Positions 1-64,000 of a stretch of DNA of 64,000 bases are shown piece after piece. Positions within the stretch are counted from its first letter, which is position 1. Every line of letters begins with the position of its first letter. A program made the position numbers and the translations under genes. The stretch comes from Apostichopus japonicus. Taxonomy: Eukaryota > Echinodermata > Holothuroidea > Aspidochirotida > Stichopodidae. The notes beneath the pieces were generated by a model. That model searched no databases. It worked only from the letters and a program-made list of their open reading frames with translations, and was not told the origin of the DNA. The stretch spans positions 9,621,001-9,685,000 of the forward strand of contig NC_092582.1 of assembly GCF_037975245.1 (NCBI RefSeq), written 5' to 3'.

Positions 1-311
1 CCACTGCTTATGTTTGCTCTCCACCTCTATTGGCTCAGACCATATAAATATCCAATTTAGCTCTTAAACACTTTTCACGACTACCATGATCCATCTATTA
101 AGCAGGCCCAGGGTTCGCATTAGCAGCGAGATTGCGCGATTGGCGCTATTTGAAATAAACGTTTAGTAAAAAGCCACTTGCGATTATTATTTTTAGTTGT
201 ACCGTCTATAATCCATTAGTAACATCTCCATAAAATTCCTTGTAAGTCTTTCCCTTCTTAGAAATAAACGAATGAATAAATAATAATTGTGAGAATATTT
301 TCAATTTCTTC

Positions 312-484
312 CACATGGTAGCCTAACATCACACTAAGTCAATGGGGAAATCTAGCCTAACCATGTTTATTAGCTGAAATTGTGACGCAGTTATAAGATA
401 TCCATGGAATACTTTCGTTATTGCTGTTATCTTCAAGCACATGGTAGCCTAACACCACACTAAGTCAATGGGAAAATTTTGCAT
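312..484. repeat. Short direct repeat pair
   Basis: Two nearly identical stretches of about 40 bp (around 312-352 and 438-475) share the words CATGGTAGCCTAACA and CACACTAAGTCAATGG. They lie about 125 bp apart in the same orientation. No coding potential is visible around them, so this reads as a small local duplication. Confidence 0.6.
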
Positions 485-779
485 AACCACCGGTTTGCAA
501 AAAAAATGTAAGGCTTTCAGAAAGTCACAACTCCACAAAAGCAGATACACAAAATATTAACCAGACTTTTCAAGACAGGACATGGAAAAATGGGTGTGAC
601 AGCCTACTACAGGGTTGTCACGGCGCCGGGCGGTGCTACCCAGTTCTCAAAATTTCCGCCCGGTACTCAAGGTCAATTTCAGCCTTACCGCCCGGCACAA
701 ATTAGCCTACAGTACCGCCAATAAGTAACTTGGTAAATATTAGCGCGATTCAGTGCAAAACGCAGCTTAACTGTAATTA

Positions 780-842
780 ACCCCGCTCCAAATAAAGGAA
801 CGCTACTTTCACCGCACTCCAAATAAAGGAACGCAAATTCCC
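780..842. repeat. Tandem duplication of a 33-bp unit
   Basis: Two copies of a unit containing CTCCAAATAAAGGAACGC stand head to tail. The short frames crossing them look like chance. The preceding 600-710 stretch is locally CG-rich (GCCCGG words) but has no recognisable function. Confidence 0.55.
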
Positions 843-982
843 CTCGCTCGATATTCACCACCGACACAGCGGGAGTGAACCGATCAATACAACGCTATTC
901 ATAGCGTGGAGGTAGCATAAACCGATCGCTTGTAACCAACACACGTTATATGCATCACAATTGTTTATTGTAAACATCCAGA

Positions 983-1380
983 GTAGGCCTACGAGTACGA
1001 AGTTTACGAACTTTGACTGAAAGAAAGTTTTAAACGAGAATAGTTTCGTGTTGAAGTGCAAAACCTTTTTATACGTGTTTATTTGATTCCCCGATATGTT
1101 CTGGTTAACAGAAGCAATAAAAAGCAAGAAGGAAACTTCGTGCATTATCCTTTCGGAATAACACTAACAGACCATTTTTTTGTAGTAACATAAGTCCTCG
1201 CGTTTTGTGTGGAGTTTAGGCACATTAGGCCAGTGTAAGAGTACGAAGTTCACGACTTTGACTGAAAGAAATATTTAAACGAGAATAGTTTCGTGTTGAA
1301 GGGCAAAACCTTTTTATACGTGTTTATTTTATTTCCCGATATGTTCTGGTTATCAGAAGTAATAACAAGAGCCCAAGGGC
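983..1380. repeat. Tandem duplication, period about 247 bp
   Basis: The unit beginning near 983 (GAGTACGAAGTTTACGA..., then ACGAGAATAGTTTCGTGTTG) repeats from about 1230 with a few percent divergence. The tail of the unit (AGCAAGAAGGAAACTTCGTGC) reappears a third time near 5669-5770. That places the same repeat on both sides of the 1.6-5.5 kb array. No protein is supported. Confidence 0.7.
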
Positions 1381-1599
1381 ACTGTGGTTCCTTGCCTAGG
1401 GGTATATGACAATACACATATTATTATCAAGCAAGATTGGGCTCAAATAGTCCAAGTAATTGTGGTCCTACATGTATCCATAAAGTAACCAACACTATAG
1501 CCAACACTTTTGTGATCACAATTTGTGATCAGATTTTTTATCAAAAGGCACATTTTAGATCTAAATATGGCGGAGAAAATGTAAGAAATATAAGGTCAC

Positions 1600-2452
1600 C
1601 TTCAAGCGGGTCAACAGATATGATAACATTGGTGACCTCAGATGACATGACCGTTAAGTTTGAAAATGTTCCACCACCCCATTCACAACTTGTCCCAAAA
1701 TATCAACCGTGTCACACCTTGGCATTGGGATTTAATTGCATTAAATGTCTAAAAATTAACTTTGAACTTGTATACATAACTTCACACACAAAGGTCACCC
1801 GTAGGTCAACCCATTGACATTTTTGATCGGTGGGACGTGTATATAGCATCAAAAACTATAAAAATTCAAACATTTTTTTCTTTGCCCATTTTCTCCCCCC
1901 CCAAAATACTCGTTTTTTAACATTAACTGACCTTTGATGACCTTGGATCACATGACCGTTAAGTTTGAAAATATTCCCCTATACCATTTGCAACTTGTCC
2001 CAAAATATCAACCGTGTCACACCTTGGCACTGGGAGTTATTGCACTAAATGTCTGCAGATTAACTTTGACCTCATATAACTTAAAACACAAAGGTCACCC
2101 TGAGGTCAACATGTTGACATTTTTGATCGGTGATACGTGAATATAGCATCAAACTATAAAAATTCAAACATTTTTTTTGGCCCATTTTCTCCCCCCAAAA
2201 TACTAGTTTTTTAACATAAATTGACCTTTGGTGACCTCAGATCACATGACCGTTAAGTTTGAAAATATTCCCCTATACCATTTGCAACTTGTCCAAAAAT
2301 ATCAACCGTGTCACATCTTGGAACTGGGAGTTATTGCATTAAATGTCTGAAAATTAACTTTGACCTCGTATAACTTCCCACACGAAGGTCACACAGGGGT
2401 CAACCTATTGACATTTATGATCAGAGGGTACCTTTGACATCTGAAAATAGCA
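1600..2452. repeat. Diverged tandem array, period about 295-300 bp, part 1
   Basis: Units are marked by CATGACCGTTAAGTTTGAAAAT near 1645, 1950 and 2245. Each continues through TATCAACCGTGTCACA, a TTGACCTC word and TTGACATTTTTGATCGG. The units are clearly homologous but diverged, so the array is old. The ORFs at 1437-1817 and 1934-2140 are the same repeat in two frames, not genes. A MITE inserted at 2460 interrupts the array, which resumes at 3797. Confidence 0.8.
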
Positions 2453-2459
2453 TCGAAAC

Positions 2460-3796
2460 CAGGGGCGTATCCAGGGGGGGGCGCAACAGGCGCGCGCCCC
2501 CCCTATTGGCCGTCACCAAAAAAAAAAAAAGTTTAGCCAAAAAAAAAAAAAAAAAATTGATGACGACCTTTATGTGAGATGTCGGTGATCGCTCAACCCC
2601 CCCCCCCCTCCCGTATGCTTAATTCTTGTTTGCCAAAAAAAGGTTCTGGCGAAGTTCGGCGGCATAATAGTTTTAGAAACATAGATGGTAATTGTGTTTG
2701 TATTATCACTATAAACAATAAGTGACATGCCAGCCATACTAAATTGTGCATTTTGTGTCCATATTTACTGGAAATGTTGCTTATTATTAAGGTCGAAAAA
2801 TGGATCACATATGGCCATGGGCGGCGATCCTGGGTGGAGGGGGGATATATCCCCCCATGAAAAGGGGTGGATGGGATGTAATGCACCATATCCCCCCCCC
2901 CCCACCAAATGCCAGGGATAAGAATATTTTCATGCCTACATTTATGCATCTTCGTTAATGTACGGCTCTTTTTTAGCTTCATTTCTCGCCTACCATAAAC
3001 GCAGTGCGATCTTTTCAAATAAAGCGTCTTTATAAAGCAAAAATAGTTGACTGTAGGCTTCATTGGCCCTATAACAACAAAATGTATTATTGCGCCCACG
3101 GTATTGATATAGTACATATATGCACCCTCATAGTATTCATATAGGCCCTATAGTAGGCCTACACACGTACATGTTCCCTCGAACAGCTGAGAATCTCATG
3201 TAACCAGGGTAATGCTTAATACACGTTTCACCTGGATGCCCTAGCAATCGGTACCTAGGAATGTAACTATGTGTAATTGTGTATTGCATGTGTATAGGCC
3301 TATAATAGCCTGCATGAGGCCATTTTCTTCATCGAATAATATAAAAGAGCTCTGGAACATTCTAACGTTGCGCCTGAAACAAGATTGACAGGGGCAATTT
3401 TCCCAAAATAACACCCGAAATTAAAAAAAAAAGTATTTTGGATCCTGATTATGAGATATTTCAGACATGACATCCCTATTTTAAAGTTGGGTATATGCCG
3501 CTTGGAAACCTCGGGAAGTGCCGTTTCCGGCCATCTAGAGGGTTTGTTAATCCCAAAATGTTCTTGTACGCTTCGCGCCAACCCATGGTGGCGCTAAGCT
3601 TAGACAGTCAACAAGGTCATATCCCCCCCCCCCACTCGGAAGTACGGATCGCCGCCCATGCATATGACACCATTTTGCATTTCAGCCCTTCTTCGAAAGC
3701 AAAAATTATACACCCCTCCCCTTAGACCCATCCCCCAGGACGGCGATCATTCATGCCTGGCGTCCCCCCTATTGGAAAATCCTGGATACGCCCCTG
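2460..3796. mobile_element. hAT-type MITE, family A, copy 1 (1337 bp)
   Basis: Both ends carry an inverted repeat starting CAGGGGCGTATCCAGG. The element sits inside a repeat whose uninterrupted form is visible near 4195, so the empty site is known. TCGAAAC is duplicated on both sides (2453-2459 and 3797-3803), a 7-bp target duplication that extends to 8 bp with one mismatch. CAGGGG ends and duplications near 8 bp are typical of hAT elements. Long G/C runs lie inside the ends and there is no transposase, so it is non-autonomous. It contains the shared GCGCCA core near 3500-3605. The 174-aa and 93-aa frames here are repeat translations. Confidence 0.88.
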
Positions 3797-5480
3797 TCGA
3801 AACTGTAAAAATCCCCAAACCACGTAAAGATCACCAGAGGTCAAATTGAGGTCAAGGATTAACCAGATGCAGGTTGACAATTGGATTACATTGAAGCAAC
3901 TCCCAACCCTAACGGACAATTTGTTCTCAAGTTATCGCAAAAATACTAGTTTTTTATCCTCAATTGACCTTTGGTGACCTTGGATCACATGACCGTTAAG
4001 TTTGAAAATATTCCCCTATACCATTTGCAACTTGTCCAAAAATATCAACGGTGTCACACCTTGGAACTGGGAGTTATTGCATTAAATATCTGAAAATTAA
4101 CTTTGACCTCGTATAACTTCGCACAGGAAGGTCACACGGGTGTCAACCTATTGACATTTATGATCAGAAGGTACCTTTTACATCTGAAAATAGCATCGAA
4201 ACTGTAAAAATCCCCAAAACACGAAAAGGTCACCAGAGGTCAAATGTAGGTCAAGGGTCACCCAGATGCGGGTCGACAATTGGATTACATGGAAGCAACT
4301 CCCAACCCTAATGGACAATTTGTTCTCAAGTTATCGCAAAAATACTAGTTTTTAATCATTAATTGACCTTTTGTGACCTTGGATCACATGACCGTTAAGT
4401 TTGAGAATGTTCCCCTATATACCATTTGCAACTTGTCCCAAAATATCAACCGTGTCACACGTTGGCACTGGGTGTTATTGCACTTAATGTCTGAAGATTA
4501 ACTTTGACCTCATATAACTTAACACACAAAGGTCACCTGGGCTCAACATATTGACATTTTTGATCGATGAGACGTGAATATAGCATCAAACTATAAAAAT
4601 TCAAACATTTTTTTTGGCCCATTTTCTCCCCCCAAAATACTAGTTTTTTAACATTAATTGACCTTTGGTGACCTCGGATCACCTGACCGTTAAGTTTGAA
4701 AATATTCCCCCTATACCATTTACAACTTGTCCAAAAATATCAACCGTGTCACATCTTGGAACTGGGTGTTATTGCATTAAATGTCTGAAAATTAACTTTG
4801 ACCTCGTATAACTTCGCACACGAAGATCACACGGGTGTCAACCAATTGACATTTTTGATCGGAAGGTACCTTTGATTTCCAAATCTAGCATCAGAACCAA
4901 ACATTTTCTTTTTTGCTCGTTTCCTCCCCAAATAAGCACATTTTTTCTAATGTGACCTTTGACCTTTTGACCTTGGTTTCAGATGTAGTTTTATCTCCTG
5001 ATTCCAAAAAACAAAACGAACAGTCTGTACAGCCATCCTAACTCCGACCAAAAAACTTTGACCCCAAATAACTTTGCACAAAAAGGGCACACGGGGTCAA
5101 CCTATTGACATTTATGATCAGAAGGTACCTTTGACATCTGAAAATAGCATCAAAACTGTAAAATTCCCCAAAAACACGTAAAGGTCACCAGAGGTCAAAT
5201 TGAGGTCAAGGGTCACCCAGATGCGGTCGACAATTGGATTACGTTGAAGCAACTCCCAACCCTAACGGACATTTCGTTCTCAAGTTATCGCAAAAATACT
5301 AGTTTTTTATCATTAATTGACCTTTGTTGACCTTCGATCACATTACCGTTATGTTTGGAAACGATCCCTTACCCCATTCACAACTACTCCCAAAATATCA
5401 ACCATGTCGGACCCTGTCAATGGGAGTTATTGCTGTTTTTAATATATTGGTTTTTGGCATCTAACTGACCTTTGAGGGCA
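3797..5480. repeat. Diverged tandem array, period about 295-400 bp, part 2
   Basis: This continues the array broken by the family A MITE. CATGACCGTTAAGTTTG-type words recur near 3988, 4387, 4682 and, degraded, 5340. Some units have an added segment (CCCAAAACACG... then AGGTCACCAGAGGTCAA). A direct-repeat nuclear-receptor-like word TGACCTTTGACCT lies at 4953-4965. No coding region is seen. Confidence 0.8.
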
Positions 5481-5504
5481 CCAAAAACAATAGGGATCTT
5501 CCTC

Positions 5505-5585
5505 TTACTATGGGCTATCCACCCACCAAGTTTGATCATGATACATCACTTCCTTATTGAGATATCGTGTACACAAGCCAAGCGT

Positions 5586-5618
<33 letters not shown>

Positions 5619-5620
5619 GC
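5505..5620. repeat. DR1-type dispersed repeat member ending in an AC microsatellite
   Basis: The sequence carries the family words CACCAAGTTTGATCAT, GAGATATCGTGT and ACACAAGCCA, and ends in a run of AC dinucleotides (about 5588-5618). The same order recurs at 17.7, 20.0, 28.7, 37.9, 41.8 and 62.8 kb. Confidence 0.65.
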
Positions 5621-5635
5621 CAAGTTGAACGCATA

Positions 5636-5665
5636 GGTTCCTTGCTTTGCAAAAAGCAAGGAACC
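5636..5665. other. Perfect 13-bp hairpin with GCAA loop
   Basis: GGTTCCTTGCTTT (5636-5648) is the exact reverse complement of 5653-5665, with the tetraloop GCAA between. It lies at the edge of the repeat shared with the 1.1-kb region. A GNRA loop would be stable if transcribed, but nothing shows that it is. Confidence 0.6.
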
Positions 5666-5828
5666 AAAAAGCAAGAAGGAAACTTCGTGCCTTATCCTTT
5701 CGGGATAACATATCATTTTTAGTAGTAACATTAGGCCTCGCGTTTTGTGTGGACTTTAGGCACATTTGGCTAGGAAACGTTGCACTGAGTACTGTTCGAA
5801 AAACATGTCGAGACAAGACTCGGTGCAT

Positions 5829-6575
5829 TGGATACTGTTCGCTGTTTCGCTATGTAGAGACGTTCCACTGCCAATCGTTTCTTGGCGATTTGCCAAGTTT
5901 AACTAAGAACAAGTGTTTCACGCACATAGTAAGAATGTTGTACAGTACTGTAGCATGCAAATCATCAGACGACAGCCTGCTTTACAATGATTTCCCACAT
6001 ACAGGTAAAATGTGAATTCCTTTTTTGGGGGATTTAATGGTCATGCATACTAAATGGGGAACAACGTGCAAAAACTTTTGAAGTGTTGTTTTGAACAGTT
6101 CCCGTGAAGCTGTATACTTGGGGAATTCCAAGGGCAGTGACAACGTGCAATGGGGTGAGTGATGAGGGGCTCTAAATACAAAAAATACAAAAAAAGATCC
6201 CAGGAAAATTCAGTGATCCACATGAAAAAACAAAGGTATCTCAGGAGAATTTTGAGGATCAAAACCCTTTCTAAATGCCACCATTTTGCATGTAGGCACC
6301 ATCAGGATTTGAAAAATTTTCAAAATGGGAGGGGGACACCCCCTCCCCTTATACCTCTCCCCCAGGACGCGGATCACTGTCACAAATTACCCTGCTCTAA
6401 AAATGGTCTGGTGACAGGAGGGAAATATGTAACAGGACAGAAATGAATTTATTAGAGCTGCAATTGTGTTACAGAAAATCAGGCTGTGTATAAATATGTA
6501 GATTTCATTTCAGGTTAAATGTCATGATAAACATTTACAAGGCCATACAAGTGGTTTAGGGTTGCCCAGCCCCCC
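5829..6575. other. Mostly unique sequence with a relic element
   Basis: No gene is supported. At about 6262-6375 there is a short relic (CACCATTTTGCAT, then AGGGGGACACCCCCTCCCC and CCCCCAGGACGCGGATCA). It resembles internal parts of the hAT-type MITEs and of the relics near 42950 and 58120. Confidence 0.5.
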
Positions 6576-6579
6576 TTCC

Positions 6580-7560
6580 TTACTGTACTCATCGAGTTTA
6601 ATAAATCTGAAGGAACTATCACACAGTAAATAGGCGTGTATGCGCGTACCATGCATGGAGGGTCATGTGATGTGTTCCAGGGTGGTACTAATATATTACT
6701 CTCCCCATTACGCATGATGATTGCACCCAACTAGTACGTAAATGTGTATGCGTGCTTAGAGCAGCAGACGACACCCGTTACCTAGCAATAACCGTGCCTG
6801 TAGCCTAACGTGATAGCTATATTCCCGTCGAACAGCATTAGGCTCTGTTCCATGGAGAATTCCGTGGTTGCACTGAACTAAACATTTCCCCACAGCACCA
6901 ACGCTCACCCTTGACAACCGTGGAACTACTGATTTGGTTCACACGCAATCAACTATAGGCCTATTCAACCAGAATCATTTCAACACGAAAATGTACGTTA
7001 GGCTAGTTATTGTAGAGATGTCTACTTTAACTGTAATTAACTTGCCCGATACCAGACTAAACATAGGCTATGTTACTGTTAGGCAGTAGGCACTATCTGC
7101 ATGTGTGTGCAGTTAAGTCAGGTCTACCGAGAACACTTTCTCTTAACTTCTGCAGAGTTAGCTAGTAAACACACTTAACATGATCTAAGACACCGTCCAG
7201 TTCAACAATCCTTTTCGACAAAAAATCGTTCTTGAAATACAATTCAGACATCGACATTTCCCGCTGCACGCCCAATGTGTCTGTACTTGTTCTGTGCCAG
7301 CATGTCTAACGTTAGCATATTAGCACTATTTCGTAGGCCTGAAGTACCAGTACCTTCTTACGCCGTTAGTTCCCATGTCCGATCCGTCTTGATGCAAATC
7401 TTTCACGAAGTCACTAACACTATTCTCGAACTGCTACAGAGAAATATCAGTTTGGTACCACCCTGGAACACATCACATGACCCTCCATGCATGGTACGCG
7501 CGCCCAATTGACATGAATCCTCCAGATTTATTAAACTCGTTGACTGTACTCCTGTATTGT
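6580..7560. repeat. Inverted repeat with a perfect 47-bp core
   Basis: The 47 bp at 6642-6688 are the exact reverse complement of 7455-7501. A diverged outer block (ACGAGTTTAATAAATCT-type) at about 6586-6614 matches 7522-7553 in inverted order. The arms enclose about 765 bp of apparently unique DNA. This is either a foldback or TIR element with degraded outer ends, or two inverted copies of another repeat. The ORFs reading through the arms (71 and 78 aa) share a peptide only because the arms are in different frames of the same DNA. Confidence 0.75.
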
Positions 7561-9065
7561 AGCCTTGCTTTTAGTATACATTGTATTCAGAGTAGTATCA
7601 TAATAACTATTCACTATATTATCATGTTTTGTGTAGTGTAGATTTCACTTGGCATGGTGCCTGGAAATATGGACATGGTGTTAAGGTGAAAGTGTAATAT
7701 CATGATGTCAGTACACTAAGTCTGTGGGATATGTATCCAGTACTGGAAGTGGCCAGAGGAAATTGAAAAGGATCTGCTATGGTATTCTCTTAAAAAAGTA
7801 ATGGGGAAAATAAACCCCATTGTCACAGTTGGATCAAGGGGTCAGTTTAAATGCATTGAACAGTTAGTGAATAAAAATTTGCTAGTCAAATAAATCATTT
7901 GAGACTATAAAATGTTAAGTTCTAATTTACCACAACCATCCAGCTTTTGAAATACACCACTGTAGCAGTATTAATTTCACTTTGAATGTCAGTTTTCATG
8001 ACATAGAATTTCTGGGCCAAAGTATAGTCAAGAGTAAAGGTTAATGGGGGCTATTGTTCAAGTAGAACCAGCAATGTTCATGCAACTGTATATACATTTA
8101 ACACTATAACAATGCACATTTCAGGGTTTGGGACAGGTTTGGGATTAGTCGGGGGAAATCTGTGGGTGGGACAGTGATAGTAAACGGGGAGCAATATACT
8201 GTAAGTACTTAAGAACCCATGTGGCACTAACACTCATTATTGTAAATTTCTATTGTCTTACCATTTAAATTATAACATTTAACTGGGCCTATACAAGGAG
8301 GCATACTGCACAACCCAAAGAATTTAACCGAACAAAAACTTAAGTTTTTGTTAATCAGTATTGGGTTACTGCAGTGCTAAACTTAGGCTTTGGCATTTCA
8401 CTGAAGAAAGAGATTTGTAAATAGAAACAAAGTACCCTGTATGGCAGACTGCTAGCAATGCTGCCATACAAGTTTTTAGGCCTTTGTCTCTGATGATGCC
8501 TTGTTCCATCGAAAATTGAACATGCTTCAATAAAGGCATGCACATTATAAGAACCTGAGAAATAGCATGTTATTCATCAGTTTGCAACACATTTAAAAAA
8601 AAAGATTTACCCATACTAGTCTGACTGTAGCCCAGGGGTCCCCTCCTCCTTGCAGATTACTGGCCTCCTACTCCCACCCAATGTCCCACCATCATGTGTA
8701 TAAAAACTTCACAAGTAAACAGTGCCTGCTCCCAAATATTTCTCTAAAACAGTCGACTACATTAAGGTGTTTACCAAAATGAGCATAGGCCTAGTGAACA
8801 AAACATTCCGGAAGTCTGTAGGCTAACTTTGTACAATACTTGGGAATGTGCTCACATTATTCTTCAAAGGTAATAACATTGTAAGACACGACTAATGAGT
8901 TGTAATTCATTTCAAAAACTCGAGTTAATCTGGTGCTTTTAGTGTTTCTATATGCGGAAATGAAGCTAGTTTGACGATAATACAGGATCTCGTCGTTTTA
9001 GGTGTACATAACATAGCCTACTAGGCTAAGAACACTATCGAACAAATCTGCCAACAAAGAAGCCG
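7561..9065. other. Unique AT-rich stretch, nothing recognised
   Basis: I see no repeat family, RNA gene or exon that can be defended here. The ORFs are short and carry no recognisable domain. Confidence 0.5.
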
Positions 9066-9089
9066 TCATGTGCAACCTTTATTAGAATT

Positions 9090-9270
9090 TATACGGCCGT
9101 TCCTCATTCTGGCAGACATTAATATTCATAAACGAATCATGTTACGTTACCTGTATCAGATTTGCTCAAGATGGGTTTTTTGTGTCCGTTACATGTCAAT
9201 CACACCGTATTGCACAACACTTCTTTTCAAGAAATGCATGTTACTACATAACGGAGGGAACTTTTCTTTT
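9090..9270 (+). repeat. 250-bp dispersed repeat, copy 1 (partial)
   Basis: It contains CGGCCGTTCCTCATT, ATTCATAAACGAATCATG, CCTGTATCAGATTTGCTC and AAGATGGGTTTT in the same order as two other copies at 9395-9650 and 13740-14030. It is non-coding. Confidence 0.75.
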
Positions 9271-9394
9271 GCATTTATAACGTACAGTTACTGAGTTACA
9301 CCGTAAGAACTTTATGTTCGAACTGTATACGAACGTACGTACGTACATATACAATAGAAATTGATAAGTTTCTATGACATATAGTTCAACCCAT

Positions 9395-9650
9395 ATACTA
9401 CGGTGGCTTAATAGGGACATAGGAAAGAAAATCAGTCAACATTTTGAGATCAAAAGTCAAAGTTTTGACTTTAAAAGTCACGGCCGTTCCTCATTGTGGC
9501 AAGTGAAAATTCATATACGAATCATGTAAAGTTTCCTGTATCAGATTTGCTCAAGATGGGTTAATTCTCCATTGCTTGTCAATCACTCCATATTGCACAA
9601 TACTAATCGCATATTACCACATAACAGAACAGACAACAAAAAAGGAGTTA
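9395..9650 (+). repeat. 250-bp dispersed repeat, copy 2
   Basis: The longer copy begins ACGGTGGCTTAATAGGGACA and includes the self-similar stretch AAAGTCAAAGTTTTGACTTT. It is directly oriented with copies 1 and 3. Confidence 0.8.
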
Positions 9651-9689
9651 CCCCTGAGAACTCTTCTGTGCATATATACTGTAAACCAC

Positions 9690-9810
9690 TGATCTACACT
9701 AACTGGATAGGCCGCGCGGCTCCGTGTGTGAATCAGCCGGAAGTGACTCAGCGGCCATGTTGGGATATTCAAAACATCACCGCGCGCACATAAAGTGCAT
9801 ACTGTACGTT
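9690..9810 (+). promoter_or_regulatory. Promoter-like module with ETS and YY1-like motifs
   Basis: CCGGAAGT at 9737-9744 matches the ETS consensus, and GCGGCCATGTTGG at 9751-9763 resembles a YY1 site. The stretch is CG-rich (CCGCGCGG, CACCGCGCGC) compared with its AT-rich surroundings. An inverted copy at about 13530-13655 keeps both motifs and their order. This pairing is common in TATA-less animal promoters, but promoter activity here is inference. Confidence 0.4.
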
Positions 9811-9927
9811 GCTATGTCGGTCGGTGGCCGAGAAGGTGATGCGAAGAGAGGCCAAGGAAGGGAAGTGAATGTCGCAGAAACAATCCTTATTGATCAAGGA
9901 AGTGAAGTTGAACATTTGAACCCCTGA
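9757..9927 (+). CDS. Short unrecognised frame downstream of the promoter-like module
   Basis: A frame from the ATG inside the YY1-like motif (9757), with a second in-frame ATG at 9814, runs to TGA at 9925-9927. The part after 9814 reads MSVGGREGDAK and is rich in charged residues. Another 48-codon frame (9962-10108) containing KDMEWVVCTETDAATA follows in a different frame. Composition looks more coding-like than most short frames here, but no domain is recognised and no clear donor site is visible. It could be a first exon, the 5' end of a decayed pseudogene, or chance. Confidence 0.2.
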   Translation: MLGYSKHHRAHIKCILYVAMSVGGREGDAKRGQGREVNVAETILIDQGSEVEHLNP

Positions 9928-10661
9928 GAAATATGTGTTATGCCAGACTAAATTGGTTAATATGCCTATTTTCCGTGAAGGAAAAGATATGGAATGGGTC
10001 GTCTGTACAGAGACAGACGCTGCAACTGCAATGCAATACAAAGTCTATGGTATACTTCGGACTAGGAACTTGAGGGGCACCCCTTCCTCCATGGTTAGGG
10101 CCTTTTAATTTCAAGAAAAATGTTAAGCATTTCTTCTTAATTCACTTCAAATTGGGGGAAAGAATTTCATAACTGGACGAGGCTACACCATCCAAAATTC
10201 GGGCAGCCTAAGAGGAGAAAAAATATATATATATATATAAATATGCAGTAGCTTGCCCGAATCTTTTTCATATTTTTGCCCGACAATTCCGTGGAGAGCG
10301 TTTTGTGTTATTTGTTTTGTGACATTAATATTAATATAGGCCTAATGATTTTTTTTATTTAAGCATCATGATGCCCGAATATTTCCGTGTAACATTACCG
10401 CAAGCGCAGCTCATCTGGGCTAGCACGCTTTTTGCACTATATCGCCCAAATTATTAACTAGGATCGCCGCTCACAATCGTCATGACAAGCATGCATGGAG
10501 ATTAGCAGTCTCTGAAGTGAAAAAACCGCAGTAAACATTTTTTTCTAACTAGTCAACTGTATACCTGAACATCCCCGACAAAAGAAACATTTTCTTTTTC
10601 ATGGACATAGGCGTAGGAGGCGGGGGGGCTGGGGGGGCTGCAGCCCCCAACCAATTTTTTT

Positions 10662-10948
10662 GGTGAAAATTCGGGCGATATGCTGAGAATTTTTCGGGCA
10701 TCTACTGAAAGAATCATAATTTGCAATGTGTTTTTGCAATTTTTTGGTGAAATTTCGGGCAATATGCTGAGAATTTTTCGAGCACCTACTGAAAGAAGAA
10801 TAATTTGCAATGTGTTTTTCAATTTTTTTGGTGAAAATTCGGGCAATATGCTGAGAATTTTTTCGGGCAACTACTGAAAGAATAATAATTTGCAGTGTGT
10901 TTTTCAAATTTTTTGGTGAAAATTTGGGCAATATGCTGAGAAATTTTC
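10662..10948. repeat. Minisatellite of 84-85 bp units inside the MITE
   Basis: Four units start at about 10662, 10747, 10831 and 10915, with the words GGTGAAAATTCGGGCAATAT, CTGAGAATTTTTCGGGCA and CTACTGAAAG. The last is cut by the inner element. Copy 2 of the host MITE has seven units, so the array has changed in number. Confidence 0.88.
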
Positions 10949-10950
10949 GG

Positions 10951-11317
10951 ATGCCCCCCCCCCCCCGACGGACTCAAATGGACTGCTGGTGCCCTTTTCA
11001 GCTTTTTACCACTTTTTACTTTTTCGCGATTATTGACTTATATATTGCGCTCTCAAATACCTATTGACATTTGTCACATTTTGTTGGTGCAATTTTCTGA
11101 CAAATGGCGATGATACCTATTTATTCTTCATTTATCTGCAAATTAGCAAGGCCTGGAAAGGGTCATTTCCGGCGATCTAGGGAGTATCTTTACTCAAAAA
11201 ATTTCTGTATGCTCCGCGCCAACCTGTGGTGGCGCTCCGCTTAGATAGTGTCGAAAGCGCCCCTACAGACCATTCTCTCCCCCCTCCCCCTGACCAATAC
11301 CTCTAGCTCCGCCACTG
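10951..11317 (-). mobile_element. hAT-type MITE, family B, truncated copy nested in another MITE
   Basis: It is the reverse complement of the element at 16657-17056. The right end GCTCCGCCACTG is intact, followed by the rest of a minisatellite unit (CACCTACTG). The opposite terminus is missing beyond a C run at 10954. It contains the shared GCGCCA core (about 11165-11250). Its position inside a minisatellite unit dates it after the host MITE. Confidence 0.8.
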
Positions 11318-11627
11318 GCACCTACTGTGTGCCTATGCCTACAATGTGTTTTTCAATGGTTAAACTTATATTATTATTATTATTATTATTATCATTATTG
11401 TTGTAACGACTTCCCCAATAATTATAACCAATATGGAAGGGTAATTACACGGAAAATGATTGTATGTTATTGGCATGTGATGTAATAACCAAAGAATGCC
11501 TATATAATATGCACATTAACATGTGGAACGCGCGCAGAGCGCACGAACAAGTTTGGTTATATTTTTCGGGCAAGTCGTTACAGCCCCCCCCCTAATCAAA
11601 TGAGGCTCCTACGCCTATGTTCATGGA

Positions 11628-12137
11628 TGGTGGGGGGGGGGGGTTGAGTGCCTACAAGCCTAAAAGTACAAGTTTATCATATTCTTTGTTATTTTTTATA
11701 CTTTTTTGTGAGACAAATTGCAGTCTCATCCGACACAGCGACATTTTTCCGCCTACAATGTATGTTTTTCCGGAGGTAGCTGAGTATTGTGTTAAAATAA
11801 TAAATACGGTAACTAAATAGGAGCTTAAAAAATATAAGGCCCTTTTTATCCCCTTGAAAGTGATTTTACCATTTTTTCTTCTTCTATTTACCAAATTTTT
11901 GGGGAAGTGTAAATTTCTAAACGCGAGATTATAAAATAAAGAATGTTTAGATGCAACTTGCAAGGCCTCAGAAGTGCCATTTCCTGCAATCTGAGAGGCA
12001 TTATTTGCCAAAAAAAAATCTTGTACGCTACGCGCCAACCGATGGTGGCGCTCCGCTTAGATGGTGTCACGGGAACTTTCGGGCACAAAATTTTCTGCCC
12101 CCCTCCCCCAAACCGAAATGGTCCCGTACGCCTATGA
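11628..12137. mobile_element. Relic MITE with shared core
   Basis: A right terminus GTACGCCTATG ends near 12137. The shared core lies at about 11960-12065 (GAAGTGCCATTTCCTGCAATC, then CTACGCGCCAACCGATGGTG). The left end abuts the neighbouring MITE and is not identifiable, so no target duplication can be read. The frames of 128, 100, 74 and 64 aa here are repeat translations. Confidence 0.6.
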
Positions 12138-12441
12138 CACCATCCATGCAACAAACTACATGTATCGGTATCTAGTATTGGGGAGGGCAAATATTAAATT
12201 TTGAGGTGGCTCGCAGGGTTACAAAACTTGAGTTAATTTCCATCTATAAACTAAAAATGCGAGTTCCATGATAAATAAAAAATTAGGAGGGAAAAATTCC
12301 ATGTGTTCTCAGGAAAAACTTGTCGCATAGGGTTTTTGCATGAGGCCGGGGTCTTAAGGCAGTGTGTCCAGATGTGGAATTCCTTTCAGGAAACCTTAGT
12401 GTCCAGTTTGGGAATATGGAATTAACACAATCATCTACAGG

Positions 12442-13275
12442 GTGACAGGACAAAATCCCCCCGAGCCAAAATCCCCCTGGACAAAATCCCCCAAGCCAAA
12501 ACCCCCCCAGGACAAAATCCCCCCATGCTATAAAAAATCCCATCAATTCTTTACAAAAATGCGTCATCCCGGTCCCCCGGTCCCCCGGTACCGTCATCCG
12601 GTACCCCACCAGTACCCCCACTGGTACTCTCAGTGGTACCCTCAGTGGTTCCCGGACCAGTACCCTGACCAGAACCCCGACCATACCCCAACCGGTACCC
12701 TAATAGCCTGACAGTTACCCCCACCGGTACCCCCACCGGTACCCCCACTGGTACCCCCACTGGTACTCTCAGTGGTACCCCCACTGGTACTCTCAATGGC
12801 TCCCTGACCAGTACCCCAGCCCGTACCCCAGCCTGTACCCCGGCCGGTACCTCAACCCGTACCTCGACCGGTACCCCGACCGGTATCCCAACTGGTATCC
12901 TGAAAGGCACCCTGACATGTACCCTGACACGTACCCTTACTAGTACTGGTACAATGACCAGTACTTTAACAAGTACCTTGACCGGTAACATGAACAGTAC
13001 CTTGACCGGTACCCTCACAGGTATCCTAACAGGAGCCCTCACAGTTACGCTCGCCAGTACCCTCACTGGTACCCTGACCAGTCCCCTGACCGGTACCCTA
13101 ACCAGTGCAATGACCCATGCCTTGACTGTCACACCTGGGCCATCCCTGGTTGTTGCAGGCAGGCTTTGTATGGGTCAGGGGGATATTGTCTGGGGTGATC
13201 TTGTCCAGGGGGATTTTGGTTTGGGGGGATTTTGGCCGGGGGATTTTGGCTTGGGGGGATTTTGTCCTAGAACCC
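12442..13275. mobile_element. Foldback or Mutator-like element with GGGGGATTTTGG arms (834 bp)
   Basis: The left arm (about 12442-12535) is a short tandem series of CAAAATCCCCC words, and the right arm (about 13165-13270) is its inverted counterpart. The ends read GTGACAGGACAAAAT and, inverted, GGGTTCTAGGACAAAAT. ATCTACAGG (12433-12441) and ACCTACAGG (13276-13284) form a probable 9-bp duplication with one mismatch, a length typical of Mutator-like elements. The centre is a 12-mer array. There is no transposase. Confidence 0.75.
12570..13125. repeat. GGTACC-rich 12-bp tandem array
   Basis: Dozens of imperfect copies of a 12-mer such as ACCGGTACCCTG run through the centre of the foldback element. 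A unit length divisible by three keeps several frames open, giving artificial proteins: a VPVRVPVGVPVG pattern on the minus strand (193 and 133 aa) and a TGTLTGTLTS pattern on the plus strand (123 aa). These are not considered genes. Confidence 0.9.
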
Positions 13276-13529
13276 ACCTACAGGTCATTATTTTTGTACA
13301 TGTATTCCGTTTTTTTTTTTTTTAAGTAAGTGCAGACAGACAACTATTTATAGTTCATATGCACAGTTATATCTTTGCTTCAACAGCAACTTATTTAGCA
13401 GTTCTCCACAATTTCAGTTAAAATCTTCATATTCCTCAGCTTTTTACAGGTTGGTTCCCACTTTGACATACATGTAAGTAATGCCCTAGTACATACATAT
13501 AGTAATATATGGACGTGTCGTTGTCATAT

Positions 13530-13655
13530 GCGCGGTGATGTTTTGAATATCCCAACATGGCCGCTGAACAACTTCCGGTGACTTCACGGCTCGCTATACA
13601 ATCATCGTACGCGCAGCCTATCCAGTTAGTGTAGATCAGTGCTGTAAACGTACGT
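13530..13655 (-). promoter_or_regulatory. Inverted copy of the ETS/YY1 module
   Basis: This is the reverse complement of 9690-9800 with diverged spacing. CCAACATGGCCGC at 13552-13564 and ACTTCCGG at 13571-13578 are kept. No frame follows on the minus strand side, so it may be an inactive duplicate. Confidence 0.45.
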
Positions 13656-13739
13656 TTACTACGTTATATGGTAGGCCATGTGCGTATACGACCAATCAGA
13701 GGTCGACATCTGTACAATGGATGCAATATGATTTGAATA

Positions 13740-14030
13740 CTATGGTGGCTTAACTGGGACATAGGAAAGAAAAGCAGTCAACATTTTGAGTTCAAAAGTC
13801 AAAATTTTGACTTAAAAAGTCACGGCCATTCCTCGTTGTGGCAAACATGAACATTCATAATGTAACTTTACATGATTCGTATATGCATATACGAATCATG
13901 TAAAGTTACCTGTATCAGATTTGCTCAAGATGGGATTTTGTCCGTTACTTGTCAATCACTCCATATCGCAGTTAACCGATTGCACAATACTTATTGCATA
14001 TTATCACAGTTATAACAGAACAGAAAAGAT
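13740..14030 (+). repeat. 250-bp dispersed repeat, copy 3, with a perfect palindrome
   Basis: It is homologous to the copies at 9090 and 9395. Within it, 13862-13909 is a perfect 48-bp palindrome with no spacer, centred on ATATGCATAT. The other two copies have only one arm, so the palindrome arose in this copy. Confidence 0.85.
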
Positions 14031-14037
14031 TCAGTGT

Positions 14038-14706
14038 ATGTCTTACAACTTCCAAGCCATGATCATTACTGCTCCTCTCTTTATAGACTCCAATACATTA
14101 ACTTTATATGATTTGTACAAGTACCAACTAGGGATATTTATGTACAAATTTCATCATGGTCTTCTCCCACCAGCTTTTAATAACTTTATACTTGCAATTC
14201 TAGTTATCACACTTATAACACTCGTTCGATGAATATGCTACACACCATCCTTACTCTAGAACTAGTCTTAACCATTCTCAAAATTCGTAGCACAGGTGTG
14301 ACCCTTCTGGAATTCTCTTAATCATGTCGTTAAAATTTCTCCAACACTCAATACTTTTAAGCAAAAACTAAAACAATACCTACTGCATAGCAATCCATCT
14401 TAGTTGTACTTCCTGTTTTTTTTTCTTTCTTTCTCTTTTCAAAAGATTTTGGTTGGTTTTTTTGGGAGGGGGGAGGGGGGGTGGTGGGGTGGGTGATGTA
14501 CTTTGCACTTTCTTTGTTACAAAGGGACCAGACCAGAAAAGTATCCACTTATTTCTGGTTCCTCTACTTCCATCTCACAAATATATTATTCCGATACTCT
14601 ATATTTACTGTTTACTGTATTTGATACCATCTATATTTATCCTATACTGTTCAAAATGTAAAATAATGGAATGTAGAAATAAATTCAATTCAATTCAATT
14701 CAATTA
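14038..14706 (+). pseudogene. Decayed LINE: C-terminal end of reverse transcriptase plus 3' tail
   Basis: Translated pieces, separated by frameshifts and stops, match the conserved C-terminal end of CR1/L2/Rex-type LINE polymerases. In order these are LTLYDLYKYQLGIFMYKFHH (about 14098-14157), HTYNTRSMNML soon after, SRTSLNHS, and WNSLNHVVKISPTLNTFKQ followed by LKQYLL (about 14310-14385). This is the stretch after the catalytic palm. The element ends in a short (ATTCA)n tail at about 14678-14706, the usual 3' terminus of such LINEs. At least three frame changes show it is dead. The YADD region and 5' end are absent. A G-rich run at 14463-14493 is probably a later insertion or 3' UTR. Confidence 0.8.
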
Positions 14707-16333
14707 TAAAGGTTCTTTGTTTCTAATAATGCCATTTTCAACAAAAGTGATACTTAATAGAACAGCTAGCGCTACATGAAATGGCACTGTGCGTGATAAC
14801 CAGCCAACTGGTGGTGTTTGCACAGTATCAAGCAGAAACAGAAGCAGAGGAGGTGTCTTTTCCTCAAACTTAGCAATGCTGTTCGAAAGGGGCTGCAATA
14901 CTTGTATTCTACCTTGTATGATTCATTTATCATCAATTTACAGCCAATACGTTCAGTTTGATTGGACACACAGGACATCCTTTTCAAAAGAGCTGCAAAC
15001 ATCAAGAAACAAAAGCAAAGGACACAAAAGATGAACGAAACCAATAGGACAGAGCAGGTTGAATATGCTTGATTTTGTTTTTGTCTCATCATGTTTCTCA
15101 CACGTTAAATACGACATTCTTAGAGACTTTGTTCAAAGAAATGCAGTTAAATTACCACATGAAATTTTATGATAGTCACAAACACAATATTCTGAATATA
15201 TATCAGCCTGGGTAAAGAGTGAAAAGGTGATTATACATGGGATAAGTCATGAGGAAATTAAACTGGAATGATGACTCTCCCTTTGTAGCTCTGAGGCAAC
15301 CTGGATGGTTTCTAGAATATCCTTCAAGCAGGGAGGTGTTACTTAAATAGAAGGAGATACTACGACCACTCTTCATCAAACAATATGTACTTGAAACTCT
15401 CATAATCACATTGAGAACATCCTCTTTGGAGTTTGGTAAAGACCTCAATGAAACAATGCAGAATTTTCCCTATAGAATTTCCCCTTTCAACTGCTTTCCA
15501 CACCCGGATAATCTCTTAAAACGATAGGATAACCTATGCAACTTGACTGCCAGAAGTTTTAATCTTGATTATAAATTACAAATAAAACGGCTGATTCTAA
15601 TGTATCCAACAGGACTTATACAGGACCCCAAACATGAATTAAAAGTTACAACGGGAAGCAGACTATACGTTCGGTAATAAATTTTTTACTATGAGAACTT
15701 ATTTTAACACAATATCTAAAACCAAGAAACAAGCCTTCTCATTTGTTATTTAATGAAGTAATGAGGTGATAGAGGATTTTGAGCGTCAAAATGCCAAATA
15801 TATGGATTTCCACCGAACGACTGACAGGGTAAAGTCAATGGCCTTTCTTTGCTTAAATGTTTAGCAGCCGACGAAATTTTCTCTGATGATATGTTAACCC
15901 CTTTAATGGCAGGTTCCATCAACTCTTAATTTCAAGTGAAAGACAAGATTATTGTCTGCAACAACTTAACTGCAAAGAAATTGTCCAGACATGTCTTCTG
16001 GAGTCTTCTGTTCACTTCACCCCCTCCCTTGGTCAGAGATGAGAATATCAGTGCAACCGAATCTGTGCAAAATGCAAAGTTGAAAGCAATGTTATGACTA
16101 GTGAATGCCACATGGTAAGTCATACATAAAATAAATTCTCATCTTGAAAGGTTTATGTTGAAGCTCCACTACAAACATAATAAACATTAACCATGTTGGT
16201 TGAGTGTGGACTGTTAGTGTACAGTACAACATTTGTGACATGTAAATTAAATTAAGTATCTGACATTTATCAAAATAGAGTAAGTTAGGATATACAAGAA
16301 GTTTGATGCCTTTGCAGGGTGGTGCTCCATTGA
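14707..16333. other. Unique AT-rich stretch, no gene seen
   Basis: I found no domain, splice-bounded exon or repeat family that could be defended. ORFs of 60-110 aa occur on both strands but have low-complexity or patternless translations. Confidence 0.45.
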
Positions 16334-16341
16334 TTTATGTG

Positions 16342-17425
16342 CAGGCGCGGCGGAACGGAAAAATTATTGGGGGGCTAATGTGTGGAGACTATCTAAGCGG
16401 AGCGCCACCATCGGTTGGCGCGGAGCGTACAAGAAAATTTGGGGGTTTTCAAACCCCCAGATGGCCGGAAACGGCACTTCCCGAGTGTTTTATGCTGCGA
16501 ATACCTAGCCCTAAAATATGGGTCTCAAGCCTGCAATTTCTCAGATTACACGTAAAAGTCTGTAAAAAGATTTTAATTTGTATATTCGATGGTGTTTTAA
16601 GAGAGTAGCTATTACTCGTAGTGTACTCGCAAAGACGTTTTTGAGTGTAGTAAGGGCAGTGGCGGAGCTAGGGGTATTGGTCAGGGGGGCAAGAATGGTC
16701 TGTAGGTGCGCTTTCGACACTATCTAAGCGGAGCGCCACCACAGGTTGGCGCGGAGCATACAGAAAATTTTGGAGTAAAGATACTCCCTAGATTGCATTT
16801 AATGACCCTTTCCGGGCCTTACTAATTTGCAGATAAACGGAGAATAAATAGGTGTCGTCGCCATTTTGTCGGAAAATTACACCAAAAAAATATGACAAAT
16901 GTCAATAGGTATATGAGAGAGCAATAAAATAGTAAATAATCGCGAATAAGTAAAAAGTAGTGAAAAGCTGAAAAGGGCGCCAGCAGTCCATTTGAGTCCG
17001 TCAGGGGGGGGGGGGGCATCCGCTCCCTGACTGTATATATGGACGCTCCGCCACTAAGTAAGGTGGTGTTGGAGAACTGGCTGAAATGAGGCAAGTCATT
17101 GGCCTAAGACGAAGTTGTGTTATGCTTACCGGTACTCACACTCACTGCTTCCACTTTTCAAGGGGCGTGAAGACGCGGTTGGGGTGACAATGTGGTCTAT
17201 AGCCAGGGGACGGGCCGAGGGTCCCCCAGCAATTACTAAAATTATTACACCTATATAGCATACGTGTGCATCTGACAGATAGACAAGTATGCATTGAAAA
17301 ATGGGCAGATGCACGTTTCGGAGCCTTGGTAAATATTGGGGGGGCTTATCATGCATTTGCCCCCTCAACTTTTTCATTGGGGGGGCTGAGCCCCCCAAGC
17401 CCCCCCCCCGGTTCCGCCGCCACTG
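16342..17425. mobile_element. hAT-type MITE, family C, copy 1 with a nested insertion (1084 bp)
   Basis: The ends read CAGGCGCGGCGGAACGG and, inverted, CAGTGGCGGCGGAACCGG. A perfect 8-bp duplication TTTATGTG flanks it (16334-16341 and 17426-17433). The second copy is at 55846-56644 in the other orientation. It carries the shared core at about 16385-16490 and long G/C runs within the right end. A family B element is inserted at 16657-17056. The 101- and 113-aa frames are repeat translations. Confidence 0.92.
16657..17056 (+). mobile_element. hAT-type MITE, family B, full copy nested in family C (400 bp)
   Basis: It starts CAGTGGCGGAGC and ends GCTCCGCCACTA, an imperfect complement of the start (last base G changed to A). 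The flanks AGTAAGGG (16649-16656) and AGTAAGGT (17057-17064) give an 8-bp duplication with one mismatch. The homologous site in the other family C copy lacks this element, which confirms insertion. It contains the shared core at about 16710-16805. Confidence 0.9.
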
Positions 17426-17433
17426 TTTATGTG

Positions 17434-18014
17434 TGCAATGTTTGACTGTATAATGCCAATCAAACATTGATTGTCCTGAATCAGGATCCAGGAGGGTTCA
17501 AAACACCCTCTGTATGACCCAAATGCAAATACAAAATAATGCTTGCTCACCATTATAGTGAAATAAACTATTATACATCATTTTGCATCTGGAGTCTTAT
17601 AAAATGCCTTATTTTGCCAAAGAAAAGGGGACCCTCCCCCAAGTTTCAGAAAATATCACCCCGTCGATACCCACACAAACACATTAGCAATTTTCCTCAA
17701 AAGACCTAGTCTATATGCCAATTAATTGTTACTGCTCTGTATCAATTGTGGATAATGGCCTTTGTTCTCCACCAAAAAAAAAACAGTCTTCTTGAACTCA
17801 GTGTGGTACTCCTACACATGAAATATGAAATTGGTCCAACCTTCCCTTCTTCAGATATCGTGTTTACAAGCTGGTCGTCAGAAACGGCACACACACGAAC
17901 GCACACAATCATGAATGCAAAGGTTACGATTATCATCAAAACCAAAAACAATCCTTGTACAAGTTTGAATGGTTAATTTCAAATGAATAATAAATAAAGG
18001 CAATATAACTTAAA

Positions 18015-18053
<39 letters not shown>

Positions 18054-18520
18054 CAAATATAGTCCCAATCCTCCTCATGTCGCCCTTATTTCCTTGCCAG
18101 GGTATACGTAACAACTACAAAGTCCAAAGAACTTGGCAAAATCTTCCTCCATCTCTGAGAATTAAAGCAAGCTTTGCAACTGAAAATTAGCACAGTTGTG
18201 CTAAACTTGCAATAACTTAATGCTCGGTTTTATATAAGCATTTATAAGGCTGGATATGTTTAGATGCATGCAACTACTGTAAAGAGAGTAACTAGAGCAG
18301 CAATGCTGCAGTCCCTCAACCCATTGAGAAATTGTCCAGTTGAGTTGGATTGTGTTGTTTGTGATTGTTAATATTTACCTAAGAAGGTAGTTTGTGCAAA
18401 TCAATTGGAATTTTGTCACTGATATATGTTTTGGTCTCTTTAATGTCAGAATGTCAACAGGCACTGGTTAGTAGATAACAACCCTGTGGAGGTCTTTGAG
18501 TCCTTCTCGTTGAACTTGTG
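17434..18520. other. Mixed unique and low-copy repeat DNA
   Basis: No gene is supported. At about 17735-17915 is a member of the DR1-type family (words GAAATTGGTCCAACCTTC, AGATATCGTGTTTACAAGC) ending in a broken AC run. A (TA)n microsatellite covers about 18021-18050. Confidence 0.55.
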
Positions 18521-18529
18521 AATGATAGA

Positions 18530-18770
18530 CACAAAAAAAAACATATTGGGTCCCACAAATTCAGACCCAAAGAGTGTATTCCAAATTGAATTTGAGGTAA
18601 AACTAAATGTTGGTCCAACCGGCCCGAAAATGCACCCAGAATTTTGGGGGTCAGTTGGTCCCAAACAAATTTAGGCCTACCATCAACTGTATACCAAGTT
18701 TGGCTTCAATCCGACTTACGGTTGTAGAGTTACTACAATGTAAAGATTTTGACTCCATAATCTCATTAAT
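18530..18770 (+). repeat. Member of a TTTGG/GGCCC-rich dispersed repeat
   Basis: ACCAAGTTTGGCTTCAATCC, then TTGTAGAGTTACT, together with TTAGGCCTAC, match the tandem units at 40985-41660. The two ORFs here are shadows. Confidence 0.65.
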
Positions 18771-19734
18771 ATTCATAAGGACCGCGACAAATACGATAGG
18801 GCACGCCTTCACACTATGAAACATCTACACAGCAAGTATGACAAATAGCTATTACTCCGTCACAGATGTAACCTGTGCACACATCTAACAGTCCAAATTA
18901 CCATATCAAAATCACTTCAACCATATAAGGCCATGTATATGGAGGTCTGTTTTTTACCCCCGACATGCTTTAACCAAACAACACAGACAGTACTTCAGCA
19001 CGATACGAAATTGGAACAACAAAGCCACTTGGCTTTGTGTTTCCTTAATAATATCAAACAACTATCTGTCTAATGTAAAGAAAGTGAGATAAATTTTTCC
19101 AAGAATTAATTGGCAACCAGGGAATATCAGAGATTTCCAGCTCTTACTTGTAGTACTTACTTTTGGCATCAACAATTTCATTCACTGGTAAGGATTTTAC
19201 AATATAGAATTTTTATATCAAAATATTTCAATTATCCAGAAAGAGTGGCAATCTTTCATATCCGAAATACAGACACAAAGATGTATTAATAATAAAATCA
19301 GCACTGTCAGCTTGCAACCATCCCTTTAATTATATTTATTAATGAATGAGAGCTCTACATGACATTGTTTATACCCTATGAAATATTTTCACAACTAAGC
19401 CAAGCGAAATTCATTAGTATAAATCAGAGAGAAAATGGCAAGTTTTGAGTCCATTTGAGATAACCAGTTCACCCATTGAAGCTCAGAGGGTGAACAATTA
19501 TAAGGGCCTGTTGAGTGTCTTAAAGTGAGTGTGTTTAAGATTATCAACAGATTGAAGCACATATTTAATTTCCTGGAAGACTGTATATTTTGTTGAAGAC
19601 TTATAGAGTACCTTCAAAAAACTAAACTGAATTTGAACAAACTATGTTCACCTAAAGCAAATCGTAATTTGTAGAACTCAGGTTTATTGTAGCTTTTATT
19701 TAGAGTTATTATGTCTAAAAAGTTTTCAGACTTT
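18771..19734. other. Unique AT-rich stretch, no gene seen
   Basis: There is no recognisable exon, RNA or repeat with internal copies in the window. Confidence 0.4.
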
Positions 19735-20430
19735 GTCACCTCAATTTGACCTTTTCCTATTTCAATAGGGTTCTTGCACTCACCAAGCTGTATCTACATA
19801 TTAAGTATAAAACTCAAGAAACATGAATACTTCTTGACTTATCGTGTTGATAAGATTTAAGACTTAAATGTTGACTGCAAATGACCTTTGACCTCCACCT
19901 ATTTTAATAGGGTTCCTCTACTCAACATGGGACATGAACATGCCAAGCATGAGATTCATCAAAGCTTCTGTTCTTGAGATAACATGTTTACAATGTTTCC
20001 ACAGTTTGACCTCTGGTGACCTATGATCCCAGCCAAAAACAATAACAGCTGAGAACTCACTGTGTTACATGTACATGTCAAGTTTGAAATCCATTCAAGT
20101 TTGTAATATTGAGTTATCATGTTTACAAGGTTCAAAGTTTGACCACTGATGACCTTTGACATTCATGAAAAACACTACGGGTCATCTACTCACCAACGAC
20201 AAGCTACTAACCAAGTGTGAAATTCCTGCACCTTCTGCATCATGAGATATTGTGTGCATATTGTCTTCAGACTTTGAACCGTGCTGACCTCAAATGACCT
20301 TTGACCAATATCAACAACAATCGCAAACCAGCTTTACCTAAGGGGAACCTACATACCAAATATGAAATGTACCTCAGTTATCCTTCTGAAGTTTATGAGC
20401 AAGGGTCACAAACACACACAAACGACATCA
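19735..20430 (+). repeat. DR1-type dispersed repeat, four to five tandem units
   Basis: Units of about 130-150 bp repeat the order TTTGACC / TGACCTTTGACC, then AGGGTTC with CTACTCA, then CAAGTTTGAAAT-like, then TTGAGATATCATGTTTACAAG. The array ends in an AC-type run (20408-20425) followed by GACATCACCATCGCATAAG. TGACCTTTGACCT at 19882-19894 is a perfect DR1 (AGGTCA direct repeat, one-base spacer) on the minus strand. Another near-match is at 20295-20306. Confidence 0.75.
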
Positions 20431-20903
20431 CCATCGCATAAGTTCCTTCAGCCTTCAGGAAGGAATAAAACATGCAGGAACCCAACTTGTATGTAGAACA
20501 GGCAGAGCAGATAAGTGTTTAATACATTCAACCACAGACAAAACGTTTTATTCCGAACTTGCTTAAAGTCTACAAAATTGAACAAAAACCACATAAAAAA
20601 CACTGAGAAACCAGAAATAATAAAACTGCATGAGCTTAATGGATTATGGGGAATATCCCCATTTTATTCAACCTTTTTTCATGTTCAGTAGCCTATAGCT
20701 TAAAAGTTACACAAAGTACATTAAATAAATTTGAACAAATATGACCAGAAACCACGCTTTCCAAATAATTGCCAAAATACCCTGTAGGCCTACAGCTTTA
20801 ACTTATCCACCATACTCAATTTGAGGTACATTCAGTTAAAATTGAGAGAGGAGTAATAGTTTTAGTGCATTTCAAACTTATACTGACCTCAAATGACCTT
20901 CAA
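20431..20903. other. Unique AT-rich stretch, no gene seen
   Basis: Nothing supportable was found. A run ending AATGACCTTCAA directly precedes the foldback element. Confidence 0.4.
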
Positions 20904-22837
20904 ATATCCCAGACGAATTTAAGGCAGGAAAATCCTGGAATTCCCTGGAATATAAGCCAGGAAAAGCCTGGATTATATAACTCATTTAGAGCCAGGTTAA
21001 GGCCGGACAAGTCTGGATGGTTAACCCAGGTTTACCCGGGAAAAGCCAGGTGTCTAGTGTGTGAGTGAAGAGCCAGGAAAAACCAGGAAAAGCCTGGTAT
21101 ATGCACACCCAGGATTACCCAGGAAAAGCCAGGTCCCTGTTTATATCAGTGAGGAGCCAGGAAAAGCCAGGTATACATACCCAGTATTAAACCGAAAAAG
21201 CCAGGTGTCCATCTTACCCTATATAAATTATCTTGCTGGCTTAAGTTGGCAGTTACTTTTAGCTTATAGGAGGTTAGTGTGTTTGTGGTATAGGAAATTT
21301 TCACAACTTTAAAATCATGAATTATTTGTATATGTAAGGGTGTTAGCGACTAAAAATAAACGTTTGTTCTTGATCAGAGAACTCTGGGTTTGGTGTGATG
21401 ACCAAACACAGAACAAGACACATAAAAATGGAACACTCAACTGGATTGGATCAAAATAAATTATAATTATGAATAACAAACAATATACAGCTGATCTGAT
21501 CCCAGTCAAAGAATTAAATAAAACGACTTAAAGTCGAGAGGTGCACCCAAATGTTAAAGTTAATACACTTAATTTATAAATCTGTTCTGGTGATTGGTGT
21601 GCTGGTGACATCAGGTACAGATCTTCCACGACATCAGATCTTCCACGACATCAGTATAGTTGAACAGAATAAATTGTATGATAAATGTCCGATCCCAACA
21701 AAATAGTATCCTTTAATTAATAAGCAATAGTGTCCCAGGGTGTCCTTTCAGTAAAATAATGTCAGTTATAACAAATGGTGTCCCGGAATATCCTTTATGG
21801 TAAAATAATATCCTCTAAGTAAGTAATATCCTTTATAGTAAATAATGTCCTTTATAGTAAAACGCGTGCCAGACTGTTCAGGTGAATATCACTCCTTCCA
21901 TAACATAATAAGGACTACAGTAACTTGATTTTATAAATTAAGGTTTAAAACAAACTATCCAGCATTAAAACTATATTTCTCGTCTTTTGCAACTGTCTTG
22001 CTCCAATACTCATGGCCAACTGCCTAACTCCCTATACCCTCACAAAACTCTTTTGTTCCTATAATATATATACACAGACCCCTTTTCCTGTGAGAGCTAA
22101 TTTCCAGGAAGAACAAAGATAGTTGCTTAGCAACCCAGAAGAGAGAAATCTTAATCCCCCCGACCACAAAACAACTTACAAATATACTGTACAAATGTAT
22201 AGCCCTCTGTACAGTGAGCACTGCACTAATAAACAAGTAAAACTATGGCACGAAAGAAAACTTTATGTAAGAGCTGACCATCTTACAACTAGCTAATACT
22301 GGGTAAAAGGCAAGCTTGGCTTTTCCTGCCTAGCCAGGACAGCATTCCACTCTTGTTTCCTGCCTATTGTGGACTTGTGAGGCTGGGTGAAGCCAGGAAA
22401 AAGGCTGGACTTTCAAAATCCTGGCTTTTCCTGCCTAGCCAGGACAGCATTCCACTCTCGTTCTATTGTGGACTTGTGAGGCTGGGTGAAGCCAGGAAAA
22501 AGGCTGGACTTTCAAAATCCTGGCTTTTCCTGCCTAGCCAGGACAGCATTCCACTCTCTTTTCCTGCCTATTGTGGACTTGTGAGGCTGGGTGAAGCCAG
22601 GAAAAAGGCTGGACTTTCAAAATCCTGGCTTTTCCTGCCTAGCCAGGACAGCATTCCACTCTCTTTTCCTGCCTATTGTGGACTTGTGAGGCTGGGTGAA
22701 GCCAGGAAAAGGCTGGACTTTCAAAGTCCTGGCTTTTCCTGGCTACCTGAGGCAGGAATAAAGCTTGGATATCCAGGGAAACCCGGGGTTTTCTTGACTC
22801 TTGCTTAAAAGCCAGGAATTATTTTCGTCTGGGATAT
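20904..22837. mobile_element. Foldback-type element with CAGGAAAAGCC minisatellite arms (about 1.9 kb)
   Basis: The left end ATATCCCAGACGAA (20904-20917) is the inverted complement of 22824-22837. Inside the left end, degenerate words such as CAGGAAAAGCCAGGT repeat over about 20920-21215. Inside the right end their complements form the larger array at 22310-22810. The middle, about 21220-22300, is different AT-rich DNA with small tandem features (GATCTTCCACGACATCA twice at about 21619-21653; a TCCTTTATAGTAAA series at about 21780-21865). No clear target duplication beyond the palindromic ATAT of the ends can be read, and no transposase is seen. Confidence 0.7.
22310..22810 (+). repeat. Tandem array, 99-105 bp units
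   Basis: About four and a half units start at the word TAGCCAGGACAGCATTCCAC near 22331, 22435, 22535 and 22640. Each contains GGACTTGTGAGGCTGGGTGA. The units are nearly identical, so the array is young. It yields a repetitive 151-aa frame (GLVRLGEARKKAGL...), which is an artefact of the array. Confidence 0.9.
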
Positions 22838-24185
22838 GCACAAAACATCTTATTTTAGAAATGGCCCTACAAAATTGCAAGCTTTCATCAAAAGTACTGA
22901 AAATGAACTAAAAATGAACTAATCGTACTGAGAATGAACTAATGAGAGGCTAGCTAGCATTGAAGCACTGTTGAAGCACTTTCCTGCCTCATGATCACAA
23001 AAACTCACTGGCCATTCTGGCCTGTGAGTTAACTAGCCAATGGTTCGAGGTTACTATTTTGTCCAATGAGTGGTGAAAGTTATATCATAATTATCGTCTT
23101 GTTTTTTGGCTCACATTTTCTTTGTTGAACTGCAGTACTTACATCCAATTGGGCTAAGTACTAGTTACAAAAATTACTGTCAGTTTGAAAAGAATTATCC
23201 AACCCCATTTGGGTTTATTATTACCATTTATAATTATTACTGTTATATATACTCGAATATTTTCTCCAACTTGCATACCAGAAATATAATATACTCAGCC
23301 CCACTTGCACATTTTATCTTCCTACTATACTGCATATTAAAATATGTGAACAAACAAAAATTCGATTGCAACTAAAACTTATCACACTTCTTCAGACCTG
23401 CCAACCTCTCCTTCATGAAATGATAACAATTTTTCAACACCCACAAGTCAGGAATGTATCATGCAAACATGAATGGTTTGCAGCATCCTAACAATGGTAA
23501 TAACAAGAGGACAATGCATGGAGTTGCAGATCTCATCTCCTCCAGTGACTGTTGGGTTAGGCACTCCCGAATGCATTTCGTTGCCATATTTGTTAATAGG
23601 CTCGAATCAAAAGTTCAGTAGAAAACCATATTACCTAACCATCACTGTTGTTTCAGGCTTGGCATCAGATTTGGGCCAATTTCATATTTGACCTACAAAG
23701 TCCTTTCAACCTTTAATCATCAGCATCCTAAAAGGAATATTCTTGTATTTGTCTCATAACTCTCTACATATCTGTGTGGATTAATACCATTTTTTACATG
23801 CTGACAAACAGAAAATGGCTAAACACCAGTTTTTAGATTTCTTGACCTTTGCCCTATGAGGTCATCAATCAGGCAGGGTACGAGTTTACAAGGTCAGGCA
23901 CCTACCCATGATAGGACTTAGGGTCTAGGAAGAGTCTGTGACACACTTTTTTTTTGTTCACTCACTCATTCACACATGCCCACTCACACATTGACACCCC
24001 TCACCCCCCCCCCCCCCCCACACACACACAAAAACACATGCACACACTTCCTCATATTCTGATGTGGGGTGAAGTACAATATATTATCTCCCTATAACTT
24101 ACATGTATGGAGATGAGATAACAATGGAATATTTACAGAGACAATTGGATAAGATCAAGACACTGTAAATACAAACACTAAAATG
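22838..24185. other. Mostly unique DNA with one DR1 site and a CA/C tract
   Basis: No gene is supported. TGACCTTTGCCCT at 23843-23855 is a DR1-like word. A C run grading into AC repeats covers about 24001-24040. Confidence 0.45.
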
Positions 24186-24915
24186 TGATTTAATTTTTTT
24201 TAGAAATTGTAGAAAGAGTTATTAAATTGAAAACTATGATTTGTCTAAAAATCTAAACTAACATTGGAAGACATGTAAGGTTTTACAAACAGTTAAAATC
24301 TAACAGTCATTTATATGTAAAAAGTTAGAGTGCCTGATGTTTCCAACATACTATTAGGATCTTCTACAGAAGCTAACTAAAACTAAAAAAACTTATCAAA
24401 AGAATTAAGAGACACAGATGGATGGATAGTTAAAATAGTGCAACTGAGGAATTAAAAAAAAAATAGACACAAAAATGGAGGGTTAACTGAGATGAAAGGA
24501 AAAAGGAAAGAGAGGAATTTTGCACTAGATACAGTTTTGTTTGCACTAGATACAGTTCTGTGATTTAATTTTAATTAGATATTGTAGAAAGAGTTATTAA
24601 ATTGAAAACTATGATTTGTCTAAAAATCTAAACTAACATTGGAAGACATGTAAGGTTTTATAAACAGTTAAAATCTAACAGTCATTTATATTTAAAAAGT
24701 TAGAGTGCCTGATGTTTCCAAATCCTAGCAGGACCTTCTTCAGAAGCTAACTTAAAACTAAAAAACTTATCAAAAGAATTAAGAGACACAGATGGATGGA
24801 TAGTTAAAATTGTGCAATTGAGGAATTAAAAAAAATAGACACAAAAATGGAGGGTTAACTGAGATGAAAGGGAAAAGGAAAGAGAGGAATTTTGCACTAG
24901 ATACAGTTTTGTTAG
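24186..24915. repeat. Tandem duplication of a 374-bp unit
   Basis: The unit beginning GTGATTTAATTTT at 24186 repeats at about 24560, with high identity through GCACTAGATACAGTTTTGTT. Each unit contains GCCTGATGTTTCC followed by a TAGCAGGA-type word and AGAAGCTAAC. This resembles the motif at 44915 and in the hairpin at 62505-62640. Confidence 0.85.
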
Positions 24916-25135
24916 GGTTGTTATTCACAATGAACCTCTGTCATATAAGCTAAAGGTGATAGTAGGGTTTGTGTATGCATTCCTATCAAGGTGACTGTTA
25001 TTTCAGCACTAAAGTTTTGTTAGGGTTGTTATTCACAATGAACCTCTGTCATATATAAGCTAAAGATGAAGGTAGGGTTTGTGCATGCACTCCTATCAAG
25101 GTAATTGTTGGTTTAACTTATTTCAGCACTAAAGT
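24911..25135. repeat. Tandem duplication, units about 105-120 bp
   Basis: Two units share TTGTTAGGGTTGTTATTCAC, AATGAACCTCTGTCATATA, CCTATCAAGGT and TTATTTCAGCACTAAAGT. The array directly follows the 374-bp duplication. The 66-aa ORF just downstream has no recognisable domain. Confidence 0.85.
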
Positions 25136-25634
25136 GGGAATCTCATATGCACCTAAAACAACCTTACAAACTGCAAACGTTTTCAAGGTCAAGGGAAACC
25201 CATGTGAAAATAAAAAGAGAGACTTCCAGTGCAACCTACAGTCTCTTTATAGAAAATGTTGCAACATTAGAATCCCCAAAATATCATGTGACATGGTCTA
25301 TGCTTCCATAATCACTCTAACTATAGTGCCTTAAAAAAGCCCACCTCAGCTACACTAATATTTCAGAAGGTATACTGTATACACAACTTAGCAACAAAAA
25401 CCAAATCTTAAAACAACATTTCACACATTGAATTTGAAGACCATGCATAAATATCTCTTATGTACGTGGACAAGTACATGAATGCTAATTTACATAACAA
25501 AGACAATCAAATTAGTGTAATCTCCTGCAGTGACTGGCTACACCTGCCGTAAGTGCCATGGCAAGTATATAATGTAGTGCAAGTGGATACACATTTGTTA
25601 TAATAAAAGAACCTCTGTTAATGAGGGTTAAATG

Positions 25635-25993
25635 CAGGGATGTAGCCAGGGGGGAGCAATGGGAGTGATCGCTCCCCCCCCCCCGCATTTTAGTACCCCG
25701 CAAAGTAAAATTTCACTTAAAGCAGGAAATATCATTAAAGCTCTCTTTTCAGATTTAAAGGCAGCCAAGGAACCCTTCTCAATCTATAACCTGAAAGTTC
25801 ATCTGCTACATAATACAATACTCTTATTATTATTTATTTCCTTCAACGTAGGAGGCACTTTGGGCTAAATTTTCTTTGTACATCATGGCGCTCCATTTAG
25901 TGTAATAATGCTCCCTTTGTGAGAAATGCCCCTATTAAAATTCTGCTCCTCCACCCCCCCCCCTTCCTTTCAAATTTCTGGCCTACGTCCCTG
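25635..25993. mobile_element. Small hAT-like MITE (359 bp)
   Basis: The ends are CAGGGATGTAGCCAG and, inverted, CAGGGACGTAGGCCAG, with G/C runs just inside both. The flanks GTTAAATG and GTTCAAGT agree at only 5 of 8 positions, so the target duplication is unconvincing and the copy is probably old. Confidence 0.6.
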
Positions 25994-27130
25994 GTTCAAG
26001 TTGCATGGAGCAGAAATTAAATTTATAAACATGATTACAAAGATGGAGGTTTAAATAAAACGGAAGTATCTTAGCCAAGGCTTAAGCCATGTACTGCAAG
26101 ATCATTAATAACAATTGTCATACACGGCAAAAGTCGCACTCACTTATTTACCGTTGTGTATCAGTGAGACAAAGGGGTTGAAGATCCGTACATGGCCGTC
26201 TGCTGAGCACCCACTCTACATCACACAAATTCTCAAATATTATTTTACAGGTGTGTCAAAACACTTGATCCAGTATTACATATGTAAGCAGTTCTAGTGC
26301 ATCGGTGCTCACATTTCATAAAATTTGTGCATCATCTGAAAACAAGACAAATTTGGTGATAAACTTTCCTTAAGGCAAGTTTACTTATATTAATTTATAC
26401 ATTTGTCTATAGGCAACATAATGTAGCCTACCCACCTCTGCAAATATCAGTTTTACAAATGATATTATCCAACTGCAGCCTGTCATACTGAATACAATAC
26501 ATTCTAAATATCTCATCTTGGAACTAGACTATCTAAAGTAATTAATTATGAGTTAAATATTTTCCCCTTTGGGGGAAGTTCACTATGAAAAAACAACAGC
26601 TGCACAAAGTATTGTGCAGACAAAAGGAAATGTGAGGGAGAGCAATGCATGTGAACATATAATAAAAGTAAAAGGATATTGAAGCAGTGCTTCTTGAAAA
26701 TAATGGGAAAAGTGTTCCTGTGTCAGAAGATACAAGATGCAATCCCAAATTTCATGAAAAATGATCAATAAATGCTAAGCAAATTTTGCTCACAAAAAGG
26801 GTAGTTTTCTTCCTGGGTGGCAGGTTTGGAAGGAGGTGTAAGTGGACGGTGCCAAGGGAGCGAGGGCTAAAACATTTCCAATGTGTAGTTAGGCAGATTG
26901 GAAAGCGCAGATGTGGAGTGGGAGACAGGTTAGAATAGGAGCAAAGTAAATAAATATTTTCCACTTTTGGGAAAGCACACTATGGACTGATATTGCAGTA
27001 ATTACAGGCTGCAATGACTATATATTGAGTTAACTTACTGCAAGGCTAACAGAGGGCTAATTAATTGCATCCAATATTGTATTTATATGATAGCACACCA
27101 GTTACCAGCAGTTTGGAATTGCAAAATTAT
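25994..27130. other. Unique AT-rich stretch, no gene seen
   Basis: No exon or repeat was recognised. It is 3' of the TRAF-like exon at 27361-27978 and could hold its 3' UTR, but no clear minus-strand AATAAA signal was found close to the stop. Confidence 0.4.
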
Positions 27131-27134
27131 GCCA

Positions 27135-27315
27135 CCTTACTCCCGGTCAGCCACCTTCTCCACCCCAAAACCCCGCCCCACCAAACCTCCCAAAACACCA
27201 CGCCCTCCCTTCCCAAAACACCCTGCCCACCAATCCTCCTAAAACATCCCGCCCTCACTTCCCAAACACCCCACCCCTCCCGCCCCACCCCGCCCCACCC
27301 CACCAATCCTCCCTA
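27135..27315. repeat. C-rich low-complexity minisatellite
   Basis: Degenerate units of the type CCCCACCAATCCTCC and CAAAACACC fill the stretch, ending about 50 bp from the stop codon of the minus-strand TRAF-like exon. The plus-strand 88-aa frame of P, H and T residues is low complexity. Confidence 0.75.
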
Positions 27316-27360
27316 TAACGTACTAGCCTAACATAAAGAAGCGGACTCCTGTGCAGAGCT

Positions 27361-27978
27361 TCAAGAAGATTGACCCAATTTGATCACAAAGCAGAGCTCC
27401 CCGTCTAAGTTGTGCTTATCTATCTCTGACATGAGCAAAAACTCTTGATATTCCACCATTGCCTCCTCGGGTGACAGGATAACTGATCCAGTACTTGTTG
27501 CAGCTCCTAGTTCCATGATCCTCTCAAAATGATCCTCTTCTTTGTCCCCCATAATCTTAAAGCTGATGGTATCGTATGGGAACGTTGTACTAGCACCACT
27601 CTCAGGCCATTCCCCAACAGTAAGCGAAATGGACAAGAACTTTTGCCCACAGCTCCCTTCCCTATTGCACGTAACTTCAGCTGACATCGTGTGACCTTCC
27701 CGGGAGTGGAAATCTTTCGAATGGATTGTACAAGTAGCTAATTCACCTCTTTGGAGTATCTCTTCAGCTTGGATAGTCCACCATATGGTTCCATCTTCAA
27801 CCTGTTTGCAGTTATTCAGTTTACTTATTGAATTTTGGAGAAGTTCAATCTCTTTGGATTTCTCAAACACTGTTAGTTCCAAACTTGTAGTTATTTCATC
27901 CATATATTGGCTGACTTGTATTGCCTGAAGGAGTAACTGTAATTTGCACAGTGAATCAGTTAGACTCTCTGTCTGTTT
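27361..27978 (-). CDS. Last exon of a divergent TRAF-like protein (coiled coil plus MATH domain)
   Basis: The exon encodes 205 residues ending at TGA. It is preceded on the minus strand by a splice acceptor (TTTTTCATTGCTCTACAG) and opens in phase 0 at KQTESLTDSL. Residues 1-57 are heptad-like (LCKLQLLLQAI, EIELLQNSISKL), suggesting a trimerising coiled coil. Residues about 62-203 follow the MATH/TRAF-C order: DGTIWWTIQ, then HSKDFHSREGHTM, KFLSISLTV, DTISFKIM and GELCFVIKLG. In the family this domain binds receptor tails, and the coiled coil trimerises. The receptor-pocket motifs conserved in TRAF2/3 (RVYLNGDG, SSSF, ASGCP) are not recognisable, so the ligand may differ. No RING or zinc-finger exon was found in the window, so the N-terminus is unknown. 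The frame is intact, which argues against a pseudogene. Confidence 0.72.
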   Translation of the reverse strand, partial: KQTESLTDSLCKLQLLLQAIQVSQYMDEITTSLELTVFEKSKEIELLQNSISKLNNCKQVEDGTIWWTIQAEEILQRGELATCTIHSKDFHSREGHTMSAEVTCNREGSCGQKFLSISLTVGEWPESGASTTFPYDTISFKIMGDKEEDHFERIMELGAATSTGSVILSPEEAMVEYQEFLLMSEIDKHNLDGELCFVIKLGQSS

Positions 27979-28015
27979 CTGTAGAGCAATGAAAAACAAC
28001 ATCATGAAGCTACTT

Positions 28016-28630
28016 AAAATTACTCTACCTTAACTACCAGACCTAACAGAAGTAACCACTTATTGACCTCAAAGGATGTGACTCCCAAAGCAAACACTAT
28101 GTTACATGTACTGTACGCAATAGTTTGGATCCATGAACATACCATGAACTATATGAATACCTCCGTCCACACTATTCCTCAAGAGTATACTGAAATGGAC
28201 AAAGTTAACTGTGTGAGTGATACTGTATAGCTTGCTTTATATGTATAACAAAGGGTAAAATCACACTTTTTTTTTAGTTCAAAGGTCAAGTCAATGAGAG
28301 GTCAAGAATGAAATCCACTAAATTTTGTCCAAAGTAAATTACACTTGTTGTTTACACTTGGTTTCTGACAATCATATCAAACCAATCAGGTTTTATGTAT
28401 CTACCTCAGATTACAATTGATGTAACCTTTGTGTTTATTTCCAACTGATAAGGTAGGAAGCTACAATTAGTTTATTGCACCCAAATGCTTCTTCTGTTTG
28501 CTATTTATAATCATGTGAAGAGCTAGAACATTTGAAATTTAAAAATTTTGGATCATTCTAATTGTAATGTGAAATAAAGAATAATTATATTAATTAACAT
28601 TAAAATTTTAATTTTAACATAGCAAGTAAT
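28016..28630. other. Intron or intergenic DNA upstream of the TRAF-like exon
   Basis: On the minus strand this should be intron of the gene ending at 27361. It contains AGTTCAAAGGTCA (28276-28288), a DR1-like word. No further exon could be defended. Confidence 0.45.
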
Positions 28631-28639
28631 TACCTCAGC

Positions 28640-29190
28640 TTGTTTTCAAAGTTTTCAGAATCTGACCTCTGTTGACACCAAATATGATCTTTGACCACGG
28701 CCCTTACTAAACAACAGGGTTCTTGTACTCCCTGTTAAGACAGCTGGACTACATAGAGTTTAACCATTGCAAGTTTTACTTAAAATTGTAGAATTAACAT
28801 CATGATATCAAGGATTTCAGACTATAACTGTTGCTATCTCCTACATGACCTCTGACCTCCAGCTATGTTTAGTCTGCACATTCTCTCCATGGCAGACCTA
28901 TAGCTACATTACGTAAGAAACAGCTTGACTAGATTCAGGCTGTACTTTTGGAGTCTTCGTGTTTTCATAGCTTTCAGACTTTTTTGTCCTACGTTGAATG
29001 ACCTTTGACATCATTCGAAAATGTTAGGATTCATCTTCTTACTATGGGGGGAATTAATGTGCTAATTAGTACAATCTTGAGCATGCTATTATATTGTTCT
29101 TAAGATAATGTGTTTACAATCTATAGGTGTCAAATGCACGCACACTGATACTACATGCACACACATAGAAAGATATAGATATGCACATGC
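28640..29190 (+). repeat. DR1-type dispersed repeat block
   Basis: Successive units carry TCTGACCTCTGTTGACAC, TGACCTCTGACCT (28846-28858, DR1 with one substitution) and TGACCTTTGACA (near 28999). The block ends in TAAGATAATGTGTTTACAA and a CACGCACAC / CACACACA run, as in the other members. Confidence 0.7.
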
Positions 29191-29536
29191 ATGCACACAC
29201 CGAATTAATCTGTGACATATATACTGGATATATTTCATGTAAACCCTGATCTGAGATATCCCCATGGCAACAACATCGCCATATTACCTCATCTCTTGAG
29301 TCTTTTAATTATCAAGCTTATTACAAATCAAGTGGATACTATAGTAAGAATAAGAGCAGGAAGTGGTACAGTAGCGTACTCATATACTTACACGGGAATG
29401 ACCCATCTTTACGGTGATATAGCTGATGCTCTTGTATGGGAAATAATCAGAGTGACCGGTCTAGCTCCTGTCAAAAGCAAAATGAATTGCAATTATTGAA
29501 AGCAAGATTTTATCAGTGCAGCATTAAAAATCTTTG

Positions 29537-29730
29537 TGAATTTATTGTATTAAATTATTGTTATAATTATTGTTATTGCTATTGTTGTTATCATTATTAT
29601 TATTATATCTATCTGCCGGTCCGCCCAATTGTTCTATTTCAATCCGCCCGATTGTTCTATATCAATCTGCCCGATTGTTCTATATCTATCCCTCTGATTG
29701 TTCTATATCAATCTGCCCGATTGTTCTCTT
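29537..29730. repeat. ATT-rich microsatellite followed by a 25-bp minisatellite
   Basis: A degenerate TTATTGT / ATT run (about 29545-29605) precedes five units of CGCCCGATTGTTCTATAT type (about 29617-29727). The 111- and 106-aa frames here are translations of the minisatellite. Confidence 0.8.
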
Positions 29731-31890
29731 TAAAGAAAAGTGTCAAAAGCAGCTGGAGAAGATCTTTTTGATATGTTATCAATCAGGATATTTTTTCTTC
29801 TTCTTTGTACGTGGCTTGCATGCTGAAGAGCATGACCTGAAGTTAAGTGAGAACTTCTGTCTGGACTTAAAGACCACATTACTTTTGTGATTTAGTGTGT
29901 AAGTCAATGGGGGTTTCATTGGGCGTATGCTACCATATATAATTGGTCCTTGATCGAGTTGTTGTTGTACACTTCCGTTATCTGCAAGTCATTTTCCACA
30001 GAGGAAAACATGCAGCATTGATGACTGTTTGCAGTCATAGTTTGATCGACACATCATTAATTGACATAGATATTTGTACAAATTAACTCATAATTTTATA
30101 ACGTACAGTTTGATCTATATTCTGTATTATACACATAGTATCCCATTTTGAAAATAACATTGGCACTTGACAATTCAAGTACAATTTGATGATTAATGTA
30201 TGCCTGTTATATTTACCAGCTTCATAATAACTATATAGTTGGGCTTACTTACATAGCATTGTTTACATTTTATAACTAAATAACATCCTGGAAATGTGTA
30301 TAACAATGTCAGGGAATTCCCACAAACTTTTTAAAATACTGTTTCTTAATTACTAGCAAGTACGTCACATGTCATAGTTAAACATCATCTACTTGAGTTT
30401 TGGTTAATTAACTTGTGCATAGAGTTTCATTCACCCAAAAGGCAATTTAGTAAGTGCAATTAAGAAGAAATAAAAGCATGCGGTCAGCACTGGGTCACTG
30501 GCCAGAGTTTCATCAGGTGGAGAGGGTAGGGGAACTCAAAAAAAGATAAAAAGGGCACCTGCGTGCAAATTTGAAAGTGTTCCATATAGCATGCAGGATT
30601 AGCCAGAAACACATTAAATTTCATGTGGATATCATGCCATATACTACAAATATATGTCTGCAACGAAATGTCTCATCTAAACTTCAACCTAAACCACATT
30701 TTCTAACCAGCTGGACTGTAATTACCATATACTGTATGCATCGATATGGATGATATAGCAAGTATGTTCCATTGATTTTCAACAGGTACCTGCAGCTAAA
30801 TATATATCAGTTTCATTAGTATGTGTCTAGCAAGTTTAAGATGTGTCATTACGAGAAGTCAACCTGGTTATAGCCCTCTCTTGACACCTGTAGAAATCAT
30901 AGTTGTGTTTCCATTGTGCAGTAACGTTTCCATTACACATTGGGCATTGCTAGCTGTAAAGAGATCATTGTGGGTTTTATAATGCTGAATAGATGCACAC
31001 GTTTCCCTTTGTACTCTTTGGCAGGCTTTATCACAAGTTAAAGCCACATTATGCATTGGAATCATAACAATACCAGCTTAAACTGATGCGGCAATGCCTA
31101 ACTCTATCTACATTCATTTTTGGTACAATTTGTGCAGAAATTACAATATAATTAGCCAATCAATGACATCATTAATGTACATATAGCCTACTTTTCCCAA
31201 AATTTTTGGCCGTTCACAAAGGTCGAGCATATATCTTGATTCCTAACTGTACATCTATGCTGGGCTACATTCACCATGAATAGTACCATTATAAACTGTC
31301 TGTGTGTGTCTCTGTCAAACGATCGCTCACCAGAGAAATTCAATGTATACACATTCCATAGAAAATCCTGAGTGAGTTGTCAATAACTAATTGCCATGCA
31401 CTATAAAGTACAGCTAAAATTGTTCACTGTGCAGGTACATATATTGATCTAATATGCATCTCATTCATGTTAGATGATTACACGAACAAATGAGCCACAA
31501 ATGCGCTTATGGTGGGAACGATTTATATACCGTAAAATCACAGTGACCACCATATCAGCATGTTTATCGTCCACTTGTACATGCCCTATATGCCTATAAA
31601 TGGTCTTAAACAAAACGGAGAGATTTGATCTGTTGGGCAGGGCTTGCAAATTTTGAGGGAAGTTTGTAGAATCTACGGACTTGTTAAAAAGTCTGGGGAA
31701 TTTTATTCAGCTCAAAATGTTTAACGACAGATAACTCAATAAAAATAATGATTATTAATATGAAAATTGCATAGAATGGTGTTATTTTCACTGAGCTTTT
31801 AGGGCAGTAAGCTGGAAAGGTAGTTCTAAGTTAAAATTTGGCAAACACACATTGAGACTTTATGTACATAATCTGTATAGACAGGTTTGA
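29731..31890. other. Unique AT-rich stretch, no gene seen
   Basis: No repeat with internal copies and no recognisable exon was found. A minus-strand frame at 30868-31065 has several cysteines but lacks the spacing of a TRAF zinc finger. Confidence 0.4.
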
Positions 31891-32252
31891 AGGGTGTGAA
31901 GACTCGCGCAAAAAGAAACGTCTAATGCCGGTAATCTGACCTAGTTTCGAATGAGATGTAACAGAAGTGTTAGACACCACCATCGATTCCCAGAAAATAC
32001 ACACACAGCTTGCGACTGTCGGTAATTAGACACTAGTGTACAGTCAGTACATACAGCTGCGGTCAATACCCACAGCACAGTGTATAAACGATACAGCGAT
32101 GGACATCTCAGGTCCAGCTAAAGATTCATTAAAGTTTCATTACTGTCTGCATTTTGTAGCAACACAAACAAAACGTCACTTGCAAGCAACAGAAAGTTAA
32201 CTTTTTCAGACAGCGGCACGCTGTTTGGGGGGGGGGGGGAGTCTTCAATGCT
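31891..32252 (+). mobile_element. TTAA MITE, family T1, copy 1
   Basis: It starts AGGGTGTGAAGACTCGCGC and ends GAGTCTTCAATGC. The other three copies are flanked by TTAA on both sides; here the left is TTGA and the right has lost it. The internal words ACTAGTGTACAGT and CTTGCAAGCAACAG are shared with all copies. A G run at about 32227-32239 replaces the GGGGC of other copies. TTAA duplications are typical of piggyBac or Kolobok transposases. It is non-coding. Confidence 0.85.
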
Positions 32253-32488
32253 AGGGGCAGACAATTTGTCTACTTCCAGGAGACTGTGTGGTCAGTGTAA
32301 ATGAAAGTCAGAGCTCTCTTGTCTGGTGAGGCGGATGTTATAAAATTCTCTCAGAGATCCTCATTGTTTTGAAAATTGTTTAAACATCTGACAGTCTCAA
32401 TGCCTAAATTCAAGAGACAATTTGACTTTTTGAAGCAACATTCACCATTTAAGACATATTATGTGTCCAAGTTGCCATTCATCTGCAC

Positions 32489-33004
32489 GGTTACAGCCCA
32501 CGAGACCAAAGGTCAGCGAGACCAAAATTTAAAAAGGTCTGCGACACCTAAGGTCTTCGAGACTGAGGTCCGTGAGAACGAAACTATTACAAGGCCTATA
32601 ATACTGCCGGTAATATTATGTTGATAAAGCGCCTAATTAAAAATAATTAACAGCGATTTCTTTTCAGAGTGGATACCAGTGACTTATACGCAAGGGGGCT
32701 GGGACGGCTTGCATTGATACTACGCCTCCACCCGTGGCGTAACCAGAGGGGTTACAGGGGGCGAAAGCCCCAGCTATCAAAAGTCTCACTCCCCCGTCCC
32801 CTGCTGCCCCAAATGAAATATTAGAATACAATATAACTTGATAATTAGATATAGCGAAACCCTATTTTAAACAATATTGCCCCCCTTATCGATCTCTTTG
32901 ACCTGCTCTGAAGCCCCGAAAAAGTACTTTACGCCATCGGTCTCGCGGACCATATGTTCGCGGAAATTCGGTCTCGCGGATCTTCGGTCTCGTGGAATTC
33001 CCCC
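32489..33004. mobile_element. GAGACC-ended MITE, family G, copy 1 (516 bp)
   Basis: A perfect 8-bp duplication ATCTGCAC flanks it (32481-32488 and 33005-33012). The ends carry inverted CCACGAGACC words, followed by subterminal repeats such as GAGACCAAAGGTC and GGTCTCGCGGA. A smaller inner element (GGCGTAACCAGAGGGG to TTACGCC, about 32733-32932) is present in both copies and so was inserted before family G spread. It is non-coding. Confidence 0.9.
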
Positions 33005-33143
33005 ATCTGCACAGCCAAGACATAATAGAAACTAGATTACAACAGACATTATACAGAGATGTGCGCATCTCTGTAACGTATTTGCAGACATAAAGCTTAT
33101 ATATATACATCTACTATACTGTGAGGGATAGGACAATGCTATG

Positions 33144-34009
33144 CATAGGCGAAGGAGGCGAGGGAGCTGCAGCCCCCCCAACCAAAACTTTTGGTGAAAT
33201 TTGGGCAATATGCTGAGAATTTTTCGGGCACCTGCTGAAAGAAGAAGAATTTGCAGTGTTTTTCCCTTTTTTTTGGTGAAAATTGGGTAATATGCTGGGA
33301 ATTTTTCAGGCACCTACTGAAAGAAGAATATTTTGCAGTGTGTTTTTCCCTTTTTTTTTGGTGAAAATTCGGGCAATATGCTGAGAATTTTTCGGGCACC
33401 TATTGAAAGAAGAATAATTTGCAGTGTGTTTTTCCCTTTTTTTGGTGAAAATTCGGGCAATCTGCTGGGAATTTTTCGGGCACCTACTGAAAGAAGAATA
33501 ATTTGCAGTGTGTTTTTCCCTTATTTTGGTGAAAATTCGGGCAATCTGCTGGGAATTTTTCGGGCACCTACTGAAAGAAGAATACTTTGCAGTGTGTTTT
33601 TCCCTTGTTTTGGTGAAAATTCGGGCAATCTGCTGGGAATTTTTCGGGCACCTACTGAAAGAAGAATAATTTGCAGTGTGTTTTTCCCTTGTTTTGGTGA
33701 AAATTCGGGCAATATGCTGAGAATTTTCGGGCACCTATTGAAAGAAGAATAATTTGCAATGTGTTTGTCAATGGTTAAACTTATATTATTATCATCATTA
33801 TTGCTGTAACGACTTCCCCAATAATTATAACCAATATTGAAGGGTAATAACACGGAATGAATTGAATGTTATTGGCATGTGATGTAATAACTGATGGATG
33901 CCTATATGATATGCACATGTAATTTACATGAAAAATATTGGTGATATTTTTCGGGCAAGTCGTTACAGCCCCCCCCCCCAAAAAATCAGATAAGGCTCCT
34001 ACGCCTATG
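33144..34009. mobile_element. CATAGGCG-ended hAT-type MITE, copy 2 (866 bp)
   Basis: The ends CATAGGCGAAGGAG and CTCCTACGCCTATG are inverted, and a perfect 8-bp duplication ATGCTATG flanks them (33136-33143 and 34010-34017). It lacks the nested family B element of copy 1. The sequence outside the array (ATGGTTAAACTTATATTATTA to TTTTTCGGGCAAGTCGTTACA) matches copy 1. Confidence 0.92.
33192..33775. repeat. Minisatellite of seven 83-85 bp units inside the MITE
   Basis: Units begin with GGTGAAAATTCGGGCAAT near 33192, 33275, 33360, 33444, 33528, 33612 and 33696. High identity between neighbours suggests recent expansion. It generates repetitive frames of 142, 139, 110, 93 and 86 aa (minus-strand motif ARIFTKTREKHTANYSSF), which are not genes. 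Confidence 0.92.
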
Positions 34010-34017
34010 ATGCTATG

Positions 34018-35278
34018 TAGTAAACAACACCTCTAGAAGAGGCTGGTTTAGATGCCGGCATCCAAGCTATGACTGGTCCACTGAGGGAGCTGACATATAG
34101 TATAACCCCTGCAAGTAAATCTCATTCTCAAAGGGACTACTTGTGTGACATGGGCTAATCCCTTTTTCTATCATTATTTAAGCAGATGTCAGCTTCATTT
34201 GTGAAATGACCCTTGATGATTTATTTTGATACTTCACTCACAGTTCAATATTCATATTACATGGTACTGTTAACATCTAGACCATGCACAGTTACCCTGA
34301 GGGTTTACCCAGAAGAATTACATTAGACTTTATATTCATTTCGACTGTACCAGGATATCCTATCAACTTGCAAGGGAATTACAGAAAAGTTGTTTGTAAA
34401 AGTTACACCCACAAAATCCTGGAAGTTATTCTAAATAAATACAGTTGCCTCTCCACTAAACTTATTATATATAAAAAAAAACATTTGAGTTTATTGGATC
34501 GCATTGTGTATGTGTGCCTTGTGCTAAATGAGTCATCAGCTATGTGTCATACACAGTATAATAATAATAATAATAAACATTAATATGGACTATTGGTCAT
34601 AAAGTATGTTATTATGAATTGTACATTGTTTGGACTCTTGTTGGAATGATAATAAAATTTTTTTAAAAAAATGATATATGGAAGGAAGAAACGTTAAATC
34701 GGCTCAAATAAATTGAGTACTTAGTTTCTGATATGTAGTATTTGATGTGAAGTTGTGCGTTTCTGTTTATTTTTATGTTTTATTTGCCCTTTTAATTTAA
34801 GTAAGATTAAATTATACATGTAGTGTATTATATATATGTAGATATTATAAAACTTACTGGTTTATATATTTACGAGTGACCCACTTACCTGTCTCCCCAC
34901 AACCTATGCACGTTTTCCTGGCACTTTGCCAAGTTTCGAGAACGTTCTCTTCTTGGCAGATTGCCAAGGTACTACAGTAAGTAACGAGACTGTACTAGAA
35001 TCGCTTCAGTTTGCGCATTTTAACATGCTCTGGAGGGGGTTCCACAAGCGTTTTAAACAACAAAACACAAGCAAGGTTTCAAACCTAGACATATGGCGAT
35101 GAATTATAATGAGAGATAAGTATAATTAGCGAGGAGAATATGACCCATGACACGGTAGAATGTGGTGCATAGGTTGTGGGGAGACAGGTAAGTGGGGAAC
35201 GAAGTAAATATTCTTTTGCGTACAGTTCAGTATATTATGTTGATTTAATAATTTGTTGGAAAAGAAAGAAAATAATCA
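34018..35278. other. Mostly unique AT-rich DNA
   Basis: No gene is supported. A short (ATA)n run lies at about 34559-34576. The word ACCTGTCTCCCCACAACCTATGCAC (34890s) recurs inverted near 35165-35190, giving an inverted repeat of about 25 bp around 270 bp of spacer. Confidence 0.45.
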
Positions 35279-35460
35279 TATAAAAAAATATATAAAAAAA
35301 TAAACAGTTCTTATATAGCGCAACTAACAATAAAGTCTCGCCGCGCTGACAACTTGTACAGACACTATCAAACAAATTAGAGCCAGCAATGAACAGAACT
35401 GCACTCACTGCTTCTGACATCATTATTATGAGAATCAATGAAGATATCAACTCTTTCAGT
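35279..35460 (-). repeat. LINE or SINE 3' end (GCGC tail family)
   Basis: ACAGTTCTTATATAGCGCAA followed by CAATAAAGTCTCGCCGCGCTG matches the tails at 48930 and 49870. On the minus strand it reads as a short element ending in an AT-rich tail. Confidence 0.6.
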
Positions 35461-36037
35461 GTCTCGACATCCCCTCGAATGAAAACTGTTTGGTAATTTA
35501 CATTAATTTATTCATTCATTTCTTAAAACAGCTATAAATAGCAAATATTTATAAAACATAGTTTTTATCTATCAAATATCAAAAAGAAAACAGAATGTGA
35601 TAATTAAACAATTTAGCAGTAGTAAGTAAGATTCTTAAAAGGTTAATACATAAAATGAATAATAAATGACTTAGATTATATTAAAGGTTCTAAATGATCA
35701 GACTGGATGAATATTACAGTACGATAAATGAAGGAATTCCTGTACAGTTTAATTCTAAATTTTGGCAAGATATACGGACTTCTGAGGTTTGTGCTGGTTT
35801 TAATCAAAAGAACCGGCGTGAGTTGGGCATGCAATAAGGGTGGTTTTGTCATTCCTAATTTTGCTCATACCTTTAGAAGCTGAAAAGTTCTCAAAGAATG
35901 TTGGTGTTTATCCCTATTAACTAGTTGCCAAGTTATTGGCACCTCAGTCACAACAACTGACCCCCCCCCCCCTCTTCCTCCTCCAAACCCAAGAACATTT
36001 CTGAATTAAAGGAAATCAATCAAAGTACATCAAGTAT

Positions 36038-36505
36038 AATGATAACAATAATGATAAATGACACTTATAGAGCGCCAAATCAGTAGGCAAAAGTCACTGC
36101 TCAAGGCGCTATATATTATTATTACAAAGAAAGCAGATTAATTTACAAAAGAACAAGGGAAAAGATGGGTCTTAAGAAGACTTTTGAATGTAGAAAGTTT
36201 AGAGCACGTTCGAATGTGATCTGGTAACTTGTTCCAGAGATAAGAGCCAGAGTATTCAAAGCTTCCGTAACCATAGGTCTTCAAGTGTGGTTTAGTAACA
36301 GTTAAATACAGTTTGTTGGAGGAACAAAGTGTGCGAGTTGGAATATATGGCAAGAGAAGTTGAGACAGGTACACAGGCTGTTCCAGATGATGAGCACAAA
36401 AGGTGAGAAGAAGTAGTTCATACTGAATTCTGTAGCTGATAGGGAGCCAATGAAGTTCCTTCAGAAGTGGAGTGCATGGTTCAGCATTTTCTTCCCATCC
36501 TTTTC
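36038..36505 (-). pseudogene. LINE fragment: C-terminal end of reverse transcriptase and 3' tail
   Basis: On the minus strand one open frame of about 120 codons (stop at 36138) reads TPLLKELHWLPISYRIQY, then PTRTLCSSN, LKTYGYGSFEYSGSYLWNKL and LSTFKSLLKTHLF. This is the signature end of CR1/L2/Rex-like LINE polymerases, after the palm and thumb. The frame is closed by an upstream stop near 36505 and no catalytic motif is present, so it is a 5'-truncated dead copy. Below the stop, the GCGCCTTGAGCAGTGAC and GCGCTCTATAAG words and a short ATT/ATC tail (36038-36060) form the 3' end. It is better preserved than the fragment at 14 kb, hence younger or of another family. Confidence 0.85.
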
Positions 36506-36829
36506 ACAATACAGGCAATACTTTTCAAGTGGGCACTTGATTAATAAAGTATCACTGTACTTGTTTATAAAGCATGCATGACCTGATGCACCTATCTCTA
36601 CCTACCGGTAAGTGAAAAATCAGCTTTAATTGGTGCAAATAACCTAGCTGGGAGAGAAATCTCCTGGAAATGAAGTGGGGAATGACAAAACTTGCCTTCC
36701 TTATAATAGGGCGGAATAAAACTTTTCTTTGTCAGGATTCAGGAAAATACATTTGCAGGTTTTGATGTAAAGAAAACTATGTTGAGAATATTTAATTGAT
36801 AAGTTTTACCAATTAATTGTCTCTTTCCT

Positions 36830-36897
36830 ACTTTGTAAAGCACTTTGAAATGCTGTACTAAGCGCTATATAAACGTAATTTATTATTATTATTAAAG
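36830..36897 (+). repeat. LINE/SINE 3' end with ATT tail
   Basis: AAGCACTTTGAAATGCTGT followed by AAGCGCTATATAAACGTAAT and (TTA)n is the common 3' terminus of CR1/L2-type retroelements in marine invertebrates. The body is missing. Confidence 0.65.
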
Positions 36898-37552
36898 CAC
36901 AATTGACATACAAGCTTTAAGCATAGGTGTGAGAAATAATATTTTCAATAGGATCTGTTCATGAATTATAATAACAAAGCACATGTTCAGTTCATTTTGA
37001 ACAAGAGACAGACTGCAATTTTAACAAAATTGCTTAAATTGAACAAGACTATAAATCAGTTTGAATGCAACAAGTAGTTAGATAAACACTAGTACTAATT
37101 CTTTAAAAATAAGTTTCACATCTATAGTGGAAGAAGTATCAAAGTTTCAAGAATGATAATCTTACTGCAAGTTTGAAAATAAACCTTGGTTGGTTTGCTA
37201 TGATTGCCAAATTAGCTGGCAACCAAACCAACAACTAAAACTGTTGGCTTTGAGTTCCAACGAAATAATTAGGATTTTTGCTCAGTAACATGGATCCTAT
37301 TATCAAGTACAAAGTTCATTCAAGTTTTAATATATTTTTTTGTCATTTAGTTCATAAGGAATTTAAAATGTAGTCCTATTTTGAAACAGGAAGACTTTTG
37401 ACCTCTTTGTACACAACATATCATATGCATGGGCTTTGTTGTCACTGAGATGGTTAAACATATCAGATATGAACTTCAACCAAACTTCAATTGTGGAGTT
37501 ATAGCGATGTTTTAAAATGCTAATTATCATGCTGACTTTAATAGGACTTTAA

Positions 37553-37907
37553 AGGCATTGAAGACTCGCCCCAAACCGCATGCCGCGCTCTGCAAAAGTT
37601 AACTTTCCGTTGCTTGCAAGTGAAGTTTTCTTCTTGTCGCTACAAAATGCAGACAGTAATGAAATGTGATACCTTGTTATCTTTTATTTGCATCTGAGAT
37701 GTACATCGCTGCTATGTATACTGTGTTGTGGGTATTGACCGTAGCTGTTTGTATTGACTGTACACTAGTGTCTGGTTACTGACGGTAGCAAGCTGTGTGT
37801 TTTTTCTGGGATCGATGGTGGTGTCTAACACTTCTGTTACACATCATTCCAAACTAGGTCAGATTACCGGCATGAGACGTTTCTTTGTGCGCGAGTCTTC
37901 ACACCCT
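37553..37907 (-). mobile_element. TTAA MITE, family T1, copy 2 (355 bp)
   Basis: TTAA lies on both sides (37549-37552 and 37908-37911). The ends are AGGCATTGAAGACTCGC and GCGAGTCTTCACACCCT. The orientation is opposite to the copies at 31.9 and 39.5 kb. Confidence 0.92.
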
Positions 37908-37911
37908 TTAA

Positions 37912-38200
37912 GTTCTCTGTTGACCTTGATCAACCTCTGACCTCCACAAAAAGCTGCAGGTTCCTTGTTCTCACACTGACTTAGGTGGAGCTATATATGC
38001 ACCAAGTGTACTAAGTGTATGTATATGTACCAAGTACCAATGTATATGTACATATGTAAGTATGTACCAAGTGTACTAAGACAAATCCACATGCCAAGTA
38101 TCAAGTTCATTCATCATGTATTTTTTTGTATATTCCTTTTAGAAGCCAATGCAACACACACACACACGCAAACAAACACAAAGTGTGTTTAATATTACAA
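37912..38200 (+). repeat. DR1-type repeat member with short TGTACCAAGTG repeats and AC run
   Basis: TTGACCTTGATCAACCTCTGACCTCC opens the unit, and the ACACACACACAC run near 38155-38167 closes it. A small tandem TATGTACCAAGTGTACTAAG lies inside (about 38005-38085). The TTAA MITE is inserted immediately beside the family member. Confidence 0.6.
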
Positions 38201-38204
38201 AGTG

Positions 38205-38425
38205 TGTTAAATATTGCCTCTCTCCACCCAGGGGTTAAATGGGTACCTGTGAGGTAACTTGTCATTGGGCACAGTAGGCCCTATATAACTACTGCCGACT
38301 AGAGGGATTGTCTCTGGGACAGTTTATCATTGACCAGGGGTAATATGGCATCTGTAAAGTGCTTTGAGACCTATCGCTGGTATAAAGAGCTATATAAAAA
38401 GCAAATATTATTAATATTATTAAAT
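38205..38425 (+). repeat. SINE-like element with LINE-type 3' tail
   Basis: CCACCCAGGGGTTAAATGGG, GTACCTGTGAGGTAACTTG and AAGTGCTTTGAGACC, then AGCTATATAAAAAGC with an ATT-rich tail, give the order seen in many invertebrate SINEs mobilised by LINEs. No tRNA-like head with A and B boxes could be made out. Confidence 0.6.
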
Positions 38426-39540
38426 AATAGACTGAGGGCTTTTCCATTGTTCTAATCTACTAAACCACAATTGCACACACACACATGTACAACCAAGCAT
38501 TAACATTATGTACACACATGCCGATTGGACTGCATGATCAGGGAAAAACAGTGGCCTTTTGCGGAGTAGCTTAAGAAAAACTTACTTAAATATTGGCCTT
38601 TTACGTTGAAAATGAATATATTGATGAAAATCATTCAAATAAATACTATAGAATTTGTGACATATTATTTAATAAGTGAATTTGTGATTTGCCCCCTTAA
38701 ATCAAAGTTGCATGCCCCTCAACTGCCCCCTCCCTCCCCTTCCCTCCCTAAACTAAACACACTACAACACCTGTGTGTATTATAGCCTAGAGTCATGCAG
38801 TATATGGAGCCCTTTGATTTAACCTGCCCGCAACTGCTTCGGAAACTGCTGGCTGTGATTGTAAAGAGCCAACAATTAAACAAACACACAGGTCTACTGT
38901 ACATCAGGTACTACAACAATTGTTACGTCCATATTCATCTATGTAAACACGCCATTCAGGCTACACAGGCTTACGGTGAACAAGAGCACATAAGCATGGC
39001 TACTGATACATGACAATATCTTGATACTCAAGATCTGGTGAAATTTATTCAACAAGTAGTACTATATAGCTAGCTCTACAGACAGTAATGGCATGTGAGA
39101 CTTCATCATCTTTATTACAGTATAAATTTACAGAAAATTTATAAATATGATAAAACAGAATAAAAATCATGAACTACAAAAAAAAAAAAAAAAAAAAAAA
39201 AAAAACTTTGGCAATAAAGAACATAATAAAGACTGCAGGTTAAGACATATAAATGTAAAGAGATTAAGAAAATAATAAACCATAAAATGTGTTACAAAAG
39301 TTATCGAAAAGCTACAATATGATGCTGTTCTGAAAAAAATGGCTGCTCTGTAAGTAAAAGAGTTCTTAACATTAGAGGAATATTCTAAAATGTGGATTTC
39401 TCAAATTATAATTTATTTTATTGCACAGAGAAATTGAGCTCCGAGTATAGAGGATGTCTCTTTGTACCTTGGATATTTTTGGCAATTGTTACAAATTCAT
39501 TCCTAGCAGAGTCATTGACCTTATACACAACATACTCATA
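38426..39540. other. Mostly unique DNA with a 26-bp poly(A)
   Basis: No gene is supported. A(26) at about 39179-39205 follows ATAAAAATCATGAACTAC and could be the tail of a retrosequence, but nothing upstream is recognisable. Confidence 0.4.
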
Positions 39541-39544
39541 TTAA

Positions 39545-39908
39545 AGGGTGTGAAGACTCGTGCAAAAAGAAACGTCTAATGCCGGTAATTTGACCTACTT
39601 TCGAATGATATGTAACAGAAGTGTTAAACACCACCATCGATCCCAGAAAATACACACACAGCTTGCTAACGTCGATAATCAGACACTAGTGTACAGTAGT
39701 ACACACAGCTGGGGTCAATACCGACAACACAGTATACAAACGATACAGCGATGTACATCTCAGGTCCAGCTAAATATAACAATTAAGGTATTACGTTTCA
39801 GTACTGTCTGCATTTTGTAGCGACACAAACAAAACGTCACTTGCAAGCAACAGAAAGTTAACTTTTCAGATGGCCTGCACGCGATTTGGGGCGAGTCTTC
39901 AATGCCTT
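39545..39908 (+). mobile_element. TTAA MITE, family T1, copy 3
   Basis: TTAA lies at 39541-39544 on the left and 39909-39912 on the right, with one extra T at the right end. The ends AGGGTGTGAAGACTCGTGC and GAGTCTTCAATGCC match copies 1, 2 and 4. The 86-aa frame is a repeat translation. Confidence 0.9.
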
Positions 39909-40231
39909 TTAACCTGAAGGTTTTGAAACAAAATTTCTTACCTTTTCTTTATCTTTAACTTGTACAAAATGATACCAAACTGGAACCGCATATACTAGGG
40001 TGTGCAGGCTAGACGCAGTAAACACGCTCACTGTTGTCTCACTGGAAATGTAAAGAACAGTGTACATTCTAATGTCAAAACGATATATTTAATACACTTT
40101 TTACTAACATCTTTTGAGATTATATGATTAGTCAGGTTGTCAATGCAGACTCCTAAAACATAATGTCAGAGATATGTTCGACACATGATCCCTGAATTAA
40201 ACAGCACTTCTTAAAACCTTTGTGCTTTTAA

Positions 40232-40903
40232 AAGCAGCTTAATTGTTGCATCCTTTTCTATGATTTTCTCAACCTCATTGACCCCACGATGGCATATCGA
40301 CAAACATCACTAGCTAGCTTATCTACAGTATTCAATTCTAACTTCAAATGGTGGATAAATGTCGAAAAATTTACAACTTTGAATGTTGTTTTTCTTGAAG
40401 ATATTTTCCGTTAGGATCGCAATAAACCTTGCACTTATATTTAAATTCTTTGAATGTCATTAAGTAATGAGGTAAATAATTTTCACTTTGCCGGTGTAGT
40501 ATAAAGCAACCCAGTACACCAATATGTACTACAACACCATGCTTTATTTGTGTACATTTTGTATGGCTGTGATAATGACACAACTTTTTCGGATTGCTGT
40601 GAATGAATCTATTTTAAGCAATGGCTCATAAATATACATGTTAGCTATTCACTGATTGGTTGAATTCAAACTAGTGGATTTGGGGTACTGCATGCGATCA
40701 AGTGTAAATGAGGAATTTGTAAGATCTAGACACTTTACTCATGATCTGCAGAATTCCTTAATTACTCGCAAATTAATGCTCTTGGCTGGGAATAAACTTG
40801 GCTTATTTCTTAGTTCGCGGTTTTGTGATGAATTAATGTCACAAAAAACTTAAAGGACATGTCAAAAGGGTGGGAAAACGGTGACAAAACGCAAAAAACT
40901 GCT
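40232..40903 (+). mobile_element. TTAA MITE, family T2, long copy (672 bp)
   Basis: TTAA at 40228-40231 and 40904-40907 flank the ends AAGCAGCTTAATTG and AAAAAACTGCT. It shares about 330 bp with the copy at 60245-60570 in the same orientation, and has about 320 bp more (40275-40595) in the middle. The shorter copy may be an internal deletion. Confidence 0.82.
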
Positions 40904-40984
40904 TTAACATTCATATTTTCACATAAATTTTGTTTGGATTCAAAAGGAGATCTTTCTGCTCACACAAAATAACAATTCTAGAAA

Positions 40985-41660
40985 TAAAATAGTGAAATAT
41001 ACTAAATGGTCACAAAAATATCAGCCCAAACAATATGACTAAAAAATATATTTGTCCCCAAAGATTGAACCGCAAAAATGTGGGCACAAATGGGCCCACA
41101 AATTCAGGTCCCAGAATGCATTTAGGTGGAAATAAAATTTAGGCCTACATGTACCAGCTACTAACCAACAACTGTTTACCAAGTTTGGATACAATCCAAT
41201 GTATGGTCGTGGAGTTATTTAAATTTAAATTTTGTGACCTCCCAAAAAATTGGGCCCAATAAAATTCTGCGCCTAAATGGTCGCAAAAATATTTGGCCAA
41301 ACAAACTGACTCAAAAATATATTTGCCCAAAACTTAAACCCCAAAGCCTGCAGGCCCAGATGATTCCATGAACATAAATTTGAGATGGAAATAAAATTTG
41401 GGCCCACCCTGCTCAAAAATGCACAGAAAAACTAGGGTACCCAGATGTCCCAAAAATTTAGGCCTACATGTACCAGCTATCAACCAACGACTGTATTCCA
41501 AGTTTGGATACAATTGGTTATGATTGTGGAATTATTGCAATTTTCAAATTTTGGCCCTTCCCAAGAAAAATTGGGCCCAATAAATTTTGCACCTAAATGG
41601 TTCCAAAACATCGGCATAAACAATCTGGCTCAAAAATATATTTGCCCCCCCCCCCAAAAA
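40985..41660 (+). repeat. Tandem array, units about 290-300 bp
   Basis: Two and a fraction units share AAAATATATTTG(C/T)CCC, TTAGGCCTACATGTACCAGC, CCAAGTTTGGATACAAT and TTGGGCCCAATAAA. A related single unit is at 18530. It is non-coding, and the 61- and 74-aa frames are its translations on the two strands. Confidence 0.8.
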
Positions 41661-41749
41661 AAATCATGAAATCTAAGAAATGTGAGTCCATGTTCCGTAT
41701 TAACATTTAAAAATTTTTATGGTAAGCCCTGCTCACTCATTAATATTCA

Positions 41750-41890
41750 AGAATGAGAACCAAAACCACTAGGGCTCATCTACTCAGCACAGGGCACCTA
41801 TGATCTACCAAGTAAATTGATTCAACTTGTGTTTGTTGAGATATTGTGTTTACAAGCCATTTTCGATGATTTTCCATTGACCCCCCCCAT
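41750..41890 (+). repeat. DR1-type repeat member, short
   Basis: AGGGCTCATCTACTCA, GAGATATTGTGTTTACAAGC and a terminal C/CA-rich run place it in the family. Confidence 0.55.
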
Positions 41891-42049
41891 CCCCCCACCC
41901 ACTCACTCCGGAAAATGAACTTTTATGATACACTTAACTGTTTAACATTCCATGCTTTGATAGAGAAATGTCAGTGGTGTGTTCATCAGCTAATGAATGG
42001 ACAATGAAAACTGCATGCACAAATACAGGTAAGTGTCTCTGCACACAAA

Positions 42050-43190
42050 TTTCAGTGACAATTATGCCTTAGTATATAGATGCCTGCAGCAACAACTTAT
42101 AATCCTACTTCACAATGCAACACGCTGAGAAACTGATATGTACACTTATATATACACAGCAGGAAGTACCAGTAATTAATATTGTGATGGGGAGCCTAGT
42201 AAAAGTCACAGTAGTTAATAGAATACAGACAGGCTGTGTAGAAATATATTTTTAACTGTGGAAATCAGCTCATGTATTCACCATGTTAGTTAGGCCATAA
42301 CAAAAGAACGTGCTTAGAAATTGGCAACCTGTCCGTGCTAATATTTTTACGACAAGATATACAAGTACGGTGACCACTTCATTCTGACATATACATTGCA
42401 TTGGCAGAGAATACAGATTTTATTAATCTGCACCTTGTCCTCCAGAAAACGAAGTAAAAAAAAGGTAAAATCTTATTAGATTATTTGGATATTGCTCAGT
42501 AGCTAATTCCTGAGAGATTATGTATAAATAAAAATGGCCCACATACAGTAGGGTGTTTGGTTATCAAAATTAGATGAATGTTAGTCGTCGACGAACATCT
42601 TGAGGCGTTCATGTTGATGTCTGTGGAAAAAAGGATATTGGCCAAACTTGAACAACACTAAAATTATCATTGATGGTGTGGCTGCCAGAAGCAGATATGA
42701 CATGTGTTCGTGTTATTGAACATATGTTTTAGTGGATTATATTTAGGTTTAATTCCATATTTTCAAGCATGTTGTCACAAAATGCTTGAAAAAACTAAAT
42801 AAAATCCAGTCCAAAACATATTATTTTTGGCTATTTTTGTTTACGTGTTTGACTTTTCTTAGTTGCTTCTGGAAAATTATTTTTGGATCTTTTTAATGGA
42901 TTATTACAACCTACAAAATTGAGAAATATCGCACCATTTTGCATCTAGGCATTCTTTAATTTCAAAAAAATCTCCAAGGGGAGGGGGACACCCCTCCCCT
43001 TAATTGTCACATAGATGCACATTCCAATATTCATAGTGACAATATGCCCTAGTATAGACGCCTGCAACAACAACTTACTAAGTTTCACATTGTACAGGTA
43101 ATTACATCCTACTTCTTATTGTAACAGTCTGAGACCAGATATGTACATACAGCAAGAAGTACCAGCATTAATATTGTGATGAGAACTTAA
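42050..43190. repeat. Diverged direct repeat pair about 980 bp apart
   Basis: 42050-42205 and 43030-43185 share CAGTGACAAT, GCCT(G/GC)CA(G/A)CAACAACTTA, ACAGCA(A/G)GAAGTACCAG and TTAATATTGTGATG, with about one change in eight by eye. The spacer includes a G-rich relic near 42970-43005 resembling hAT-type MITE interiors. No gene is seen. Confidence 0.65.
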
Positions 43191-43942
43191 TTGTGCATCA
43201 TTTTACTGGCTACCATTCAATGTAGTTATTTGCTTGTTTTATTGTCATATTGATCATGGTAGGCTCTGTCATTCCTGTAACTATCAATTTCCATTCAAAG
43301 GACCTTGCAAATTTTATGTTGCTTCATTATTCCATCTAACTTAAATTTCCATTCATCCTTTCAACATACAGCTGTATTTGATCAATACAATTATACATGA
43401 AATATTTAATTGATAAATTAATACATCACACTTCCCAGAAAGATGACTAACAGTTTCTATTACAAACCATAAACATATTAACATACTTTTCCAACCTCTT
43501 AAGTACCACAACATCACTTGCACTTGACCTACAGTAACTCTTGACAACAGAAGCCCTACATCTGTCTGCATGTGCACCTAACATCAGATCTCTCCAATAT
43601 ATAGTAACCTTTGGTATGATTCCATGGCGTCAGAGTGTAGTCACTTCTTAATTTATAGCTTAGCATCTGTTTACTAGAAAGGTAAATATATGGACAGAGT
43701 GACTTCCTGTCCCATGCTCTGTAATCCATTGTCAAAGCCTATAAGATGTAACTTTCACCAATAGTGACAATTGTAATGTTAAAAGAATTACAACCTAGCC
43801 TGCATGTGCCGGCCATGTTTTCTCACAATACTGATTATGGTCAAGTTGTCAGGGATCTAAAGTTCAATTCCTATGTCAGCAAAATCAACAAACGGACATA
43901 GTGAATAAGTTGTCTAATATCTATTGAAACATTAAGGGTTTA
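43191..43942. other. Unique AT-rich stretch, no gene seen
   Basis: The 74-aa minus-strand frame here has no recognised domain. No repeat copies were found. Confidence 0.4.
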
Positions 43943-43950
43943 ATTTTTCT

Positions 43951-44523
43951 GGTTACAGCCCACGAGACCTAAGGTCCGCGACACCAAAGGTCTTTGAGGT
44001 CCATGAGACCGAAGGTCCACGAGACCGAAACAATTGCAAGGCCTATAATAGTGGTAATTAAGACAAATATTACTACTAGTAATATTAGTTTGATAAAACG
44101 TGTAACTAAAAGAATTTACAGCAATTTCTTTCATAGTGGATACCAGTGACTTATATGCAAGGGGGCTGGGACGGCTTGCATTGATACTACGCCTCCACCA
44201 GTGGCGTAACCAGAGGGGGTTGCAGGGGGCGAAAGCCCCCGCTCTCAAAAGTCTCGCTCTTCCCCCCCCCCCCTCCTCCCCAAAATGAAATATGAGAATA
44301 CAATATAACTTAATAATTAGATATAGCAATACCCTATTTTAAACAATATTGCCCCCCTTTGTTAATCTCTTTGACCCTCTCTGAAGCCCCTCTAATGAAA
44401 AAGTCTAGTTACGCCTATCGATGGACCATCCATAGACCATCGTTCTCGCGGACCATATGTTCGCGGAAACTCGGTCTTGCAGACCTTCGGTCTCGCGTAC
44501 CTTGGATCTTGTGGAATTCCCCT
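43951..44523. mobile_element. GAGACC-ended MITE, family G, copy 2 (573 bp)
   Basis: It is homologous along its whole length to 32489-33004 in the same orientation, including the inner GGCGTAACCAGAGGGG element. The flanks ATTTTTCT (43943-43950) and GTTTTTCT (44524-44531) make an 8-bp duplication with one mismatch. The 129- and 80-aa frames are repeat translations. Confidence 0.88.
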
Positions 44524-44531
44524 GTTTTTCT

Positions 44532-45310
44532 TAGTAATGTCATTTATGCATACATACTACTGTACCGCATACTATACATACCACATGCAGTACTTTGCTA
44601 GCGGTTCTATATTTTGCTCATGATACCTTTGCCTATACACAAAAAGATGCATATACAGGGTATATACTTGATCAATTAAACTAGTGTGGGATTTGATGGA
44701 AACAGATTATCCGGTACAGAAAGTATCTTGTTGCATTCCTGAAGTAAAAAACAATATTAATATAAGTTCAAGGGCATTATGACTCATCTTCTTGGAAAAA
44801 TGTACTAGTCTAGATACTTCCAAATAATATAAAACAAAACTGTTATCAAATTGCTTATCCACAAAGAGAGCCTGTTTAAGAGAATGTGTAAATTTTAGTG
44901 GCCTGATGTTTCGATCTAAGTCTAGAAACTTGTTAACAACTTAACACACATGCATAGTGGCATATAAGAAGCATTGAACATGACACACACACACCCACGA
45001 ACAAACAAAGGAATGCAAACACACTATTTTCAACTTGCTATATCCATTCGTTGTGGCATTGTTTTGACATCAATTGTTATTTCAGCAAAATTTTTAATTG
45101 ATGCATGGGGCTCTCGATCCTGCTAAACTCAAAATTAATACCTGTACAGGGTACAGTTGATATCTCTAAAGTACAATAGTTCCTGGGAAACTCGACAAGT
45201 TGCACTGGCTTTGAATGCAGATTGGAATGGTACCATAACGGGAGTTGATAATTATAATATTTACTACTTAAGTTTGTCTTGTACTGTAATTTTTAAAACA
45301 AAAGACAAGA
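44532..45310. other. Mostly unique DNA with a CCTGATGTTTCGATC relic
   Basis: At about 44850-44950, GCTTATCCACAAAGAGAGCCTG and TGGCCTGATGTTTCGATCT match the sequence leading into the hairpin at 62470-62540. No gene is seen. Confidence 0.5.
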
Positions 45311-45706
45311 CTTTGATTTGATTTGATTTATTTTGTTTTTTCACGTGCAAATATGCAATGTGAAAGGAAGTCTTCTATAATAGCTTAACAATGTAGAAGA
45401 CTCCCTGAAGAAAGAAAAGAGAAGAAAAATGATATACCAAATTAAACGTTTCGACAATAAATCAATTATATGATATATATTTTGAAATATATTTTTGAAG
45501 TCACCAGTCAAGAGTAATTGTTTTAAGCACCTTACTGTAAAGTTCTGTTCTTTTCTAAAGCACTTTTTACATTCGGTTAAACTGCATAAATAAGTGGAAC
45601 ATTGAACTAATCCTTTGTTTTTCTTTATGACAGCTGGGCATTCCATGATCAATGTCCTATTCTCTGGCAGGATCAATTTACTAGATGAGCATTCCTTGAA
45701 CACTTG
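45311..45706 (-). repeat. Probable LINE 3' fragment with (AAATC)n tail
   Basis: Read on the minus strand, a 120-codon frame ends near 45341 and is followed by AAAATAAATCAAATCAAATC, a pentamer tail typical of 5'-truncated LINEs. The frame has a cysteine-rich start (ECPAVIKKNKGLVQC) but no confident domain. The assignment rests on the tail. Confidence 0.35.
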
Positions 45707-46605
45707 TATTTAAATAAACTAATTTAATTTGCATTTAATCTCTGCGTATAACATCACACCTACTTAGCAATGATACTGTACAGTACATCAGTGATTTCCT
45801 AATCATGCAGTTTTCTCTCTTAATTAGCAGCTCGTTAATGAGCATCACAGACAGGGAAGTAACTAATGGACATGGAAAATTAGCCTGTTTAATGAAAATT
45901 TCTTGAAAATTCTCTGAATATGAATAAGATATGCATGAAACATATGTTATATATAAATATATACGAAATGTTTGGAAATAGCATACATATAATGAACTCC
46001 TTCCAAGCCAAATTATAATGACATATCAGCTTCTCCCTAGAACAGATGTAATTGTTACTGTTAATCCATTTCATTTTTTGCACAGCTATATAGTAATCCT
46101 ACTAACATGTACATGGAGTGTATGCCATGTATGGTATGGGGTATTGGGTTTACCCTTGATACTGCAACTCGGTCAATGGATCAAAATTACGCTTCCCTAC
46201 TGTACATGAGAGGGAAATCAACACTGTAATGATGGCAGATAAGGTTCAAAGCCACTGTTTACATACAGGTACTGTACATAACAGTATACAGTACGTATGT
46301 ACTGTAGTACACATATTTCTACCTGTAACTTCATTGTCTATTTTTGATTCAACCAAGAATAGATAAAAGAATGATCCTGATTTGTGTGCATGGTAAACAG
46401 CCAGCTTAAACTTTCTTAACAAACATATTTAATTGAGTCTATATGGGATCCCAATCATCTTGTGATAGCTACAGTCATATAGTGTTCAGATTATCTAATT
46501 GTATAAGATATTGAACTAAGAGAATTAACTTACTGTACTCTGTGTTTCTTTTATAGAAGTTGCAGCTGGATCACAGCAACATACTACACCCCAGGGCATA
46601 ATGAA
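45707..46605. other. Unique AT-rich stretch, no gene seen
   Basis: Nothing supportable was found. The AGTCTATATGGGATCCCAATCA and TCTTGTGATAGCTACAG words near 46435-46475 recur, diverged, near 47120-47165, so a weak repeat flanks the next MITE. Confidence 0.4.
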
Positions 46606-46609
46606 TTAA

Positions 46610-46985
46610 AGGCATTGAAGACTCGCCCCAAACCGCGTGCCGCGCTCTCTGAAAAAGTTAACTTTCCGTTGCTTGCAAGTCAAGTTTTTTCTTATCGCTA
46701 CAAAATTCAGACAGTAATTAAACGTGATACCTATTTTATATCTAGACCTGAGATGTCCATCGCTGTATCGTTTGTACACTGTGTTCAGTGTGTTGTGGGT
46801 ATTGACCGTAGCAGTACAGTATGTATTGACTGTACACTAGTGTCTAATTACCGACGGTAGCAAGCTGTGTGCATATTTTCTGGGATCGTTGGTGGTGTCT
46901 AACACTTCTGTCTAACACCTCTTTCGAAACTAGGTCAGATTACCGGCATGAGACGTTTCTTTTTTTGCGTGAGTCTTCACACCCT
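46610..46985 (-). mobile_element. TTAA MITE, family T1, copy 4 (376 bp)
   Basis: TTAA lies at 46606-46609 and 46986-46989. The ends are AGGCATTGAAGACTCGCC and GAGTCTTCACACCCT. It has the same orientation as copy 2. Confidence 0.92.
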
Positions 46986-48689
46986 TTAAAGTAGAACAAT
47001 AATGACAAAAAGAAAACCCAAATTTGTTTTCACAGAGAGTAGTTTACAGTTTACTAAGCAACATACTTTATTAGTTTTTTCAAATAGCACACTGGGAGGA
47101 ATTTTAACTTTCTTAACATAGAGTTTATGGGATATACAGTATCATCTTGTGATAGCTACAGAATCATAGTGTTAAATGTCTTCTAATTTTATATCATATT
47201 GAACTAAAAGAACTTTGGATGATTAGGTGTTCTTTGGATGATTAACTTGAAATGCAACTTCAAAAATTATTTGACAATTTGGTAGTGTTCAACTCAGACA
47301 TCACACACCTTAAATTTGTATTTCAAATTTCAATGTTTTTGATGAAAGTTGCAGCTGGTCATGCACTACTGTTCAAATTCCTCTATCACAGCATCCTGAG
47401 GTATAGTATGACACTGGTCAGTAACCATAGACGCCGGTCAGTAACCATAGATGCTATGGTTCATTCTGCCCGATGATTATAATTGTAAACTTCAAAAGAC
47501 CCTGGATCAGCGCATATATATGGCCAAGTTTATATTTTGTTGTTAACTAAGTGTATATCTATCTATTGGTTTATAGTCTAAATAGCTAGAGATTATATAT
47601 AATATAAACCCTACATTGTAATTTATCAGGTTGAAGTCGTGGAAATGCTTCTATATGCATATATACTATGGGACCTTTCCCCTTAGATGCTTTGTACCCA
47701 TATAGAACTGCATTTGAATTGTTATTATTTTTGTTTATGTAATGTGCTACGAAAGGTAGTAAGCAGATGACCCCCCCCCCCCCCCCCCGTCGCTCCCACA
47801 TCATATGTATCTTGTGAGTGGTTGTTACATCATAGTAATAAGAATCCCAACATAGGCTGGTTTAAAAATCCACAAGTCACATTTAACAAAGTAGAAACCC
47901 TTCTATTCATTAGAAGAGTCAGAAATACACTTTCCTTGGTTTTCCAAAGGAAAGGTCATATTGAGCATGAGAGAAATCCAACATTTGAACACAGACAAGT
48001 GGTTAGTCTTACACTAAGATATTCTGACTACAATGTAGCCCAATCACATTTGTTTAAATGGTAGCCTCATGGTTTCGGCTACAAGAGCAATCTTGCTAGC
48101 CCAACGCACTTTACAGCAGTGCACTTCTGGAAATGTCTGTGCAATACCATAAGAAATAGGCTAGACTGACTCAATGTTTTGTGCTCGAGCTTACAGTATA
48201 GATACACCCATTAAAAGACCATTGAATATCTCACACACATGATTTTGGTCTCCTCTCTTCCTCTTTGACTTTTGCCTTCAAGTTCAAAGGTCAAGGGAGG
48301 TTATTGCCCCTTTCCGGCTAGTTACGATGCTACATTTCAATTTTTTACATATGTTAGTACTGACTTCATCACAGTACGGTGCAGTAGAGTGCTGTGCAGT
48401 ACAGTAAACAGAGCTCAGTGCATGTTATCATCATAATGATTTTACAGGCAGACAAGGATCTAATGATCATCAGGATGCTCTTCGTGAGATGTTTAATTAA
48501 ACAAGAAAAATCGACAAGTTTAGTCAATATTTTACAGCATTTCCTCGGGTTGACTTGATTTGTAAAAATCGGGTGTTGTTGCTGTATATGAAAAAGTCGA
48601 CACATAATATTTTCTCTATGCATGGTATCCACTTGGGTGAAGTTTAAAAAATCTTAATTGGTTTGAATGACACAATTTGCACAAGGAAT

Positions 48690-48930
48690 TAACGGAGCTG
48701 TTGAAGCCTGAAAAGTGCTTCTATAAACTTCTACGGACATGTGTAAAACTATTTCAATTGCATCCTGGCATTCTCAAGAACATACTGCACCAAGAACATG
48801 ACATCCTGTATGCTCAAATTGCAGTACATATTAAGCCACTAACTGTAAAGAACCACAGCTGGAAATTTGATAAGAAATACAAAGACAATGTCCGCAGTAG
48901 GCTTGTCATGGGTTGGACAGGCAATAATAA
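48690..48930 (+). other. Duplicated coding-like block, copy 1
   Basis: An open stretch reads KELTELLKPEKCFYKLL, then HDILYAQIAVHIKPLTVKN, KFDKKYKDNVRSRLVMGW. The composition is protein-like and the frame is open, but I recognise no family. It abuts a retroelement tail (AATAATAATAATAAACAG). It may be a former exon or part of an unrecognised element. No clear splice sites were found. Confidence 0.25.
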
Positions 48931-49020
48931 TAATAAACAGTTCTATATATGGCGCAACTTACAATAAAGTCTCACCGCGCTCTACAATAGAAAGTGAAAG
49001 ATATGTACACAATATACAAT
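48930..49020 (-). repeat. LINE or SINE 3' end (GCGC tail family), first of two
   Basis: (AAT)n, ACAGTTCTATATATGGCGCA and CAATAAAGTCTCACCGCGCT match the elements at 35279 and 49866. The second copy is at about 49866-49960. Both were carried by the B/B' duplication. Confidence 0.6.
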
Positions 49021-49649
49021 AGGAGCAATAGCAATTTAGACCAAGAAAAATAGTGTCGTGTTATTGAAGCTTTAAGTGATGGGACAATATAGCGAGAAAC
49101 AATGGCGTAAACTCAAAAATAGCTTCAACCTATATTTATTATACTTCTATTTTATTTCCGTCTGTTATAAAATGTGGAAACTGATATATAGCCAATAAGC
49201 ACTGATTCAGGACCATCATTTCATTGGAGGACAGCGCATATGGCCAAGTTTATATTTTGTTGTTAATTAAGTGTTCTGTATATCTATCTATTGGTTTATA
49301 GATTATATTTATATATATATATATATATATAGATATATATAGATATATATATAATATAATCCCTACATTGTAATTTATCAGGTTGAAGTCGTGGAAATGC
49401 TTCTATATGCATATATACTACAGTGGAACTTCAAGTCCGTCCAGATACCAGATTCAGCCTAAATTTCAGATCTTGAAAATTAACATGATCCAACCGTTTT
49501 ATGGTAGAGAATCGTGGTGGAGGTGGTGTTGAGGGGGGGGGGTAGTTGGTGGTGGTGAAAATGAAAAAGTCTCCACATTATTTTTTTTTCTATGCATGGT
49601 ATCCACTTGGGTGAAGTTTAAAAAATCTATGACTTAATTTGCACAAGGA

Positions 49650-49865
49650 ATTAACCAAGCTGTTGAAGCCTGAAAAGTGCTTCTATAAGCTTCTACTGAT
49701 GTGTAAAACTATTTCAATTGCATCCTGGCATTCTCTAGAACATGATATCCTGTATGCTCAAATTGCAGTACATATTAAGCCACTAACTGTAAAGAACCAC
49801 AGCTGGAAATTCGATAAGAAATACAAAGACCATGTCCGCAGTAGGCTTGTCATGGGTTGGACAGG
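49650..49865 (+). other. Duplicated coding-like block, copy 2
   Basis: This is the counterpart in block B'. It lacks about 15-20 bases of copy 1 in the middle, which changes the frame for a short stretch before the HDILYAQIAVHIKP segment resumes in the main frame. The ends are nearly identical to copy 1. Confidence 0.25.
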
Positions 49866-50115
49866 CAATAATAATGATAAACAGTTCTTATATAGCGCAA
49901 CTTACAATAAAGTCTCGCCGCGCTGTACAAAAGAAAGTGAAAGATATGTACACAATATACAATAGGAGCAATAGCAATTTAGACCAAGAAAAATAGTGTC
50001 GTGTTTGAAGCTTTAAGTGATGGGACTACAGTATATAGCGAGAAACAATGGCATAAACTCAAAAATAGCTTCAAACTATATTTATTATACTTCTATTTTA
50101 TTTCCGTCTGTTATA

Positions 50116-51485
50116 AAATGTGGAAACTGATATAACCATGGAATAAGCACTAATTCAGGACTTTCATTTCACCATGAATTAGCTTTAAACTAGATGACAT
50201 TTGCACCTCATTCCTGATTTTAGGTATATATACATACCACTATGCTCTCATTGATCAAACTAAATTAAAGTACATGAACCTCAAATTCAAATACAAATTC
50301 ATATATTGGATCTCACACAATGATAATTAAATCCCCTTACATTTTCTTCACTGTAGTCTTGGTAGCAGGGTATCTTGTAAATATTGACTTCACTTTACAG
50401 CCAAAAAAAAAACAGCTCTCTTAATCCCACTGTTATCTGGGTCCTGTTATTAAACAATTATTTGAGTTATCTATGAGGATTAATTGATTCGATGATAACC
50501 AACGTGTAGGCCTAAGTGTACTTAATTTAACCCAGAGAGCTGCTACAGTGCTAGCAGCGATCCCTGTTTTCACCTTAGCCTTGGTTCAACTTACCACTTG
50601 TAAGTTGTAGGTAGACCAACTGTAATTTCTCTTTAAAATATAACTTTCAAATGTTCCAAAGAACAATTCCAATAAAAAACGGGTTATTTCCAAAGATCGT
50701 ACGCAACTCTTCGAAATCGAACGAACGAATGATTTCATCGAAGGGCACTCGAACAATTAACTCGAATTACTGTACACTCACTACAGGTGTGATTGAATTG
50801 TACTTGACGTAACAATTGACACAACAATATCCGATTGACGACCACTGATCTGTAACAGATTAGTGTTAATTAACGACCCGCGCGCCACGCGAGCGTACAT
50901 CCGAATTAAATGGTTGATAATGGCCATAATGAGGGCGACACTGATATATGAAAGGCAGAAGGGAAAAAGAAGAAGCTCAGATTTCCTTGTACTGTACTAC
51001 GTACGATTGGTGTTTGAGGAAGTGAACGAACCGTAGCACGAAGTTCGATATAAGCAAAATACTCATTCAGAAATCATTTCCATCATTTTAACTTTTATTC
51101 GAATGTAGCTAGGGTGTTACCAAATGTGCTGAGGCCGTCGGGAAGAAAGTCTGTTTTTTTTCTCGGAAGGTGATAGGCATGGGGAAGCAAATGCTCTCAA
51201 TGCATGTCCCACTCTTATGGTAACGGGAGAGGGAGAGTGACTTCGGGAACTACTCTGAGTGCCCCCCGCCCCATTATATCGGGAATAAATGAACACCATG
51301 TCTGTGGGAAAATTTGTCTACTCATCTATAAACAATAAAAAGATAAATTATCCTGGCTGACCATATTGCAGTGCAGGGTCATGAACTTATATATGGAAGT
51401 GGGACCCCGGGCCGCAGAAAAATACATCATATATTATTTTCTTTTTGTCTTAAGGACAATTTTATACCATTATCTAACAGAAGGC
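50116..51485. other. Mostly unique DNA, no gene seen
   Basis: A short CG-rich patch (ACGACCCGCGCGCCACGCGAG) lies near 50873-50893. No exon or repeat copy was recognised. Confidence 0.4.
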
Positions 51486-51489
51486 AGTG

Positions 51490-51893
51490 ATAGATCAGGT
51501 GCCTAGCGAGGAATTTGGCAGGGGGGGGGGGGCGAATCATGTAGGCAAAGTATCTCAGCGTAGCGGCAAGAAAATTTTGGCCGAAAATGCCTCCCAGATC
51601 GCTGGAAATGGCACTTCCCAGGCCTGGTAAGTTGCATCTTGGCATTTTCTATTTTGAAATTACTAGCGATATCATAAAAAAAAATAAAAAAATATGCTCA
51701 AGGGGGGGGGGGGGGCATATAGCTATGATGGGATTTTTATACCGTATGCGTTGCAATATGCTGTTTGCTTCAATGTCCAGGGTCCAAATGGTTGGTTCCA
51801 GCATGTTGAGCAAACGGATCTCAGCTGCCGGCCAGCCATTTGTGTTATATTTGCACAGATGTACACGGTAGTCTGTAGGCCTATACCTACTCA
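51490..51893. mobile_element. Relic hAT-type MITE material
   Basis: G runs (51522-51533, 51704-51716) flank a partial shared core (about 51545-51620: TATCTCAGCGTAGCGGCAAG, then AGATCGCTGGAAATGGCACT). No complete terminal repeats or target duplication can be read. Confidence 0.55.
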
Positions 51894-52567
51894 CAAGGGC
51901 GGCGGAAGCATTTTTAATCGGGGGGGGGGGGGGGCACCGACATCGAAGGGCACTTTGCAGAAATTCGATTGGACTGATGCAGCCTTATATTTAGTACCCT
52001 TATTAACTCTTATTGTATTATCTTATTTGCGTATACACATCACTCCATCAACGCCCCCCCCCCCCCCTCAGGGAAAATATGAAATATATATATATATATA
52101 TATATATACTATAGTTGCAATATCCAATGTGCAAATTGGGAAACAAGGAACAAGTTTTCTTTTGAGACAAAATGAGGTGAAATCATGCTAGTTGCTAATG
52201 TAGGAATCTTCCGAATTAGAGTTTATTTCTTGTCAATTTCTTACAATTTTTTCCATTCGAAATAGCTTTGAGTTTGACCCTCAGAAATTCATTAAAAGTC
52301 AGGGGCGTAGCCAGGATTTGCAAAGTTGTTTGCACGACTATCTGAGCGGAGCGCCACCATCAGTTGGCGCGGAGCGTACAAGAAAATTTTTGGTTTTACA
52401 AACCCCTCAGATGGCTGGAAACGGCCCTTCCCGAGTGTTCATTCTGGTTCCCTGGCCTCTTGCTAACTTGAGACACCTCAATTTTTATGTAGAAAAATGG
52501 CACATTTTTAACCTGAGGAAAAGTGGGGGGCACGTGCCCCCTGTGCCCCCCGGTTCCGCCGCCCTTG
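51894..52567. mobile_element. hAT-type MITE, family D (674 bp)
   Basis: The ends are CAAGGGCGGCGGAA and GTTCCGCCGCCCTTG, inverted. A perfect 8-bp duplication CCTACTCA flanks them (51886-51893 and 52568-52575). The right half has an internal terminus-like CAGGGGCGTAGCCAGG (about 52300) followed by the shared core (52335-52440), so a second element may lie inside. An AT run covers about 52084-52108. The 165- and 86-aa frames are translations. Confidence 0.9.
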
Positions 52568-52575
52568 CCTACTCA

Positions 52576-52943
52576 TAATGATGAAATATAATAGTACATA
52601 TCACCCCCCCCCCCTCCCCATTGCTAAAACGTTCCGCATGTCGTATTAACGTGATTGTGAAAACCAGCTAGTCATATAAAATAAATATCAATTTAGCTTA
52701 GTTTAGTTAAGTAAAATAATCAGGAGGGTCATTAAGTCCCGGCCATTAAGTCCTTTTACAATTGGGCGTTCCAAACCATTAAAGGCATTGGCACCCTAGC
52801 CTAAGGACAACCGACTCAGTCAAATCACTCCATTCGTCACAGCCCTCTGGTGTTTCCGAAGATTAATCGGATACAAAAACAGACAAGGGAGAACGTACAG
52901 AAGAAAAGCCTACACCAGCATCGCATTCGCTGATTGATCTACC
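52576..52943. other. Short unique interval between MITEs
   Basis: No gene is supported. GGTCATTAAGTCCCGGCCATTAAGTCC is a tiny internal repeat near 52728-52754. Confidence 0.4.
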
Positions 52944-52948
52944 GGACA

Positions 52949-54291
52949 CAGGGGCGTATCCAGGATTTTCCAATAGGGGGGGCGTCAGGCATGAATGATC
53001 GCCGTCCTGGGGATGGGTCTAAGGGGAGGGGTGTACAATTTTTGCTTTCGAAGAAGGGCTGAAATACAAAATTGTGTCATATGCATGGGCGGCGATCCGT
53101 ACTTCCGAGTGGGGGGGGGGGATATGACCTTGTTGACTATCTGAGCGTAGCGCCACCATGAGTTGGCGCGAAGCGTACAAGAAAATTTTGGGATTAACAA
53201 ACCCTCTAGATGGCCGGAAACGGCACTTCCCGAGGTTTCCAAGCGGCATATACCCAACTTTAAAATAGGGATGTCATGTCCGAAATATCTCATAATCAGG
53301 ATCCAAAATACTTTTTTTTTAATTTCGGGTGTTATTTTGGGAAAATTGCCCCTGTCAATCTTGTTTCAGGCGCAACGTTAGAATGTTCGAGAGCTCTTTT
53401 ATATTATTCGATGAAGAAAATGGCCTTATGCAGGCTATTATAGGCCTATACACATGCAATACACAATTACACATAGTTACATTCCTAGGTACCGATTGCT
53501 AGGGCATCCAGGTGAAACGTGTATTAAGCATTACCCTGGTTACATGAGATTCTCAGCTGTTCGAGGGAACATGTACGTGTGTAGGCCTTCTATAGGGCCT
53601 ATATGAATACTATGAGGGTGCATATATGTACTATATCAATACCGTGGGCGCAATAATACATTTTGTTGTTATAGGGCCAATGAAGCCTTCAGTCAACTAT
53701 TTTTGCTTTATAAGACGCTTTATTTGAAAAGATCACACTGCGTTTATGGTAGGCGAGAAATGAAGCTAAAAAAGAGCCGTACATTAACGAAGATGCATAA
53801 ATGTAGGCATGAAAATATTCTTATCCCTGGCATTTGGTGGGGGGGGGGGGATATGGTGCATTACATCCCCTCCACCCATTTTCATGGGGGGATTTTCATG
53901 GGGGGGATATATCCCCCCTCCACCCAGGATCGCCGCCCATGGCCATATGTGATCCATTTTTCGACCTTAATAATAAGCAACATTTCCAGTAAATATGGAC
54001 ACAAAATGCACAATTTAGTATGGCTGGCATGTCACTTAGTGTTTATAGTGATAATACAAACTCAATTACCATCTGTTTCTAAAACTATTATGCCGCCGAA
54101 CTTCGCCAGAACCTTTTTTTGGCAAACAAAAAATAAAGCATACGGGAGGGGGGGGGGGGTTGAGCGATCACCGACATCTCACATAAAGGTCGTCATCAAT
54201 TTTTTTTTTTTTTTTTTGCTAAACATTTTTTTTTTGGTGACGGCCAATAGGGGGGGCGCGCGCCTGTTGCGCCCCCCTGGATACGCCCCTG
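52949..54291. mobile_element. hAT-type MITE, family A, copy 2 (1343 bp, inverted)
   Basis: It is the reverse complement of the element at 2460-3796 with near-full-length identity. The ends are CAGGGGCGTATCCAGG. GGACA is duplicated on both sides (52944-52948 and 54292-54296), only 5 bp, so either the duplication has decayed or this transposase gives variable lengths. The shared core is at about 53135-53250. The 205-aa frame is a repeat translation. Confidence 0.92.
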
Positions 54292-54296
54292 GGACA

Positions 54297-54880
54297 CTTC
54301 TATTGATAATGACGGTATAGCACGGTATAGCGCCTTTTATCTAGTGTATAACACCAGTTCGCAATGCATAAATATGCGGTATAGCAGTGTTTTTACGCGC
54401 AATTCGTGAATCTGTTTATGAGGACCAAAGTTGTAAGTGTTTTTCATTGATTTATATATTCTAACCATCATGAAAAGAATCACGAAGGCATTCTTTCCAT
54501 GCATGGCCAACCTATGAGGCTTTCCGTTTTTCCCTCAGATCGCGACACTAACGCCAGTATTGTAAGTACAGGTTTCCCCGTTGACTTTGGGCGTTGCATC
54601 CTGTCTGGGGCCTTGGCCCCTTTTTTCGGGGAATCAGGATATACTTCTGCCTTCCCCGAGCATGCCTGGGTGTCCCATCCTTTCCGCGGGACCCGTGTGG
54701 TTCGTTTGCGCCATTTCCCGGCCTCCCCGCCCTCATCTGGCCTAGTAGGACTCAGTTTAGGCAGGCCGTTCCCGCGGATTTTTCATATGACACATGTGAA
54801 CTGCTATTTCATGCAATCTGGGAGGAATATTTTTCAATAATTTTCAATAATGATGACGGCAAGTAGGCTAAATGTGACTA
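54297..54880. other. Interval with a GC-rich, CpG-containing patch
   Basis: About 54530-54780 is markedly richer in G and C than its surroundings (TTTCCGCGGGACCCGTGTGG, CCCGCGGATTT) and is not part of any repeat seen here. Overlapping frames of 113, 90 and 62 aa cross it without a recognisable domain. Confidence 0.45.
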
Positions 54881-55090
54881 CTCTGGCATGGCAGGGGTCT
54901 TGTTTTCAAGCATTGGAAGTGCCATTTCCTGCAATCTGGAAGGCATTTTTTCAAAATTTTCTCCAGTACGATAAGCGCCAAATATGGTGGCGAGAAGCGT
55001 AGTTTGACCTACCACGTCCCCCCGATAATTATGATAGATGGCCACACTCTGATCTGCCGTACAAATCCCAAATAGCTTCCGACGCCCCTG
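54881..55090. mobile_element. Relic hAT-type MITE end
   Basis: A right terminus CCGACGCCCCTG ends at about 55090. A degraded shared core lies at 54908-55005 (GAAGTGCCATTTCCTGCAAT, then GCGCCAAATATGGTGGCG). The left end is not identifiable. Confidence 0.5.
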
Positions 55091-55837
55091 ATTATGGACC
55101 AATTTATAGCTTTAAATATGCCTCAGATTTCATCATTCACGTCTACAAAATATTCTTGGCCTCGGCCACATCTTTTTCAAATCCTGAATTCGTTGATATC
55201 CTACGTCTAAAGGTTTGCGGACCACTGAGATATCGCATATCCTATAATATAGCGATTTCTCACGGCATTAAAATAACACTTAAAAAAAATAGAGGACGCT
55301 ATTCTAAAAAGCGGTGTATGATGAGGGACGAAATAATTTATATATTTACTCTGACATGTAATTCACTATTCAGCTCCATTACAGTCAACAATAAGAGTTT
55401 GCAAATAATTGAGGTTTCCCTAAAACGGCCTTTATCCGATATTGATGTTCTTTCCTTCTTGAATCAAGTCGTTTCATTGATAAGAATTTATGCGCTAAAT
55501 ATAAGGGCCCCCACAGTTGCCCCCCACCCCCCCCCCCCGTTCGTGCTACAAGAGTCCTTGGTGTAATGTTTAGATTAAGTTGATAGTCTTATCGCCTATC
55601 ATAGAGGGTGATTTTATCTGCTTATATGGCAGAGCCCTGTATATGGTTTAGTGGTGTGCACAGGATTTGTAAGGGTGGGGAGAAGGGGATTACAAAATTT
55701 CGCAACTGATTTAGGTTGGGGCATATTTGGGAATGACTAGAGGTGGATCCAGGATTTTACTAATGGGATTGGGGAGCCATTGGGTCTTTTAAGCCCACTT
55801 TCATTAAAACTGTTAGAGGCAGGGGGTGTACCGTATA
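55091..55837. other. Interval with an open 136-codon frame
   Basis: A plus-strand frame (55156-55566) contains FVDILRLKVCGPLRYRISYN and ends in a proline run coded by a C tract. It is not recognised, has no clear start context, and lies among MITE relics. The AGAGGTGGATCCAGGATTTT word near 55740 looks like another degraded element end. Confidence 0.35.
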
Positions 55838-55845
55838 CCTAGGAG

Positions 55846-56644
55846 CAGTGGCGGCGGAACCAGGGGGCTTGGGGGCGCTCAGCCCCCCAATGAAAAAGTT
55901 GAGGGGGCAAATGCATGATAAGCCCCCCCCCCCCATATTTACCAAGGCTCCGAAACGTGCATCTGCCCATTTTTCAATGCATACTTGTCGATCTGTCCGA
56001 TGCACACGTATACTATATAGGTGTAATAAGTTTGGAAATACTGGGGGACCCTCGGCCCTTCCCCTGGCTATAGACCACATTGTCACCCCAACTGCGTCTT
56101 CACGCCCCGTGAAAAGTGGAAGCAGTGAGTGTGAGTACCGGTAAGCGCAACACAACTTCGTCTTAGGCCAATGACTTGCCTCATTTCAGCCAGTTCTCCA
56201 ACATCCCCTGAAGGATATATCCTTCTGTGCAACTGCACATGGTTTTGGAATTACCCATTTGTTGACATTAAGAAATGCTTTCTGTTTTTTCTTATGCCAT
56301 TTATTTAATTATTGCATTTAATTGCAAGTAGTAATTTACTACACTCAAAAACGTCTTTGCGAGTACACTACGAGTAATAGCTACTCTCTTAAAACACCAT
56401 TGAATATACAAATTATGTTTTTACAGATTTTTACGTGCAATCTGAGAAATTGCAGACTTGAGATCCATAATTTAGGGCTAGGTATTCGCAGCATAAAACA
56501 CTTGGGAAGTGCCGTTTCCGGCCATCTGGGGGTTTGTAAAACCCAAAATTTTCTTGTATGCTCCGCGCCAAACGATGGTGGCGCTCCGCTTAGATAGTCT
56601 CCATACATTAGCCCCCCAATAATTTTCCCGTTCCGCTGCGCCTG
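55846..56644. mobile_element. hAT-type MITE, family C, copy 2 (799 bp)
   Basis: It is the inverted counterpart of 16342-17425 without the nested family B insertion. The ends are CAGTGGCGGCGGAACC and, inverted, CAGGCGCAGCGGAACGG. The flanks CCTAGGAG (55838-55845) and CCCAGGAG (56645-56652) give an 8-bp duplication with one mismatch. It has about 120 bp (56215-56335) absent from copy 1 at the nested site. The shared core is at about 56500-56600. Confidence 0.92.
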
Positions 56645-56652
56645 CCCAGGAG

Positions 56653-57540
56653 TCGTCTTATTCTTCAATGACTGACCCTAAATATCCTCCTACTGAATGT
56701 CCCCAACTAACGATAGGAGGTACCATCCCCATTCTACACCTCCCACTTTGCTACTGATACTGCTCTATGTTGATTTCCATGGATAGATATCTTAAGCACT
56801 ATGGATGTGTATATGAGGTTGAAGGTCGAATATCTCCACAAGTACAGCAAAATTTGGGTAAAATTAGCAAACTGAGAAATCTTTGACCTGGTTTTGTTAA
56901 TAAACCATACTTCTTATTTTTTGGTAAAATGCATGTGCTATATAATTTTGTGTTGCCTCTGAGGACTGTCTGACTGTTAGACTTGGTAGTCCAGTCACTT
57001 TAAGTAATGTCCCTAAGGTGTTTAAAGGGTAATTTCTCAAGAGTTAACAGTGCTATAAAGAGTACAAATTGGACAAGTGATAGCAATTGCTCTATAGAAT
57101 ATCAAAATCAATGTTGTGCCATAAATGGTTATCCTTTCAAACATTACATCATTAATGTAGGTCATGTACTGTGGAAATTTATTCAATTCATTTATATTAT
57201 AGTAGTACTGATGGGCAGCATGGCAAGAATTTTAAAGAAAATAACAAGTTGCAGCCTCATTTTTGGAATTACTGCACTTTGGATTGTTACTTTTCTAGCA
57301 GGGTAATATTTAGTACTGATGCATGAAATTTACCATCACTGGATGCCACAATTGACAGGTGCATATACAATGCAGTTAAAACCACACAAAACTGTCCATG
57401 GTAATAATGTAAGTTTATCCCTTACTCTTTAGACATTGCACATTTGTAAAGAAACGAAGATCAAAATGCTGTAAAGAATGTACCTATAACGATAAGAATA
57501 TCTCACAAAACACCTGCAGATGACTAACGGTCAGGTAAAT
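56653..57540. other. Unique AT-rich stretch, no gene seen
   Basis: The 99-aa plus-strand frame (57007-57306) has hydrophobic segments (FIQFIYIIVVLMG, FGITALWIVTFLAG). It lacks recognisable motifs and is taken as chance. Confidence 0.4.
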
Positions 57541-57680
57541 AGTAGTGTAATGTAAATAAAATCTTATATAGCGCACTACGCGCGCTGCATCTGTGCGCTT
57601 TTACAAACAATCTAGAAAATACAAAGACATAAAACATTAAATACAAAAACACAGTAAATACATATACCATCTACAGAAAT
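57541..57680 (-). repeat. LINE/SINE 3' end (GCGC tail family)
   Basis: AAATAAAATCTTATATAGCG, CACTACGCGCGCTGCATCTG and TGCGCTTTTACA form the compact 3' terminus seen at 35.3, 48.9 and 49.9 kb, here diverged. Confidence 0.5.
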
Positions 57681-57963
57681 ATACAGGAATATGAGATTGA
57701 AAAACTTTTAAAGGCACTGGAAAAGAGTAAAGCGATAGAACAGATTGACTACAAAATCTACAATTTGAATGCTAAAAACTGAAAATTCCATTTGAAGTTA
57801 GAACCTTAAAACCAACATGACATAACAACATAAAATCTATAAAAAAAAGTATAGACAAAATCAAATAGAAACAATGAACACATCAGCCTATTACAACTAC
57901 ATAGGAAATAACAACAAAGTAACTACAAACATCGCTGGTCGTAATTGGAGAGCCACTTGAAGA

Positions 57964-58067
57964 AATCTCACAACTTTATTTAAGGCAAGAAAAACAACAC
58001 TCTGTACACCAGTGTAATCTCACAACTTTATTTAAGGCACGAAAATCAACACTCTGTACATCAGTGT
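57964..58067. repeat. Tandem duplication of a 52-bp unit
   Basis: AATCTCACAACTTTATTTAA to ACACTCTGTACA(C/T)CAGTGT occurs twice in a row, with three differences. A MITE begins exactly at its right edge. Confidence 0.88.
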
Positions 58068-58403
58068 CAGTGGCGTAGGAAGGTACTTTTGAGTGGGGGG
58101 GCTGAAGACTGATGGCCGGCCTGGGGGAGGGGTCTAAGGGGAGGGGGTGTCCCCCTCCCCTTTGGAATTTGTTGCATTTCCAGGTAGCCTCAGATGCAAT
58201 TTGGTGCAATATAGCACACTTCAACACCCACTCCATTTTGTAAACTTAATTTTGTATTTTCACCAGGCCTTTTTTCTCATTTGGAAATGAAAAAGGGGTT
58301 TTCTGACTTGCGAAGCGGGGGGGCGGAATGATACTTCCGCCCCTCCACATTTTTCACTGGGGGGGCTGGCACCCCCCCAGCCCCCCCGGTTCCTACGCCC
58401 TTG
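58068..58403. mobile_element. hAT-like MITE, CAGTGGCGTAGGAA ends (336 bp)
   Basis: The ends are CAGTGGCGTAGGAA and, inverted, CAAGGGCGTAGGAACC, with G runs inside both. No matching flanking 8-mers were found, so the insertion is inferred from the ends alone. The interior word GGGGTGTCCCCCTCCCC is shared with relics at 6.3, 43.0 and 59.5 kb. Confidence 0.7.
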
Positions 58404-60240
58404 TTATGTACCACTCTGAAAGCTGTTGTAGTGTTCAGTCATTATAACATGCATGGCAAGGAGCATTCATAGAGCATAGATCTGAATTAAAAGTTGCAAA
58501 GAACATCAACAGCAAAAAAAAAATCAAGCATCAATAACCATTCAAGCAATCTTGTTTAGAGAATACTATCATTCACAATGCTACATTGACAGTAACAGGT
58601 ATGGAGTACGAGTGCTTCATGTGTATATGTTAGTACCTCAAGCACTTCATGTTTGTTGCATTAATATCACTGCAACAGCTAACTGGATATTTTAGTGACT
58701 AGAGTCATCACTGATTACACCATTGGTATGTTCTGTACGGTGTTACAAGAATGATGTACAGATGCCAAAGTTTAGAACACCTCATCAAGAAGCAAGTATT
58801 TTGTCCAAAATAAACTCTTGATGCAAAGAGCAAAAAAGAAAAAGAAAAACCCTGGCAAGATAACTGTTAAGTCACATTACTTATCACTAAATGCAAAGCA
58901 ATACTTAAAGTGAGTCAAAGAAGAACATAGAACTAACACAGTGATATGAGTCAGTAACTCGTCTTGACCTTAACATGAAGTGACTTGACACAACTCTACA
59001 CAAAAAACCACCAAATATACCGAAAGACCCTCAAACTTCCACCACTTCTTCACGAATAGGTAACTAACCCAATTGATATCTACTTATGTCCCTGGATTTC
59101 CTAGAAAGAATATAGTCACCTTATTAAGTTGAACTGTACATTGAAGACAACTACTGTATTATTTACCACAGAATCAATTCATGAGTGTAAATATGAAGCA
59201 CTAAAAGCCAAAAGGTCTAATTTTGCTGAATGCTAGAGAACAAAACCATGAGAATGAGTACAGAAAAATTGACTAGAGCACAGGCAAAGGATCAGGGGAG
59301 CAAGGGGTCCGTTTCCAGTCCCTTATCAAACTGGGGGATGATTGAGGGGGGGGGGGGGAGGAGTTGGTAGGTATATTTTTCCTGTGATCAAACTTTCAGT
59401 TGGATAAATCCATAATGTAATATGATGTAAATATATTTTGTACAGAGCCCTGTTATTCAAACTGTTTTGTTTGGTGATCCCAAATTTATCCTTCATCTGA
59501 GGCCTAAGAGGAGGAGGTGTACCCCTTCTCCTTTGCAAATTTTTCACATGATTAAGGGTTTTTAGTTGCAAAATGGGCATACAGTTTGCAAGTTTTGAAG
59601 TACCTTATGATTAAGAAATTTCTACCGTGAGTTTATTTTAATGTTGAGCTTTTCGTGCAAATTAATTAATTATTGAAATAAATTACTTCAAAACTATTAA
59701 CAAAGTTCAAGGTGATTATCATGATATTCAAATGTAGCATAGATGTGCAACATTGAGTCAACATTAAAGAAGCAAGATGTTACAAATACCAGGGTGATAT
59801 TTTATAAGTAATGCATGACAGCTAATTGGAAATAGGTTTCAGTAGCATCGATCAATAATTCAAAGGAAGATAAGTTAAATGAACACTTAAAGACATTTAC
59901 AATTGGTTAAAACTGTCACATAATTACATTATAAATAAAGTCACACCCTAAGGCAATCATTGAATATTTTAGTATTGCTGATAAACATTGCAAGAATTCA
60001 CATTGGTATTGCACTTTGCTCACTTGGTTTGGCATCAGTTACAAAAGTAACAAAAATATTCAAATATATTTCAGAGATATAAAAGGCACTAAAAAATCAA
60101 ATTGCTGATACTTATTTATTCAGCTACAGTAGTAGGATCAACAACATTGGCAAACCAATACCTTCAAAGTCTACTGCACTAATGACAATATCAAACTTGG
60201 AGTCATTTCATGGACCCACTTATAAAGATCCGACTGAATA
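58404..60240. other. Mostly unique DNA with a G-rich relic
   Basis: At about 59290-59575 a relic has a G(13) run (59345-59358) and GGAGGTGTACCCCTTCTCC, related to MITE interiors. No gene was found in the remainder. Confidence 0.4.
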
Positions 60241-60244
60241 TTAA

Positions 60245-60570
60245 AGCAGCTTTTTGTGTCCTTTTCTATGATTTTCTCATGTGAATGAACCTATTTCAAG
60301 CAACTGTTCATAAATAAACATGTTAGCTATTCACTGATTGGTTGAATTCAAACCAGTGGATTTGGGGAACTGCATGCAATCAAGTTTAAATGAGGAATTT
60401 GTAAGATCTAGACACTACTCATTATCTGCAGAATTCCTTAATTACTCGCAAATTAATGCTCTTGGCAGGGAAAAACCTTGGCAAATATCTAAGTTTGCTG
60501 TTTTGTGAACAATACATGTAAAAACTTGATGGACATGTCAGAAAGGTGGGAAAACGTGGGAAAAGCTGCT
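60245..60570 (+). mobile_element. TTAA MITE, family T2, short copy (326 bp)
   Basis: TTAA lies at 60241-60244 and 60571-60574. The inverted ends AGCAGCTTTTT and AAAAGCTGCT are clear. It aligns to 40232-40903 except for a missing middle. Confidence 0.92.
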
Positions 60571-60600
60571 TTAAGTTGATAGGAAAGAGATTGAGTAATA

Positions 60601-60645
<45 letters not shown>
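60601..60645. repeat. (TA)n microsatellite
   Basis: An almost pure TA run of about 44 bp, followed by a small tandem ACAATAAATATAAAAGGTT (60663-60702). Confidence 0.9.
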
Positions 60646-60650
<5 letters not shown>

Positions 60651-60772
60651 CAGATCCATATACAATAAATATAAAAGGTTACAATAAATATAAAAGGTTA
60701 TATATAAATATATAAAACTACCTTACGGCGATGGCAGGGCACCATCTAGATCTTATTGCTTCTGTGCACCTG

Positions 60773-60778
60773 TTTATT
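60773..60778 (-). promoter_or_regulatory. Candidate polyadenylation signal for the TRAF gene
   Basis: TTTATT on the plus strand reads AATAAA on the minus strand, about 330 bases after the stop codon at 61111. It is the nearest clean signal seen, but AT-rich DNA gives such words by chance. Confidence 0.3.
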
Positions 60779-61110
60779 AACAGTACTCAGTTGTTGCCAC
60801 CGATAACAGATGACTTTTTAGGCAAAAATGAGTAATTGCTGTCACCATTGACCTTTTTTGTTAATGGGGCCTGTTTCACAATAGTTCAGAAAACCAACAG
60901 TGCATGCTAGTATCATGCACTATCTGAAGGTGTGAGGTGTTCACTCATACTGTGCGCATGCCAAAGTATTTCCTAGGGTACAGCTCTACAATTTACGTTT
61001 GCTCAAATATTCAAATATAAAAGATTCCAATATAAAAAATTCAAATGACAAAAAAAAGAAGCTTCAATGAGAAATTAAACTTGAAACTTCTGGAACATTT
61101 CACATCATCG

Positions 61111-61914
61111 TCATGTGTCAGATGCATTAACCTCGATTTGAAGAAGAATGGTATCATTCTTAATGAACCCCTTCTGGGGATTCTCGACGTCTTCTTGCAG
61201 AGCAAAGAGAGGACATCCCGAAGCGATGTTCATTTCTCTTTGTGGTTTCGAGAATGAACTACTGCTAGGATCAGGCCTGAAGGCATCCTCGATGTGGGGC
61301 TTTCCCGACTGGTTCAACAACCTGAAACAGACTCGCCGCCGGAAGGGCCACTGCAGGAAACTGTCATGATCTCCTCTTTTGATGGCAAAGAAAATGGAGA
61401 GGTATTTGCCTTTGCCGACACCATCACCGTTCAAGTACACACGACCGCACATCTTGTAGCCCGTCCTCGACGTGAAGAAGGCTTCAGAGTAAAACGATGT
61501 CGGTCCCGTTGTGGCTGCCTCGAGTTTCCTCTTCCGATAATCCTTTATCTCCCAATTCAGTATCCCATCATCAGATAAATTTGCAATTCCTTCCAACTTC
61601 ATGGTCAGCTGTGCGATTTCAACACCCTGCATGGCAACTGTGTTCTGGAGGGCCAGAATGGCCTTCTCTTGACTCTCGTACAGCTTTGATAAGTCCTTCA
61701 GGACATTTTCTCGCTCTTTGCATTTGCCCGCAGAGGCCTCCAGTTTCCCATCGAGGAATCCCAACGCTTCTTGTACAATCTTCAACTTTTCCGAGTTCAC
61801 GGCCACTGCTCGTTTGGTGTTGTCGTTGTTACCTTTCGAGTCTAGGGAGAGGTCTTTGACGTTCGTCTCAAGATCGCTATAATTTGAAGCAGCTCCAAAC
61901 GCTTCATAGCTTAC
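61111..61914 (-). CDS. Last exon of a TRAF2/3-like adaptor: coiled coil plus MATH (TRAF-C) domain
   Basis: It encodes 267 residues to the stop, after a clear acceptor (CTTCAATTGCAG) in phase 0. Residues about 10-112 are heptad-rich (LYESQEKAILALQNTVAM), the TRAF-N coiled coil that trimerises. Residues 117-263 are a well-kept TRAF-C domain: DGILNWEIKDYRKRK, FYSEAFFTSRTGYKM, RVYLNGDGVGKG (158-169), YLSIFFAIKRGDHDSFLQWPF, RPDPSSSSF (213-221) and EMNIASGCP (227-235). The Arg, Tyr and Asp of RVYLNGDG, the serine cluster and the SGCP loop are the parts that bind TNF-receptor tails in TRAF1/2/3/5, so this copy should keep canonical binding. Such proteins link TNF-receptor and related receptors to NF-kB and MAP-kinase signalling in the cytoplasm. 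The RING and zinc fingers lie upstream, outside the window. Confidence 0.93.
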   Translation of the reverse strand, partial: VSYEAFGAASNYSDLETNVKDLSLDSKGNNDNTKRAVAVNSEKLKIVQEALGFLDGKLEASAGKCKERENVLKDLSKLYESQEKAILALQNTVAMQGVEIAQLTMKLEGIANLSDDGILNWEIKDYRKRKLEAATTGPTSFYSEAFFTSRTGYKMCGRVYLNGDGVGKGKYLSIFFAIKRGDHDSFLQWPFRRRVCFRLLNQSGKPHIEDAFRPDPSSSSFSKPQREMNIASGCPLFALQEDVENPQKGFIKNDTILLQIEVNASDT

Positions 61915-61974
61915 CTGCAATTGAAGTATAGATACATTGTATTATTTATTTATAATAATTTGCTATTAGTATTA

Positions 61975-62500
61975 TTTGTCACACTCTTCTTCCAAAGTGA
62001 CCTCTGCAACTGGACGCCACAGGCTGTGATTCGAACCTTATTTTCCCAAACTACATAGCAGTTTTCTCTAAGTTAATAGACAACAATGATGTCTCTCAAC
62101 TTACCTGAGGCTGAAAATCCTCATTTGCAAGGAAACTTGAGAATATCACGTGCATTCTTAAATTCTTCGGGGCAAAATTCATGTTAAAAATAAAATTGTA
62201 CATCATCTCACCTGGATTGCAGTTGGATTTTATCACTACCTTTCCGAAAAAAGGATGATGAATTTGATTAACATGCCCATAACAAGCTGGTGATTTGGCC
62301 AGATCTGCCCCCCCCCGCCTCACCCCACCCCCCTCTTTCATCATAAGATATAGCAAGATAGAAACTTTGTTTTATGGTAAATCAAAATATTTAACAGAGT
62401 TTGGTAGGTGGAGAGATGGAAAGTGAGCTGACCTAACATGAATTAGTTATCAAAATAAAATAAAACTGTTAGCAAACTGCTTATCCACTAGAGAGCCTGT
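61975..62500. other. Intron of the TRAF gene, no exon seen
   Basis: A C run near 62308-62335 and short frames only. The minus-strand 86-aa frame has no domain. Confidence 0.45.
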
Positions 62501-62504
62501 GTAA

Positions 62505-62640
62505 TAGAATGTGTAAAAGTAAGTTGGCCTGACGTTTCGATCCTAGCAGGATCTTGAGCAGGATCTTCGATCCAAGCAGGATCCTGCTAGGATCGAAACG
62601 TCAGGCCAACTCCAGGCCAACTTACTTTTACAGTACACAT
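62505..62640. repeat. Foldback hairpin containing GATCGAAACGTCAGG arms
   Basis: The left arm (AAGTAAGTTGGCCTGACGTTTCGATCCTAGCAGGATC in order, about 62517-62553) is the inverted complement of the right arm (about 62577-62632). The right arm has a 10-15 bp local duplication of CCAGGCCAACT. Related single arms lie at 24345, 24705 and 44915. It is inside the TRAF intron on the minus strand. Confidence 0.82.
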
Positions 62641-62694
62641 GAATTAGTTATGTCTGATTTTATCATTGTTTTCACTGTGAAACACACTAATTGA

Positions 62695-63030
62695 GTTACC
62701 CAATCTACAAGGTCTTCCAATTTTGACCATTGCTGACCTCAACTGACTTTCAAGCACCACCAAAATTGATAGTAACATACTTACTAAGTATCTACACACC
62801 AAGTATGAGACTCACCAAAGCTGGACTTGCTGAATTAGCTTGCTTACAAGGTTTTTCAGATTTTGACAATCTCAAATGACCTTTGATCTCCACCAAAGTT
62901 ACTAGAAAACTAGTGTTCATTAAGGGACATTTACCCTCCAGCTATGACAGACAGCAAACCATTTTAATCTTTGAGTTTATAACTTATTTAACTTATAAAC
63001 TTATTTGCAACATTCACATATTATGGTGAC
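62695..63030 (+). repeat. DR1-type dispersed repeat block
   Basis: It carries TGACCATTGCTGACCTCAA, GTATGAGACTCACCAAAGC and TGCTTACAAGGTTTTTCAGA, then TGACCTTTGATCT (62878-62890). It has the family order but lies in the TRAF intron and lacks the AC run. Confidence 0.65.
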
Positions 63031-63139
63031 TACTACCTCAAATGACCTTTTGCTCCCCTACCCAACTATAAACCCAGCCAAGAATTTAATACCAAGTATT
63101 GAAGGTCATACACGTCAGCTTTGCAGGTTAATCATGTTA

Positions 63140-63355
63140 CCATACCAAGGTGTCAAATACAAATACCAAGGTGTCAAATACAAATAACAAGGTGTCGAAT
63201 ACAAATATCCACACAGACAGGCAACTTCACAACCACATACTGTAGCTTCCTTGTGCAAGATGATGCACAACTAGTCAAATACAAATATCCACACATACAG
63301 GCAACTTCACCACCACATAGCTTCCTTTTGCATGATGATGCACAACTACTGTAGT
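63140..63355. repeat. Two small tandem arrays
   Basis: CCAAGGTGTCAAATACAAATA repeats three times (about 63147-63208). A unit of about 80-85 bp with ATCCACACA(G/T)ACAGGCAAC, then GATGATGCACAACTA, follows twice (about 63208-63350). Confidence 0.85.
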
Positions 63356-63374
63356 AAATTTAAATTTTAATTAC

Positions 63375-63437
63375 CGTTTCATGATTCGTCCTTGGAGGCT
63401 CTGCCTGAGGTATCCGGTCAGACGTACAGTTATGACT
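63375..63437 (-). CDS. Probable internal exon of the TRAF gene (63 bp)
   Basis: On the minus strand, TATCTTTCTCTCTGTAG (a strong acceptor with a pyrimidine tract) is followed by 63 open bases and then GTAATT (donor). The 21 codons begin SHNCTSDRIPQAEPPRT and end in phase 0, matching the phase-0 start of the last exon. The length, phase and both sites fit a linker exon between the zinc-finger and coiled-coil parts. The peptide is not conserved enough to recognise, so it rests on splice signals alone. The next upstream exon is not visible before the window ends. Confidence 0.55.
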
Positions 63438-63641
63438 CTACAGAGAGAAAGATATGAAAACGATAACACACTTCATAACTTTAGCAGTGACAGCAAGAAT
63501 CACATATTCCTAATATTGACAAGGCTTAAGCTCCTTTTCCTGAGAAAATTACATGCGAATCCGATTTGGTATTTGCAATCTGTCCAATATGTTGAAACTT
63601 TACTCATACTTTTGTTGACCAAAGGACAAGTACAGTATGCA

Positions 63642-63644
<3 letters not shown>

Positions 63645-63693
<49 letters not shown>
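63645..63693. repeat. (TA)n microsatellite
   Basis: About 48 bp of pure TA. A second shorter run lies at about 63898-63917. The YIYIYI frames of 163 and 101 aa crossing it are artefacts. Confidence 0.92.
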
Positions 63694-63696
<3 letters not shown>

Positions 63697-63776
63697 AAAC
63701 GCTACAGCTATATACAAACGCTTACAGTGGAATTACGACCTTCCTTACCGGTTTCGAACCTCTGGACATACAATCA

Positions 63777-63848
63777 GCGTCCATTGCCTATTTGGTTAGG
63801 GTGTCCGCGTACAAAGCGGGAGGCCCGGGTTCGTATCCCGGTGGAGGC
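63777..63848 (+). tRNA. tRNA-like sequence, cloverleaf-competent, anticodon ACA; probably a tRNA-derived SINE head or tRNA pseudogene
   Basis: The acceptor stem GCGTCCA pairs with TGGAGGC except at one position. The D arm GCCT/GGGT pairs with wobbles around ATTTGGTTA. The anticodon stem TCCGC/GCGGG closes the loop GTACAAA (anticodon ACA at 63811-63813). The T arm CCGGG/CCCGG holds TTCGTAT. Box B (GGTTCGTATCC) differs from consensus at one base. ACA would read Cys TGT, an anticodon animals normally lack, so a functional tRNA is unlikely. A second box B-like word GGTTTCGAACC lies just upstream (63751-63761). The flanking TA repeats and short 3' body fit a SINE. Confidence 0.55.
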
Positions 63849-64000
63849 TGGAAGTTTTTTCACTGTTCTTGATTTTCCAACTCATTACGATTTTCATTTA
63901 TATATATATATATATATTCATTCCATTAACATAAAGTTTTAAAATATATTCATTCCATTAACATAAAGTTTGTTCAAAGTATCTCTTTCGAGATCCGGCT

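What the first reader, a model, noticed from the sequence alone, without database searches (positions are those of the whole stretch)
16385..16490. One 110-bp core shared by transposon families with different ends
The order TATCTAAGCGGAGCGCCACC, then GTTGGCGCGGAGC, GTACAAGAAAATTTT, a short variable stretch and TGGCCGGAAACGGCACTTCC is seen in families A, B, C and D and in relics. Positions are about 3500-3605, 11165-11250, 11960-12065, 16385-16490, 16710-16805, 51545-51620, 52335-52440, 53135-53250, 54908-55005 and 56500-56600. The terminal repeats around it differ. GCGCCA...TGGCGC can form a hairpin. A core kept while the ends change suggests either a functional module (transposase or host-factor site, promoter, RNA structure) or repeated exchange of ends around it.
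Basis: partly seen in the sequence, partly recalled or inferred. Interest (0 to 1): 0.72.

Follow-up and report, generated by a model that had tools for sequence, protein, structure and literature searches.

The report
Shared left-end module in DNA transposons
Several small families of cut-and-paste DNA transposons in this stretch of what looks like an animal genome have different tips but carry the same roughly 93-base block just inside one tip, probably a landing pad for the enzyme that moves them, and the block may be swapped between families like a cassette.

Summary
Ten whole or partial copies of a ~93-bp core lie where stated, plus one short fragment. Each starts 39-89 bp inside a CA-type terminus, in the same orientation; the six complete elements have it at one end only. 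Five of those six (four insertion events) have 8-bp target duplications matching at 7-8 of 8 positions, pointing to non-autonomous hAT-type elements. Between families the core is far better conserved (mean identity 0.79 and 0.71 for its halves) than the 5' end (0.49) or the next 60 bp (0.51), which average near shuffled background. Between copies of one family it decays like the rest (6.1% against 4.1%, p=0.16). Constraint therefore acted while elements moved, not in resident copies. Ends and modules also look re-assorted in two single-copy elements. Best reading: a left-end recognition module, analogous to Hermes' BED-bound quasi-palindrome. RNA structure is not supported by covariation. Coral CMITEs are a published precedent. 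The host genome search did not complete (13 tries), so all rests on 64 kb.

The parts
16390..16482 (+). reference core, family A copy 1
16397..16404 (+). direct repeat 1 of the core, GCGGAGCG
   Evidence: sequence; register
16402..16421 (+). quasi-palindrome GCGCCACC-ATCGG-TTGGCGC
16420..16427 (+). direct repeat 2 of the core, GCGGAGCG
   Evidence: sequence; register
16440..16459 (+). variable stretch; in this copy a perfect inverted repeat with 9-bp arms TGGGGGTTT / AAACCCCCA
   Evidence: sequence; folds
16464..16475 (+). GCCG-GAAA-CGGC; stem keeps standard or wobble pairs in A, B, E and D2, broken at one or more pairs in C1, C2, D1 and F
16342..17425 (+). element A1 (interrupted by C2), tips CAGGCGCGGCGGAACGG / CGGTTCCGCCGCCACTG, TSD TTTATGTG 8/8 at 16334-16341 and 17426-17433
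55846..56644 (-). element A2, core at 56505-56596, TSD CTCCTGGG/CTCCTAGG 7/8
2460..3796 (-). outer element Bo1 (left module X), tips CAGGGGCGTATCCAGG, 7-bp repeat GTTTCGA on both sides
2816..3660 (-). nested element Bn1, tips CATGGGCGGCGATCC, TSD GTCATATG/GCCATATG 7/8; core at 3514-3606
52949..54291 (+). outer element Bo2, second copy of the same compound, 5-bp repeat GGACA
53084..53941 (+). nested element Bn2, core at 53138-53230
10948..11317 (-). element C1 (right end missing), core at 11156-11247
16657..17056 (+). element C2 nested in A1, tip CAGTGGCGGAGC, TSD AGTAAGGG/AGTAAGGT 7/8 if the last element base (17056) is taken as changed; core at 16721-16812
52300..52567 (+). element E: outer-B-like left terminus, A/B-like core (52339-52431), right tip like A's, no TSD
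11970..12136 (-). D1: left end CATAGGCGTACGGG (assigned by eye) plus core (11970-12063); right end not resolved
51496..51618 (+). D2 relic: left end CAGGTGCCTAGCGAGG (assigned by eye) plus core (51551-51618) with the quasi-palindrome deleted
54915..55090 (-). F relic: left end CAGGGGCGTCGGAAG (assigned by eye) plus degraded core (54915-55001)
54799..54846 (-). eleventh copy, a fragment of the second half of the core
58068..58403 (+). element G: no core, left module X instead, right end homologous to family A; no TSD

Best explanation
The core is a left-end subterminal recognition module of a group of non-autonomous hAT-type transposons. Shown: its position 39-89 bp inside one end, fixed orientation, absence from the other end, and conservation between but not within families. 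Inferred: it is a DNA site that a hAT transposase (or a host protein acting with it) must bind for transposition. The quasi-palindrome GCGCCACC-N5-TTGGCGC, overlapped by two GCGGAGCG direct repeats, would bind a pair of zinc-finger BED-type domains. The short TIR at the tip is read by the catalytic part and is free to diverge with each transposase lineage. Because the module is self-contained and lies beside the tip, recombination between elements can join it to other tips and right ends, which would explain the re-assorted elements E and G.
For: Between-family identity, mean of 15 pairs among six representatives (A2, Bn2, C2, D1, E, F; D2 and second copies left out): 5' end 0.49 (shuffled 0.44), core halves 0.79 and 0.71 (0.48, 0.45), next 60 bp 0.51 (0.48), next 60 bp 0.47 (0.47). 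Within three families core and rest diverge alike: core 17 of 279, rest 66 of 1592, p=0.16. Core starts 39-89 bp from a CA-type terminus in 10 of 10 copies, same orientation (F, the 89, is measured from core column 5; tips of D1, D2 and F assigned by eye). A search of the whole window with the core model finds no core at the right ends of the six complete elements. 8-bp TSDs matching at 7-8 of 8 in A1, A2, the nested Bn event and C2. Palindrome arms changed in 0 of 112 cells against 13 of 64 in the two GGAG tetramers (8 rows; D2 lacks the region, C1/C2 counted once; the one base shared by arm and tetramer is counted with the tetramer and is changed in F only). In F both tetramers changed in concert (GGAG to TTCT and TTAT; simulated p=0.0006, chosen after seeing it, one copy). 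Published: the Hermes left end carries a quasi-palindrome bound by two BED domains, and the right end binds none (PMC10368747, abstract and passages). hAT-derived CGGBP proteins mostly prefer CGG or CGC, some GCGC (PMC8097297, passages).
Against: No transposase is known for these elements: ten ORFs chosen from the 36 listed gave no hAT domain, and the genome search did not complete. The Hermes site lies at bp 11-27 and its motif is AAG(T/C); here the palindrome is farther in and its arms read differently. No significant similarity between the TIR and the core (p 0.09-0.47). E and G have no TSD, and outer B has a 7- or 5-bp one. In Bn1/Bn2 the core is more diverged than the rest (5/93 against 8/750, p=0.009). 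D2 lacks the palindrome altogether. A first comparison with loose gap costs gave a weaker contrast (core z 0.8-4.2, flanks -3.2 to 2.1).
Confidence: 0.5

Rival explanations
1. Inherited promoter or 5' untranslated region: the core is a regulatory piece of autonomous hAT elements (transcription-factor site or 5' UTR). Each small family was made by internal deletion of a different autonomous family and merely inherited it.
For: Position 39-89 bp inside one end only suits a promoter or UTR. Conservation between but not within families is expected if constraint acts in autonomous parents.
Against: No autonomous relative was seen in the window. It does not by itself explain mixed ends in E and G. 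The quasi-palindrome with direct repeats looks more like a paired binding site, but a transcription factor could read it too.
Confidence: 0.25
2. Passive hitch-hiking by exchange: the core has no function and looks conserved only because it was spread among families by recombination or gene conversion.
For: Re-assorted elements: G shares A's right end (identity 0.72, z 7.8-8.9) but carries module X; E has outer-B's left terminus (19/20) with an A/B-like core (core identities).
Against: Similarity between A and Bn fades gradually 3' of the core (0.90, 0.78, 0.64, 0.60, 0.48 in 50-column windows stepped by 25), as in common descent with varying constraint, rather than stopping at a breakpoint. 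Core differences between families run from 7% to 41% per half, so the sharing is not all recent. Conversion in place would also keep within-family cores alike, and they are not.
Confidence: 0.15
3. Structured RNA: the core is transcribed and kept as an RNA fold.
For: On the core strand 8 of 8 copies fold better than the mean of their shuffles (z -0.8 to -3.0); on the opposite strand z runs from +0.2 to -1.8. The variable stretch is self-complementary with different letters in A2, C2 and D1 (p 0.017, 0.0095, 0.034; A1 0.0005), and each of these three pairs best with its own other arm (best of 6 permutations). RNAalifold finds 2 of 18 pairs with both sides changed in some copy.
Against: No Rfam match at the core (gathering threshold). 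Alignment covariation term is +0.69, i.e. unfavourable. Arm permutation over seven families does as well in 414 of 5040, over five in 12 of 120; E, B, D2 and F alone are not significant (p 0.11-1.0). The palindrome has no compensatory change, and the GAAA hairpin is broken in C1, C2, D1 and F. The perfect hairpin of A1 may come from template-switch mutation at quasi-palindromes, a known process (PMC3820800, passages).
Confidence: 0.07
4. Plain common descent with drifting ends and no special constraint.
For: A and Bn share weaker similarity in the 60 bp 3' of the core (0.69, z 8.5) and in the right end (z 3.3-3.4); some 5' ends are weakly alike (z up to 4.1).
Against: In 15 of 15 family pairs both core halves score above the 5' end and above the next 60 bp, though the second half only narrowly in C2-D1 (0.61 against 0.59 for the 5' end).
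Confidence: 0.03

Closest known systems
CMITE families of Acropora corals (PMC2872659)
   Same: MITE families with different TIRs share an internal region (75 bases there) that is better conserved between families than the TIRs; its origin is unknown and a role in transposition was proposed.
   Different: CMITEs are ~100 bp, piggyBac-type with TTAA target sites, and the core fills the element. Here the elements are about 270-860 bp (A1 measures 1084 with C2 inside) with 8-bp target duplications, and the core lies beside one end only.
Hermes (hAT) left end with BED-bound subterminal repeats (PMC10368747)
   Same: A quasi-palindromic subterminal site at the left end, bound by BED domains there and not at the right end. 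That hAT elements make 8-bp target duplications is recalled.
   Different: The Hermes palindrome is at bp 11-27 with AAG(T/C) half-sites. Here it is about 51-97 bp in, GC-rich, and shared by families with different TIRs. No transposase is known here.
Pegasus-like MITEs, e.g. silkworm BmMITE-13 to -16 (PMC2997013)
   Same: 8-bp target duplications and TIRs CAGTGGCGG.., CAGTGGCGTA.., CAAGGGCGGATCC.., close to several of the tips here.
   Different: I saw only passages; they class these families by TSD and TIR and say nothing about a shared core.
hAT-derived CGG-binding proteins and the hAT-19 group (PMC8097297)
   Same: BED plus Hermes DNA-binding domains that prefer CGG, CGC or GCGC motifs; motifs of four hAT proteins match their own subterminal regions. 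The core palindrome is rich in these letters.
   Different: No protein of that kind has been linked to these elements; only motif flavour is shared.

Membership tests
hAT superfamily (non-autonomous member; defining features recalled) | 8-bp target-site duplication | tested here: met
   A1 8/8, A2 7/8, Bn 7/8 (one event seen in two copies), C2 7/8 with its last base taken as changed; none in E and G, 7 and 5 bp in outer B
hAT superfamily (non-autonomous member; defining features recalled) | short TIR beginning CA and ending TG | tested here: met
   CAGGCGCGG.., CATGGGCGG.., CAGTGGCGG.., CAGGGGCG..; C2's right end reads CTA by one change
hAT superfamily (non-autonomous member; defining features recalled) | mobilised by or derived from a hAT transposase with BED and dimerisation domains | not tested
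   whole-genome search unanswered in 13 tries; 10 of 36 listed window ORFs scanned, no hAT domain
CMITE | internal region better conserved between families than TIRs | tested here: met
CMITE | TTAA target site and piggyBac-type CC[C/T]T tips | tested here: not met
   8-bp TSDs and CA-type tips
Hermes-type left-end BED site | quasi-palindrome in the subterminal region of one end only | tested here: met
Hermes-type left-end BED site | AAG(T/C) half-sites in the palindrome | tested here: not met
   arms read GCGCCACC / TTGGCGC
Hermes-type left-end BED site | binding by BED domains | not testable with these tools
   needs the transposase and a binding assay
structured RNA | match to a known RNA family | tested here: not met
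   Rfam at gathering threshold: only a tRNA at 63777-63849
structured RNA | compensatory base changes | tested here: inconclusive
   covariation term unfavourable, 2 of 18 pairs with both sides changed; arm permutation 414 of 5040 over seven families, 1 of 6 over A2, C2, D1
Pegasus-like MITE | 8-bp TSD with CA[G/A][T/G]GGCG tips | tested here: inconclusive
   C2 meets both at its left tip. A's right tip reads CAGTGGCG but its left tip CAGGCGCG; Bn reads CATGGGCG; E and G have such tips but no TSD (published tips)

The most novel reading that the evidence does not exclude
The core is an exchangeable left-end address cassette, one of at least two (core and module X) used by this transposon group. 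Tips and right ends belong to separate transposase lineages, while the cassette is read by a shared protein. Non-autonomous elements would gain new transposases by swapping tips around a constant cassette, and the GGAG tetramers beside the conserved palindrome arms would be the family-specific part of the address.
Probability: 0.2. Interest if true: 0.65.

Novelty: new variant of a known kind. Interest (0 to 1): 0.42.

Why it matters
Interiors of different MITE families are typically much more dissimilar than their tips (so the CMITE paper). Here the reverse holds, in elements with 8-bp duplications, with the conserved block at one end. If it is a left-end recognition site, it gives a natural mutagenesis series (unchanged arms, variable tetramers, one palindrome deletion) for how a hAT transposase finds one end, for which I saw a structure only for Hermes. 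If cassettes are swapped, it offers a route by which parasites of transposons change hosts.

Tried and rejected
Core as a doubled TIR: the GGCGCGGAGC arm looks like CAGTGGCGGAGC, but alignment of each TIR with its own core is no better than shuffled TIRs (p 0.086 to 0.465 over seven rows). Rejected.

RNA fold. Single-copy folds are modestly better than shuffles, alignment covariation is unfavourable, and the arm permutation over all families is not significant. Kept only as a weak rival.

First attempt at core against flank identity used loose gap costs, which gave a shuffled baseline too high to be useful and a weak contrast (core z 0.8-4.2, flanks -3.2 to 2.1); repeated with stricter costs.

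Relatives elsewhere: exact patterns gave 0 hits in viral contigs and 0 then 2 in genome contigs. In the two hits (L001, L002, bacterial MAG contigs) the core model matches 29 and 27 bases around the palindrome and nothing of the rest of the core: taken as chance. The collections hold prokaryotes and viruses, so absence says nothing about animals.

Literature: one paper holds GCGGAGCGCCACC (listing only; on Drosophila nucleolar stress, not opened); none holds any of six other core words. Ten searches in all, of the held open-licence library only.

Full report
What is there. The window looks like animal DNA (inference): it holds an ORF with a TRAF/MATH domain (61111-61938, E=2.9e-40) and a tRNA. 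The species was not determined. A core of about 93 bp occurs ten times, whole or partial, at the stated places, plus one fragment at 54799-54846. Its reference copy is 16390-16482: a quasi-palindrome GCGCCACC-ATCGG-TTGGCGC (16402-16421) overlapped by two direct repeats GCGGAGCG (16397-16404, 16420-16427), then TACAAGAAAATT, a variable self-complementary stretch, and TGGCCGGAAACGGCACTTCC.

The elements. A1 (16342-17425) and A2 (55846-56644) have tips CAGGCGC[GA]G.. and ..CCGCCGCCACTG and target duplications TTTATGTG (8/8) and CTCCTGGG/CTCCTAGG (7/8). C2 is nested in A1, with duplication AGTAAGGG/AGTAAGGT if its last base is taken as changed. E (52300-52567) has no duplication. D1, D2 and F are left ends or relics whose tips I assigned by eye. 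In 10 of 10 copies the core starts 39-89 bp inside a CA-type terminus, in the same orientation (F, the 89, is measured from core column 5). The core model, run over the whole window, finds no core at the right ends of the six complete elements A1, A2, Bn1, Bn2, C2 and E. Calling the core's end 'left' is a definition; the constant orientation and distance are observations.

Core against flanks. Over 15 pairs of six family representatives, mean identity counted over all alignment columns is 0.49 for the 5' end (shuffled 0.44), 0.79 and 0.71 for the halves of the core (0.48, 0.45), 0.51 for the next 60 bp (0.48) and 0.47 for the 60 after that (0.47). Both halves are above both neighbours in 15 of 15 pairs, the second half only narrowly in C2-D1. 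An earlier run with loose gap costs showed a weaker contrast. A and Bn stay alike in the 60 bp after the core (0.69, z 8.5) and then fade step by step, which fits common descent. Between copies of one family the picture differs: A1/A2 5.4% core against 5.1% (5' part) and 6.4% (3' part), C1/C2 7.5% against 8.9%, Bn1/Bn2 5.4% against 1.1% (p=0.009), pooled 17/279 against 66/1592 (p=0.16). Once landed, the core is not protected. Its conservation was therefore imposed between bursts, on lineages that kept moving (inference). That argues against a host function and against conversion in place, and for a cis requirement of mobility or an inherited part of autonomous parents.

Fine structure. In eight rows the palindrome arms show 0 changes in 112 cells, while the two GGAG tetramers beside them show 13 in 64; the one base shared by arm and tetramer is counted with the tetramer and is changed in F. 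D2, which lacks the region, was left out and C1/C2 counted once. In relic F both tetramers changed in the same way (TTCT, TTAT), which random placement of its 12 substitutions matches in 0.06% of trials. This was noticed before it was tested and is a single copy. The arms do not vary, so they offer no covariation evidence.

Mixed ends. Element G (58068-58403) has no core (score 18 against shuffled 17.0) and carries instead a left module X (..GGGTCTAAGGGGAGGGG..) that it shares with outer B (z 16) and with a fragment within 6240-6400 (z 26). Yet its last 90 bp match family A's (identity 0.72, z 7.8-8.9), not outer B's (0.45, z 2.5). Element E has outer-B's first 20 bases (19/20), an A/B-like core (0.85-0.93) and a right tip close to A's; its last 90 bp are nearest outer B's (z 5.1) and less near G, Bn and A (z 3.4-4.6). 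So left modules, tips and right ends do not seem to be inherited as one block. Both E and G lack target duplications, so either could be a local fusion of two elements.

The hairpins. On the core strand 8 of 8 copies fold better than the mean of their shuffles (z -0.8 to -3.0). The variable stretch folds on itself with different letters in A2, C2 and D1 (p 0.017, 0.0095, 0.034) and most strongly in A1 (0.0005), but not significantly in E, B, D2 and F; over seven families arm-swapping does as well in 414 of 5040, over five in 12 of 120, and for A2, C2 and D1 alone the true pairing is the best of 6. The alignment's covariation term is unfavourable. A1's perfect arms against A2's imperfect ones (A2-like in E and B) look like template-switch perfection of a quasi-palindrome, a known mutation type (PMC3820800, passages). 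RNA structure is not needed.

Mechanism. I favour a left-end recognition module (0.5): shown are place, polarity, one-sidedness and conservation between but not within families; inferred are protein binding, the role of BED-type fingers and the need for it in transposition. In Hermes a left-end quasi-palindrome is bound by two BED domains and the right end by none (PMC10368747, abstract and passages). hAT-derived CGG-binding proteins prefer CGG, CGC or GCGC (PMC8097297, passages). Position and AAG(T/C) motif of Hermes are not met here, so this is 'works like', not 'is'. The main rival is an inherited promoter or 5' UTR (0.25).

Known or new. [quoted passage not shown] abstract, part 1 of 2 of the Results, and Discussion read). 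They are piggyBac-type with TTAA sites. Several tips here resemble Pegasus-like MITEs (PMC2997013, passages). In ten literature searches of the held library I found no description of this core; Repbase could not be searched. I rate it a new variant of a known kind.

Limits. The evidence comes from one 64-kb window: seven families at most, several known from one copy. The host genome could not be searched, and no collection of animal genomes was at hand.

Noticed in passing
58068-58403, 52949-53083, within 6240-6400: A second left-end module (module X, GGGTCTAAGGGGAGGGGGTGT) shared by elements with different tips; in G and the 6240-6400 fragment it is followed by CCCCCTCCC, giving a G/C-run inverted repeat.
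   Followed up: partly
17336-17425, 55846-55935, 53852-53941, 58314-58403, 52478-52567: Right ends of A, Bn, G and E share a layout of G-runs and C-runs before the tip; A and G are clearly homologous there.
   Followed up: partly
11342-11619 and 33757-34009: Two copies of a further element with tip CATAGGCGTAGGAGCC and a G-run but no core.
   Followed up: partly
10571-10950 and 33144-33812: Tandem arrays of an 84-bp unit at two places 22 kb apart, up to about 90% alike.
   Followed up: no
12569-13111: 12-bp-periodic GGTACC-rich array, open in several frames.
   Followed up: no
1629-5433: Cluster of about 300-bp repeats in tandem and dispersed copies; outer element Bo1 is inserted in it, and a neighbouring repeat (4139-4219) reads through the site without it.
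   Followed up: no
61111-61938(-) and 27364-28029(-): ORFs with a TRAF/MATH domain (E=2.9e-40) and a MATH match below the curated cut-off (E=0.0015), probably TRAF-like gene pieces.
   Followed up: no
16440-16459 against the same stretch of A2: Three clustered differences make an imperfect inverted repeat perfect, a likely template-switch mutation (read).
   Followed up: partly
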